Assembly (NCBI GenBank): GCA_032622095.1
Contig: CP136065.1
Coordinates: 156,121,577-156,185,576, forward strand
DNA length: 64,000 nucleotides
Source: Siphonodentalium dalli
Taxonomy: Eukaryota; Mollusca; Scaphopoda; Gadilida; Siphonodentaliidae
Direction of reading: 5' to 3'
Shown here: piece by piece, positions 1-64,000 of the stretch
How positions within the stretch are numbered: the first letter of the stretch is position 1
How the letters are laid out: each line of letters starts with the position of its first letter
Notes under the pieces: generated by a model
Database searches by the model: none
What the model was told of the DNA's origin: nothing
Seen by the model: the letters and a program-made list of their open reading frames with translations, nothing else
Translations under genes and position numbers: made by a program

Positions 1-1234
1 AGCCATTCGGTCGGAAATTACATGAAATAAAAGTTAATGGTGGCTTGTGAAAACAATAGTCTCCATTTTTAAACCAATGGTCGTTCTTTGATTCTATAAG
101 AGACAATTCCGTTTCAATAGATATAGATTCAAACCAAGTAGTCTCCATTTTTAAACCAATGGTCGTTCTTTGATTCTATAAGAGACAATTCCGTTTCAAT
201 AGATATAGATTCAAACCAAATAGTCTCCATTTTTAAACCAATGGTCGTTCTTTGATTCTATAAGAGACAATTCCGTTTCAATAGATATAGATTCAAACCA
301 AATAGTCTCCATTTTCAAACCAATGGTCGTTCTTTGATTCTATAAGAGACAATTCCGTTTCAATGGATATAGATTCAAACCAAATAGTCTCCATTTTTAA
401 ACCAATGGTCGTTCTTTGATTCTATAAGAGACAATTCCGTTTCAATAGATATAGATTCAAACCAAATAGTCTCCATTTTCAAACCAATGGTCGTTCTTGG
501 ATTCTATAAGAGACAATTCCGTTTCAATAGATATAGATTCAAACCAAATAGTCTCCATTTTCAAACCAATGGTCGTTCTTGGATTCTATAAGAGACAATT
601 CCGTTTCAATAGATATAGATTCAAACCAAATAGTCTCTATTTTCAAACCAATAATCGTTCTTGGATTCAATAAGAGACAGTTCCGTTTTAATAGATAAAG
701 ATTCATAATCAATGTTGACCGATGCAAAATTAATGTTCTATTTTAATTTAATAGCGTTCACTGTTCAACTAATATCTAATAACACACAATTAGTAAGATT
801 CGCGCATATTCAATAAACGTACATTCCGTTTCAATGGCCATATTTTCTTAATCAATAAAGATATTTCAATATCCAATAGTCTCCATTTTCAAACTAATAG
901 TCGTTCTTGGATTCAATAAGAGACAATTCCGTTTTAATAGATATATTTTCTTAATCAATAGAATCTATTTCAAAACCAATAGCCGTTCCTGGATTCAATA
1001 AGAGACAAATCTACTATTTCCGGTCAAACCAATGAATAATAATTGAAGATTATTAACATCCGTTTACAAACCAATGATCATTTCTCGAATTAATAACTTC
1101 CGTTTACAAACCAATGATCAATTCTTAAACCAATAAACGCTAGGGTCGCCACCAATCTCAAATTAACGCTAGGAGCGCCACCATGAATCTTGTTGGATTT
1201 ACTAAACTGGAAATTCCGTGACGTCAACATGGGA
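1..1234. repeat. Left inverted arm of the 7.56 kb element
   Basis: This arm pairs with 6772-7560. It contains the 82 bp array at 61-716, then diverged single copies of parts of that unit (about 860-1020), the block with 'aatgttctattttaattt' near 731-750, and an inner block ending in gacgtcaacatggga. Once the seven extra 82 bp units are removed, its length is close to that of the right arm. Confidence 0.8.
61..716. repeat. 82 bp tandem repeat, 8 copies
   Basis: Units start at 61, 143, 225, 307, 389, 471, 553 and 635, an exact 82 bp step. Each holds ctccattttt/c, then a CCAATGGTCGTTCTT block, then agagacaattccgtttcaa. Copies differ by only one to a few bases except the last, which is more diverged. 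The opposite arm has a single copy (around 7430-7480), so the expansion occurred in one arm only. Confidence 0.93.
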
Positions 1235-1524
1235 TACCCCCCTGCCAAAAAAACAAATGCATGTTCTCGAACATTTTCGCGTAAGAAAGTGACCCTGAAC
1301 ATGAAAACTGCGATGATATACGGACGGTGGACTATATCCTGTACCTGTAGCAGATACCGAAGATCCAATTGAGAGCTGATTTTTAATATTGTCATTATTA
1401 TTGACCCAGAAGATCTGAATTAAGCAACCGAATTTGAGGACTGTACTAGTATCACTCATTCACTGTCAGTATCTGAAATCACTGTCAGTATTACTGTGAT
1501 TATCACTGTTCCCAACTGACCTAC

Positions 1525-2227
1525 ATGTACCAGCTCAGAAACCAGATCATACAAAGCGTCACTCAATCACCATATCTTGGAGTCATGCTCTCAAACTATA
1601 TGAAATGGTTGCCACAGATAGACAAGATCACGAAGAAGGCTAACAGCACGCTCGGATTCATCAGAAGAAACCTTAGGAAGGCACCATTCAAGAGTAAATG
1701 CGTAGCGTATGAGACACTCGTAAGATCGTCGCTGGAATACGCAGCCGTCATGTGGGATCCTCACCAGCAGCAGAACATCGACGCCCTGGAGAGAATACAG
1801 AGAGGAGCTGTACGGCTCATGACCGGCAATTACCAATCGAAGGGACATGGCCAAACTGATGAATGACTGCGAGATAAGACCACTCGAAGAAAGAAGGAAA
1901 GACCAGAGGCTGGAGCTCTTTCACAAGATGGATAAGGGGCAGGTGTCGGCTGTAAACACTCAGTGCTTAATTAAACCAAAAAAGGTGGGCAGAAAAATCC
2001 GAGCCAAGAAATTTGCAGATTTCAGTGCCACAAATATAGTCTCAAAACAGGAATGTAATAATTCACTGTCCTACCGGTAAGAGCCACTGGTGACAAACTC
2101 TGCTGAATACTCAAATTCATTCTTCCCACGGACAATTATTCAGTGGAACACTCTAAACGAGATGGACGCATGCGAAATTCAAAATAGAACAGCAGCGGAC
2201 AACTCAACAGTCCCGCAAAGAACATAA
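1525..2227 (+). pseudogene. Non-LTR retrotransposon reverse transcriptase, C-terminal fragment (CR1/L2-like)
   Basis: The translation contains the conserved end of a CR1/L2/Jockey-group reverse transcriptase: YLGVMLSNYMKW, then ITKKANSTLGFIRRNL, LVRSSLEYAAVMWDP, and LERIQRGAVRLMTGNY. A one-base deletion near 1840 shifts the frame; the protein continues as MAKLMNDCEIRPLEERRKDQ, and after a stop near 2078 as YSNSFFPRTIIQWNTL, ending near 2227. These blocks follow the palm and thumb of the polymerase; the catalytic palm, endonuclease and ORF1 are absent, as in 5'-truncated copies. It lies inside the 7.56 kb inverted-arm element, so it either inserted there or was captured. Family recognition is from motif order and spacing; the exact clade is not certain. 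Confidence 0.85.
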
Positions 2228-2900
2228 TTCTCTCTCTCCCGGCGTTCTACACATCCGCGAGGATCATACGCCGTACACCATCCAGATCCAGATGCAGGGA
2301 TTGTCTGTCAAAATCCGGTGGAGAACTTACGATGTGTTCGACAAGTACTAACAACAGCAGTATGAATATGATTATGTCAACAATAACAACAACAACATCT
2401 CTAACACCGTAAGATAATCGTTCGATCTACTGTGTAGTGCGTACTAGCACTGTACATTGCGACGACTTCTTCTGAAAACAACCATTGAGTGGAACCGCTT
2501 CAAACAGTCAGATGTTGATTCAGGCGATCCGTAATATTGAATGTCTGAAGGATTTATTAAATATGGATTCTATTTTCTAGACGTTTCATACGAGTGTTGT
2601 GGAATCGGATTCTGAACATTGCTGGAGTATTGATCAAGTAAACCTGACAGTGCGGAGAGCACTTCAGAACTCAATCATAAGCCAACTAGAACAGAGGTCA
2701 TGTCAACTTACAGGTTGCATTATACATGCATATATTGTGACCACATAAATGATATATACAACTGCAGTGACTTCTTCATTATTTCAGTATTTGATACCAT
2801 AACCATGGTCGTTCCATAGTAATCCATACCATAATTTTTAGTTTTACATAACGGTAGGGTACCGGAATGTTTGGTTACTTTTTTTTATTTCGTACTTTGT
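2228..2900. other. 3' remnant of the retrotransposon fragment, then no recognisable feature
   Basis: The first ~170 bases, ending in an (aac)n run near 2385-2398, look like the 3' untranslated part of the reverse-transcriptase fragment. From about 2400 to 2900 I see only AT-rich sequence with no coding signal or strong repeat. Confidence 0.4.
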
Positions 2901-2934
2901 AGAAAATCATTTATTTGTTTCCATATGGTGTGAC

Positions 2935-3070
2935 ATACATGTAGTAACATGGTACGAAATGACCAATTGATTTCCTACATGGTACGAAACGACCAAACAA
3001 TAAGGTATGAAACTACCAAAAATATGGTACGAAACTACCAAAAATATGGTACGAAATGACTGAAGATGAT
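2935..3070. repeat. Short tandem motif 'atggtacgaaa(c/t)gacc'
   Basis: Six or more diverged copies of a ~20-30 base motif containing ggta(c/t)gaaa(c/t)(g/t)acc lie here. The same motif appears at 4530-4590, and in reverse complement (catttcatac) at 3775-3870. Together they form interspersed direct and inverted copies inside the large element. Confidence 0.6.
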
Positions 3071-3169
3071 ACAAAATGTCCTGTACCCATTTATATCTCC
3101 TCGGCAAGGGGAACAACGAGACAGCGACCCTGTAGACTAGCAGCGCCAACATCGTTGGTTTGATATTAG

Positions 3170-3540
3170 GCCCTATATCACCCTGAGGTAACCTCATATC
3201 ACAATCAGCCTGACGACGAAGGCTGATATGAGGCTACTGAGGACTGAAATCAGGCCTATAATATTAAACCAACCAAGTAATACCCTACATGTATCTATTA
3301 ATTACGGTAGTTCGCCTCTTAGTAACAGTGTAATATTGACAACTTTTTCTAATGAGTGACATCACAAAAAATTGGTATCTATGCCTATTCTAATAGTGAA
3401 ATAGAATTACACCATGTCAAAGCCATACCGTGTATTACTCAGATCGTGATGTCATAAAATCATACATGTATTACTCTTAATTAGTGATGTCGTAAAATGA
3501 TATTACTCGATTTAGGGCAAATTGAAGTGATATTCAGCTA
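3170..3540. repeat. Small imperfect inverted and direct repeats
   Basis: Around 3170-3265 'aggccctatatc...cctgaggta' is mirrored by 'ctactgagga...caggccta'. Around 3425-3510 a ~65 base unit with tattactc...gtgatgtc(a/g)taaaat is present twice. No coding signal was recognised. Confidence 0.4.
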
Positions 3541-3900
3541 AGTACAAATGGAGTTTGATAACAAGCCATATCATGCAAAAATGTCATATCTAATTAATAA
3601 TTTTCGAACAAATTTTGGACCGATATACATTTACCCTGTAGCCATCTGTAGGAAACTTCCTTCCAAGGGGGTGCTGTCGGAACATACATGTATCAAGGTG
3701 GACCCCCTCCCCAATGGGAGACTCGTATCCATGCCCATTGGAAATAAATGATAATGTGCAATGGATGAATAGGTTGCTGGCATTTCATACTATGGAAGTT
3801 TTTTCGCACCAGGGTTCTGGACATTTCATACCAGTTTCTGTATCATTTTGACAATTCGTACCTTTGAGTATACCGGTATTATTTTTTTTTTTAAATGACA

Positions 3901-4335
3901 TTAAAGGTACTCAGTCCGATTTGATGGTTCCCATATCATCATATTTCAACAACAACACCATTTTTTTAAATGCCACTTCGTTTACCAGAATCGATTAATG
4001 CCCCAAAAATAATGCTAACCAGTCAAATATAGTATACAATTGCCCAAAACCTGTTATTTATCAATATTTTGTTCAATGAAATTTTGCGGGTTTGTCAAAT
4101 ATCTGACACAACAAAAGCCACTTGCTTTTTGAGTTATCCATCTTCATCCGTCCTCTTTCGACTTTTTATTGGGCCACTAAAAATTATCGATGGTAAAAAA
4201 TAATAGATTTCAAAAATCAATATCTGATCATTCTCAGCTTTGATGGGTGGGTTCCTCAACTCAAATCACATATGTTTTACCCGAAGCCAAGGAAATAGTA
4301 ATATTCATGTGTTAATTCGGATTATGCATCTTTAA
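3901..4335. mobile_element. TTAA-ended MITE, copy 1 of 3
   Basis: It begins TTAAAGGTACTCAGTCCGAT and ends with the reverse complement of TTAAAGATGCATAATCCGAA, so both ends read TTAAAG..C and carry a TCCGA block. The same ~400-435 bp sequence recurs at 51567-51907 and 52764-53160, sharing 'agaatcgattaat', 'aataatgctaa', 'ctttgatgggtgggttc' and 'atatgttttaccc'. No open reading frame is conserved among copies, so it is non-autonomous. Confidence 0.75.
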
Positions 4336-4925
4336 CTTTGTCGCGACAATTTCAATTGGTTCATTTTGTTTCGAAAAAAAAAGAAAGAAATATGTTAACA
4401 TGTAAATGTTGGGTTGTCATCATCACGAACGTTAAATCATGATCATGTTCACTCTCATTAAGTTAACACGATTAATATAATTTTTCACATGTACGAATGA
4501 CCATTCATCATTTTTGGGAATCAATGAAACATACCAATATATGGTGTGAAATGACCAAAAACATGGTACGAAACAATTAAATGTGTCATTCAAATCAAGG
4601 GTACAAACTGGCCATAGTAGGAAAAGTCGTTTGAGCCATCCAACAGACCTGGGTGAATCGCTTGGGCGATCGGTTTTCCACAGTAAGGATGCATCTTGGA
4701 AGAGGGGAGTCAATCTAATTAACTGTTTAATAATATCTATAACCAATACTTAAAAACAATAACAATTTATTCTGATTTCTTTTGAAACACACAGAATAAT
4801 TATTTACTGAGAATATTCAATATAAACATATACAAATTCTCAAACAAAGGGAATTTCAATGTTCAAGAAATTTAGAGTCCCCTCTTACTTATGGGAGGCC
4901 CTTTTCACATTTATTATTTATTTGC
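4336..4925. other. AT-rich stretch without a gene
   Basis: Apart from further ggtacgaaa-type motifs at about 4530-4590, I see nothing here. A 104-codon open stretch on the minus strand (4432-4746) overlaps those motifs and has no recognisable protein feature. Confidence 0.4.
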
Positions 4926-5090
4926 GCTCAAGCACAAATATTAAGCTTAAACATAAATCATTTGGGCTTAAGCGAATGTCATTTGCGCTTGAGCACAAAT
5001 ATGTGTCTATCAATTTGTTTGCGCTTAAGTGAAAATCATTTGCGCTTAAGTGTAAATGCTTTGCGCTTAAGCGCAAATACCTAGCACTCC
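4926..5090. repeat. TTTGCGCTTAAG palindromic motif cluster
   Basis: About seven close variants of the 18 base perfect palindrome tttgcgcttaagcgcaaa occur here; the copy at 5070-5087 is exact. More variants lie at 6007-6065, on the far side of the foldback element at 5567-6011. Confidence 0.7.
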
Positions 5091-5187
5091 TTTACTTCCC
5101 TCTGATTGTGAATGATGGAGTCCATCTCATAGTATATTATTATGGGCCCATAGTAGTAGCCCATACAGACTCGAAAGTTGAAAAGTC

Positions 5188-5550
5188 AAAAGCATCTCTG
5201 TCTCTGGTGTCCCAAAAATTGGTGCCTCATTCCCAAAGCTCTAGTATATTTTATTAAAGGGACATCTCCTGCACAAATATATACCATTTCCATGGTCATA
5301 GAAGGGGAATTAGGGGTTACTGGTGGCTTGCTTCCCTCGTGGTGTACATGTACTTATTGAATAGAAATAGGGGAAAATCATATTTTCATATTATCAGCAT
5401 CCCTGTCCCTAAGAATTTGTGCCTCCATCCCAGAGATCTATTACATTTTATAACAGAGACATATCCTGTACAGATATATACCATTTCCATGGTCATAAAA
5501 GGTACTGGTATCACTGGGGATTGCTTCCCTTGTATGATTGGCCTACAGGT
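5188..5550. repeat. Diverged tandem duplication, ~205 bp
   Basis: Two units share 'atatataccatttccatggt', a 'cc(t/c)gtcc/ctgtctc...gtgcctc' block and 'ggcttgcttccct'/'gattgcttccct', with shared blocks offset by about 200 bp. Short open stretches in both are by-products of the repeat. Confidence 0.6.
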
Positions 5551-5566
5551 ATATAGACTTGAGTGC

Positions 5567-6011
5567 AAGCCTGCAAATAGCGTGTCTGTCATTTGTAGAA
5601 AGAGGTCCCCAGAGGGTGAATTTAGTGACGCTACACCGCATAGTGGGCTAGCATCACTAAATTTACCCTCTGGGGGCCTCATTCTGCTTAGGGCCCTCAA
5701 CTGCTATGGCAGTCCTAGGATAAGATTGAAGTTCCCCAGTTGAAGTTGGTGATGTTCACCCATTTGGAGCCTCGATTATGGATTTTATCTTCTGCAAATT
5801 AGGGGATATAGAAACTTCCCAGATGGGAAAACGTAACTAAAAACAATGTTAATTTGATACCATAGTTACTTCCCAGAAAATGAGGCCTAAGCAGAATGAG
5901 GTCCCCAGAGGGTGAATTTAGTTATGCTAGCCCGCTATGCAGGGTAGCATCACTAAATTCACCCTCTGTGGACCTCATTCTGCAAATGACAGACACGCTA
6001 TTTGCAGGCTT
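5567..6011. mobile_element. Nested foldback element, full-length form, copy 1
   Basis: The outer inverted repeat reads aagcctgcaaatagcgtgtc at the left end and its complement at 5986-6011. Just inside each outer end sits a ~100 bp palindrome of its own: gaggtcc(c)cagagggtgaa running to its complement ttcaccctctg..gacctc. The ~190 bp centre (about 5700-5885) recurs in inverted orientation at 13920-14100. The element is thus a palindrome of palindromes. A short form without the centre is at 44180-44368. Confidence 0.85.
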
Positions 6012-6069
6012 AAGCGCAAATGATTTGTGATTAAACGTAAAATATTTGCACTTAAGCGCAAAAATTCAT

Positions 6070-6770
6070 AAGTAATTGTATGTCATAATTTGCAAAGTTC
6101 TGTCCAATTCTTGTTAAAATATGACTAGATTCATAACGGTGATATTTGGTTAAATTTCATACCGAGTTATGTATAATCGAATTATTGAGGGATCGCGGGA
6201 GGGACTTGGATCATACGAATGACATATATTCATTGCTCCAATTATCTCTTAACATGAGCAATACACAATGAAGTCACATTTCCGAACCAGTTCCATACAG
6301 CAGAACCTGATCTAGAAGATATTAGCGAAAACACGTCAAATTCCCTCTTTCAGCTGTCATTTTAACGACCATCTTGGGCGGGGAGTTCCAATTTTACCCT
6401 TAAAATGTGGCATTATATCTCTCAGAGTCATACGAACTGAATATGCCTAATTTTAAATTATATATTTCATGGTGAGATTAATTGCGACATTTATTAAATA
6501 ATATAATCACAAAACGCTCTATAAATTTGGAAAACCCCTTAAAAAGAGGGGTTAAAGTGAAATTTCAGCGTGGCTCCATATCTAATATTAAAGAAGATGT
6601 ACATATGTGCAAAGTTTCATGCTTTAGTAACAATTTGAACAACTGCCTTGAAAATTTGACTTAATCTACTCCACTATATGTCCTATATATTATAATGAAT
6701 ATTTATCGTCGTTTGATTTGCACCGAGTGAACTCATATTCCAAATCGTCACATCGACATGACATTGGGAA
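6070..6770. other. AT-rich interior of the 7.56 kb element, nothing recognised
   Basis: No repeat copy or protein motif was recognised between the foldback element and the right arm. A 60-codon open stretch at 6482-6664 has no supporting features. Confidence 0.4.
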
Positions 6771-6771
6771 C

Positions 6772-7560
6772 TCCCATGTTTATTTCTATATTTCTGACGT
6801 CACGGATTTTGCGAACAAAATTGGTGGCCAGCGCCCCTAGCGTTAATTTACGAATTGCTTATAGGTTTGTGTTTTAATCATTAATTTCAAATGAGCTCAT
6901 TGGTTTGACCTGAAATAATTGATTCCGCTATTAGATATTAGTTTGATAACGATAATCATTGATCGTGGGAAATAGTATATTGGTTTAAAATATGTCTATT
7001 GATTATTAGTTTTACAATAAGGTCTATTAATTTTACAATAAGTTATTAGTTATACAATAAGTTAATGACGGTTTTAGATATAGGTTTTACTATAAGTTAT
7101 TAGTTTTTACAATAAGGTCTATTAATTTTACAATAGGTTATTAGTTTTACAATAAGTTAATTACGGTTTTATATATTAATTTTACAATGAGTTATTAGTT
7201 TTACAATAAGGTCTATTAGTTTGATAACGATAATCACTGATCGTGAGAAATCGTCTATTGGTTTGAAATATGGCTATTGAAACGGAATGTACGTTTACTG
7301 AATATGAGCAAAGCTGTATTAATTGTTTGTTATTAGATATTAGTTGAACAATGAATACTATTAAATTAAAATAGAACATTAATTTTGCATCGGTCAACGT
7401 TGATTGTGAATCTATATCTGTTAACACGTAATTGTCTCTTACTGAATCAAAGAACGACCATTGGTTTGAAAATGGAGACTGTAGAAATAGATTGTAGTTG
7501 TTTTTACAAACCACCATTAACTTTTATTTCGTGTAATTTCCGACCGAATGGCTGCCCATA
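6772..7560. repeat. Right inverted arm of the 7.56 kb element
   Basis: This is the reverse complement of the left arm. It holds one copy of the unit that is tandemly repeated in the left arm, plus its own local expansion: two ~95 bp units starting with ggtctatta at about 7021 and 7116 (third start at 7210), themselves built from a ~19 base 'ttattagttttacaataag' motif. Confidence 0.8.
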
Positions 7561-7816
7561 TTACGGCCCTTAGTTTGTCAATTTTTAGCAATTTTATGAC
7601 TGTTAGCACAGGTTAGCGCAAACTATAACCTAATCCATTAATATTGGGTGTAAGGATCTTTGACAACAATATCTTGATTGGGTTAAAAACCAGGTTTGTC
7701 TGATTTTCTTTTACCTGAGTTATGTTTCTTACTTCTTAGTTATGGTTCTTTATTTCGTCCATTTTAGTGATTCTCAGTCGGACAGATACGCTATCTTATG
7801 GGCAAAAAAACTCGAC

Positions 7817-8619
7817 CAGAGCCATCTTTGATGGGCAACCATTATACCCTTCTTGTAATTCTGAGCTGAAATTTATTGTTCCCATGTGTGTGTTAGGAAC
7901 ATGTTGAAAGGCCGAAAAGTTTTGTGTTCATATGCTTAATATGGCACAGGTTAGCGACTTGCAACTGAGGAAGATCCTATTGGTTGTATCTTTCTTTTGA
8001 CTTTTCAAAAACTTTACCTCTTTGGTCTTCTAAAATTATAAAGTTTTACCTTTTTCCTTAAATTACAAATTCTTAGGTATCTTTGATTTTAATTACCCTC
8101 TTTCGATCTGTACGTTCTTAATTACTTTTCAAAATATTTCCAGCCGCTCCGTGACTTTGCTCTCCGACTCAAAATTTTATGCCAAGAACACGAGGAACAC
8201 AGTGTCTGCATGTGATTGGGACCCTGACCCTAATATATCCCCTTTCTTTCATATACTTTGCAGACACTCTCCTCTTGTTCTTGACATCCATTACATTTTT
8301 GCTCCGCCAATATTATGTGGGTAAAATGACGAATATATTTGAGGCGTTTTTCTTTCTTACTAAAACCTATTTTGACTAACAAATAGGCCATTTATGGTCT
8401 ACCTGCCAGTGCTTCACTTTGACTTGTTTTCTGTCATTCTGGTGTGCTAGGTTTGGTGTTGCTTACCCTGGAACTCGTGTTACCTGGTCTGACACCCACT
8501 TACCTGATTGGTTACACATAAAAACAGAGCCATCTTTGATGGGCAACCATTATACCTTTCTTGTAATTCTGAGCTGAAATTTATTGTTCCCATGTGTGTG
8601 TTAGGAACATGTTGAAAGG
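7817..8619. repeat. 95 bp direct repeats bracketing a 612 bp stretch in copy A
   Basis: The ~95 bases from cagagccatctttgatgggc to atgttgaaagg occur at 7817-7911 and again at 8524-8619. Copy B has only one (from about 16399). Either A has a 707 bp tandem-type gain, or B lost one repeat plus the intervening DNA by recombination between the repeats. The intervening DNA (7912-8523) has no recognisable gene. Confidence 0.85.
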
Positions 8620-8994
8620 ACATTGCAAGTTGTTTCTCACATGCTATCACATTCCTAGCGAAAAGTTTCAACAGTAAGTCTTCCACCCCTCCCTATCTGT
8701 CAACAACCATCATCAACAACTACATTAAAAAATAGATTGACTTTGTTCTTATTTCCATTATTAATAACTACAATAATGGTATTTTGCATGTCAAAACCAC
8801 TGTTATGTAAACATTGCTGTTACAGTGGAATTACTGATAAATGTTCAATTGGTCCAATAAGATAACAAAGTTTAATCAAAACATGTTGATAAACATTGTA
8901 AAAGGTCAAAGCATATTCTGAAAATCATATTCATACTAAATATTTGTATTGATTTATTAGCGATGTTTGTTGACAACTCACTAACAGTTTGGGT

Positions 8995-9480
8995 CCCTTC
9001 AACTTCACAATACACCCCCCCCCCCCCCCAAGTCAAAATTTTTGCAATTGTTATGATATATCCCAGAGTTCGGATTTGGAATTTTGTCAATTCAAGGGGT
9101 GCAGTAGACAATATAAATTTCAAGTTGGCACATAAGAACACCCCCCTCCTCAAAGAAGACCATCTTGTCACGTCTGATGCCAGTAGCTTGGTACTCAAGG
9201 CTGTGTCTGTCAGTCACTGGCCATAGAACTATCAATTTCTTACTTTTTGGGGCCTGAAGTTTCCTTTAATGAGACTCATCCTCCTTGAATCCACCCACAG
9301 GCAACTGGAAAGTTCCCCTCCACAAATAGATACAAAACAGGAAAGGAACATCACTGGTGACTGAATCCACATACACCTATAGGCATATTTACCCAGTCCC
9401 ACCCCCCCCCCCAACTTGGCAAAATGTTCAATAGTTGGAAATTTCATACCTGACACAACAGTAGTTGGAAATTTCACACC
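8995..9480. repeat. Poly-C tracts and 'ttggaaatttc' repeat DNA in copy A
   Basis: C runs lie at about 9013-9029, 9141-9146 and 9402-9413, within sequence containing agttggaaatttcatacctg and agttggaaatttcacacc. The same blocks occur inside the hAT-type element at 19772-20948, so this part of the duplication is itself an old relative of that element. Confidence 0.65.
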
Positions 9481-11036
9481 AACAATAGGTTGAAAGTGTT
9501 CTCGTAGTTTGATTTTCCAACAAATTATTAGTGGGGAATTTGTTGTTTTTATACCAACAGTGATATATTTTCCTGAACTGAAATGGCCATCATTTGGAAA
9601 ATTTCAAACCTTAGAACAGGTCAGAAATTTCCAACACTTGAAGAGCTTGGTGCCAGACTGCCAGTCTGGATGCTAGGATTTTGCGGTTTTCAGGTTCAGA
9701 GTTCAAGATTTCCTCCCACTGGTTATGACTACACCTCGGTGGCCAGTAAAAAAAACTGCTATTTTTTAAATATCAAGGCCTGAAATTTCCTGGAGTCATA
9801 TCTCTTAATGCTAGGATTTTGCAGTTTTTAAAATGTTCTCCCACTGGGCTGAGGGGGCCTGGTTCTTCCCCAGTGGCCAGTCAAAATCTGCTGATAAATT
9901 TTTTTTAAATTGACGCCTGACTATGCCTGGAGTTAGACCTCCAGATGCTAGGATTTTTGCAGTTTTCATGTTCAGATTTCAAAATGTTCTTACATTGGTC
10001 CGAAGGGTCCCGAGTCCCTCTCTCGTGGCCAGTTAAAAACTGCTAGCCTATTTTTTTTAAATTGAAGCCTGAATTTTCCGCCTGGAGTTAGACTTCTAGA
10101 TGCAAGTATCTATGCTTGACCCTTGTTGCGAATGGTTTGTCACAGCATGCGAACAAACATTTTGACAAACGGCCATACATTGAACTTATCTGAACATTTC
10201 CCACCAATGAATAACAATAATTCAGGATTTGTATTATCTTTACGCCAAACTTCTGCCATCCACGGTCTGCTTTTATTACCTGAACATCCCTCCAAATGAA
10301 TAATATATCATTTATTCAAAATGCCTATCATTCCTGATTATTACTGGAATCCTTTGGAGTTACCTCTCTTGCGTCTGACAGGTTATCTTATTATCCTAGT
10401 TCGAGAAAAAAATCGGCGTGGGATATAGCAAAGGATTCCACCCATCGGCGCGTCCGTCTGTCTGTCGGGGCGTACCAAACATTGTCTCCAGGGGTTATTT
10501 CGAACAGTTATCAACGGATTTAAAAGATATTTTTTTGCATAGGTGTTTACAAGTCTGAAACTAGATAGATCCGGCCTGACCTATTCACCAGAGTTACGGT
10601 CCTTTGGTTGTCATTTTGTTTTTTGCGTTTGTCACCCATGAAAAGTTGTCCGGGGTTATTTCGAACAATTATCAACGGATTTCAAAGATTTTTGGTGTGT
10701 GAGTTCACAAAAGGATTATCTGAAACTTGTTCGCAACTATGCCCGGCCATACATTTTTACCAGAGTTAGTCCCTTTGATCGTAATTTTTTTGGCATTTAA
10801 TTAGCACCCAGGAAAAGTTATCCGGGGTCTATTATCGGAGGACTAGTATAATCAGCATGTCCATCCGTCGGGACGTCCGTATATAACAAACATTACACAA
10901 CACAGCTCGGGTATCGACAGTCCAATTTGGATGGCATGTGGTATGAGTAAGTGATTTCCTTATCTAATTGACCAAGAAAACAACTATTTATTTTGAATAG
11001 CCTAACTCAAATTTATGTCACACTGACCTTAGACTA

Positions 11037-12360
11037 GTCCAAGTCTTCTCGTACTAAAACCGGCTAAGATATTGGGATGGAGGTGCCGGTCTTTAGTCCG
11101 AGTTCGTCCCGTATAGTCTCTTATGACACGACTTAAGCGTCACTGACCCGCTCAAATAAAACCACAATTATATGAAATAAAATATCACAATTGCGACAAT
11201 AAACGGATATTTTCAACAGAAGACATGCTATTTGATCTGAAATCCACATCAGTTGTGAATTGAAAGCGGTAATTTAATGCGAAAAGAGACATTTATCGCA
11301 ATGTTTACAATTTTTTTAAAGTATGCGAACTCAGTTGACCTCGCGAACTGTGTTCGGCATTTTCCGTTGAAAATATTCCGTAGATTTTGGACTAACAACG
11401 CAAATTACGATGAATTCTCCATTGTAATCGTAATTATGTGTGTCAATAAATAAAAAATAAATAGATTAATTAAACATTGGAGATATAAATGTAATACATT
11501 AAATAAATTACGGGAATTACAACCCTCCCAAAGTTTAAAACAGTGTAAACACAACGAGCATTAGAATAAATAATATGCCTTATATGGTGCTACATTTCAC
11601 CCACATTTGATGGACTTCCGCGAAATTAAGATATATACTAAGCGAACAGGGCAATATACTGCTCTTGTTAAGCACAGAAAAAATCAAACAAAATTTGTAT
11701 AAATTTTGAACCTTAAGTTTGAAAAGTCCCACTGAAATGGAAGAACTATATTTCGAAACTGTGTGATTCGGTTCTCCGATTATTTTATCAACACACAAGT
11801 CAAAATGCACATCACACGCATGCTCCAATTTTGACAAGTTGCTTGCGAAAATTGTCAACAAAACTACCGTTCTGATCCTCCATTATGTCATTAAGTTTTT
11901 AGTGCGGGAATTGTTCTCAAAGCACATAGGAAACTGGACTTTGGGGCAATCGGTTTTCGCCATTTTGTTCGGAAAACCCCGCGCTATATATAGAAACAGA
12001 AACTAGAATACCCAGCGGATTATGCCGAAGTTATTCGGAACAATTCGGCTTTCAGTTAAAGTGTAAACAAACAGAGACACAAAGCGATGTTTGTGGCAAT
12101 CAACCGGAATATTCTATGTGTAATTTAACATTAAAGTTAGATTATTATACACCATTGTGACCATAAGATGTCACCCTTTCCGATGTATATATAATCACGT
12201 ATTGATTTGCTAGGTTAATCGAGTAAAATACAACACAGATTCCCGCCACAGATCGTGGGCGTAAGTCGTGTCATAAGAGACTATACGGGACGAACTCGGA
12301 CTAAAGACCGGCACCTCCATCCCAATATCTTAGCCGGTTTTAGTACGAGAAGACTTGGGC
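11037..12360. mobile_element. Non-autonomous DNA transposon with 99 bp terminal inverted repeats
   Basis: Bases 11037-11135 are repeated as the near-perfect reverse complement at 12262-12360 (outer ends gtccaagtcttctcg and cgagaagacttgggc; inner part taagtcgtgtcataag). TA lies directly outside both ends (11035-11036 and 12361-12362), consistent with a TA target duplication (CTA is also possible). The 1.1 kb centre has one 93-codon open stretch on the minus strand (11580-11861) with no recognised domain. A Tc1/mariner-type or other TA-targeting origin is inference. Confidence 0.85.
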
Positions 12361-12865
12361 TAACTTTAGACCTGTGACCTGCATGAACCACCCAATAATG
12401 TAATTGTCTGGATGTGATATTGTAATGGTCTTGCCCCCCCCCCCCCCAGAGAGAACCACTTGCAAATAAAATTTTCAGTATATCACCTCGACAAAACCAT
12501 CAGCAACACCATAGCTGACTATCACAAAGATTCTACTGATATGAAATTGAACGAATGCATGGTTAGTCTATTATATTTGCTAAAGTCAGAATTCTATGAT
12601 TGATATATATATCTCAATGTCATATTATCAGAACTTTCTGAATGGCTTTCATACATTTGGATTCAAAATGAGATTCTAGTGAATTGTTGATCAACTTTAT
12701 TAAAAAGACCCTCTCCGAATTTGTACTTACAGAATATCACCTCGTTACATCATAATATTATGTCACTTTAAATGTAGAGTTGCACTAAAAGCTGAGTTTT
12801 TACTATTAATATTTGTAATATAAAGAGTCATTAAATTATATGTATCATCTATCACTTTTTTATCT
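12361..12865. other. Unclassified AT-rich stretch
   Basis: It contains a 15 base C run at about 12434-12449 and otherwise no gene or strong repeat that I can recognise. Confidence 0.4.
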
Positions 12866-13400
12866 CACCTGAGACGAAGTCTCCGGTGGAGCTATAGTCA
12901 TCACTCCTCGTCCGTCGTCCGTCCGTCCGTCCGTCAACAATCATCTTCTTCTCCAGTATCATAAGGCCAAATGAGTTCATATTTGGTGTGGATGTTCCCT
13001 GCTTGACTCAGACTCAGATTTGTTAAAATAAGGTCACTGAGTCAAATAGTTGCGAAGCTAGGGCCATAACTCTTTCCCGCCATAGTAATTCTTAAAACAA
13101 CTTCTTTTCAAGAACAATCTGGCCTATTTAGCTTATATTTGGTATGGAAGGTCCTTGAGTGACTGGGGGTCAGATTTGTTCAAATGTGGCCACTGGGTCA
13201 AATAGGGGCAGAATCAGGGACATAACTCTATTCTCCCTAGTAATTATAAGAATGACTTCTTCTCCAGAATCATCAGGCCGATTTAGCTAATATTTTGTAT
13301 GGTGGGTCCTTGTGTGACTGGGGTTCAGATTTGTTCAAATGGGGTCAGTGTGTCAAATAGGGGCCGTGTCAGGAACATAACATTAAATTATTATTATTAT
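12866..13400. repeat. Dispersed repeat with GAGAC-gaa-GTCTC hairpin, (gtcc)n and ~150 bp tandem units
   Basis: It starts tctcacctgagacgaagtct, followed by cgtccgtccgtccgtc. Then come ~150 bp units sharing tatttagctta/gatttagcta, ggtccttg(a/t)gtgactgggg, cagatttgttcaaat and agggacataactct. A related array is at 14320-15340. I associate this type of repeat with molluscan and brachiopod genomes; that is recollection, not a search result. Confidence 0.7.
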
Positions 13401-13640
13401 TTTTTTTTTTTTTAAATATTGTTAAATTTAAATCCTTGCTCAATTCAAAAAACAAATCACAATTCAAAATGAACCAATACAAAAATATTTTTTTCATTTT
13501 AACCTCTGATTTTTTGTATTTTTTTAGACACAAAACACCCCTTTCCCTCCTCACCCCTCTACACCCCTGTCCCCACTACCACCCCCCCCCCCCCCCCCAA
13601 TCTGCGCCGCCCTGCACCCACTGCAGTCAAGAAAAAATTA
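13401..13640. repeat. Low-complexity A/T and C tracts
   Basis: A (att)n/poly-T stretch at 13385-13415 is followed by AT-rich sequence and by pyrimidine-rich sequence with a C run at about 13580-13598. The apparent open frames are simple-sequence artefacts. Confidence 0.7.
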
Positions 13641-13799
13641 ATTAGAAAAACTGACACCTTGTAACATCCATAGAGTATGGTATTAGCCCCAGACAGAAAG
13701 AGTTAATAACAGTCATCAATTCAGATGTTATCTAGCTGGCTGACAGCTAGGTGTAAACAGTCATGCTCTGTGTGTATCATTAACATATCATATCAAAAT

Positions 13800-14228
13800 G
13801 CTGTTTGTCTGACATTTGCAGAATGAGGTCCCCAGAGGGTGAATTTAGTGATGCTACTCTGCACAGTAGGCTAGCATCACCAAATACACTCTCCAGGGAC
13901 CTCATTCTGCTTAGGCCTCATCTTCAGGGAAGTATAAAGGTCTTAAATTGACATTTCTACTTACTTTTTCCCTTCTGTTCAGTTTCTATATTCCCTAATT
14001 TGCTGTCAGAAGATAAAATTGATAATTGAAGTGCCCAATGGGTGCACATCACCAATTAACTGGACAACTTCAATCTGTTCCTATGTCTCCCATGGCAGTT
14101 GGGGCCTAAGCATAATGAGGTCCACGGAGGGTGAATTTGGTGATGCTAGCCCACCTTACAGGATTGCAGCACTAAATTCACCCTTTAGTGACCTCATTCT
14201 GCAAAAGTCAGACACTATATTCAGGCTT
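13800..14228. mobile_element. Nested foldback element, full-length form, copy 2
   Basis: It has the same structure as 5567-6011: two ~100 bp palindromes (13818-13915 and 14110-14205) with gaggtcc...gggtgaattt(a/g)gtgatgcta arms, separated by a ~190 bp centre that matches 5700-5885 in reverse orientation (shared gaagt(t)...ccagttaa/gaagttgg and gtgatgt(g/t)cacccat blocks). The outer ends are degraded compared with copy 1. Confidence 0.8.
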
Positions 14229-14319
14229 GGCTGTTCCACTATTATATTCTTAACCACCACCTATCCAGTTGTACTCATTATACCCTGATTTGCAAAGAAA
14301 ACTTGGGGGGGGGGTGGTA

Positions 14320-15340
14320 TATTGGATTGAATTTGTCTGTCAGTATGTCCTCCCGTCCATCCCTCTGTTGGGATGTTTCCATCCGTCCATCAATTTTGTT
14401 CTTCTCCACATACATATTAAAGACCGAAATGGTTTATATATTTTGACTCACATTCAGATTTGTTCAAATGAGTTCATCAGGTCATATAGGTGAGAAGCCA
14501 GGGCCATAACTCTTTCCCTCCATAGTAAATCTTCAGAAACCATCAGGCCTATTTAGCTTTTGGTATGGAGGGTCCTTTGGTGAGTGGGGTTCAGATTTGT
14601 ACACGTGAGGTCATTTTTAGGAAACTTTTGAGGAAAATCAGTTTTCTTCAACTCTTAAAATCTACCGTTTGAAATTTCTAGATGAATAGATCTCATAGAT
14701 GGGGATTCACATTTGTTCAAATAAGGGCAGAGATAAGAGATTTAACTCTCAACCACCCACCCTACCTGTATGTATGCTGTTTGATACTGGTATAATAATA
14801 TATAGATTCCTATTGGTTTCTAAGCTGTCTGGGTGGAAGCAATGAGGCTGTAGATTTGATTTTTCAACCAGTATCAGTCCACATTTTCCTACTTCGGGTT
14901 AAACTGTTCGACCGAAATCGCCACAAATGTTAACAGGTCTATTTTGCTGATATTTAGTATGAAGGATTCTTTGGTGTCTGGTATTGAAATTTATTCAGAT
15001 GTGGTCACCAGGTTAAATAGGGTGGGACCAGGGACATAACTGTATGTCTCTATAGTCATTCTTAAATTGTCTTCTCAAGAGAGGTTGGACTATTTAGCTT
15101 ACATATAGTATGGATGATCCTTTAGTGACTGATATTCAGATTTGTTAACATCAGGTCAACCTGTTAAGAAATGACGGGGGCTATGGGGAGTTAACAATTT
15201 TGTGTTTAAAAAATCATTGAAATACCAAATTCATTAAAACATCTTCCTTGGAACTACCTAACTGATTAATCTGACATACATGTATGGTGTTTTGGGTCCA
15301 TGGATAAATGGGCTTCAAACATGTCTAAATGGTTTTATAA
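14320..15340. repeat. ~150 bp tandem repeat array, second block
   Basis: The units resemble those at 12960-13400: 'atttagcttttggtatggagg', 'cctttggtgagtggggttcag', 'gccataactctttccctcca'. Copies are diverged, and start-like and stop codons fall irregularly, so it is not a coding array. A (cca/tcc)n-rich head is at 14345-14390. Confidence 0.65.
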
Positions 15341-15344
15341 AAAG

Positions 15345-15540
15345 GTGCTTGTGAGATTGGAAATTTCCAAAAATTGAGAAAGTTTGAGATGTCGGTTGTG
15401 AAATTCCAACCCAAGACTTGGGAGTCTGGAGCCCGGTCGGGAGGGGACTTGTTGAGCTGGAGGAGGGGGGTGATCAGTAGTGAACAGTGGGCAATTTCAT
15501 GGTGGATATTCACCTTGAAATTACCCACTGTACACTACTG
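15345..15540. repeat. 'ttggaaatttcc' family fragment
   Basis: It contains attggaaatttccaaaaatt and a gtgaaattccaaccc block. The same vocabulary appears in copies A and B, in the hAT-type element, and at 21990-22125 and 33440-33830. An internal hairpin is formed by gtgggcaatttca and its near-complement tgaaattacccac at about 15488-15530. Confidence 0.55.
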
Positions 15541-15834
15541 AAGCCTCTCTAGCCACATATCGTGTTTAGATCTACTTTTTTCAAAGTGCTTATGAAAAGT
15601 TCTGACTATTGTGGTCTCCAGAGTCCCAGTCTCATCAGTCTTTGCAGTCTGGTGAGCGACCCCACAGTCTTTGACTGTCTTGTTTTATAAAATCTTGACT
15701 TATGGTTTGGCTAGGGCTAAAATAGCCATTTATTGATGGTTTCTAACAATTATTGGATGTGAATTTATTTTCATGTGCGACAGCTGCACTCAGAAAATAA
15801 TTCCCACCCCAACTTTCTGACCAGAGTTATGCCA

Positions 15835-16151
15835 CTTGTTTCTATTTTATAGCAATTGTATGTCCGTTATTGTGAAAACTTGAACAAACGTCAACCAATT
15901 TCATTCATATTTGGTATATCGATCTTTCACAACCATATCTTGATCGAGTTCAAAAACCAGGTTTATCCATTTTTTTCACCTGTGTTAAAGCCCTTAGTCT
16001 CTATTTTTCGCAATTTTAGGAAAATGTATGTCTGATAGTATGATAACTTGAACAAACATCAACCAATTTCATTCATATTTGGTATATGGATCTTTCACAA
16101 CAATATCTCAAATTAATTTGAAAACAAGATTTGTTTTATTCTTTTTATGTG
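15835..16151. repeat. Two ~165 bp tandem units upstream of copy B
   Basis: Two units share 'caaccaatttcattcatatt', 'tggtatat', 'gatctttcacaac' and '(g/t)aaaaccag'. They run straight into copy B, whose first ~130 bases are a third unit of the same kind (aatattgggtgtaaggatct). This is the left context that copy A lacks, because the 7.56 kb element occupies that position. Confidence 0.7.
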
Positions 16152-17035
16152 TTACGGCCCTTAGTTTGTCAATTTTATGACTGTTAGCACAGGTTAGCGC
16201 AAACTTTAACCTAATCCATTAATATTGGGTGTAAGGATCTTTGACAACAATATCTTGATTGAGTTAAAAACCAGGTTTGTCTGATTTTCTTTTACCTGAG
16301 TTATGGTTCTTACTTCTTAGTTATGGTTCTTTATTTCGTCCATTTTAGTGATTCTCAGTCGGACAGATACGCTATCTTATGGGCAAAAAAACTCGACCAG
16401 AGCCATCTTTGATGGGCAACCATTATACCCTTCTTGTAATTCTGAGCTGAAATTTATTGTTCCCATGTGTGTGTTAGGAACATGTTGAAAGGACATTGCA
16501 AGTTGTTTCTCACATGCTATCACATTCCTAGCGAAAAGTTTCAACAGTAAAAGTCTTCCACCCTCCCTATCTGTCAACAACCATCATCAACAACTACATT
16601 AAAAAATAGATTGACTTTGTTCTTATTTCCATTATTAATAACTACAATAATGGTATTTTGCATGTCAATACCACTGTTATGTAAACATTGCTGTTACAGT
16701 GGAATTACTGATAAATGTTCAATTGGTCCAATAAGATAACAAAGTTTAATCAAAACATGTTGATAAACATTGTAAAAGGTCAAAGCATATTCTGAAAATC
16801 ATATTCATACTAAATATTTGTATTGATTTATTAGCGATGTTTGTTGACAACTCACTAACATTTGGGTCCCTTCAGTATATTCACAACAACTTCACAATAC
16901 ACCCCCCCCCCCCAAGTCAAAATTTGTGCAATTGTTATGATATATCCCAGAGTTCGGATTTGGAATTTTGTCAATTCAAGGGGTGCAGTAGACAATAGAA
17001 ATTTCAAGTTGGCAAATACGAACACCCCCCTCCTC

Positions 17036-17925
17036 GGGAACATGTCTCTATTCCGAAGGTTCGCTATTCCGAAGGTTCACTAATCCGAAGGTTCACTAAT
17101 CCGAAGGTTCACTATTCCGAAGGTTCACTATTCCGAAGGTTCGCTATTCCGAAGGTTTTTGTTATTTTAAAAGTTAATTCTATATTCTAAAGTATTGAGA
17201 GGGTTCTTTTTTAGTACGAAGACTCTTTTTATGAAGGAAATAACTTAAAACATTAAAAAAATAAATGTGATTTTTGTTTTCGTGGGTTTCCTTGAGATTT
17301 AACCCTTTGGCGAGTAGAACGACATATATGTCGTCTATCGGCTGAGGACTAAAACGACATATATGTCGTTTTAGGAAGTGTTATTTTACGTAGACATAAC
17401 TTCAATAAATCATCTGATTTATAAATGATTTACATAGGAGTTATTTTGATTAATATAATGTCCCAAATGCTAAAGGCGGACTATAACAGTGGGGCTCTTA
17501 CGGTCAATCAATACTGGAGCGCTATAACTTACTGTATAGCAGAATAACAGAAGACCTAACTGCAATTCTGACTTTGTATTGATTTTAATGTTGATGTTTC
17601 TTTCAAGTACAGATTGCCAGTTCGGGTAGAATGCATCTCTAACTCGTAGTTTATTTCAGTCATTGTGTTTTCAACTTTCTATAATATTAAAATGATAAAC
17701 TGATACTGTCTTCTTGCTATTAATAACCGACATCTGGGACAAATTAGATATTAGATTGGGGTGTATAAATGTACGGGGGCGCAAATTTTGATTCATTTCT
17801 GGCTAAAAACTCCCATAATAGAAAACCTTCGGAATAGCGAACCTTCGGAATAGTGAACCTTCGGATTAGTGAACCTTCGGATTAGTGAACCTTCGGAATA
17901 GCGAACCTTCGTAATAGCGAACCCT
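17036..17925. mobile_element. Foldback element with arms of 16 bp tandem repeats
   Basis: The left arm (17048-17159) is seven tandem 16 base units of the form ctattccgaaggttcg; the right arm (about 17822-17921) is six such units in reverse complement. Unit variants (ATT or AAT; last base g or a) follow the same order from the outside in both arms, except one extra unit on the left, so the arms are true inverted copies. A 12 base direct repeat, acccccctcctc, flanks it (17024-17035 and 17926-17937), and copy A has this sequence once at about 9139-9150. Tandem-unit inverted arms match the foldback architecture. No transposase is present. Confidence 0.92.
17299..17375 (+). other. piggyBac-like terminus inside the foldback element
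   Basis: The sequence TTAACCCTTTGGCGAG is followed by two perfect acgacatatatgtcgt-type palindromes. TTAA plus CCCTTTG is the usual start of piggyBac-superfamily elements. I do not find the matching right end (CAAAGGGTTAA) in this window, so it is at best a fragment. Confidence 0.35.
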
Positions 17926-18967
17926 ACCCCCCTCCTCAAAGAAGACCATCTTGTCACGTCTGATGCCAGTAGCTTGGTATTCAAGGCTGTGTATGTCAGT
18001 CACTGGCCATAGAACTATCAATTTCTTACTTTTTGGGGCCTGAAGTTTCCTTTAATGAGACTCATCCTCCTTGAATCCACCCACAGGCAACTGGAAAGTT
18101 CCCCTCCACACATAGATACAAAACAGGAAAGGAACATCACTGGTGACTGAATCCACATACACCTATAGGCATATTTACCCAGTCCCACCCCCCCCCCCCC
18201 AACTTGGCAAAATGTTCAATAGTTGGAAATTTCATACCTGACACAACAGTAGTTGGAAATTTCACACCAACAATAGGTTGAAAGTGTTCTCGTAGTTTGA
18301 TTTTCCAACAAATTATTAGTGGGGAGTTTGTTGTTTTTATACCAACAGTGATATATTTTCCTGAACTGAAATGGCCATCATTTGGAAATTTTCCAACCTT
18401 AGGGGGGGGTGTCAGGTCAGAAATGTCCAACAATTGAAGAGCTTGGTGCCAGACTGCCAGTCTGGATGCTAGGATGTTGCGGTTTTCAGGTTCAGAGTTC
18501 AAGATTTCCTCCCACTGGTTATGAATACACCTCGGTGGCCAGTAAAAAAACTGCTAATTTTTAAATATCAAGGCCTGAAATTTCCTGGAGTCATATCTCT
18601 TAATGCTAGGATTTTGCAGTTTTTAAAATGTTCTCCCACTGGGCTGAGGGGGCCTGGTTCTTCCCCAGTGGCCAGTCAAAATCTGCTGATCATTTTTTTT
18701 TAAATTGACGCCTGACTATGCCTGGAGTTAGACCTCCAGATGCTTGGATTTTTGCAGTTTTCATGTTCAGATTTCAAAATGTTCTTACATTGATCCGAAG
18801 GGTCCCGAGTCCCTCTCTCGTGGCCAGTTAAAAACTGCTAGCCTATTTTTTTTAAATTGAAGCCTGAATTTTCCCCCTGGAGTTAGACTTCTAGATGCAA
18901 GTACATGTATCTATGCTTGACCCTTGTTGCGAATGGTTTGTCACAGCATGCGAACAAACATTTTGAC

Positions 18968-19075
18968 ACTGTCTTTAATTACTATATACTCATTGACGAG
19001 TAGTTTTTTGGGAAATGTTCAGATAATAAGTCCAACAAACGGCCATACGTTGAACTTATCTGAACATTTCCCACC
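18968..19075. repeat. Indel between duplication copies with a short inverted repeat
   Basis: Copy B holds ~65 extra bases after attttgaca. They include gggaaatgttcagataa (19011-19027), which is the reverse complement of ttatctgaacatttccc about 40 bases further on. Copy A keeps only the second half, consistent with loss of one hairpin arm in A. Confidence 0.6.
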
Positions 19076-20294
19076 AATGAATAACAATAATTCAGGATTT
19101 GTATTATCTTTACGCCTAACTGCTGTCATCCACGGTCTGCTTTTATATTACCTGAACATCCCTCCAAATGAATAATATACCATTTATTCAAAATGCCTAT
19201 CATTCCTGATTATTACTGGAATCCTTTGGAGTTACCTCTCGTGCGTCTGACAGGTTATCTTATTATCCTACGTCCGAAAAAAAATCGGCGTGGGATATAG
19301 CAAAGGATTCCACCCATCGGGGCGTCCGTCTGTCTGTCGGGGCGTACCAAACATTGACTCCAGGGGTTATTTCGAACAGTTATCAACGGATTTAAAAGAT
19401 ATTTTTTTGCATAGGTGTTCACAAGTCTGAAACTAGATAGATCCGGCCTGACCTATTCACCAGAGTTTCGGTCCTTTGGTTGTCATTTTGTTTTTGGCAT
19501 TTGTCACCCATGAAAAGTTGTCCGGGGTTATTTCGAACAATTATCAACGGATTTCAAAGATTTTTGGTGTGTGAGTTCACAAAAGGATTATCTGAAACTT
19601 GTTCGCAACTATGCCCGGCCATACATTTTTACCAGAGTTAGTCCCTTTGATCGTGATTTTTTTGGCATTTAATTAGCACCCAGGAAAAGTTATCCGGGCT
19701 CTATTATCGGAGGACTAGTATAATCAGCATGTCCATCCGTCGGGACGTCCGTATATAACAAACATTACACACAGGGATGTGGCTAGAGGGGGGTGTGGGG
19801 GGTGTCTCACCCCCCCCCCCCAGCAGAGAGCTATATTTTCAATAGTAGGAAATTTCATACCTGCCACAACTAAATTTCACACCAACAATAGGTTGAAAAT
19901 GTTCTTGTAGTTTGATTATAAAACAATTTATTGGGGGAATTTATTGTTTTTCGACCAATATTTGCATACGTTCCTATTTTTGGTCAAAAATTTTGACAGA
20001 AATGGTCATCAGTTGGAAATTTTCCAACCTTAGGGGGGTGACAGGTTGGAAATTTCCAACACTTGGAAAGCTTGTGTCCTGGTCTCTCCCCCGTGGCCAG
20101 TCAAAAACTTCTAGTTAATTTAAGAAAACAATATTGTCATACAATTGGTCAACAGTGTCATTGGAATTGTCATCAGTTGGAAAATTTCCAACCTTGGGGG
20201 TGTAGGGTTTGAAATTTCGAACAGTAGGAAGGCTTGAGGCTAGTCTAGATGTTAGGATTTTGCGATTTTCTTGTTCAGATTTCAAAATTTTCGC

Positions 20295-20325
20295 ACACCG
20301 GGCCGAACCATGGTCGGCCCGGTGT
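20295..20325. repeat. GC-rich palindrome in the hAT element, repeated at 20553-20588
   Basis: cacaccgggccga is followed after 7 bases by its exact complement tcggcccggtgtg. A second version at 20553-20588 has a slightly longer loop (acaaccatgg). In an AT-rich element these would form strong hairpins; one lies in each of two internal units. Confidence 0.8.
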
Positions 20326-20744
20326 GTCATTGCCCCATTCACATGGCCAATACAAAACTGCTAATTAGTTTAGCAAAACAATATTTTACTACATTTGGTC
20401 AAACTTGTAGACATAAATGGTCATCAGTTGAAGAATTTTCCAACCTGAGGGGGAGTATGAGGTTTGAAATTTCCAACACTAGGAAAGCTTCAGTTGAGGC
20501 CAGTCTTGATGCTAGGATTTGCGATTTTCTTGTATAGTTTTAAAAATTTTCTCACACCGGGCCGAACAACCATGGTCGGCCCGGTGTTTCCTGGTCTGTC
20601 GTCGGTAGCTGTGTGCATTTGTCTGGAATTAGATCACTAGTTGTTTTTTTGGGGGCAATTTTCAGGTTAAAATATCTTAATGTTCTCATACTGGGGAAAA
20701 TAGAAGCATGGCTTATGAATATATAGGAAATTAGGCCTGAGCAT

Positions 20745-20895
20745 GAGGTACAAGGGGGGGGGGGTGTGCAAATGGAAATATGCAAAAAGTTGTGTTGGTA
20801 CGATTCCGACTCAAGGGGGGGGGGTGCAAATGGAATTATGCAAAAAGTTGTGTTGGTGTGATTGCGACTCAAGGGGGGGGGGGTGCAGTTGGAAA
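20745..20895. repeat. ~65 bp tandem units with long G runs
   Basis: Three units each contain a 9-11 base G run, gtgcaaatgga(a)at(t)atg, caaaaagttgtgttggt and cgactcaa. The open frames over this stretch are products of the repeat. Confidence 0.8.
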
Positions 20896-21002
20896 TTCCC
20901 AAGGTGGATACCCCCCCCCCCAGCGGAGACCCTCTAGCCACATCCCTGATTACAGAACACAGCTCGGGTATCGACAGTCCAATTTGGATGTCATGTGGTA
21001 TG

Positions 21003-21453
21003 CCGGTAGACCAGCATTGTGGAAGGGAACTCCATATAGTGCAGGTTTTGTGCATTAATTTTTTACCAGAGCTTCGGCCCTTGTTTGACTTGGACATTTG
21101 TTAATTTTGTGTCCGAAAGAACATAGATTGTAACTCGGGTGTGTAATTATCGGATTTCGTTGTCCTTTCATTTGATAATAGCACAGGTTGAAAGGATACC
21201 AACATGCTACGGGTTTCGTCCATTATTTGTTACCAGAGTTACGGCCCTTGTTTGATTTGGAAATTTGTGAATTGATGATTCGTGGGAGACCTTTGTCCGT
21301 GCATCCTTCGTTGTGCAGGTTTTGTCCTCACTTTTTCCTGAGTTATGGCCCTTTGCCAGATATATGACCAGGGGTTTGTTTTGTTCGCAGCTTTTTCCAG
21401 AGTTATGGCCCTTTAATTTGGCAGAGTTATGACCCGGGGTTAAACTGAGAGAA
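21003..21453. repeat. 'accagagttacggccctt' repeat units
   Basis: Several diverged units contain ccagag(t/c)t(a/t)cggccctt and ctgagttatggcccttt, with 'gcaggttttgt' between them. The same units occur at 7561-7700, 10590-10800 and 15820-16160. Known to me as a common repeat type in molluscan genomes. Confidence 0.6.
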
Positions 21454-22570
21454 ATGCCCCACTGTTACTTTATTGTCTCTCTAAATTTATCCAATATTGA
21501 GCGTACAGTCAGTCGGGTGCATTGGCCCGCGCTTGGCGTTGCCCTTATTATCTCAGGTATAGACATGTCGCAGAATAAATATTGCCTAACTTATCCGCAA
21601 TTTGGACTGATTTGGACGAGACTAGACACAGACCGTGTTATGCGCCACACTGCACCGATTATAGATAGGCATACAGTGAGGCATAGCTTAATTTTATGCT
21701 CGTGGATTGTATCTCTCTTTGTTCGTGTGGTAGATGATCCACGGACTGGTTTTGTTGTCCCACCTAAAAGCCACATTATTGCTCTAACAAAAGATCCAAG
21801 ACACCGTATCTCGATCTGGTTGAGGGCTATTATTCCAGACTAACACCTCTGATAATGAGCTTCCGTTATACCACACACACGTTGTCCACCCTATCGATTC
21901 CATCAACTGAGTAGTTATCCTCAGAATGTAAGGACATGGTGACAAACTAGACTCTCTTGTGTACACTCTACCACCCAGGGACGCTGCGATAAGGGAGTTG
22001 GCGTGTCTTTGACCAAATTGTTCAACAGTTGGCAACTTCATCCCTGAAATATAGTTGAAAATTTCAGACCATGCAAAGTATAGAGGTGGTGGGTTGGATA
22101 TTTCCAATTGTTGGAAAGTTTGACGTACCTACACAGTCACAGTGACAATTTGCTTCCCAGGTTTGTCCCAGTAGGAGAACCAAAACGAAGAACCCAACAT
22201 ACTTGATTTTGTTCTTCACGAAGAACTAAAATAAAGAACCAAAACGAAGAACCATACATACTTTTTATATTTGGCTCTTCGGGAAGAACCAAAAATAAAG
22301 AACCTAATTCCACATGGAAACAAACTTGTTTCTAAATGTTGGCATGAGCTGGTTTGGTTCTCTATCTGGCTCTCCGGATAGAACAAGAAAATTGAACAAA
22401 ATATTACCCATTTGGTTCACCAAATGCCATTTAGGAAACAAATATGCATATGCATGCATGCTTGTGGAAACATTGCATATTGTGAATGACAGTCCGTGAT
22501 ACTGTGTTACCAGTATACGCACGTTTGAGGACACAGCATCGTGGTTTCTGAATGTTCCATTAGTTCGTAA
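21454..22570. other. Unclassified stretch with short repeats
   Basis: A 129-codon open stretch (21454-21843, plus) has no domain or composition that I recognise as a protein. 21990-22125 is a 'ttggaaa(t)tttc' family fragment (agttggcaacttcatccctg). 22180-22320 holds four copies of a (c/a)gaagaacc(a)aaa motif. I see no exon structure. Confidence 0.4.
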
Positions 22571-22599
22571 ATGAGTCAATATCAATTTTGGTCAAAATT

Positions 22600-24670
22600 A
22601 CAGATATGCCACATGGCATTTTTTTAGTTCCGATAATGGGGAAAGTTGTTGTCATTTCGAGATATATAGCTATTGAACTGGAAGAAACGACTGATGTTCG
22701 AGCTTAAACATCCAGCACTGATATTTTATCATGCTATGAATGATGGATGTCTGGAAATTATGTCTCTTCTGTAACAGTATTGTCATCTGGTATATCATTT
22801 TTCAGAATAGAGATATTGGAGTACTTTTTGATCCGAATTGAGTATTGACCGGTAATGCATAGATCGAGAAAACATTTACCCTTTGTATAGCTGGTTTTCA
22901 ATGGGGGCCACAATGGAACTCATTTTTCTCAGAAAAATTTAATTTCAACTCAACATTAAACTTTATTAAATCAAGATAATCAAATGTCACACACTTTCTA
23001 ACATAATATTGAATTGGACACTCCTTGTCCATCAAATATTGAACAAAACTGGAATTGAAATATATAACGTTTCATTTATAGATGAAAAAATAATATGTGT
23101 TACACGACGGACTTCAGCGCAACACGAAAGACACATATTTGCTACGGGGTGGACAATATCTGATAAATGTCTGTATAAAAGCCATGTCGAAATCCAGAGT
23201 TACGAAATATGCTAACAAGATGATAAAACCTGTTATTCATAAAGAAAATACAGCGACGAACTACACAATCGGGATATCTGACGTTTGGTATACGATGTAG
23301 GAATAGGCTTTGTTACAGTAAGGACCACAACGTTACACAACTGACACAGTCATATGCGAAATGTCATTTGTATACATATAGGTATCATAATCATGTACTG
23401 GCATCAGTGCAAATTCAATATTATGGCGATTCTCGCGAGAATTCATGTTCCAAATACTTAATGATGTTCTCTGACGCGTATTTCTATATCAATATATGAT
23501 GTGCGTTACAGTAAAGATTACACGATTGACAAAAAAAGGCGCATAGCATATATACAGGCTATTATATAAAACGAGGTTCAATTTGTGGAATTTCTTTTCA
23601 TAATAAATGCCCCACTGTTGTTTACACATTTAGTACACATATGGTATAACGAATATTGTTAACTGAATACCATCGTGTCTTGTGCTATAGTAAATAAATT
23701 GTCGTTACACGATAGACATTGGTTATAGTCGGGGGAACACTCTATCCCTTGCTTTATCAGATGACATAATATGAACGTACACTAACATTCGTTTGTGTTT
23801 AAATATAATACAACTATGTGGTGAAGAGCTGCCCGCGTACTGGACAATATGTAAGGATAAAGAATATTGTGTGTAGGTTAAACTATTGTGATAGATTCGA
23901 GTAACGTACGACAGGGATATGCTATGGGATTATCCGGATACATGTAAATTAGCACACATTGTATATTTGAATCCCTTTCGTATATACCTGTCTCGTTTAG
24001 CTTTGTGCTCGGTTGAGATAAATTAAAACAAGTGCATGTCCGTGTTTCATAAATACAAGTACATGTTCCTGGTGTTAGATAAGCTATCCCGATGCACGTT
24101 GCTCGAATTCATCATTACAAGCATGAATTCCACCTTCATTATATTCACAGGTCCCAAGAAAAAAAAATTACCACAATTTTTGTTCTGGGGACCTGTGATT
24201 ATATTCACATATAAAAAAAAAGTATATTAGTGAGGTGAAGTAATGATAACCTTTAAAACAGTTTACTCATCGCCGAGTCCCACGCACATTCCCCAACAGC
24301 GAAATGTGAATGAGACCCCTCGATCAGTTGTGGATCTGGAATAAACGAGATCACTTCATCATAATTATACCAAGAAATGTCATTACATTTTTTCGGCAAT
24401 CAAAAGCAGTTAGAATATTTAACGCAACACCTTGCTCAACCACCGTCTTCTTACATATCTGCTCGCCCCGTGTTTCCGCGGCAACCTCTACCTGTGAACA
24501 TTGGTGCATGCTCGACTCATAATTCTTGCAATAATCGTGTTCAACCCAGCTTCCATCAACTATGCCTCATCAACAACAGTCACATCGACGCGCACACCAC
24601 TCTGCTCACAACTTTCACTGACCACGCTACCTTGCTCGACCTCCTCACATATCTCCTCACCACCCACAAC
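22600..24670. other. AT-rich stretch without a recognisable gene
   Basis: Only small structures were noticed: an inverted pair cacaggtccc / ggggacctgtg at about 24148-24195, and loosely similar phrases around 'gtatacgatg..gttacagtaa' at 23290-23330 and 23500-23520. Open stretches here are short and featureless. Confidence 0.4.
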
Positions 24671-24674
24671 CACT

Positions 24675-24930
24675 TGGGCCAACGTAATTTTGCTCATTGG
24701 GTCAACGTTGGGCCAACGCATTGAGCCTACGTTGGGCCAACGTTGGGCGACATATACAGAGCGTTGGCCCAACGTTGGGACAACGTTGATATATATCCAG
24801 ATCATATTGTTGGCATAACGTTGACCCAACTTTGGAAACGAAACCCTTTGGTTGGCATAACGTTGACCGGCAGCCCAACTGAGGGACAACGTTGGGAACT
24901 CAAACTAAATTGGTTGGCATAACGTTGGGG
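24675..24930. repeat. TTGGGCCAACGTT repeat array, left block
   Basis: At least eight variants of the palindrome-like acgttgggccaacgt lie in both orientations (gttggcccaacgtt, gttggcataacgttg). A ~455 bp stretch without the motif (24931-25385) separates this from the right block. Confidence 0.75.
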
Positions 24931-25389
24931 AATTTTGTATTTTTTTTTGTGGCATCCAATAATCCGTTCATAATCCAGTTACCACCTTCAGCCACCATGT
25001 CGCTATCTGGTGCAAGTTTGTGAGAAACTACTATGCATGTCAATAGGCATTCTCCGCTATAACTGATATGTACGCCGTGCAAACATCCAGAATTTTTTGA
25101 TTCCGAGAAAAATATTGGGAAAAATAATTAGTTTTACACAAAAGAGTAGTTTCTCACAAACGTAAACCTACCTCGGATATCGACTCGATGACCGATGGCG
25201 GCATCTACAGAACGAACAAATCCTTGAATTCCAAATTAATGAAACTGAATGCTTTATATTTGCTCAAATCAATACCAGCAGCAACACTGAACGAGAACCA
25301 GAACAAAGGGCGCAATAAGAAAAGCAGACGCCTGATCCGTTGTGTGCACCCGCGCGTAGAGTTTGACGTCAGAGCTTTCTACGTCATTT

Positions 25390-26190
25390 ACGTTGGCATT
25401 ACGTTGGGCCAACGATATACCAACCGGCACCATCCAACGTATTTTATGACATATCGTAGCATATATTGTGTCAGCAATGATTGTACGTTTGTTTACGGAA
25501 CATAAAGTATCGGCATATCGTTGAGATTTATATCACATGTATGTACGCTGTATGTAATTGGACTGCCATGAGGCCGTTAGCGTTGACCCAACATTGGACC
25601 AACGTTATAATGCCAACTGTTGCATGGGAGGAATACCTTAATTGGGGTCAACCAAGGGCCAACAACGTAAACCCAACCAATGTTATGTGAACAGTAAATT
25701 CCATTTTCGTGTTGGCGTTGGCCCAACGTTATACTTTCAACGGTTGGGAGGAATACGTTGGGCCAACCAAGGCCAACCCAACCAATTTACTGCAGATAAT
25801 TCCGTTGGCATGTTCGCGTTGGCACAACATTGGCCAACGTTATAGTTCCAACGGTTTGGAGGAATACGTTGGGTCAACCAAAGGCCAACCAAACCAATTT
25901 ACTGCAGATAATTCCGTTGGTATGTTCGCGATGGCTCAACATTGGGGCCAACGTTATAATTCCAACGGTTGGGAGGAATAGGTTGGGCCAACCAAGGGCC
26001 AACCACGCCAACCCAACCAAGTTACTGCAGATAATTCCGTTGGCATGTTCGCGTTGGCACAACGTTGGGCCAACGTTATATTTCCAACGGCTGGGAGGAA
26101 TACGTTGGACCAACCAAGGACCAACAACGTCAACCCAACCAAACCTAATTCCAACCGTGCCGACATTATGCCTACGTTGGCCCAACGTAG
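25390..26190. repeat. TTGGGCCAACGTT repeat array, right block with 112-123 bp units
   Basis: Tandem units contain gttggc(a)caacgttgggccaac, gttata(t/g)ttccaacgg, gggaggaatacgttggg(c/t)c and ttactgcagataattccgtt. The last phrase starts at 25787, 25899 and 26022, giving 112 and 123 bp steps. Translation yields repetitive 'ALAQRW.NV...GRNTLGQP' strings in three frames, so it is a satellite and not a gene. Confidence 0.85.
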
Positions 26191-26966
26191 TCATGCTATC
26201 TGGGATGGCCATATTGTTAGTTCAAGTTGAAAGACAAACATAACCAATTAAATATTATGTATATCGTGTGATATATTTCCGCGGTGCCCAAAGAAAAGAG
26301 AGAAAAAATATTAAATGCCACAGGCATGTCCTCTGGATAACAATTGTTGTATTTACTGTAACGGCCACTCGATTTGAGTTAGATCGTACACGGAATCATG
26401 TCGCAACCGAAGGAATAACTAATAATAAGTAACAGTCTCGTTATAATTGATGTTTTCTCCCGTCTATCATGGTTTCACATGAAATGCAAAATCGACTACC
26501 ACATAAGAACATCTTTAATGTAACATAAACATATCTTTCATGTAACGAAAATTCAAAACATCGAAGCACTGATGATAATATTTTCCAAATCAAACACATT
26601 TTGTAATCTGAAAGAAGAAAAAGACCCCAGGTACACCCTCTAGATATTTCAGCTTGGTGTTGCGTGTGTTCACACACAAACAGCCTCTGTAAACAGCAGC
26701 CTTTCCTTTTCGTTACAGTATCAGTCTCTCCTGTAACATTTTGGCCTGTTACAGCAGAGAACGTTACAGTAGAGATAGTACAGACCATTCTGGTCACGGC
26801 ATTCAATGAGTTCTCCATCCAGTATGGTGAAAATAGGGAAGTATAAAGTACACCACAGTAGCTTCGGAAACATTTATTTGAAATATAATTATACATATGT
26901 TATAGCGAACAAACATGCGTTATTTAAAAGACGACTTTGAAAAGTACGCGAGGGGGTCAACCTACA
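26191..26966. other. Unclassified stretch
   Basis: A 151-codon open stretch on the minus strand (26441-26896) is Cys-rich and lacks any motif I recognise; no splice or promoter context supports it. No clear repeat was identified. Confidence 0.4.
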
Positions 26967-27278
26967 TCTCATATAAATTTTGAAGACCTCTGTCTGTATG
27001 TATGTTTGTTTGTTTGTCTGTCTGTCTGTCATTTATACAAATCTACGATTCTCGACCGATCGGGACGAAACTTGGTACGTGTGTGTCGTTTGACCAGGCG
27101 GTGAACGTTGTCGTATTGGCGAGCCCGTGCGGCGCCCGCTTCGCGCATGCGCAGACGAGATCTCGGAAACGGGTGGAGCTATCGACTTGAAATTTGCTAT
27201 GTGAATGTATCTTGCCCCGGATACGAATTTGAAATTTTGTTTTTGAATAGCCCGGACAACGTCGGGCTCATCGGCTAG
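26967..27278 (+). mobile_element. Helitron-like non-autonomous element, family 2, solitary copy
   Basis: It starts A|TCTCATATAAATTTTG and ends with the imperfect hairpin agcccggacaacgtcgggct, 6 bases (catcgg), then CTAG|T. A 5' TC, a 3' hairpin shortly before CTRR, and insertion between A and T are the Helitron signature. Inside are a (tgtt)/(tgtc) microsatellite (27003-27030), the phrase ctcgaccgatcgggacgaaa, and one copy of the 122 bp core that is repeated 2-3 times in the relatives at 40453-41863. No Rep/helicase gene. Confidence 0.82.
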
Positions 27279-28840
27279 TATTATATAATTGTGTTATCGC
27301 AAGTTGTTTTTTGATTCAGACGACATGCGTTTCCGATATTGTGACGTACACAGCATCACGGAGAACAAAATACGGAGATTATAAATATCAGGGATACGTC
27401 ATTATGTCAAGTAAATTGCACTTCGTTACACGAGAGACAAAATGTTGAGGTACAAAGTTTCTGAGCAATTTTCACTTAGTTAATTTCAATCTTGGGTGGT
27501 GTATATGTGACAGTAGTTTATACGAAGAACTAAACTAATGATATGCCAGAGGATTTTCTCGGTGGCATGTAGTTAATATATCGAAATTTCGATTTAAGCC
27601 TGTAAATTTTTCCTGGGGACAGGCCAAATCTGGCCATGAATGAGCCCATTACATACATATATACCCGAACATCACGCTTATTTGTGTGTGCATGTTATGG
27701 CAGTGATAGAGATGCACACTGGGAACAATAGTTGGGATCCGCACGTTGCATTATGCACTCATCATCCACCGAGGACATAAATTTTGACCAAAATTGATAT
27801 TGACTCAAATACGTTATGCTGTTTAAAATTGATATCACACGACGTTAGTTGGGCCACCGACCACGAAGACGTAATGATGTCCTGAGGAAATGTCGAATTG
27901 TATTTATAAAGTTATTGTTCCATATTTTCTTTCTCCTATCTGTGATATGAGCAATATAGTTACCCCCGTCCGTTACCCAGTACTTATAGAGTCTAAATAT
28001 GAATGTAAAACAGTATAGGGGTGATTCTCCATTAAATGAACAATTTCGTCCAGAAAATTCTGGGGGAAAAAAGTTTGTCACATGCCGTTGAATTTTATGT
28101 GAGTATGTAGCACATATATTGGTGACCACGAAAATGACATTTGGCAAAATTATAGGTCCAGGTCAAGGTCAATCAAGGTTGTTCATTACAGCATGTGCCA
28201 ATCACGATTTTTGGGGTTGAATCAGGGCAACGTCATTGTCAAATTCGCTCTTTCTCCATAACTTGTTGACATGTGCCCTTTAATAGTTGAATTGTCGTTA
28301 TGAGTATATATTGTTTGAGTAGCCGATGATGTATCCGTCCAGACGACGTATTGCGTAGCTCCGCACGTTGAGACGTCTATGAGATACAGCCATTTGAATA
28401 TACGTGGTGGAAATTGATGTGCTTTGTGGGCGTGACTTAGAGTTCAAACTCTCTAAAAGGTCAACGAATACAGATATGATAATTGGAAACAGATTTTGAT
28501 CGCATAAAAGGCGATTCCTATCAAGTCTGGCATGCCCTGGTCCCTCGTACACTTGGTTTTGACTCCAAACGATCGAGGAACTCTGATGTAGACAACGTGA
28601 ACATACGTCAATCAAAGTCTGTTCCCCCAAGGGGTTCTCCAAATTGCAATGATAATTTAGAGTAGAAAACATTGTCGATGGATTTCTCTTACATGTTTCA
28701 AGATATTGAACTGAAATTTTGTATTTAGGGGTTTCTCGGTGCGTCAATCAGATAGAATTGTCAGTGAGATATTCTGATGGTCCAAAATGTGTATTTTGAC
28801 GCCGCTGCTATAACACACAATTCGTTAGATTCCGTTGACC
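27279..28840. other. Unclassified stretch; no gene recognised
   Basis: A 149-codon open stretch on the minus strand (28298-28747) and a 100-codon one (27845-28147) have no recognisable domain. A 12 base phrase (gggtgattctcc) at about 28020 has its complement at about 29816, too short on its own to call an element. Confidence 0.35.
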
Positions 28841-28892
28841 CCCCCCCCCCCCCCCACACCACCACTCGTTCACTCACCCCCCCCCCCCCCGA
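28838..28892. repeat. Two long poly-C tracts
   Basis: C runs of about 18 and 14 bases are separated by acaccaccactcgttcactca. Similar C or G runs recur across the window in or near 'ttggaaatttcc' repeat DNA. Confidence 0.9.
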
Positions 28893-29019
28893 TTTTATAT
28901 AAACGCACTAAAACTAATCCATATGTCATATTTGTTCTTTTCATCTTCACCCAGATCATCCCTTAACATGTTTTATTTGTTAGATCGTGTTTGCGTCTCT
29001 GGATATTTCAAAATTAAAA

Positions 29020-29430
29020 TTGCGTCATTACCCAAACAGAAGGAGTGTTTGGGTAATGACGCGTTTGGGTAATGACGATTTTCGTTTCAGCGCGCTCTTA
29101 TATTTTGAATATCCATCACCTATGAAAATGAACTAGTTTATGAACAAACAACCGCTGTGAGCTTTCGAAAAAAAACTTTTAATCCTTCGCCTACAGCATG
29201 TAACATTCAAATGGTCTGCGTTTGTGTAATGACGCTGAATAAACATACGCTAGCGATTTCTAGTTTCAAAGGTTGATTTTGAAAAATTATTCAAGGAAAC
29301 ATAACCTGGGTTTATTTTTTCTAGACAATAAATGATATTTTCTCCACGTTGCAACCATAGATATGAACAAGCTATGTTTCTGGTGAAAATATCAGCCGTC
29401 TTTATCGTGCGTTTGGGTAATGATTCTACA
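29020..29430. repeat. 'gtttgggtaatgacg' motif cluster
   Basis: Five copies of a (c/g)gtttg(g/t)gtaatgacg motif: one inverted at about 29020-29036, two direct at 29047-29080, and diverged ones at about 29217-29235 and 29406-29422. Spacing is irregular, unlike a simple tandem repeat. Function unknown. Confidence 0.6.
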
Positions 29431-29956
29431 TAACGGGACATGCTTTTGGAAGACTTCACATGCTTTCCACTAACTAAATATTTAATTTCATAAAAATTAT
29501 ACGAATTGCATGGCGTTCAGTGCAAAATTCCGCACAAGAATATTAATTGGTTTAAAGATAAATCGTTCGGTGGCGAATGGGAACAATCAGGGAAGTTGAA
29601 TGCCTTTGATTTGGGACACGCTGTTTCGGGGTACGTAGCCTGTAATATATACATGGCATATATGTTGTCACACGTCCATACTAAACCCGAAATGTCTCTA
29701 ATAAATGCCTGTATCGTGAGCTACAAGATCATTACCATCACTTTTATGTATGGTGGCCATTGTTTTTCATAGGATGAACTAATAACGCAGGACATGGGTT
29801 TGCTCGTTTACGGGAGAATCACCCATAGGCATGCATGTCATGCATGTGTGCATTGGTAATTTCAAGGGAATGACGATTGGTCTAGTCTTCCTTAAATCAC
29901 ATTAACCACAAAATCGTTGACCGATTGTTAAATATTTGACTATATATATGGGACAT

Positions 29957-30045
29957 TTAAAGGCATGGGCGGCGTTCGTTGCAGACATATTCATATTTGT
30001 TCAAATCGCCATCAACAGAAGGAATATTAAAATATGATATTGACA
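29957..30045 (+). mobile_element. Isolated terminus of the TTAAAGG..GGGCGGCGTT family
   Basis: TTAAAGGCATGGGCGGCGTT followed by 'atattcatatttgttcaaat' and 'gccatcaacagaaggaatat' matches the ends of the complete element at 48467-48994. I find no matching inverted end nearby, so this appears to be a truncated copy or one with a decayed right end. Confidence 0.65.
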
Positions 30046-31504
30046 TGCATAAACATTTTGGGAATGCAATGAGATAATGCAGTTGTGTTTGTAAAGTTAT
30101 TCATAATTACTTAGCATTATTACAGTTGAATACACGTGGGCCTAAATCCGGGAAAATGGGTCTCGGTTAAATAACGCCTTCTTGGACATACACTTGGTCT
30201 GTTCTCATCATTATGCTCATTGTACGCCTTCTAATTTCATTCTTACTCACCACTTATGCAAAATCAAGTGATGTATATAGTGCTAATTATTTGAATGTGA
30301 GTTTGGTCAATATACTTATGTGGTGAAATATTGCAAATAACGTTAACTGTAACAGTAAATATTGAGTTCAAATGTATTTACGCACCTGGTACATATGGCA
30401 TGCGTTACCATGGTGATATAATCAAAATTATATGACGTCATCCATCATACAAGTCAATTTTCATTTTATCTCGGAAAGGGTGGGGGTTTCATTAACTCGC
30501 GCGCGTTATATCGCTGTCTTATTAAACGGGTGAGGGTGGGGCATGTTACTCCATTACTGCGGTAAATCGTTTGTCCATTTATATTCAGGCGGTGTTGTTT
30601 GCCAGAGGAGGTTCCATTAAACTCAGGGCTCGCGGATGAATATGCTTAGATCAGTCAGAGTTCGTCTATATCTGCAGATGAAAAGCGAATTCAATTTGTA
30701 TGTGTTGCATGGGCCTAACTCCGGTTTGATGTGTTTCTGTCTTAGATCGAGTAGTTTCTTGCATTTGAGGATGATATGATACTCATCCCCGAGTACATAG
30801 TGTACGATGAATATCCGTGGTGTATACGCAGGCGTGAAAATGAGAGCGTAAGGAGCCAGAGGCGCCATGCACAAGCGGACATATACAAAGGGGGCACAAC
30901 TTCCAGAAAATGGCACTTTTTCGGTCACAGTCATGCATTGGTATACATGATGCAGATGGCGAAAACAAAAACAAAATAATGTAGTCGCACAAAATTTCAA
31001 GGCACTTCCCAGGACCACAGGGGCATGTAACGCGCTCCGCTGCCCGCCCCCTTTTGCGCTGCCCATATACGCCCCTTCTATATACGCGCCTGCTTCACGT
31101 TAATGGTAGTATAATAAGGACAAGGGGGGCTGTAGGTATTTCCCGTTTACCATCGCTCTGGAATCGGACAAATTTAGCCCATTTACCCGAGTAATCCTAT
31201 CCACTGATGTGTCGGCGAAGGATTCATTTTTCAATCAATACCACAAGCTCCCATCAGAACCATTTATATCCATAGCATTTGATAATTTTTTTACCACCGA
31301 ATATTGTCTCCGGAGAGCGTAAATTTTCGGATTGATCCGACTCAGAGAACAATGGACGATATGTTCCTCTAAATTCACCCCCAAACAGCTTACTATAATT
31401 AAAAATCGGTCAAACGATCAACTAAACATCTAGCGCTCAGTGATTTCTTGTCGGCTAATAATTTAGTTACTCATACAAATCAACACATCGTCAGTAAAAA
31501 CAAT
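30046..31504. other. No recognisable gene or strong repeat
   Basis: Open stretches at 30623-31066 (minus, 147 codons) and 30776-30979 (plus) overlap on opposite strands and carry no motif. Local GC-rich phrases occur at 30490-30540 and 31030-31090. Confidence 0.35.
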
Positions 31505-31740
31505 TTATAGAGGCGAAATCTGTCGATAATTCTAATTATTTTTCATTTTTTTTTACAAATCACACAGCTCCTCATTTTAATATTCATTACGACCTGACCT
31601 TTCCATGACTGCCATAGTAGAAACAGCCAATCAGCGCTCAGTATTATAATCGAGGTCAGGTCGTAATGAATATTAAAATTACGAGCTGCGTGAATGGTAA
31701 AAAAAATAAAATAGAATTATCGACAGATTTCTCCTCTTAC
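31505..31740. mobile_element. Palindromic hairpin MITE, ~236 bp
   Basis: The left arm (31505-31600, starting atagaggcgaaatctgtcga) is mirrored by the right arm (31653-31740, ending atcgacagatttctcctctt). Inner ends are cattacgacctgacct and aggtcaggtcgtaatg. The loop is ~50 bp. No target duplication is obvious. Confidence 0.85.
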
Positions 31741-31859
31741 AGGACCAAGCTCTTATAAGAGCTCTACTAGAAGTCTAGAATGAACATATTTTGTTCTATT
31801 ATATGTAAATTCTGTTTCCGCTAAATGATATAGGCCTGTTGGAATCAGGGAGCTAAATG

Positions 31860-32285
31860 TGTTTCAGAGTCGGGAAGCGAGTGCACCGTAGAAAGCTAAA
31901 GGTGAAGGTAACTGAAGAATGACCTTCACCTGATACATGTGACACGTTATTAAAGGATGACATCGTGTTTATTTGATTTGTACATAATATCTAAATAATT
32001 TAAACTGATGAATTAATGGGGGATTGGATTTTTGTGAGTGGGAAATTTATTTAACTGGCTACTGTAGTTCTGGGTTTTTCCAGATCAAATTTGGCTGTGG
32101 GATAGCCCTGCCGTACACTTGGGGATTTATTTTAAAAAGTAAACACATGACCTATGATTTTTCTTGCATTTTCGTGATCAATTGGTATCAATCTAGCTGG
32201 GTAAACATCATTGGAGTGGCCTGTGTGATTCAATTCAGTGAATTTGACTGAAACGTTAACACTGTCGCCTATGGGAAACCATTTA
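31860..32285. repeat. Dispersed ~420 bp repeat, uninterrupted copy
   Basis: It matches 61020-61140 plus 62337-62635: shared blocks include cttgtttatttgatttgtac/gtgtttatttgatttgtac, 'aatttaaactg(a/g)tgaatta', 'attttaaaaagtaaacacat', 'tcaatctagctgggtaaaca' and 'cgttaaca(c/t)tgtc'. It is the empty-site version of the copy that is split at 61141. Not coding in either copy. Confidence 0.8.
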
Positions 32286-32289
32286 GTTC

Positions 32290-32885
32290 AGTGATTCCTA
32301 TAGATGAGGGATGCATTGCCATTCCATGCAGAATGAAAGTTAATTATGCGTCCCTCTGTGCCTCCCACTGGCCACTGCTCCCCACCCACTGCATGCACCG
32401 GCGCCAGGCCCGAGTTTATTTCCGGTCGAATCTCATCACGGCTCCTAATTTATCTAATGAGCTGCGCGTATTATGCCACAGCATGCACCCCATAATCCGT
32501 AAATATTTGCTCTTACTCCGGCGCGACAAATCTATCTCGCGCCGGCTCAAATCGGCACGATTGTCATATTGCACGTTGCAAGAATCCATACCTGCAGAAT
32601 CTGACCGTAACACTGTATCAATATTTTATGTTGTGCAAGTCACACACAGTTCCGATGATATGTCTGTTCGTTAATCTGCTCGAAATGTCATATTTGTCCG
32701 CCTGAATAAGAGGCATAAATTGGCGTTAGAGTACCACTTGATGAATCATACAATATAATTAAATTACTGACCCGGCCGCCATTATCAATTATCTTGATTT
32801 AGCCACTATGTCTGTTGGCAGCAGTGGGTGTATGTTAGATATGAACCATGGAACTTGCCGTTGTTTTGCATGTGGGGGGGGGGGG
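32290..32885. other. Non-repetitive, GC-balanced stretch
   Basis: This block stands out from its surroundings: balanced base composition, no copy elsewhere in the window, and phrases such as taatttatctaatgagctgc, a gcgcgaca...tctcgcgcc inverted pair at about 32521-32543, and gccattatcaattatcttga at 32780-32799. A 127-codon open stretch (32291-32674) is not recognisable as a protein. A conserved regulatory or promoter-like region is possible but unproven. Confidence 0.3.
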
Positions 32886-33345
32886 GGAGCGGGGCTCAAT
32901 CGGTTAGGCGTACAACTCCAAGCCCTTTCGTCCTTCATCGCTGGCGATAAAGCTAGGGTTCAAATCCACATGTTTCCATCGTGGACATTGTAAATCGAAA
33001 TCGTTATCTGGTGGAGTTGCCAATTACTCACCAATGGCCCGGGGTTTGCCGCACACGGTCGACGAGTTTATCAGCCCTTAATTTCACCCTCCATCACTGG
33101 CAGTAAGGGTTCAAGTCCACATGTTTCCATCGTGGACTTTGTAAATCGAAATCGATATCTGGTGGAGTTGCCAGTTACCGATGGCCGGTGGTTTGCCGCA
33201 CATGGTCGACGAGTTTACCAGCCATTTAAATCACTGTTAGATTAGCCGTAAGTGTGCGGATTTCCTCCACCACTAAAATTGGCAACGTCGTGATATGGCC
33301 TCAGTTGCTGAAAGGGACATAAAACCTCAATCAATCAATCAATCC
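32886..33345 (+). mobile_element. tRNA-derived SINE with internally duplicated body
   Basis: The head carries RNA polymerase III promoter elements: an A-box-like ggctcaatcgg (32893) and B box GGTTCAAATCC (32957-32967). The body then repeats with a ~151 bp step, from ggttcaaatccacatgtttc to a second ggttcaagtccacatgtttc at 33108; both halves share 'tggtggagttgcca' and 'ggtcgacgagttta'. The 3' part (tgatatggcctcagttgctg, then gaaagggacataaaacc) ends in (tcaa)n. This tail resembles the conserved 3' domains of molluscan V/Meta-type SINEs; that assignment is from memory. Confidence 0.78.
32893..32967 (+). promoter_or_regulatory. Pol III A and B boxes of the SINE
   Basis: The A box ggctcaatcgg and B box ggttcaaatcc match the tRNA consensus at most positions and are ~64 bases apart, within the range for tRNAs with a long variable arm. 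A second B-box-like ggttcaagtcc is at 33108-33118. Confidence 0.65.
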
Positions 33346-33439
33346 CGTTGTTTTTCAAGGCCGTTTCTTCATTTTGTCGGCGTTGGATAACTTGGATATA
33401 CCAAGTTACACGCTTACGACAGTCAGAGACGTGGCGACA

Positions 33440-33835
33440 GGGGGTGAGGGTTGACCAAACATGTCAACAGATGGACATTTCATACCTGACTCATTTTTTG
33501 GACATTTCAGACCGAAAAAGGATGAAATGTTATAGTTTGATCTTGCAAACAAAATTTGGTGTAACATTTGTTATTTCAGACCAAAAGTCGTATATTCTTC
33601 TATACTATCAGTCAATTTGTTTTTGCAATCAGTTGGAAAATTTCCAACCATAGGGGTGTCATGGAGTTGGACATTTCTAACAATTGAAAACTTCGAGGTA
33701 CGGTTCGAAAATTCCAACCGAATTGGGTTCAAATGGAATTTCTCGGGCTTGGGAATTGGGTTCTAGTTCAAGGGTTGCAGTTGGAACTTCCAAGTTTGAC
33801 ACCCGGCAGGCCCCAACGGAGACCATGGAAAACTA
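33440..33835. repeat. 'ttggaaatttcc' family, diverged copy
   Basis: It contains gacatttcatacctgactca, agttggaaaatttccaacca, 'taggggtgtca' and 'aaattccaacc', then gcaggccccaacggagacc. This is the vocabulary of the hAT-type element at 19772-20948 (cagcggagaccctc at its right end), without intact CAGGGATG ends. Confidence 0.6.
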
Positions 33836-34021
33836 ACCTGGTGGCAGCGTAGCACCACAAAGCATGTACTTTATACTTACTATTTTTATTAGGCCTACTA
33901 CCTGCAATCACCATCACTGGTATGACATCGCGGAAATCCAAAAAATTATCCATCAGTAATACGTTGAAAATGAGTACACAACTATCATAATTTAGAATGT
34001 TATTTATTACTGCCGCTTTTG

Positions 34022-34390
34022 TGAAATGAAAGCGTGGACGGCATTTTGTGAAACGAAAGCGTGGACGGCATTAGATGCTATTGTCGGAGACGATCATCAG
34101 ACGTATTGCTACTCTGTAAAGACAAGTGTTAACTTTTTAAACACTAAAAATGCAACAGATCTTGTACATGTTATTGGCGTTCAAAATGTTCACACTCAAA
34201 AACGTTCAAATTATTTAGCACTACAGTGTTATAATTCTGAACATGCATATTCAGTTTGTATACACATAAAAGTGTTCAAGTAGGTAAACACTAGTGTTCA
34301 ATATGGCGTTCAAAATGTTAACACTTAAAAGCGTTAAAATTATTTAGCACTATAGCCTTAGAATTATGAATGCCATATCCTGACAAAATT
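34022..34390. repeat. 28 bp direct repeat and a ~165 bp diverged duplication
   Basis: A (g)aaa(t/c)gaaagcgtggacggcat unit is present twice at 34026-34075. Then ggcgttcaaaatgtt(c/a)acac and 'aaattatttagcactata/cag' occur at about 34176-34230 and 34302-34360. No gene recognised. Confidence 0.65.
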
Positions 34391-34639
34391 AAAAACATGT
34401 TAACATTGCCCGATATGAAAGTGGATATAAGTACGTCAAAATCTTTCATTAATGGGATTATGGGTCCGATTTAATTATTTTCTGGAAAACGTATAGATGG
34501 TGGCTTTATGGGGTCAAATAGGACAGGGCATCTTTAATGTTATATACACTAATCAACCGACTAATGCATTAAGGGTGAATATCTATATCTATATTTGCGA
34601 ATGTCTGTCTGTCTGTGTTCTATAGAAATTCACACGGGG

Positions 34640-36750
34640 CCATCTAGATGGCACCAAAGGGGTTTAACAGGGGTAACTTTTTACGAGAAAGATGATGCGC
34701 GTTAGAATGTTCTAAAATGACGCCATTGTTGTCAGGGGCAGAAATGGGAAGGGGCAGATTTTTTTTTTCACCAAACTTATATATAATCATCCCCATGATA
34801 TGAGGTGGTTTAAATATTTCAAAACTGGCGCCATTTGAGTCAATATGCACGGAAAGGGAGAGGAGCACCAAAATTGATAAAAATAATTTTAGCGCCGATT
34901 TCCATCAAATTGATATACATTCTTCTCCATGATATAGGAATCTAATTCTGTGATTTAAAGACGCCAAATTGGTGTCATTTGGATGAGAGATTGGGAGGGG
35001 TTGGCACTAAATTTGATAAAAATTGGGTTAGTCGCCGATTGCCACCAAACTTATACAAAATCATCCCCATAGTATGAGGAGTCTAATGGCGTGGCTTAAA
35101 GCTGTCAAAAATGGCGTCATTCGAGTCAGGGGTGTACTGAAAGGGAGGGGGCACCAAAATTGATACCCACTATTTTTAGCGCCAATTTCCACCAAATTGA
35201 TACACATTCTTGTCCATGATACGAGGAATCTAATCATGTGATATGTGTCTGAGAGGTGGTGTGAGGGTAGGATGATAGAGACACAATAATTGATAGACAA
35301 TATGTTTAGCGCCGATTTCCCACCAGATTGATACATATTCCGTGATACAAGGAATCTAATAGTGTGGTTTAAATACGCCAAAATAGTGCCGTTTGAGTGG
35401 AAGATATGAGGTCCGTAAATTTTATACGAATTTGTAATCTCGCCAATTTTCACCAATTTTATATATATTCATCTCCATAATGAGTCTAAGTGTGTGGTTT
35501 GATGATGTCAAAAGTGGTGTCGCTTTATGAGGACGATAACGGTGACGCTGTTTGTGTCAGGGCAGAAAAGGGGGAGGGGCAGCAAAAAAATTATGAAATA
35601 AATTTGTCGCCGATTTCCATCAAACTCCGTGATATGGTGCCGTTCGAGTTCCAAATTGATATATAGAGGATATGAAATGAGTGTTTCTCTCATATGATAT
35701 TTATGAAACGAGTCTAAGAATTTTCAGTTTTCTCGAGCCTCCGGCGAGAGAAAACTGAAAATTCGTGACGAGTTTCATAAATATCATATGAGAGAAACAC
35801 GAATTACATATTATATTTATCATATGACCCCTATAAATTGATTATGATGTCCAAAACGCACACAAATCACTAAATAGCTATATGACATCGGCAGCAAAAG
35901 GTTAATGTGACGTCACTTCATTGCACCGGAAGCCCAATTACACCTGGTGAACTAGCAGAAATAATATGCACGCGAAGATATATAGTGCGCTATTCTGTTC
36001 TCAGTTTGTGACATTATATCGTATGTTTATTAGATAAATACGAATTACATATTCTATTTATCGTATAACAATGTCCAAAACTATATATTTAAAGATTATA
36101 ATTGCGAGAATTTCGGCATCGCGTTGATTGACGCGCACGAATTTGACCTGCATTTAGTTAGAGATACGGCTCGGCCCCGGCTGCCATTCAGCCAATCAAA
36201 ACACACTTTTTGTCAACAAACCAATCAAATTATCGGAAGGTGATATGAACTAGTAGTTCATATGAAATTGATTTATGACATACTTTCCAACGTAAATAAT
36301 GATTGAGTCATATGATAAATTATTCTTCTGCATGATACGATGAATATAACTTGTGATTTAAAGACGCGAAAATGGTGCAGTTTGGGTGAGAGATGATGGG
36401 GGGGGGGGTAATTACTATGAAACTAATTGGTTTAGTTGCCGATTACCACCAAACTTATATATATAATCATCTCCATTATACCATGCATGCATGAGTCTAA
36501 TGGACGTGGTTTAAATATGTCAAAAGTGGCGCCGTTCAAGTCATTTATGCGGAGGGGAGTTGCATCAAAACTGATATAAATATATTTAGCACTAATTTCC
36601 GCCAAATTCATGAATGATACGATGAATTAAATCACATTTGGTGTTGTTTGGGTCATGGGTGGCGATATGAGATGCACTAGGATTGATAAGATTGTTCTAT
36701 TCGCCGATATCCGCCAAAGTTATATAGTTATCTCCCAGACCATCTCCATA
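34640..36750. repeat. ~140 bp tandem array
   Basis: Units carry 'gcgccgatttcca(t/c)caaa', 'ttgatatacattcttctcc', 'atgata(t/c)(a/g)aggaatctaat', 'gtgatttaaagacgcc' and 'caccaaaattgata', stepping by about 130-145 bp from 34640 to 35660 and again from 36310 to 36750. The minus-strand open stretches here are repeat by-products. The block is preceded by tctatatctatatttgcg and (tgtc)n at 34578-34618, which resembles the 5' side of the Helitron-like elements. Confidence 0.8.
35681..35800. repeat. Hairpin interrupting the ~140 bp array
   Basis: gtgtttctctcatatgatat at 35681 is mirrored by atatcatatgagagaaacac at 35781-35800, with further pairing (ttttcagttttctcg / cgagagaaaactgaaaa) to the centre at about 35740. 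The following DNA to ~36310 is foreign to the array and repeats 'cgaattacatatt(a/c)tatttatc' at 35800 and 36039, so an insertion of ~600 bp is likely. Confidence 0.8.
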
Positions 36751-39095
36751 TATCGTTCTAAGGAGTGTTTGGTGTTCAAAGTTCACAATCTCGACAAATG
36801 GTGACTGAATTTAGTCACTTGAACAATTATATCTTTTCAACTGTCATATTCATATGGGGATGGGAATCAGGGCATTCATATAATGAGCAAGCAAAACAGA
36901 TACATAGAAGAAAGTGTCAACAGTATAGATATATATTCTGTTTAAGAGATACATATGTTCTTGCAAACTGAGGGACCTTGAACCGTCAGAGGATTGCATA
37001 TTAGAATGGATCATGTTTATATTATAACACAATTGAGTATGCCCCATTCAATATAGTTTCCACAACAACAGTGTGCAGTCAAATATAATTTCTTCTGAGA
37101 TAAAAGAAAACGCAGTCATGGCACATGACTTTTCGGTTATCCTCCAATACTGACATTTGACAAGGTTATATCTGCCCGATACAGAGGGTTTCTTTCATTT
37201 TTTGGAACATACTCATCGCCTAACATGTAGCTGACATACGTGGATGGCAACATTTCTTTTAAACTGAGAATAATTAACCCGTATATAGCACAATGAATAT
37301 AGGAGCACCCGGACATTTCTTTAAAACATCTGTATCTTGTTGGAGATATGATAACCAGGTGTCCTCAAAATCTTGATTGATACATCTCTATGAATAACCA
37401 AATTGTCGTCTTTTATTTCTGTGTTTATGGTGTTCGTGTTTCACGTTTTAACATTTGAAGTATATGCAGTTTTAAATGAATAAATACTTGTTTAATAGTG
37501 TGACGGATTAATTGCGATAAATAAAATGACAATCGTTCCTATCTGACAAGGTGAGCCACTACTCACAGTCCATGTGTAAGAATCATGTTTTGTGTTGTTA
37601 TTTGGATATACAATTTATGAGAATACGTGTAACACTTTGAGCAAGATTATTCTCTATTCCCACCAAATATCCACAGCGTGCAGAGGGTTTCACGTCACTT
37701 TAACCTGGGCAACGCCGGGTAACCCTGCTATAGTTATGGAATATACACATAGCCCGAACTCCTACTGTGCCCATACAATCCTAAATAAACTCGCACATGT
37801 ATTACCAGGTTTAGTTTATTAGGGTATGTCTGTTTCTTTTTATTTTTTTATTGGAGAAATAAATATAACAGGATGGTCGGACAGTCAGGCAAACACATAT
37901 AGTAAGGATACAGTTAGAAATAAATATTTTTGCACTTTTGCACATTCCCAAGTGATGTAGGATTTCACTTGGGCTACTCTCTCACAAGCGAAATGAAGGA
38001 AAGTATACATATAACTTATATCAGATCTGGTAAGCTTAGTTTGAAGATATAAGTATATTGTTCTTCCACTGGCCTTTGGGTAACACAACGCTCATGCTCT
38101 TAAAGAAACATGTCTGGTTATATAGTTATACTGGCAGGGTTATCTGGCGTTTCACAGGTTAAAGTGATGTGTAACCCTTTGATGTGAACATTTGGTGGGA
38201 ATAGAGATTATTCTTGCTCAAAGTGTCACCCGTATTCTCATAAATTGTATAAACAAATGACATCAGAAAACGTCATTCTTATACATGGATTATAAATAGT
38301 GGCTCACCTTGTCGGATCGGAGTGATTGTCATTTTTGTTTAACGCGATTAATTCGTCCCACTAATAAAGAAGTATTTATTTATTTAAAACTACAGGTACT
38401 TCAGAAGTTATCATTTTTAATTCGCACAGTCGGCGTGATTGAAATTGACGTATGTGTGTTTTTTAAATATTTGTTATTGGGGTCAAATATAAACATCATA
38501 ATCACATTAATTAGAAAAAAATAAAAGTCGACAATTTGGTTTTACATAGAGATGTATAAACAATATCGATGGTTAGATTATGAGAACACCTGGTTATCAT
38601 ATCTCCACGAAGATACAGATGTTTTAAAGAAATACCAGTGGTGCTATACTGACTATTTATTCTCAGTTTAAATGGATACTTCACCCAAATGTTGTCGTTG
38701 GTTTCTTTAGTCTCTGAGTTGTAGATTAAGGTAACCACATTTCCATTATTTGAAAGTCTGTTGAGTAGGAAGTAATGTTACGGATGGCAGATTAGCCGGA
38801 ATGCAAAAATACCAATTGTTGTTGCCGAGTAATTTTTGGACAGTTTTCAAGTACATGTAATTGCATCAAATAAATGTTATATTATATGCATACTAGTCCC
38901 ATATACTCATTAAGTCATTGTATAGTCACTAGTCATTGAGTGGCTTGAGTTTACGTTGAATATAACATTGTTCAAGTGATTTCATTCGCTCACCCTTAAA
39001 TTTTGTCGACGTTGTGAAATTTGAACGCCAGACACTCCTCAACGATTTATGGAGATGAAAATGTATTACTTTGGTGGATATCGGCGAATAAAACA
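36675..39095. repeat. 2.4 kb imperfect palindrome with ~1 kb arms
   Basis: The left arm 36675-37740 matches the reverse complement of 38117-39095. Paired landmarks from outside in: attcgccgatatcc (36697) with ggatatcggcgaat (39075); ggagtgt(t/c)tgg(t/c)gttcaaa; cacttgaacaa; tctgtatctt with aagatacaga; ggataaccaggtg-type blocks; 'gtgagccacta'; 'atttatgagaata'; 'tattcccaccaaat'; 'taaccctgc'. The outermost bases belong to the ~140 bp array unit. The 376 bp centre has no partner. No transposase or other gene was seen; arms are clearly diverged, so it is not recent. Confidence 0.82.
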
Positions 39096-39156
39096 TTGTA
39101 ATCAAAGTTATCGATATCGTAGTTTGACATAATTTTTTTAAGATTAGTGTTGAAAT

Positions 39157-39560
39157 TTATGCCCAGAAAATGAATGTTTTTAAGTAGGATAATCTTAAAT
39201 CTTGGCACATGTTTGATTCATAGTCTGTTCGTGAACCTATCCATGCACGCCGCCTAACATTTCTCCGGGTTGATGCGCAGTCCCGAAACCCGAGCGTATT
39301 GGTCAAGTATTGAGTAGGCCTCATGTATATGCTACTTTCTTTGTCATCAAGTATGAACGTTGTGTCGTCCACATACTGTGATATTTTATACTCTGAAAAA
39401 CCGAGGACTATATATATTCCTTTAACTTTGTCATTCTGCCGTACTAACAATGCTAATACCTCAGTGCAGATGACAAAAATATACGGGGATATGGGATCGC
39501 TCTGTCGACAGCCACGCCCTAATTTAAACTTTGTGATATGTGACCGTCAATCAGGACTGA
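39157..39560 (-). pseudogene. L1-type reverse transcriptase fragment
   Basis: Minus-strand translation gives FKLGRGCRQSDPISPYIFVI, then C-TEVLALLVRQNDKVKGI, then EYKISQYVDDTTFILDD, the palm of an L1/Tx1-group non-LTR reverse transcriptase. RGCRQ(G)DPISPYLF is the motif B block of this group, and YVDD is the catalytic box with both aspartates kept. The Gly normally following RQ is Ser here. A stop codon (TGA near 39550) precedes the GRGCRQ block, and homology ends after ~90 residues downstream of YVDD. Only this fragment remains; no endonuclease or ORF1. It lies between the 2.4 kb palindrome and the Helitron-like array. Confidence 0.85.
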
Positions 39561-39735
39561 CGAACTAGCGACTTCATGTAGATGGCCAACCGCCAAAATT
39601 GAATAAAATGACATATTTGTTTAAGAACGATCACGACACTGAATAAAAAAAAAATCTTTTTTTCTTCTTCAAAATCTACTAGGAGCATGCAGGACCCCTT
39701 TTTGTGTGCCTTAGCTTCATGCGTTATATCATATA

Positions 39736-40016
39736 CTAGCTCATGTGCACGACTTCGTCCGGGTTATTTAGGGATTTGTTTGTGATCGCCTCCGTTGAAA
39801 AGTATTAGGAGAAAGAAAAAAAACTATTGTTCGATCGGTCCAGAAACATGCCTTTATGAGCGAGGTCAAAGTCAAGGACACGGTCGCACCTGAAATTGGA
39901 CCCGCCCATATTATTCCGGGGATCAGAGTAGGCCCAAATATCAAATTTGAGTCGGATCGGTCGGTCGAGCAGTTTTCCAGTCTATAACACACAGAAGTTC
40001 CAAAATATATAATAGA
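39736..40016 (-). mobile_element. Helitron-like element, family 1, copy a
   Basis: On the minus strand it starts TCTATTATATATTTTGGAAC and ends with the hairpin region acccggacgaagtcgtgc, acatgag, CTAG. It has one ~138 bp core (cggtccagaaacatgccttt ... gatcagagtaggccca). One hairpin base pair is lost by a G to T change compared with copy b. Confidence 0.8.
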
Positions 40017-40452
40017 CCAGCTGATATGTGCCCGACTTCGTCCGGGTTATTTAGGGATTTCTTTGTGATCGCCTCCGTCTGAGCAGAATATACAGCGTCT
40101 GGACAAACTATTGTTCGATCGGTCCAGAAACATGCCTATATGAGCGTATGTGAGCGAGGTCAAGGACACGGTCGCACGAGGAATTGGACCCGCCCACATT
40201 ATTCCCGGGATCGAAGTAGGCCTACATGCGGTACCAAATTTGAGTCGGATTGGTCGAGATCCAGAAGCATGCCTATATGAGCGTGTATGAGCGAGGTCAA
40301 GGTCAAGGACACGATCGCACGTGAAATCGGACCCACCCATATTGTTCCCGGGATCAAAGTAGGCCTACATACCAAATTTGATCGGATCGGTCGAGCAGTT
40401 TTCGAGTCTAACACACATACACACAGACAGAAGTTCCAAAATATATATTAGA
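40017..40452 (-). mobile_element. Helitron-like element, family 1, copy b
   Basis: On the minus strand it starts TCTAATATATATTTTGGAAC and ends with cccggacgaagtcggg, cacatatcag, CTGG. It has two tandem ~138 bp cores (catgcctatatgagcg at about 40131 and 40268), and the tail phrase gatcggtcgagcagttttcg next to an (acac/acag) tract. Confidence 0.82.
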
Positions 40453-40818
40453 CTAGCCGATGAGCCCGACGTTGTCCGGGCTATTAAAAAAAAACAAATT
40501 TCAAGTCGATAGCTCCACCCGTTTCCAAGATCTGGTCTGCGCATGCGCGAAGCTGGCGTCGCACGGGCTCGACGACCCGATAAAATTCGTATCCGGGGCA
40601 AGATACATTCACATAGTAAATTACAAGTCGATAGCTCCACCCGTTTCCGATATCTCGTCTGCGCATGCGCTGCACGGGCGTCGCACGGGCTCGCCAATAC
40701 GACAACGACGACCGCCTGGTCAAACTACACACACGTACCAAGTTTTGTCCCGATCGGTCGAGAATCGTAGATTTGTATAAATGACAGACAGACAGAGGTC
40801 TTCAAAATATATATGAGA
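40453..40818 (-). mobile_element. Helitron-like element, family 2, copy a (2 cores)
   Basis: The 122 bp core (starting tcaagtcgatagctccaccc) occurs at 40501 and 40623. The 3' hairpin is agcccggacaacgtcgggct, then catcgg and CTAG (minus). The 5' end is TCTCATATATATTTTGAAGA. Open stretches on both strands across this and the next two copies arise because 122 bp units shift frame and happen to lack stops. Confidence 0.85.
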
Positions 40819-41336
40819 CTAGCCGATGAGCCCGACGTTGTCCGGGCTATTCAAAAACAAAATTTCAAGTCGATAGCTCTACCCGTTTCCGAGATCTGGT
40901 CTGCGCATGCGCGAAGCTGGCGTCGCACGGGCTCGGCGACCCGATAAAATTCGTATCCGGGGCAAGATACATTCACATAGCAAATTTCAAGTCGATAGCT
41001 CCACCCGTTTCCGAGATCTCGTCTGCGCATGCACGAAGCTGGTGTCGCACGGGCTCGGCGACCCGATAAAATTCGTATCCGGGGCAAGATACATTCACAT
41101 AGCAAATTTCAAGTCGATAGCTCCACCCGTTTCCGAGATCTCGTCTGCGCATGCGCGAAGCGGGCGCCGCACGGGCTCGCCAATACGACAACGTTCACCG
41201 CCTGGTCAAACTACACACACGTACCAAGTTTCGTCCCGATCGGTCGAGAATCGTAGATTTGTATAAATGACAGACAGACAAACAAACAAACAAACAAACA
41301 TACATACAGACAGAGGTCTTCAAAATATATATGAGA
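40819..41336 (-). mobile_element. Helitron-like element, family 2, copy b (3 cores)
   Basis: Cores start at 40865, 40987 and 41109, exactly 122 bp apart. A longer (acag)(aaac)(ata c) microsatellite lies at 41270-41312 next to the 5' end. Ends are as in copy a, with intact CTAG. Confidence 0.85.
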
Positions 41337-41863
41337 CTTGCCGATGAGCCCGACGTTGTCCGGGCTATTCGTCCGGGCTATTCAAAACCCAAATTTCAAG
41401 TCGTTAGCTCCACCCGTTTCCGAGATCTGGTCTGCGCATGCGCGAAGCTGGCGTCGCACGGGCTCGGCGACCCGATAAAATTCGTATCCGGGGCAAGATA
41501 CATTCACATACCAAATTTCAAGTCGATAGCTCCACCCGTTTTCGAGATCTCGTCTGCGCATGCGCGAAGCTGGCGTCGCACGAGATCGGCGACCCGATAA
41601 AATTCGTATCCGGGGCAAGATACATTCACATACCAAATTTCAAGTCGATAGCTTCATCCGTTTCCGAGATCTCGTCTGAGCATGCGCTGCACGGGCGTCG
41701 CACGGGCTCGCCAATACGACAACGTCCACCGCCTGGTCAAACTACACACACGTACCAAGTTTCGTCCCGATCGGTCGAGAATCGTAGATTTGTATTAATG
41801 ACAAACATACAGACAAACATACAGACAGACACACAGACAGAGGTCTTCAAAATATATATGAGA
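41337..41863 (-). mobile_element. Helitron-like element, family 2, copy c (3 cores)
   Basis: Cores start at 41396, 41518 and 41640. The 3' end is CAAG rather than CTAG, and the hairpin head has a 14 base local duplication (cgtccgggctattc twice at about 41357-41384). The 5' end faces host A at 41864. Confidence 0.83.
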
Positions 41864-41865
41864 TT

Positions 41866-42970
41866 GCCATGAGTAAACCGTTCGCTCTATAAAAATGAAA
41901 ATCGCTATAATTTTGCGTGTAGACACTAACCATGAGACACATACGTCAACAAATTGAATCTCTGCAGTAGGCTGTGTTGATGGTAAGATCTACGCGTCTA
42001 TAGTAGGCTGTGTTCCTGATATGATTGACTTGTCTACACAACCTGTTCTCTGCTGTGACGTCCGTAACTATTACGGAAGTAAAATTGCACGTCATGTGCT
42101 ATATGGTCCGGACCTACTTCAGCACACTAGCAGTAGGCCATTATTCATAATTGGAACTCAGATATTGGTTCATCGGAATAACCGTATCTCGAAGTTTCAA
42201 ACAGTGTACGCTGTACGTTCCCCGATTGTTGACGAGTATAACCTTTCAACTAAGTCAGTGTTATGGTTCTTGTGATATTTCCGTCATATTTTCCACTGGA
42301 AGGCGACCATAATGTCAACAGCCCAGCACACGACGCCATAACGTCATTTAGCAGCAAAGAGATGAAGTGTATGGTGGGCTGTGTTAATTTTTATGCATTA
42401 CGTGTTATGCTATAGTGTCGCCACAAGTAAACCGTTCGCTCTAAAACTTAGAAAATCGCAATTTAGTTGCGAGTGGATTCCCACTATCACATACACTCGT
42501 CAAAAAAAATTGTATCTCCATGTTTCATTTTTTGGAGTATTTGGTTTTCGGTGGAATTTGCCAATTTGAACCCACCCGCACGCGAGCTCTCCGTTGGGCA
42601 GGTTGTTTATTTAGTAGAGCGGTAAAACTTTGGGACGTTACGAACAGAATATCGGCGTAGCTGCACTTGCATTACCTCGCTCCTTAATTAGCCCGTTTGG
42701 ATTTGGCGGGGAAAATAGTTTAGTGATACAGCACTTAACTATACCTATATACGTTATAAAGTCTCGCCACGAGTAAACCTTCGGCTTTAGCGCGATTTGA
42801 ACAGATACAACAAAGTTGCTCCTGAACACTATCTATCACATCCACCCATCAAAACAATTTATCTCGATGTTTGATTTTTTGACAATTTTCCCCCTTTGAT
42901 TTTCGTTCGAATTTGTCAAAAGTCTGAACCCACCCGAAGCTCTCTCGCTGTTGGGCGGCCGTAGATCGGT
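41866..42970. repeat. Three diverged copies of a 'gagtaaaccgttcgctct' repeat
   Basis: Copies begin at about 41870, 42418 and 42770 with (g)ccac(a/g)agtaaacc(g)ttcg(c/g)ct. The second and third also share 'ttgtatctccatgttt/tttatctcgatgttt', 'gaacccaccc' and 'gagctctc..gttgggc'. Short open stretches (e.g. 42021-42275) are not recognised. Confidence 0.65.
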
Positions 42971-44179
42971 AAAGGTTAGAACAAAAAAGTTACAAGAGGT
43001 ACATTTCGGTCCGCATCACTCTCCCCATTCGGAATATGCCAAATATGTCAATTTTCGACCGATTTAGAAAATGTTCACGGCATCGTTATCGGGGAGACAT
43101 GTAGATCATGACATGTTCGCGATCGGAGAGAATTATTTTGTTTACGACATTGAACACCCCTCCCCACGCCGCGGTCAATAATCGGACAAAATTATCAATG
43201 CGTTGACCACCTTCTACGGTAGGAGTTGTACACACACAGAAAATTCCAGCGTTCTACATTTAGCGGTTTCTGAGATATAGAGATATAAGGTACTCAGAAA
43301 AATAATAATAGAGAAAAATGGAGAAACTTAAAGGGGCGATAACTCTGTAAAGAAACGTTGGGCCGAAATCCGGACACCTTTATTTTAAGTAGATCTCTGG
43401 TACATACAATTCCTAGAAATTTCGCGTTCCTACTACCATTGGTTTTATCAGTATTTCCAATTAAACAGAAAACTGCCCCAACAGAAATACAATATACTTC
43501 CATATTAAAATATGGAAGTATAATTATATTTTGTTGACCCACTATACAACATATGAGCTGTATTTGTGTCGAACTTGTTCTATACACATAAATAATTATT
43601 AATTTCCTGAACGAATGTTTATGTAATCATTATTGTCACAGTGGAATTAGCGATGCCAGTCCAATTATAGTCCAATTAGATACCCCAGTTCAATAAATGC
43701 AATGACGGTAAACATAGGAAAAGGCCAACGCTTTGAAATATTTAAAAAAAATCTTTTAAAATCATATTCAGACTAAAATATTTGAACTTACAACACAATT
43801 TGGGATGTTTGTTGACAAACCACTGTAACAGTTTTGTTTACATAACATTGGTGTCAACACGTGAAATTTCTTTATTGGAGAACTATCAATAATGAATATA
43901 AGAACAAAGTTTATCGAATTATAAATGTACTTTTTAGTGGTAATGTTTTTACATACTGTACGAGTGCAATGGTCCATTTAATGAGTTGAATTACCATGAA
44001 TCCAGCGAATCAGGCAACTATGTATACTAATTGGTTGACACGTTAGTCGTCTATGGGTGCAACTTAAATTATAATATAGGAATTCATGCAATTTAGGACA
44101 GAAGACTAAAACCGACCACTGCTTGCAATGAAAGTTTGGGCTGCTTTAAAAGATCGTAGCTGGTGTTCCATTTTGAATT
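42971..44179. other. Non-coding stretch with a third diverged copy of duplicated DNA
   Basis: At 43640-43840, tgtcacagtggaatta(g)..., aaaatcatattcagactaaa and gatgtttgttgacaaaccac match 8818-8985 (and 16690-16855) at lower identity. Around 43330, aaaggggcgataactctgta is a phrase common in molluscan DNA. No gene recognised. Confidence 0.55.
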
Positions 44180-44368
44180 TTGTCCCACTAAACACAAGCA
44201 AGTCTGCAAATAGTGTGTCTGTCATTTGCAGAATGAGGTCCACAGAGGGCGAATTTAGTGACGCTATCCCCCAAAGCGGGGTAGCATTACTAAATTCAAC
44301 CTCTGGGGACCTCATTCTACAAATGGCAGACACACTATTTATAGGCTTGCTTGTGTTTAGTGGGACAA
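44180..44368. mobile_element. Nested foldback family, short single-hairpin form
   Basis: One near-perfect hairpin: ttgtcccactaaacacaagc at the left end and its complement at the right end, then ctgcaaatagtgtgtctgtc and gaggtccacagagggcgaat inward, with only ~6 unpaired bases at the centre (44271-44276). It equals one outer arm plus one inner palindrome of the full-length form at 5567-6011, without the 190 bp middle. Confidence 0.88.
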
Positions 44369-44369
44369 C

Positions 44370-45819
44370 ATTCTACCCAGTTAGTAGCATGTTACTGGAG
44401 GTTGTTTATATTATCACGAAACTTTCATCCTGGTTTTCATGTAAGCCTATCTCGTAGACTAATAGACTAACAGAGTAATCCGAATTTTTTTAATTTTTGT
44501 TGACAGATATGATGAGTCACAGAGAGTTATCGACACTTGTGTAGAGCTCGTTTCGTTACACCAAGTTACAGTACACCAACTATTCTCCATATGCGACAGT
44601 GTTTATGTCCAGGCCTATTCTCGATTCCTTGTGAATGCTTGTGAAGTTTCTAACCTAGTCAATTTTGAAGAATGACTCTTTGGACCCAATATGGCCTAAA
44701 CAAATTAATATGTCCGTGTGCTTTTTCCATCTTTAAATTTACCGCTTTTGATACTACCCTAATTCCGCACAAAAAATCATCATCAAATTTTCAAACATAC
44801 CCCAATTAAATGCCAGGTTAATTATTTCACCACCCTGGATCAATATTCATCCAGGTTTAATATTTCCATGGTGGCATTGATTTTGTTTTCAGCATTAATT
44901 CTATTCCAATCTTAATCAACCATTCAGCTGCCAGATGTGATTTTATGCTGTTTGAGTGTGGGTGACAGCACACCAATGGGGGGGGGGGGGGTAATTTTTA
45001 TATTTGGTCAAAATAGATGTCATGCTGTTAGGGCAAACACCAGCGCAGCCATTATTATTATTTTTCAAAAATCTAAATGTTCTTGAATGTTTCATACACA
45101 CTGGCTTTTTCTCAAATCGCTCGGATTAGCACCACGAAAATGACAACTTTCGAAATAATAGCGGTGTAGTTTATCGTAACGGCATCAGTTTGCCCTACCA
45201 GTATATCATGGCAATTCAGCAGGACCGCCAATATCATAGTATAGATAATCAGGACCACTTGACCAGGGGTGTATATCACATGAGGTCTGACATCATTCGA
45301 AAGTTTTATGGCTGAGTAGAGTATAATTTCGACCAAGAAATAATCCTCTTCTATGATCAATCCGGGACAATAAATGTCAGAGCCTCGCGTTTATAATACC
45401 CATCAGTGGCCATTGATAAATTTATGGCCCGTTTGTGGCCGACAAATTAGTAAATGATGGGTGTCCGCATGCCAAAGCAAATTTAACTCTTCGACTTCTC
45501 GCAGAGAACGCCTATATAAACAATCATGCAACATAACCTCGAATGTTATATATTATCGGAGAGAATGCATCCCCCGGGTATACCGGATTGACTGCGTCCG
45601 TCCTTTTGTCAGTCTTTCCGTTCGCTTAATCCTCCAACTAATGTGAACCGATTTCAATTATTTTTTGTATATATGAGTTGCTTGCCATGCATTCTGTTTC
45701 AAATTAGTTCGAAAATCAGGTTTATCCCAATTATTTTGCCTGCGTTATGGCTCTTTGTTTGCCAATTTTCGCGATGTTTAACAGTCCGGCTCTTCTGCTG
45801 ATGTCTTTTTAAAACCATT
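44370..45819. other. No recognisable gene
   Basis: A G run of 13 lies at about 44980-44992. An 82-codon minus-strand stretch (45112-45360) encodes two hydrophobic segments (VVLIIYTMILAVLL and KVVIFVVLI) and could be part of a membrane protein exon, but I cannot place it in a family and see no supporting gene structure. Confidence 0.35.
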
Positions 45820-46395
45820 ATATGTATGTATGTGTGTATGTATGTATGTATGTATGTATGTATGTATGTATGTATGTATGTATGCGTTATAGACTCGAAA
45901 ACTGTTCGACCGATCCGACTAAAATTTGGTATGTAAGCTTACTTTCATCCCGGGAACAATATGGGCGTTTCCAATTTCACGTGCGACCTTGTCTTTGACC
46001 TCGCTCACATACGTTCATATAGCCATGTTTCTGGACCGACCGAACAATAGTTTTTTTTCTTTCTTCTAATACTTTTCAACGTTGTTCGCTCAGTATTGTT
46101 CAACGTTGTCACTTTGAATTAGTAGATCAATCTCTCATTGTCAATAGTTTTCTCAATAGTTTTTTCTTTCTCCTAATACTTTACGTCGCCTGTTCGCGCG
46201 TGGGCTCCACCCACAACCTGTTTTATATGCCCCGGATGGTAGGACAAAAACGTTGTCTATATATATTGAGGCATTGATTTAGGCAAACATTTCGAACTCG
46301 CTAGGGTATAGAGCGAGTATAGTTGGGCGCGAAGCGCCCGGGATGGTCGAAAAGATATTTTCCTTCACCACAACGAAGTAGGGCACACCAGCTAA
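45820..46395 (+). mobile_element. Degenerate Helitron-like element related to family 1
   Basis: After a (tatg)n tract (about 45822-45883) comes tagactcgaaaactgttcga, then ctttgacctcgctcacat and catgtttctggaccgaccga, which is family 1 in reverse orientation relative to 39736-40452. The block ends cgaagtagggcacaccag, CTAA, T (46392-46396), compatible with CTRR|T. The 5' end is lost in the microsatellite, and the middle (46085-46340) is a diverged second unit with caatagttttttctttctcc. Confidence 0.65.
45822..45883. repeat. (tatg)n microsatellite
   Basis: About 15 tetranucleotide units with one or two substitutions, adjacent to the Helitron-like element, as in the other members of that group. 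Confidence 0.95.
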
Positions 46396-46660
46396 TACTT
46401 TATATATGTGTGAGCGCTTCTCGCTTATAAACTTCCAATCAAGATATGTTCGTTATCTTAATGGTCGAGTATCGGTGTCAATAGAACGCGACAATCCGCA
46501 TTATTATAAGAGAGTAGGCCTATATACGATTGTTTGGCCCGACGATAAAGAGACACTACTATACTAAACCATGGTCCAGCTGGCTGGCGCCGGTTTAAAA
46601 AGTAGATGACGAATGCGTCACTTAGACCATGCGGTTTAATATAAACCCATGTGCAATATG
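46396..46660. repeat. Dispersed repeat shared with 63425-63680
   Basis: Shared blocks in order: 'tttatat(a)tgtgt', 'gcgcttctcgc(t/c)tata', 'cttccaatcaa', 'atgttcgtt', 'gatagaacgcg(g/a)c', 'ggtccag' and 'gatgacgaatgcgtcactta'. Both copies are followed by cggttta-rich sequence. Not coding. Confidence 0.7.
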
Positions 46661-48464
46661 ATAATGGAAACAAGTGCTCCGCACCGATTTCCATCGCAAA
46701 GGTGGCTTTCCGCTGAGGTTTATTAAATTTCTGATGTGGCTTAATGAGAAAGATGTCTGAATCTGGCCGGTGGTGACTTAACATAACATGTAGCTTGTAC
46801 ATACCCTTAATTCATATACCATTGTTTATATAAAAAAGATCATTCACATCCCATCTAAGATAACGGAGATACAGGGATGTGTGTGTGTTTTACACATCAT
46901 AACCATACTTTGAGAAAAAATCAATTGACAATGTATGTTACACATGCATATAGTTCCCTTCACACTGCCCTACGGACATACTAAAGAGCATTCAAACATG
47001 ACATACGATGACCGCGTTACAGAGATCCAAAGTTGACATATATGATTTTTCACGTTTCACATTAAGTCCCTGTTTCGGGAGTCGATCAGATGCTCAACAC
47101 CATGGTTGTTTAACAATTTAATGTTTCAACCTGAGAATATAAAGGACACAAATCAGTCAAGAATATATCAATGCCGAGAACATATATGACAATTAATGTT
47201 AATGAATATTACCACCTCACACGAGTGTGGCTCAAAACGCTCAACACACGAGTGTGGCTCAAAACGCCCACACGTATGCAACCAGTAGACATGCCTGTAC
47301 CACATCACATTAAAATTAACGCACATGGCCACATGCACGCGACATATTAATCAACACCCCACATGCAAATGACATTATACACTCAATGCAAACAATCACA
47401 CAATTTACCACATCACAGGCAAATGAATAAATGTACATTAATATAAACGGAATGTGAACGCATCAAACTAATGGGAAACTATTCGATGCATATGAATCTG
47501 GAAAAAACAGTGAATGTCATAATAAGTTCCTCAAAACCATTTGATATAAGTCTCTGCCATTTGCGATAATGTTTACACAAGCTCCAACACCAACATACTA
47601 TCCAAGCACATGCAGACGAAGTCCGTTCAGTCAGATATGAAAATTCAATGTGCAAGTGTTCCAGATTGTATTGCAATGTCACAAAGAGATATGCACCTGA
47701 ATACACACACATTTGCGGGCACTGATGATATAATAATTATGGAGAGTTGAGCAGTTGAAAAGTTGAAGAGAGAGTTGTTGGATTTGAGACAGCCAGTGGC
47801 GGTCAGAATACGAGCGAAGGATCACAAAGGATATGGTTTGCGCGCGAACACTTTGGCGATTCCGTAAAATTTGGTCTTAAGGAGTAGTGTACATCACTGC
47901 GCGATTATTACAATTTCATTCTGGACATGCATTTCTCAAATAACATGCCTCATATGTTCGCATATGAACGGGTCACTGAACAAAGTGTAACCCGATTCCG
48001 CGCCTTGGGTATAGCAAACTATCAGTACACAGCGCGATACAGTCCAATATATCAACAAGATATAATTGGACGAAACCCGCTGTACGTCAATATCCTTTCC
48101 CTCATAGTAGTTCCTCGGTATACCTTGCAAAAATTATTCAAATCCGAACGAATTGACGGACGGACGGACGGAACCCATGTCTATTCCCCGCCAAATAATG
48201 CTGCAATTTTGACTCTCTTACCAATTTGCGTTTCCATGTGAGGAGAAGAAAAGCGGTGTCTTCATATTAAACACCAAGAGCTATTATAATATTACCTCAA
48301 CCCGACATAGGCTCTCATTGTGGACTGCAGCCTGTACCGGGGCGTGTCGCTAAAACGAGCAAACTATAAATTAAAAAAATATATGAGTTTAAAACGAGCG
48401 CGCCATTTTACAAAGTGCATCGATAAACAATACATATTAAATATTGATTGTTTATCGGTACACA
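46661..48464. other. Mostly unclassified, with a 27 bp duplication and an (acgg)n tail
   Basis: acgagtgtggctcaaaacgc is tandemly repeated twice at 47220-47270. At 48110-48175, tccgaacgaattgacgga leads into (acgg)n, reminiscent of the microsatellite-adjacent tail of pearl-type elements. The 104-codon open stretch there (47927-48241) is not a recognisable protein. Confidence 0.45.
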
Positions 48465-48466
48465 TT

Positions 48467-48994
48467 TTAAAGATACGGGCGGCGTTGGTGGTAGATATGC
48501 TGTTAACATATTCACCTCCGTCAAAAACCGCCATAAACAGAAGGAATAGTAAGATATAGAGAGACTTTGTTCTTATGCCAATCAGAAATATGGCATAAAC
48601 AGTATGTTATTGTAAATTTGTTTCCCTTTTTTATGTAAACAAAAGCAAAAAACGTTACGTTTACTGGCTATTGTTTAGATCCGGATATGGTAAACATAAA
48701 GAGCATTATTCGTTACTGTTTTCCTGATATGCAAATAATAAGGAGCGTTTATATCATTTTTGTGGGATTAACCAATAGAAATGCTCTGTGTTATGTAAAC
48801 AGAAGCACAACTTCTGTAACACGAGCAGGCTCTTGTTTACGTACATCATCGTACGTCTTGAAGACAGTATACTATTTACGCGCTGATTATGTTTGGCATA
48901 TGAACAAAACTCTATATATTTTAATATTCCTTCTGTTGATGGCGATTTGAACAAATATGAATATTTCTGAAAGGAACGCCGCCCGTTCCTTTAA
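48467..48994. mobile_element. TTAA-ended MITE with ~90 bp terminal inverted repeats
   Basis: The left end TTAAAGATACGGGCGGCGTT and the right end (complement) TTAAAGGAACGGGCGGCGTT are followed on both sides by 'acatattca', 'caaa(t/a)(c/a)cgcca' and 'acagaaggaata'. TTAA at both borders (48467-48470 and 48991-48994) fits a TTAA target duplication. 528 bp, no conserved open frame. A partial relative is at 29957. Confidence 0.82.
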
Positions 48995-49889
48995 AGTGGT
49001 GCGATCGTTTTAAACTGACTTATTTTTTAGTTTATATTTTACTCTTTTTAACGACACTCCCTTGTGGACTGCAGGCACGTATCCACATCATGATGAATAA
49101 ACGACCATTTCAATTCCGACTGTTTGACATTGGTTTAAACTCGAGATGACAAATCTGGCCCCGAATTTTGCAATTTCTCGCTATTCGAGCAGCGATACAA
49201 TCTGGTGGCCGTATCTCCCCATTTATAACTGAACAAATTATTAATTTTGAGAATTTAATTTCAAATATCAGATATATAATTCCAACCAAACTATTAAATT
49301 GTTTAACGTCGATGGAAATAACGCATTATTAACACGATATTGAACGGATCTAGTTCACATTTATAAAGCTGGTTCATCTTGGCTAGTGGACAGGGAAGTG
49401 CGATAATGGAATTGACCGAAAGTTGCAAATCTTTGGCGATCATAGGAGAACTTTATTGCATTGGAGGGGATACAAAATTAATGGATTTCCATCGTGGAAA
49501 TCTGTCGAATCCAAGAAGCTCAGTCAGAGATTTGGGACGGACAACTCCCAATCATCAACTTCTGTCACATTCGGAAATCTATCTAATCAGTGTGGAGTCA
49601 TTTTCATTCAAAGTAAAATTATAAAGCTTTAGTACTAACCTGGGTTCGAGTCAATGATTTTTATCAGATTCTGAGTTATATGGCCTTTTAAAACTTAAAT
49701 GGACATGGGTCGTATATATATGAACCTACAACTTATATGACTGCGTATTACGTAATTTGGGTGGAGACATTGCGCATGTTTTACATTTAGTGTTATATGT
49801 AACTTGTCACCCCCGATCCGTTTTAGACATAGAATATATTCAACCATATTTATATAAATGGGCACCTCATCTCTTTCATAGCGGGGTTG
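48995..49889. other. No recognisable gene
   Basis: Overlapping open stretches in two frames at 49379-49632 show no motif. The phrase tgtggactgcag occurs at 48318 and 49063, on both sides of the TTAA-ended element. Confidence 0.35.
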
Positions 49890-50155
49890 ATTAAATATTT
49901 AAGATATGGTGGACAGGGAGACAATCCAGGCAACTTTTCACCCAGTTTGGAGTATATGTGATATACACGATGGGGAATCACATGGTTTCGAGGTTGGTGA
50001 GTACCACGCATTCAAAATGTGATCAAATATTTAAGATATGGTGGACAGGAAGACAATCCAGGCAACTTTGCACCCAGTTGGGAGTACATGTGATATACAC
50101 GGTGGGGAATCACGTGGTTTCGAGGTTGGTGAGTACCACGCATTCAGAATGTGCA
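49890..50155. repeat. 132 bp tandem dimer
   Basis: atttaagatatggtggacag starts at 49897 and 50029; both units continue with caggcaactt, cacccagtt, gtgatatacac and ggtttcgaggttggtgagta. The last ~50 bases recur inverted at 50551-50600 (ctcatcaactcgaaac...gtgattccccaccg), giving a 0.5 kb interval bracketed by inverted repeats. Confidence 0.85.
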
Positions 50156-50289
50156 AACGCACTAAATCATAATATACGAGGAACTGACACAAAACATAGC
50201 AGTTTGACTGTGACGAGCATGCATATGCTGGTTTATTTTTGAAACAAGTTGATACTTAATGGTTCGGAAATACTTAGTGGTTTTCTATA

Positions 50290-50387
50290 ACATTCTGACC
50301 AAAGTTGCCAGTCGGAGGTGTATGGAATATATACACCAGTCCATATATCTTGGAAAATCCTTTGACTGGCAACTTTGGTCAGAATGT
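50290..50387. repeat. Hairpin with 24 bp perfect arms
   Basis: Bases 50290-50313 (acattctgaccaaagttgcc, then agtc) are exactly complementary to 50364-50387. Loop 50 bases. It sits at the middle of the inverted-repeat interval 50100-50600, so it may be the core of a small foldback element. Confidence 0.85.
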
Positions 50388-50600
50388 TAGAGCAACCAAA
50401 TGTGAATTTGGACATACATGTGAATAAGGTATCAGCTTGTTTGAAAGATATTATAGCATCTGCTCGTAGCTGTCAAATACTATGTAATATGTTATATCTT
50501 AGTTTATTACCTTTTTCTGCTTCTGGTCTCGTTTTTAGATCGCCTTGGCCATTTTGAATGCGTGATACTCATCAACTCGAAACAACGTGATTCCCCACCG

Positions 50601-51566
50601 AGATATAGTAATGCAACACTTACCTATTATCCACATTATATTTTATCGTGACGACGTCATTTTCCGCGGGAAAAGTTTTTGCCACCGAAGTTCAAACCTT
50701 TTCCAGATTGAGCACACAGAAGGAGCACTGAATAAAAGGTATCCGAAATTACCCCGTTTTTTTCGACAAACTGATATTTGATGTTTATGCAAAAAGCGTG
50801 GTTTGGGACTGGTTGTTGTCGTTCGCACTGCTTATACTATTACTAAATTACCCCTTATATGGTTAAATTAATTTATGATTACGATAGATAATGCATTACA
50901 GCCATATCACATTAAGTAATTTCTATTTTATTACAAATGATACATTTTGCAACTTTTTAAACAAACTTTATCAATGAAATTACCCCAACTCATGGGGTAA
51001 TTTCGGACAGACTTTACGGGTCGGTATACTGCTAGTATTATTCACTAGCATTCAATATTGCACATCTCTTACATACACATCGGCCACAAATTACAGAAAT
51101 GAAAGGGAAATCATCAGTTGATATGTATATATAGATACTATCTACTAAAAATAAAAAAGTGTCAGAAATTATCCCGTTTTATGGTACATATAAAAGTAAC
51201 CCATGCATACAGTATATTAATATGGTGCTATATGAAAGCTCATGTCCTGATGTGCACCTCACACCGCCCCTTATTTTCTATTAATACACAGAACGATTAT
51301 ATAACACTTGAAGATCTCCGGTCCGTTTTGACACCATAAAACTACCACTGGTAGTTTTTCTTTACCGGAAAATATAATTAAATCCTACATACATGGTAAG
51401 CTGAAAGTTGGCTTAGGAAATTTTGACTAATTTGGTGTGAAATATGACCGTGTATCCTTAACGTTTTAAGAGTGGACTACTACATTTTTGTTGTCCAGTG
51501 TAATTGATATCGACAATGATCTCCTGGCTAAAGTAAATTGGGTGGACGCGATTTATATGCCACTTC
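50601..51566. repeat. Stretch with scattered 'gaaattacccc' motif
   Basis: The motif (c/g)gaaatta(c/t)ccc lies at about 50749, 50843, 50976 and 51163, with its complement ggggtaatttcgga at 50994-51007, forming one hairpin (gaaattacccc-aactcat-ggggtaatttc). No gene recognised. Confidence 0.5.
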
Positions 51567-51907
51567 TACAATCCGATTCGATGGTCCCCGTATCAACAGA
51601 ATCTAACAACAATCGATTAATTACCAACAGATAATGCTAATCACTGTAAACTCTAGTATAAAATTTTCCAAAACGTGTTATATATCAACATTTTGTTCAA
51701 CGCAATTTGGTATCGACAGTATGTTGGTCGAATGTTTGCTGGGCAGCCAAATATTCCAGCTGGTGACAAATAACGGATTTCAAAATATCGATATCTGATA
51801 ACTCTGAGCTTTGATGGGTGGGTTCGTCGACTCGAATGAGATATGTTTTACCCCGAAGCCAAAAAATAGTAATGTAGGAGCGTTAATTCGGATTATGTAT
51901 CTTTAAA
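51567..51907. mobile_element. TTAA-ended MITE, copy 2 of 3 (left end lost)
   Basis: It matches 3915-4335 from aatccgattcgatggt to gattatgtatctttaa. The first ~10 bases of the left end are not recognisable. Its right TTTAA is shared with the hairpin MITE that follows, so the two abut exactly at that site. Confidence 0.78.
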
Positions 51908-52210
51908 GGGGTAATGTACACCAAATCCGGTCATTTATGGGACCATCTCCTTTTATACTCAACAGAATATATGCAACAAATGAATGAATTTGAGTCATGA
52001 TTAGTGCAAAATACACTCATGTGCTCCATAAACGACACAAACAACGTGGTAATTATAATTACCATGTTGGTTGTATCGTTCAAATGGTAAAGGGGTGTAT
52101 TTTGCACTCATTCATGGTTCAAATTCATTCATTTGTTTCATATATTCTGTTGAGTATTAAAGGATATGGTCCCATAAATGGCCGGATTTAGTGTAGAGTA
52201 CACCTTTAAA
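51902..52210. mobile_element. Palindromic hairpin MITE with TTTAAAGG ends, ~309 bp
   Basis: Arms pair along almost their full length: tttaaaggggtaatgtacac at the left and tagagtacacctttaaa at the right; caaatccgg with ccggattta; catttatgggaccat with atggtcccataaatg; caaatgaatgaattt with aattcattcatttg; gtgcaaaatacac with gtgtattttgcac. The centre is near 52060. TTAA at both borders fits a TTAA target. It sits at the right end of the MITE copy at 51567. Confidence 0.88.
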
Positions 52211-52763
52211 CTCAAAGAAAATCACATCGTATTTGCCATGTGCGCACATTAACGGATCGAAAAAATTATCCTTTAATTTGCCGTGATGTAGATAGAGGGG
52301 GGCAATGAAGTGCTATAATGCTCTAATTTGCAATAACAGCAGAACGTCTCGATGTCACGAACGCAACCTTAGATGTGGAAGCATATAATACGAGTGTAAA
52401 ATGGTTGACAAAATGAACGTGACTGCTATAATGTAATTCTGTCCTCAGAGAATGCAAAGTCCTTTGAGTAGACGCTTCCAGCCATTTATTCGATTTGTCT
52501 ATCGGCATAATGATTTTTCATTTGGACGAGTTTGTTGACAGCGAACGTCTACCGACTCATTACATAATGTGCAAGAGCATATACCGCGATCATTTCAAGC
52601 CTTACGCCCGTGACATATGCCAGATCAATGTGATTGGTGTTTCTTGAGCTAGATTACTAAAAACCGCAGGGACACAGGAACCGATAATACTTTATTGTGC
52701 ATCGGATTGTATATGAGCAACATGCACGTGATACAACTTGCCTGCGAACATCGTTGAGCGTCC

Positions 52764-53160
52764 TTAAAGTTACTCAATCCGATCAGACGTTCCCCATAAT
52801 ATCAAGATTCAACAACTGCAAACATTTCTTCAAAATACGCTTTAGTTATCAGAATCGATTAATTGCAACAAAATAATGCTAATCACTGTCAACTATGGTA
52901 TCAAATTTCCCAAAAAACGTGTTATTTATCAACATTTTTTTCAGCGAAATATGGCCGTATATTGTCCGAGACCGCCAGTTTGACGACGTTTTTCTGGGCC
53001 ACAAATAATTGAACATCTCGAGAAATAACAAACTTCAAGAAATCGATATCTGACCACTCTGAGCTTTGATGGGTGGGTTCCTCGACTTGAATCAAATATG
53101 TTTTACCCCCGAAGCCAAAGAAATAGTAATTTTGGAGCGTTAATTCGGAGAATGCATCTA
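52764..53160. mobile_element. TTAA-ended MITE, copy 3 of 3
   Basis: It starts ttaaagttactcaatccgat and ends ttcggagaatgcatcta; the right TTAA is degraded to TACA. The internal blocks are the same as in 3901-4335. The 101-codon minus-strand open stretch over it (52922-53227) is not shared by the other copies. Confidence 0.78.
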
Positions 53161-54308
53161 CAAGTTCAAGACGTTGTATTTTGAACTCCCGAGGACGTGT
53201 TATTATTTTCTTTTGGTGACACCGCAAGAGTGTTTGATTCTTTTACTGTTCGCTGACGTTATATAACAATGCTAACACAATTCAACATCAAACATATAAC
53301 AGTAGAATTGATAATATAGTTGCGCCTCGAGATCATTATCTTTTTAATTCCATACCCTGTATTTTTGACTGAAATAAATATTCAATATTTCTTCAAATAC
53401 TACTTTCGTTTTGAATATTTTGGGCAGGAGTAACGTTCAACTATAACAGAAGCGAAATTTCTGGTGGGGACGCCGATAAATGAAATTAAATAACATTTCT
53501 TCCATTGTTCGAATATAAATTGGTAGATGTGCGGTTCTGTGCGACACTTTTCTCATAACAACATTTGACTCTGATAACACTTGAATATAATTACGTTGAC
53601 ATACGCTCCATGTTGTTGTGATATTCGGCATCGTAGGAAAAAAAACACACCGAGAATGGGACGTATAACTACTGAGAAAGGGCGTGTAACACTACCGAGT
53701 TTGGGACCGTAGCGCATTAAAATGATTGCAGCGCGTGTGGACATGTCCTCCCCAATCAAGCACCCACTAACTGCGTTATTGTATGCATGAAGCGCAAAAT
53801 GTTCTGTTCTTCCCAACTGGGTAAATAGGTCCCATATCGATACCGCGGCACTACTCGGGTAATTTAATTGGGTTCGTTTCGCTGATCAGAGCAAAACTAA
53901 ATAATCAGAAGCTCGCGTGTACGGTGGTTGGTGCACGATCCTCCATTGAAGAGGGTAATAAAATCTGTGCCCGGCGTGACGACAACCATTAGCTTTAAGT
54001 AGCCTCGGTCCCCAGAGTTTTCCGTCCAATCCGGAAGAAATATTTCAACGGTATAATCGCTGTTGACGACCAGCCAATAGCTCTATAGCGACACGCATCG
54101 GTTATATATTAGACGCGTTATAATGGACCAGACTCGTTATCTCTCATTTAAATGTAAGGCTTAACCCTTTTGCAATAATTGCTTTCTCCCAACCAGTTAT
54201 AAAAGTATACATTGGAAAGGTCTATCATCCATTTTGGAGTTATGTTCAGGTAATATAAGCAGACCACAGCATGGGAACAGATACTACACGTGCAGCAGGA
54301 TTCAACTT
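53161..54308. other. No recognisable gene
   Basis: Open stretches at 53437-53631 and 53553-53816 (minus) overlap in different frames and show no motif. No repeats were noticed. Confidence 0.35.
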
Positions 54309-54376
54309 CATTGGTGGGAAATGTTCACATAAAAAGTTGAACGTTTGTTGAACTTTTTATATGAACATTTCCTAAT
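54309..54376. repeat. Small hairpin, ~30 bp arms
   Basis: aaatgttcacataaaaagtt continuing to gaac is mirrored by gttgaactttttatatgaac and attt, with a 4 base loop (gttt) and one mismatch; pairing extends loosely through cattggtgg / cctaatgg. Confidence 0.85.
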
Positions 54377-54572
54377 GGAACTACATGTACTCTTGCATAT
54401 GTAGTTAGCATAAAACGGATTAAGTTCGAAGTTGAAATCGTCACTTTGATTTTCGGCCACGCTAACGACCCTTGATATACGACCGACACAGCTTGGCTTA
54501 GAGGCTAACGGCTGAATAAATCGTGCCCGAATTAATTCGCACATACATGTGTTCTTACGAATATTTCCTTTA

Positions 54573-54600
54573 AAAGATAAGATAAGATAAGATAAGATTT
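54573..54600 (-). repeat. (gataa)n tail of the retrotransposon
   Basis: Five gataa units on the plus strand read as a (ttatc)n 3' tail on the minus strand, directly downstream of the ORF2 remnants. A short-repeat tail instead of poly(A) is found in several non-LTR clades. Confidence 0.85.
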
Positions 54601-54699
54601 AATGCAAAATACACCCAATGGGCAGTTGCACATATAATAAATACAACATATATCAACATAAGGAATAATTTAACATGAGTAATCACATTACGATATGCA

Positions 54700-57371
54700 T
54701 ATACGTTCTCGTGAATTTACTGTCATAAAATCTCAGGTATACATGCTTTTGTTAGATATATGTATATTGCCCCGAATGGCGAAGAAAGACCGGATCATGT
54801 CGCATATAACGTTAACGGTTGCAATTTGTTCATTCTGCATAATAAATCTGTACTTCTCATAATTTGTCATTTCTAAAAATGAGGGCACGTTGCAATTATG
54901 TCCTTTACATAAGTTTCGCGAATACTTTCGTAGGCCTGACATTCTAAGATGAAATGATATTCTGACTCAATTTGTTTTTAATTACACGCAGAACACAATC
55001 TTTCTCTCACATGTTTTGGTGGCTGTTTGTGTCTCCCTTTTTCGATTTCCAGTCGATGATTACTGATTCTCAATCTTGTGAATAGAATTCTCGCTTTGAC
55101 AGATCGCGCATTGACAATGTATGGTTAAATTTCATACTTTGAATTGAATAATCTATACGTTCGTATTTTATTTCCACTGATCGTTTTCTTTTCGGCATGA
55201 TTTACATTATAGAATCGCATCAAATTTATATGTTCATATTTCAGTTTATCCACCAAGGCGCGCTCTTGTATCCCTTGGAATCTCCGGCGGTCAGAAATAT
55301 CGACGCCGTATTTTCCATATATATAATTCAATGCATAATGAAATAGAAGGGTCTCTAAGTGATTCGATGTATGCATCATGTACCAAGCACCCACTTGAAA
55401 GGTTCAACATTTTTTCATATATCTAAATTGTTGAGTAATCGCATCATGAATAACTGGGAATCTGCCCAATTATGCGCGGACGGCATGATTAGTAGCATTT
55501 CGGTTAACACCTAATGTTATTTTGCAAAACCTCAGATGGACTTGTTCGCTTGGTATTGTATCTGAGTGAAGCATATTTGTTTCTCCTGCCCATATCTCAC
55601 ATCCGTATAACATTATCGGTTTTATTAATTTGTCGAACAATTTGCATTTAGTTGGAATAGAAAGCTTCATCGTTGAAGGAACAGACTGGTTTAAAAAGAA
55701 CATTGCTTTCGTGGCTTTCCCGCTTGTATGTTCTTGTGATTTTGCCATTCTATATACCAGTCGATGTGAATTTGCATGGTCCCCAGATATGGATACTCTG
55801 AAACTAATTCAAGCGATTTCGCATTTATATTGAAACTTGGTTCACGTTTAGTTCTCTTTGACCTAAAAACAACACATTTTGATTTACTTGCATTAACCAC
55901 GAGACCATTGTATTGGGTATATTTCTCTAACTTTTCAAGACAATTCTGTAGACCTTGTTCAGTATCTGACAACAACACTAAATCGTCGGCAAATAAAACA
56001 TGACTGAGCGGACGATTATTAAGGAATATTGGATCGCAGCAGATCGATACACCAAGTGAACATTTGATGTCATCAATGAATATTTTGAACAACGTATAGG
56101 CGACAATGAGCATCCTTGTTTAACCCCAATCGTGGACAGATGCGTGGTCCAATTCCTGCACTCGTCTTTACTTGAATATAACTGGATTGATACGTGGACT
56201 GTATTATTTGATTGATTTTACACTTTAAACCATTGCTATGCAACTTTTGAAACATCAACGACCTATCTATACTGAATCGAAAGCCTTTTGAAAATCGATA
56301 AAAGCAGCATAAATTGGCTTCTTCTTCTGTTTATATTAATTTATACAAGTCTTTAAAACATAAGCGCCGTCAATCGTACTCCGATTCTTTCTAAAACCAA
56401 ACTGATTGTCACTGATGAGACCATGTCTTTCTAAATAGTCGTGTATTCGGTTATTTATAACTTTGTTGAAAAGTTTCCCTATATATATAGACCATTACTG
56501 AGCTCAATTTGTCGATAGTTATTTGGGTCCTGCCTATATCCTTTTTGTTATAAAGCCTCTTAATGATTGACACATTCCAGCTCTCTGGAGAATGACCAGA
56601 GTTTAATACCTGGTTAAATAATTTTACTACTTCGTCTATTGTCGCGGGAACAACAATTTTAAGCAATTAATTCGAGAAATGTCCATATCCAGGTGATTTT
56701 CTGTTTTAAAGTAGTTTAACGCATTGAATTATTTCACTGGCTTCGATATCACTTTAATCCATTTTTGTTGTTGTGGAATTCGAATATATTTTCTTATTTG
56801 CATAAACATTATCTAGGCAGAGTATCTTTTTGAAAAAGTCCACACTTTCTTCTGGATGCAAGTAATATGTTTCATCACGTTTATTTCTAAATTCTTTTTA
56901 TCATGTATAGTGATTCTGCTAACCCCTGGAAGTACATTTTTGTATTTGTTCTTTGTGTCTTTCTTATATGCTTTTTTGGATGAGAAAAAATTACTCCTAT
57001 ATAACTGTTGCATCGGTTGGGTTTTGCTTAATTTCATGACACGCGTTTGTCATTTCATGTTTTAATTGCTTGCATCGCTCATCAAACCATTTCCTTTTCT
57101 TTTGCTGTCGTTTAAACTTATTATTTTTAATTTGGGCAACTTTAGTGTTGATAGATGTTAAAATATTTTCATAATCCCGAATTGCACATTCTGTTCCGTT
57201 GAGATTATGTTCATAATTAGTCAATCTGAATGGTAAGAGTAGCTTTTTAATATCGCGATCATTAATCGCTTCTGAAGCTTTTGAATTGCTGTCTGAGATC
57301 CATTTAATGGCAACTTCCGGTTCGCTATATTTATATTTGAATTGACATGTATCTAATGTATTCAATTTTCA
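54700..57371 (-). pseudogene. ORF2 reverse transcriptase and C-terminal domain
   Basis: The motifs appear in order across several frames: NSGHSPESWNVSIIKRLYNK (about 56620-56560), ISDNQFGFRKNRSTIDGAYV (about 56420-56360), IYAAFIDFQKAFD (palm motif A, about 56320-56280), GVKQGCSLSP (motif B, near 56125), LFKIFIDDI, and LFADDLVLLSD (motif C, about 56000-55965; the catalytic aspartates are present). Further on come VNASKSKCVVFRSK, IKPIMLYGCEIWAGE (about 55610-55565), and the C-terminal RISNHRLEIEKGRH, RLCSAC, ESEYHFILEC zinc knuckle (55080-54935). This enzyme would copy element RNA at a nicked target. Frameshifts separate nearly every block, for example between SLSP and LFKIF, and stops interrupt others. 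Confidence 0.9.
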
Positions 57372-58175
57372 TTTGAGCTTAATATGCATTGTTAATTGGC
57401 AATGGTCAGAGTATTCATTAAGTTGCTTCACGCAAAAGTAACTTACATCGGACAGATATCTTTCAGATACGAGAATATAATCTACTAAACTTGTCCCGCT
57501 ATAATGCATGGTAAGAGGTGTAGGTTCCCCGAAGAATCATCAGATTTACGACCATTAAGTATTCTAATTGAAGTGTATTTACATAACATGAGAAGTTGAA
57601 TGCCAATGGAGTTTACATGTCGGTCTAAACTGTTTCTGTCTTTAACAGAATCCAAAACATAACTATCCGGAAGAGAAATATATTTATCATCATCTTGCTC
57701 GACATAATCCGGTCTCCCACCTGTTCGAGAGTTAAAATCTCCGCCCATGATTATTACTGATCTATTGCCATATTTTCGAAGTTCTATTTCGACATCTCGA
57801 AAAATCAAGTCAATACTTTTTCGCTTATTCCAGTAAGTCGATGATTGGGGCGGAATATAAATTGAAACAAAGACAACGCTGCAATTTTGATGGAAAATTT
57901 CGCCTTCAAATTCGACAAACAGTGCAACATCTTCAATATGAGTTACAGTTTTAACCGATCTTCCATATTTTGTCCGATAGTAGAATGCGATTCCACCTCT
58001 CTCATTTTCTTGAGCACTTCTACATTAGTCATTACAAGTATAGCCAGGTAAATTAATTTGTGTCGGATCGTTGTTCCAGGTCTCAGATATAGTTATGAAA
58101 TCGTCACGTTCTATAATTAGTCTACGGAATCGGCATCCTCGATTTTATTTACAAGCCCTTTGTGCATTCCATGTT
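57372..58175 (-). pseudogene. ORF2 apurinic-type endonuclease domain
   Basis: The translation shows LIIERDDFITISETWNNDPT with the metal-binding Glu of ETW, then INLPGYT, RGGIAFYYRTKYG, VFVSIYIPPQSSTYWNKRKS, MGGDFNSRTGG (catalytic Asp and Asn), LPDSYVLDSVKDRNSLDRHV, IRILNGRKSDDSSGN, GTSLVDYILVSERYLSDVSY, and EYSDHCQL with the terminal Ser-Asp-His triad. This is the exonuclease-endonuclease-phosphatase fold that nicks target DNA. A stop follows NRAC/K near 58148, another lies in the GYTCND linker near 58028, and the frame changes near 57510. All catalytic residues that I can identify are still present, so decay is by frameshift and stop. Its 3' end runs into the reverse-transcriptase part, after a stop at 57372. 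Confidence 0.9.
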
Positions 58176-58464
58176 GTGTAACATAACGTTACATCTTTGG
58201 ATTGATTTGAATATGTCATTAATTTAAAGATTTTTGACAAATAGGAAATATGTATGAACCGGGGGATAGGAGATAATGCGCAGTCATTATTAAACGTTAT
58301 ACGTACTTTCTCTGTCAAAAACGTGCATACATCTGTATTGTATACGGTGAAATGTCATTTCACTTTTTATAACGGAAGCTGAAATAAAAAGTTATTTGTT
58401 GAATAATGCATATCTGAGCATATATAATATTAATATAAACGGAATAATTTGTGCATAAATTAAT

Positions 58465-60905
58465 TAGGCCACCACACGAATCAATCCCGACAGCTGCTGC
58501 TTCAAGAAAGTAATGTCTTTCCGCAAGGAAAACAACTGCGAGTCTCTTTGGTTATGTGTACCATATCTATATCCCATTCGAGTGTCTGCAAAACTTGGTT
58601 TCCTGTAATTATGCCATGATGAATCGTATTGCTGACGTTGCGTGTTACTGACCATTCTCCGCTGCCTGTGTGTAAAACTTGGTAGGTAGCTGTGATTCTG
58701 CATTTTCCGTGGTCTCACTATCTGAATATCCCGCCAGTCCTTGTCAAGAATCTGATGTGAGTATTTAATACTCTTTGTAAGAACTTTGGTTCCAATTATG
58801 CTGGGCCAGTTATCGCGGTATAACTCGCTGCGGACTTCTCTGTGCGAATTTATGAATTGCTTATTTCTACCATGCGGTTAATTGAGTCGGAATGCATGGT
58901 AGGGAGAACAGAGGAGAAGCATATCTCTGCTGTATATATGCCGGGGTGGGTGGGTGGTCAAAGCCACCAACAAGCAATTTTTTCCGCAACTAAAAAAAAC
59001 ATTTCCTGCTTGTTTTTTAGTGTTTTGGCAATGAGTTGGGCTTCAAAACCACTTTGAATGAGAGAAATGATGTAATTCTAACTGGTAAACTGACTGCAGG
59101 CAGTTATCGTGTTGTATTTGTTGCAAATTTTGAAATCCAAGATGGCCGCTGGCAGCCATGTTTTTTTGGACGAATGACCTCAAAATGACTCATTCCTATT
59201 TACATGTCCATGTTAACATCCATGATAAATAGTATGCACAGAAATTCATATACAGCTGTTTACAGTGAATTTCCCCCCGCAAATCTCTGTTTTAGTGTTA
59301 AAAGGGGGGTGGGTGTCAAAAAATGGTCGGAAAAAACTGCCGTAAACGGAAAAAAAATTGGTGGTGGGTACAAAAAATGATCGAAAGGGAAAAAATGCCA
59401 TACGCGCCTGAATTATTTTTCCGACCCCCCCCCCCCCCCCTGACATGGATGGTAACTTTACGTACATTATTGTACATTGTCGTGTTGTCGTCCTCCAACC
59501 ACCGCAGAAGACCTTTCAACCTTTGGCCGGGTCTAACAACACATTGTACTTCCTCGTTCCCAACAGACAGCTTATGATCCTTATAACAGAATCTCCGAGA
59601 ATCAAATGCACTGAAGTTTCACTGACCACTTGCTCTCGGTCGGTGTCGACATCGTTTCCAATTTCGTACTTGCACATTTCTTCTATGTCTTCCCCGTTTT
59701 CAAATGGAATTGACTCCAATGATAGATTCTGATCCTCAAAGCAGCCGAATCTGTTTGATGTAGTGATTTGGATATCAGAAACCATTTTCGATTTCCCGCG
59801 ATGTTGCCGTGTCAGATTTTAATTCGTCGCCCCAAGAGCCACCAGTTTCATGCATTGAAGTAGACGAATCGTCTCCTTCAATAATAGGTTTAATTGGAAC
59901 ATCGATCTTTTCCGACAATTGATCCTTCATACTGGTGACCATTTTCTTCAGTTTTATGTTTTCCGTTTTCAACCCATCAATGTCACTTTCTAGTTCCGAA
60001 ATTTTATTTTTGAGGCATGAGAATGTTCTTAACGTCCGCTATTTCATCATTCGTATGTTCGTGTTGCTCTCTCTGATCAAGTTTGTTTTCTTCAATGGTG
60101 ATCTGCAATTCATCTACGGACGACTTCAGCGTCGACGTTGAAATATAGTCGCCTTTCGTGACACTACTGACTTTTTTCTTTAGTCCAAATCGAATGGGTC
60201 CCATAGAGCGTTTTGGGGTATTGAATGTAACAGTTTTGTTTGGATCCCATTCAATAGGTTGCAGATGTTTTCTACCCGTGTCATGAATAAATGGAACACA
60301 AGTTTTAGCATGCACGTTGCTATTTCCTCTAAAAAACGGACAATTTCCTTTGACAAATACCTCACTAAGAACATCCGAAATATTTCCAATATCCACATTG
60401 AATCGTTGATAATTGTCGGGAAGCATATTTGTCAACCACCATGTAATATTTTGTTTAGGTCCCTGCAGCATGATTTTATTCTGGGTTCTAAATGCATGTA
60501 TGGTAACTTTACACGATTTGGTTCTTGTCGGTACATTCAATATATCCTCCACTTCAGCATTTTGATTGTCACAAACTATTCGCCATACAGCGCCGTTCTT
60601 TTCTTTTGACTTACCATCGTCCCAATATTTAGCTGTGAGTTCTTTTCTGTATGATTCAAAGCTCATCGTATCCATTTCAAATGGTATGCATCTTCCCTTA
60701 TTTTTCGCCTCAACACTTTCAAAATGTCAAACCATTCCTTCTTGTTTTTTTCTTTTACCACTTTGCCTATATTTAAAGAATATCCCCTCACTTATTGGTT
60801 ATTATTCGTTTCGACGTCCGTCTCTGTATTCCCGAAGTCTTCTATATCTCCCTTTAAATCGCTGGTTGCCATCTCGCCAATATCTTCGATGACCACGTCC
60901 AGTAA
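58465..60905 (-). pseudogene. ORF1 with coiled coil and SGNH-hydrolase-like block, split by an insertion
   Basis: From the N-terminus: an Arg/Gly-rich stretch (GRGHRRYWRDG, about 60900-60810); after stops, a 223-codon run (60675-60004) with an unrecognised folded domain; then, one frame over, a leucine/isoleucine heptad region (KISELESDIDGLKTENIKLK) typical of a trimer-forming coiled coil; an acidic linker; HLILGDSVIR with the GDS block I of SGNH hydrolases; RWLEDDNTTM and VRKVTIHV, where block III (GTN-like) would follow. The reading is then cut by ~580 foreign bases and resumes as RNKQFINSHREVRSELYRDN to the stop after LKQQLSGLIRVVA at 58465. Some non-LTR ORF1 proteins carry such an esterase-like domain with a coiled coil; they bind element RNA. 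At least four frame changes plus stops make it non-functional. Confidence 0.75.
58866..59445. mobile_element. ~580 bp insertion in the ORF1 remnant
   Basis: ORF1 coding similarity stops at VTIHV (plus 59446) and resumes at RNKQF (plus about 58860). The intervening DNA has a C run of 17 at one border, inverted ggtcggaaaaa / tttttccgacc near that end, and no coding similarity. A short direct repeat catg lies at both borders, but the exact ends and family are uncertain. Confidence 0.7.
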
Positions 60906-61019
60906 ATAAATTAGAAATAAGTATACATATTTCGTAGCACGACAATGTATGGGTGATGATATTCTCTTCCCGGAGAGCGATTTCGGTTTGCGTCCTGCAC
61001 ATCACGCGATTACTGTATG

Positions 61020-61140
61020 AAAATGGAGCTAAATGTGTCACAGATAAAGGTAACAGAAGAATGGCATTCACCTATTACATGTGATACATTAATCTAAAGG
61101 ATGAAATCTTGTTTATTTGATTTGTACATCATATATATTT
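61020..61140. repeat. Dispersed ~420 bp repeat, left part of the split copy
   Basis: aaaggtaacagaagaatg, catgtgatacattaatctaa and cttgtttatttgatttgtac match 31895-31985. The match breaks off after catatatatttg, and resumes at about 62337. Confidence 0.78.
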
Positions 61141-61304
61141 GTATTCACGGCAGTCCAATTGCCAAATTAGCCTTGAATTTATGCAAGCAGGTATATATTA
61201 CACACACATGTGCACCGTTGCAGTTCAAAAATAGCTTCGCGATATGAATTAGGGGAATATCCTCTCGATTCGTTCTCTACAAACGTGCGTTTTAGCAGCA
61301 TCTC

Positions 61305-61830
61305 TTGATTATAGGCAGCGAGCAACTTGCTCATACATGTTTCGTGGACTTATTTTATGGGAAGAAGTCGCTCTGTATTATCATAGTAGAACGTATCCTC
61401 TTGGAACTTGGTTTTACCCACATCTGTCGAGACCAACCATCATTTAATTCATCATACCTCATCCACTCATTAATACAAACTCTCGAAAACTGATACAAAC
61501 GACGGTGGACCTCCAAGATGGACACCGATTTGTAAAGACATATAAAAACAAATATCTCATTTGAGAATTACTTGCTTTCACCAAACGAAATAGCAAAGCT
61601 TACACATCCATGTACGACCAAGTTCCCATTCACATGTCATTGAGACTGGCCGTTATGTTCGCACGGTCGACGGAAAGTCACAAAGAGGGACATGCGTATA
61701 TGTCCAGAATTAACAAATGGCGTTGAAGATGAAATCCACTTTCTACTTCATTGTCCTTCCTATTCCAAATCGCGATCGCGTCCCTTTCTTCGCATTACTG
61801 ATGTAACTGGCCAAATTTGCGCCATTTAAA
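61305..61830 (+). pseudogene. Second non-LTR reverse transcriptase C-terminus (truncated)
   Basis: Plus-strand translation over three frames gives LELGFTHICRDQPSFNSSYL, IHSLIQTLEN, then NISFENYLLSPNEIAK, then HVIETGRYVRTVDGKSQRG, and finally RICPELTNGVEDEIHFLLHC and PSYSKSRSRPFL. The last blocks are the ETGRY..C..C..VEDE.HFL..C zinc-knuckle end that follows the reverse-transcriptase domain of many non-LTR elements. The first Cys of the usual CxxC pair lies at a frame change. Only the last ~175 residues are present, consistent with 5' truncation, and it stops at TAA near 61828. It differs in sequence from the element at 54575-60930, so it belongs to another family. Confidence 0.8.
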
Positions 61831-61895
61831 CCGGCTAACAGTTTTTATCGGCTTTCCTATCACAATCTGATAATGACTGCACTCCGAAAATAGAG

Positions 61896-62081
61896 ATACA
61901 GTAATGCCCTAAATAATCGACTGCTTAACCACAGCAGAATTATGGTTAATTTTTCGGATTTAGTCGGCTTGTTGCCATTCATCGGAAAGCTCTCCTCGAG
62001 CCATATTTCCGACTAAATCCTGAAAAATTACCCATAATTCTGCTGTGGTTAAGGAGTCGATTAATTAGAGCATTACTGTAT
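61896..62081. mobile_element. Hairpin MITE with TACAGTAATGC ends, ~185 bp
   Basis: tacagtaatgccctaaataa at the left pairs with ttaattagagcattactgta at the right; the arms continue with cgactgcttaaccacagcag / ctgctgtggttaaggagtcg and attatgg..aatttttc / gaaaaatt..ccataat. The loop is ~40 bp. TA borders and CAGTAATGC ends suggest a Tc1/mariner/pogo-type origin. Confidence 0.88.
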
Positions 62082-62336
62082 TGATCGACTCTGCATTTGC
62101 AAAGCGACGGCTATTACTTGCAGCCACACGCCCTCCTCCATAATTTCCGTACATTAAATCATACATGCGATGAGCATCACAATATTGGATATCACTGTCA
62201 TCATGCATGACATATTGTTAAATGCTGTTCAACGTTACCATATGCTTTGTGTTTTTGTTTGTTTGTTATAAATGTAAAATTTTAATTGTCCACATTTGTC
62301 AATTGTCCATGTTGAATTTATGACAATCAACTATCT

Positions 62337-62640
62337 ATCTATCTATATAATTTAAACTGGTGAATTAATAGGGGTAGATTTTTGTGTGTGTGAAATCTAT
62401 TCAACTAGCTGCGCGGTACTTCTGGGTTTTTTTTAGGTAAAAGTTTGCTGCTGGATAGCGCTGTAGTACACGTGTGCGGTTATTTTAAAAAGTAAACACA
62501 TTTCATGGTCTTTCTTGCATAGGATAATCTGGTGTCAATCTAGCTGGGTAAACATCACTGGAGTGGTCCACAGGCGTCAGTTCTGTTAATTTGGCTGGCA
62601 CGTTAACATTGTCATCTATGAGAAACGATTTAGATCGATA
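62337..62640. repeat. Dispersed ~420 bp repeat, right part of the split copy
   Basis: It matches 31995-32285: aatttaaactggtgaattaa, ttctgggttttt, ttattttaaaaagtaaacac, gtcaatctagctgggtaaac and catcactggagtgg. Confidence 0.8.
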
Positions 62641-63424
62641 AACAACAGTTGATACGGACAATATTGCCACTTCAATTTATATAACTGCTCAAGTTTGTTA
62701 TTCCATAGAGATATAACTGCAATTTGCGGTTACTCGTCCAATATATAGGTTAATTATTAGGCGCGGAGTTAACATGTGCAGTCTGGATGACCTAAGTGCA
62801 CCATGTGTGGGCGCGACACGGTGCATATAGTCGTTATAAGCAGTTCAAGAACAATGGAGAATGTGATTCGATTCCTGAAAATATCCATTCCTCACCAGTT
62901 AGTTTGCTGTTTAATGGTTATTTACAACGAACTAAATAAATAGAGTTACTCTTCATGAATTTGTGTAGGGAAACCAGAATCCGCATTAAACAAATTATGG
63001 CTGCTGATTGGTGGCATACACCTGAGGGCAAAGTCCATATGCAGGAAAAGAAAATCATACCCCACGTAAATCTGGAGATCGGCAGTCCACAAGCAGGTCT
63101 GTAATTATAGGATGTTAATTTGCCCGCCCTCAATTGACAGGAACAAGCCCACGATTATAACAACCCTAGTGCGAGAATTATTCAATCATTGTGACATGAT
63201 CATATATACCAAACCGTCATTATCACCACATGAACACGCCGTCAGTCGATATTGTGTACAGTTCCACCGATGTAAACAGCGGTCCAGAAAATACGGATTC
63301 GTCATCTCAGGTCTAGCCTCCCTAATCCGGGATTAGCTGGGCCGTCGAATGCCATGGTTTAGTTGTATGTTTAAGCTTATAAAACGCAAACAATAGATCT
63401 CAATTTAAAATAAAATAATCCCCT
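62641..63424. other. No recognisable gene
   Basis: Short open stretches at 62918-63133 (minus) and 63112-63336 (plus) show no motif, and no repeat was recognised. Confidence 0.35.
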
Positions 63425-64000
63425 CACGCTTTATATGTGTTATCGCTTCTCGCCTATACATTTCCAATCAAAATGTTCGTTGTCGTAATTAATTTTAATT
63501 ATTTTCTCTGTCGATAGAACGCGGCGGTCTGCATTAGGCAACTACGAATATTTAACTCAATGATACTACAGTTAAACTATGGGTCTGTCTGGTCCAGAGA
63601 TGACGAATGCGTCATTTAGACCTGGTGTATCGGTTTAAACCAAACCATTAGCTACCAAACGGCGGTTTAAGGTTTAAACCGGAGATGAAGAATCATCCGA
63701 AGAGTCCGGCAGGGTCCCGAATTTGTGGAAGGTATTTTTATGCTGCTAATTTTTCAACATATCCTCGCGCAAATACGCACATAATCGATCTATATTGTGA
63801 CATAGGTACATAACGTGATTATTTGATTCTGAAATAAGCAGATAATGGGCTCATATAGGTTATTCCGTTTTATGGTGCGGGCCACATTTAAAACACGTGT
63901 TAAAGAGCACTGTGTAGGAACTGTTACACCGGCAGTCGTTCTATCGCCGGTATTGTGATGGTTCTTGCCTGATTTGTTACGGTTCCTGATGATTGAAAAT
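63425..64000. repeat. Dispersed repeat shared with 46396-46660, then unclassified DNA
   Basis: 63425-63680 repeats the order seen at 46400-46650 (tatgtgttatcgcttctcgc, gatagaacgcgg, ggtccag, gatgacgaatgcgtca), followed by 'cggtttaa(a)cc' inverted phrases at 63630-63682. From 63700 to the end I see nothing. Confidence 0.6.

Follow-up and report, generated by a model that had tools for sequence, protein, structure and literature searches.

A total of five non-autonomous elements were found joined in a zero-gap row on the minus strand at positions 39736-41863 of the window, the whole stretch of 64,000 nucleotides that was analysed. Their lengths of 527, 518, 366, 436 and 281 bp add up to the 2,128 bp of the row. 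The first member, E1 (41337-41863, minus strand, 527 bp), is a family A non-autonomous Helitron with the 5' end TCTCATATATATTTTG, a microsatellite, 122-bp cores and a hairpin. Family A also includes E2 (40819-41336, minus strand, 518 bp), which has no gap to E1 or E3, and E3 (40453-40818, minus strand, 366 bp), which has no gap to E4. The 5' start of these three members is TCTCATATATATTTTGAAGACCTCTGTC and their 3' end is GCCCGGACAACGTCGGGCTCATCGGCTAG, with CTAG in E2 and E3 and a decayed, one-base variant (CAAG) in E1. The remaining two members belong to family B: E4 (40017-40452, minus strand, 436 bp) has the 5' end TCTAATATATATTTTGG, two cores of about 140 bp and a 3' CTGG, and E5 (39736-40016, minus strand, 281 bp) has the 5' end TCTATTATATATTTTGG, one core of about 140 bp, a decayed hairpin and a 3' CTAG.

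The row is flanked by a genomic A directly upstream of E1 and by a T to the right of E5, where the sequence reads TATATGATATAACG. At all four inner borders the ending of one element passes into the TCT of the next without an intervening base. All five members begin with TCT and end with CTAG or CTGG, the CAAG of E1 being one change off, and the 16-mer 5' end is exact in four of the five and has one mismatch in the fifth. The original prediction had described five elements of two families with zero spacing and outer A and T flanks, and the borders read at all members agree with it. The array is therefore confirmed as real.

The microsatellite (GTCT/GTTT/GTAT) adjoins the 5' end, and both it and the 122-bp core array of E1-E3 were confirmed by TRF. 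A fold of the predicted 3' hairpin was obtained for E1-E3 (z -2.0 to -2.7), whereas it is weak in E4 (z -1.1) and absent in the decayed E5 (z 0.1), the segments folded for E3 and E4 being 4 bases off the true ends. No inverted repeats of 20 bp or longer were found in the array region. Two 88-bp copies with 72% identity (41866-41953 and 42420-42507) lie immediately upstream of the array and are possibly an older repeat that received the first Helitron.

A solitary, complete family A Helitron of 312 bp was found on the plus strand of the window at 26967-27278, where it is preceded by A, runs from TCTCATATAAATTTTG to CATCGGCTAG and is followed by TATTATATAATTG. Its 5' end at 26967 has one mismatch to the 16-mer and is the sixth such end in the window. 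This copy lies between A and T with the same borders as the array, which recur in solitary copies parsed elsewhere in the genome, and provides an internal border control; solitary copies with borders unlike those of the array had been named as a possible objection. Other repeats in the window include an 82-bp tandem repeat at 55-705 (7.9 copies, 97% matches) and two short arrays of one 16-bp unit (CTATTCCGAAGGTTCA) at 17048-17157 and 17824-17923, which are in opposite orientation and about 670 bp apart.

An autonomous Rep/helicase partner with the same ends, the search for which had been proposed, was found at C2:141790964-141799534. This element of 8,571 bp has the family A 5' end, the hairpin CCCGGACAACGTCGGG and the end CACATCGGCTAG, and its 3' end differs by one base from that of family A (GGGCACATCGGCTAG compared to GGGCTCATCGGCTAG). 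Its 1,650-aa open reading frame contains PF14214 (Helitron_like_N) and PF05970 (PIF1) together with HSH and KYVCKY motifs; STPR repeats were observed near the N terminus of the protein. A second autonomous copy of 8,576 bp follows downstream with zero gap, differs from the first by 3 substitutions and 5 gap bases, and like the first keeps the 1,650-aa frame open. The pair (C2:141790964-141808110; L022, L073, L076, L074) lies within an array of the form A-518-518-8571-8576-T in which two A elements precede it, so that an autonomous element with matching ends is itself part of such an array. Further autonomous Helitron pairs or triplets on the same strand, 8-27 kb apart, were seen among the Rep matches, for example at C1:114628540/114638548, C6:36914596/36925960/36934407 and C9:50089810/50115928/50140932.

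The Helitron identity proposed for the elements is supported by their TC and CTRR termini, the A-T target, the short hairpin about 10 nt from the 3' end in E1-E3 and, for family A, an autonomous member whose protein has a Rep part (HUH, two tyrosines) and a PIF1 helicase. That the elements insert between A and T and leave no target site duplication was judged from the flanking bases. The likeness to pearl, DINE and HINE elements, also part of the original prediction, holds for the architecture of a microsatellite with central tandem cores, which alone is insufficient for membership of the Helentron group. The termini and the target are those of canonical Helitrons, and Helentron membership fails because the target here is A-T whereas oyster HINEs prefer TT (PMC7492417). 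Judged from these sequence features, families A-C would best be placed among the canonical Helitrons, their interior resembling that of HINEs, the class of families B and C being read from ends, hairpin and target and the autonomous partner being that of family A.

The stacking was followed through the 2.23-Gb assembly with its nine large contigs, where all counts were made with exact patterns and are lower bounds. The exact 26-mer of the A-A junction (CGGCTAG followed by TCTCATATATATTTTGAAG) was found 6,707 times compared to 0 for the reversed control, and this junction is therefore not due to chance. Mixed-family junctions, a search for which had been proposed, were likewise found by the thousands: 1,902 junctions lead from A to B/C and 1,251 from B/C-like elements (other CTRG ends) to A, the latter mostly involving, among the matches listed, the TGCTAG end of a third family C. 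The five-element unit of the window is not repeated elsewhere beyond family-level similarity. Junctions from A to B (180, exact) compare with about 240 from B to A, a figure extrapolated from the matches listed that includes CpG-decayed A ends.

Outer, A-flanked 5' ends of family A number 7,595, and an A precedes 98 of 100 outer 5' ends among the matches listed. Of the exact family A 5' ends, 51% sit at junctions and only about half have a genomic A upstream. With a T required by the search pattern, the family A 3' ends are followed by TC in 14,448 cases (80%) and by T and a base other than C in 3,557, and at least 48% adjoin an exactly identified element. Parsed arrays open behind a genomic A and close ahead of a T. 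The outer 5' ends L043-L072 form a set of 30 that follows genome order on C1 and contains a few duplicated loci and several ends that begin within another array. Roughly one third of them are solitary and the rest are mostly stack starts, often mixed. In this genome of 2.2 Gb, zero-gap stacks are the rule.

A junction variant without the final G of CTAG (CGGCTA followed by TCTC) was observed at four loci (L047, L048, L052 and L072) and in 4 of 100 outer-5'-end matches listed. No match was found in the phage records searched. An artefact of assembly at this locus, such as a collapsed or misjoined repeat, is extremely improbable as the members are several percent apart and come from different families, and the same exact borders and A and T flanks occur at thousands of other loci.

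The analysis of relatedness among stack members drew mostly on about 110 of the roughly 15,000 copies of family A, partly picked for similarity to the window. Among about a hundred sampled copies, the closest relatives have identities of 97.9% to E1, 98.1% to E2 and 96.2% to E3. Of 60 adjacent A pairs, 54 consist of members whose nearest relatives are found outside the pair, and the remaining six pairs include nearest relatives. Median identity is 94.0% for neighbours and 93.0% for copies between loci; the neighbour distance of 6.25% compares with 6.86% after shuffling, and 0.9% of the shuffles were as low. The correlation of pairs across loci is weak (r=0.185, with 5% of permutations as high). 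This slight excess similarity of neighbours, together with the weak correlation, indicates that some unit movement or duplication occurs.

One explanation to which these data speak is a rolling-circle concatemer, in which failure of 3' termination, or more than one turn round a head-to-tail circle, would produce a multimer of one element that is inserted whole. Head-to-tail circles with exact LTS-RTS junctions are experimental intermediates of Helraiser (PMC4778049, PMC5876387), and the tandem autonomous pair, near-identical across 8.6 kb, suits tandem copying, as do the six neighbouring A pairs with nearest relatives. The neighbours in a multimer would be mutual closest relatives, which was observed for the autonomous pair but for only 6 of the 60 A pairs. 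As neighbours in these A pairs are mostly independent copies, multi-turn copying of one element is excluded as the main route, and read-through copying, one of two routes suggested by the original prediction, is not supported as the main route. A multimer of one element also cannot give the recurrent mixing of families of different age, which refutes this explanation as the main route of the mixed arrays; we consider it unlikely.

A formed array might also be copied as one transposon, from its first 5' end to its last 3' end, into a new A-T site. Bypass of an end is established in Helraiser (PMC4778049) and the slight correlation between pairs of pairs (r=0.185) points the same way, but only 2 locus pairs were found to be close at both positions compared to 3.2 expected. 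Movement of the concatemer as one unit, for which a check had been proposed, is not supported as the main route either: the five-element unit has no second place in the genome, its best matches stop inside E1-E3 at family-level identity, and the E4-E5 pair has no close copy, with joint matches of 76-83% in the genome. Movement of whole units thus appears quite unlikely as the source of the stacks.

Genome-wide, neither E4 nor E5 has a relative above 88% identity, the best match of E4 being at about 88%, and the decayed hairpin of E5 likewise points to age. The donor stays where it is when a Helitron is copied, so E4 and E5 were not recently copied in together with E1-E3, and they are taken to be residents. 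The age contrast between E4/E5 and E1-E3 and the independence of neighbours support the other suggested route, in which elements insert repeatedly at the end of another.

Arrays may further be built or trimmed by local duplication and by unequal recombination that involves similar elements or their 122-bp cores. The paralogous loci L043 and L075, with flanks that are 99.4% identical, carry 3 and 4 A elements respectively through recombination in the cores, and the clusters at C1:188.85 Mb and C4:106.73 Mb show near-regular spacing. Recombination is unable, however, to make the first junction or to join families exactly at TC and CTAG, and it would leave neighbours as closest relatives, which are a minority here. 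It is insufficient as the sole source of mixed arrays and very unlikely to be the principal explanation, and remains a secondary process. Some of the near-regularly spaced clusters look like nascent satellites. At C1:188850285-188861811, non-A-to-A junctions (TGCTAG followed by TCTC) were observed at near-regular intervals of about 1,057 or 1,190 bp, a pattern that resembles a mixed dimer on its way to becoming satellite DNA. Another paralogous pair (L067/L070) shares flanks and a B element and has A elements of 949 and 388 bp; the identities of A, B and flank are all 94-97%, which fits independent insertion or shared descent alike.

The explanation that we favour, and hold to be probable, is that canonical non-autonomous Helitrons inserted independently, one after another, at the left edge of a resident and in this way built up the array. 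A resident Helitron has a genomic A on its left and its own TC at its start, so that its left border (A-TC) is a legal A-T target. A newcomer inserted there would place its CTAG end directly before the TC of the resident and take over the genomic A. Repeats of this event would give an array in which the A lies before the newest member and the T behind the oldest, with zero spacing and the youngest member leftmost. Canonical insertion adds on the left only, because the right border (G-T) is not a legal target, and the TCT(C/A)(A/T)TATATATTTTG common to the 5' ends of families A, B and C allows them to stack on one another. In the window, E5 and E4 would be the older residents and E1-E3 would have arrived afterwards on the left. 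Tandem copying, as in the autonomous pair, and core recombination, as in L043 and L075, are minor additional routes.

From this scheme we also infer the sequence in which the members of family A arrays arrived, and the evidence for an age polarity there is only suggestive. Terminal branches are longer in the downstream member in 38 of 58 adjacent pairs (p=0.08) and in the last compared to the first member in 20 of 32 (p=0.06), and divergence from the consensus is divided 35 to 23 (p=0.31). Family A is leftmost 7,595 times and rightmost about 3,557 times, an asymmetry that is partly confounded because the autonomous element has the A 5' end and a slightly different 3' end.

The right flanks show a tight target motif. 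ATATAT or TATATA occurs at +3 to +12 in 83% of 78 distinct right flanks compared to 1.0% of the A-T sites in the window, and the same motif is found in all of the elements' own 5' ends. The target was scored by motif count rather than by a column-by-column matrix, as the phase of TATATA in the right flanks varies (+4 to +6) and position +2 is constrained by the search pattern. Left edges make up about 3.4e-5 of the A-T sites, or 0.3% when given an 80-fold motif bonus, whereas at least 48% of the A 3' ends abut an exact element end. A preference for the motif is thus more than 100-fold too weak for the observed frequency, and we therefore infer specific recognition of resident 5' ends. No insertion 4 bp inside the family C 5' end (between TCTA and TTATAT) was found in the genome, compared to 1,902 at the exact edge, which fits recognition of the edge and not a mere preference for A-T with TATA.

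The Rep/PIF1 transposase of autonomous elements with family A ends would probably prefer resident 5' ends as targets, these being its own cleavage site, and Rep would recognise such ends directly, plausibly since cleavage there starts transposition. It is conceivable, though we hold it with some doubt, that resident 5' ends, own and of related families, are the preferred acceptor of the transposase, so that the cleavage site at the origin doubles as a landing site and gives rise to directional stacks and then to satellite DNA. If so, this would be a natural case in which a transposon targets its own origin, and it would offer dispersed elements a path towards tandem satellite DNA.

Whether zero-gap tandems arise by rolling-circle copying or by successive insertion has been debated since 2007-2008 on a handful of cases, and the scale found here could help to settle how stacks form. 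Several thousand datable junctions, families of different age and an apparently intact autonomous element make the order and mode of stacking directly testable. Bats and maize are already known to contain head-to-tail Helitrons joined as CTAG-TC, and tandem Helitron insertions have been described in rice, Drosophila and fungi as well (PMC2267711, PMC5148889); for those in Myotis, PMC2267711 cites Pritham and Feschotte (2007). In maize, Du et al. (2008) described adjacent head-to-tail Helitrons, different elements that abut with CTAG joined to TC and no A between, and gave insertion at the AT formed by the host A and the 5' T of the resident as one of two options, the order being unclear (PMC2267711). 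The type of stack and its explanation are already known from maize, and it is the scale that stands out: one pair was found there compared to thousands of junctions here, with several families per stack and autonomous elements included. As far as the literature searched is concerned, the scale, the multi-family make-up, the tight target motif resembling the elements' own 5' end and the autonomous stack are new.

Canonical Helitrons (Helitron1 type, Helibat/Helraiser of bats) share with the present families the 5' TC, the 3' hairpin followed by CTAG, A-T insertion with an AT-rich 3' side, a protein with Rep (HUH, YxxKY) and PIF1 helicase, and non-autonomous derivatives. The families described here differ in the 122-bp or about 140-bp core arrays and microsatellite inside non-autonomous copies, in the zero-gap stacks that hold about half of the family A copies, and in a much tighter TATATA target motif; for Helraiser, a comparable though less strict preference for AT 3' of the insertion site has been measured (PMC4778049). 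The Helentron-derived HINE/DINE-1, oyster Cg_HINE and bivalve pearl-type elements are alike in having a left module with a tetranucleotide microsatellite, a satellite-like centre and a right module with a 3' palindrome (PMC7492417), but they have TT insertion and subterminal inverted repeats whereas A-T insertion, TC and CTAG ends and an autonomous partner with canonical ends were found here. Finally, the fungal FoHeli elements can likewise be inserted at, or close to, the 5' end of a second copy, and the same two explanations were debated for them, although they have Helitron2-type ends and a TNAT-A target and are found as isolated cases only (PMC5148889).
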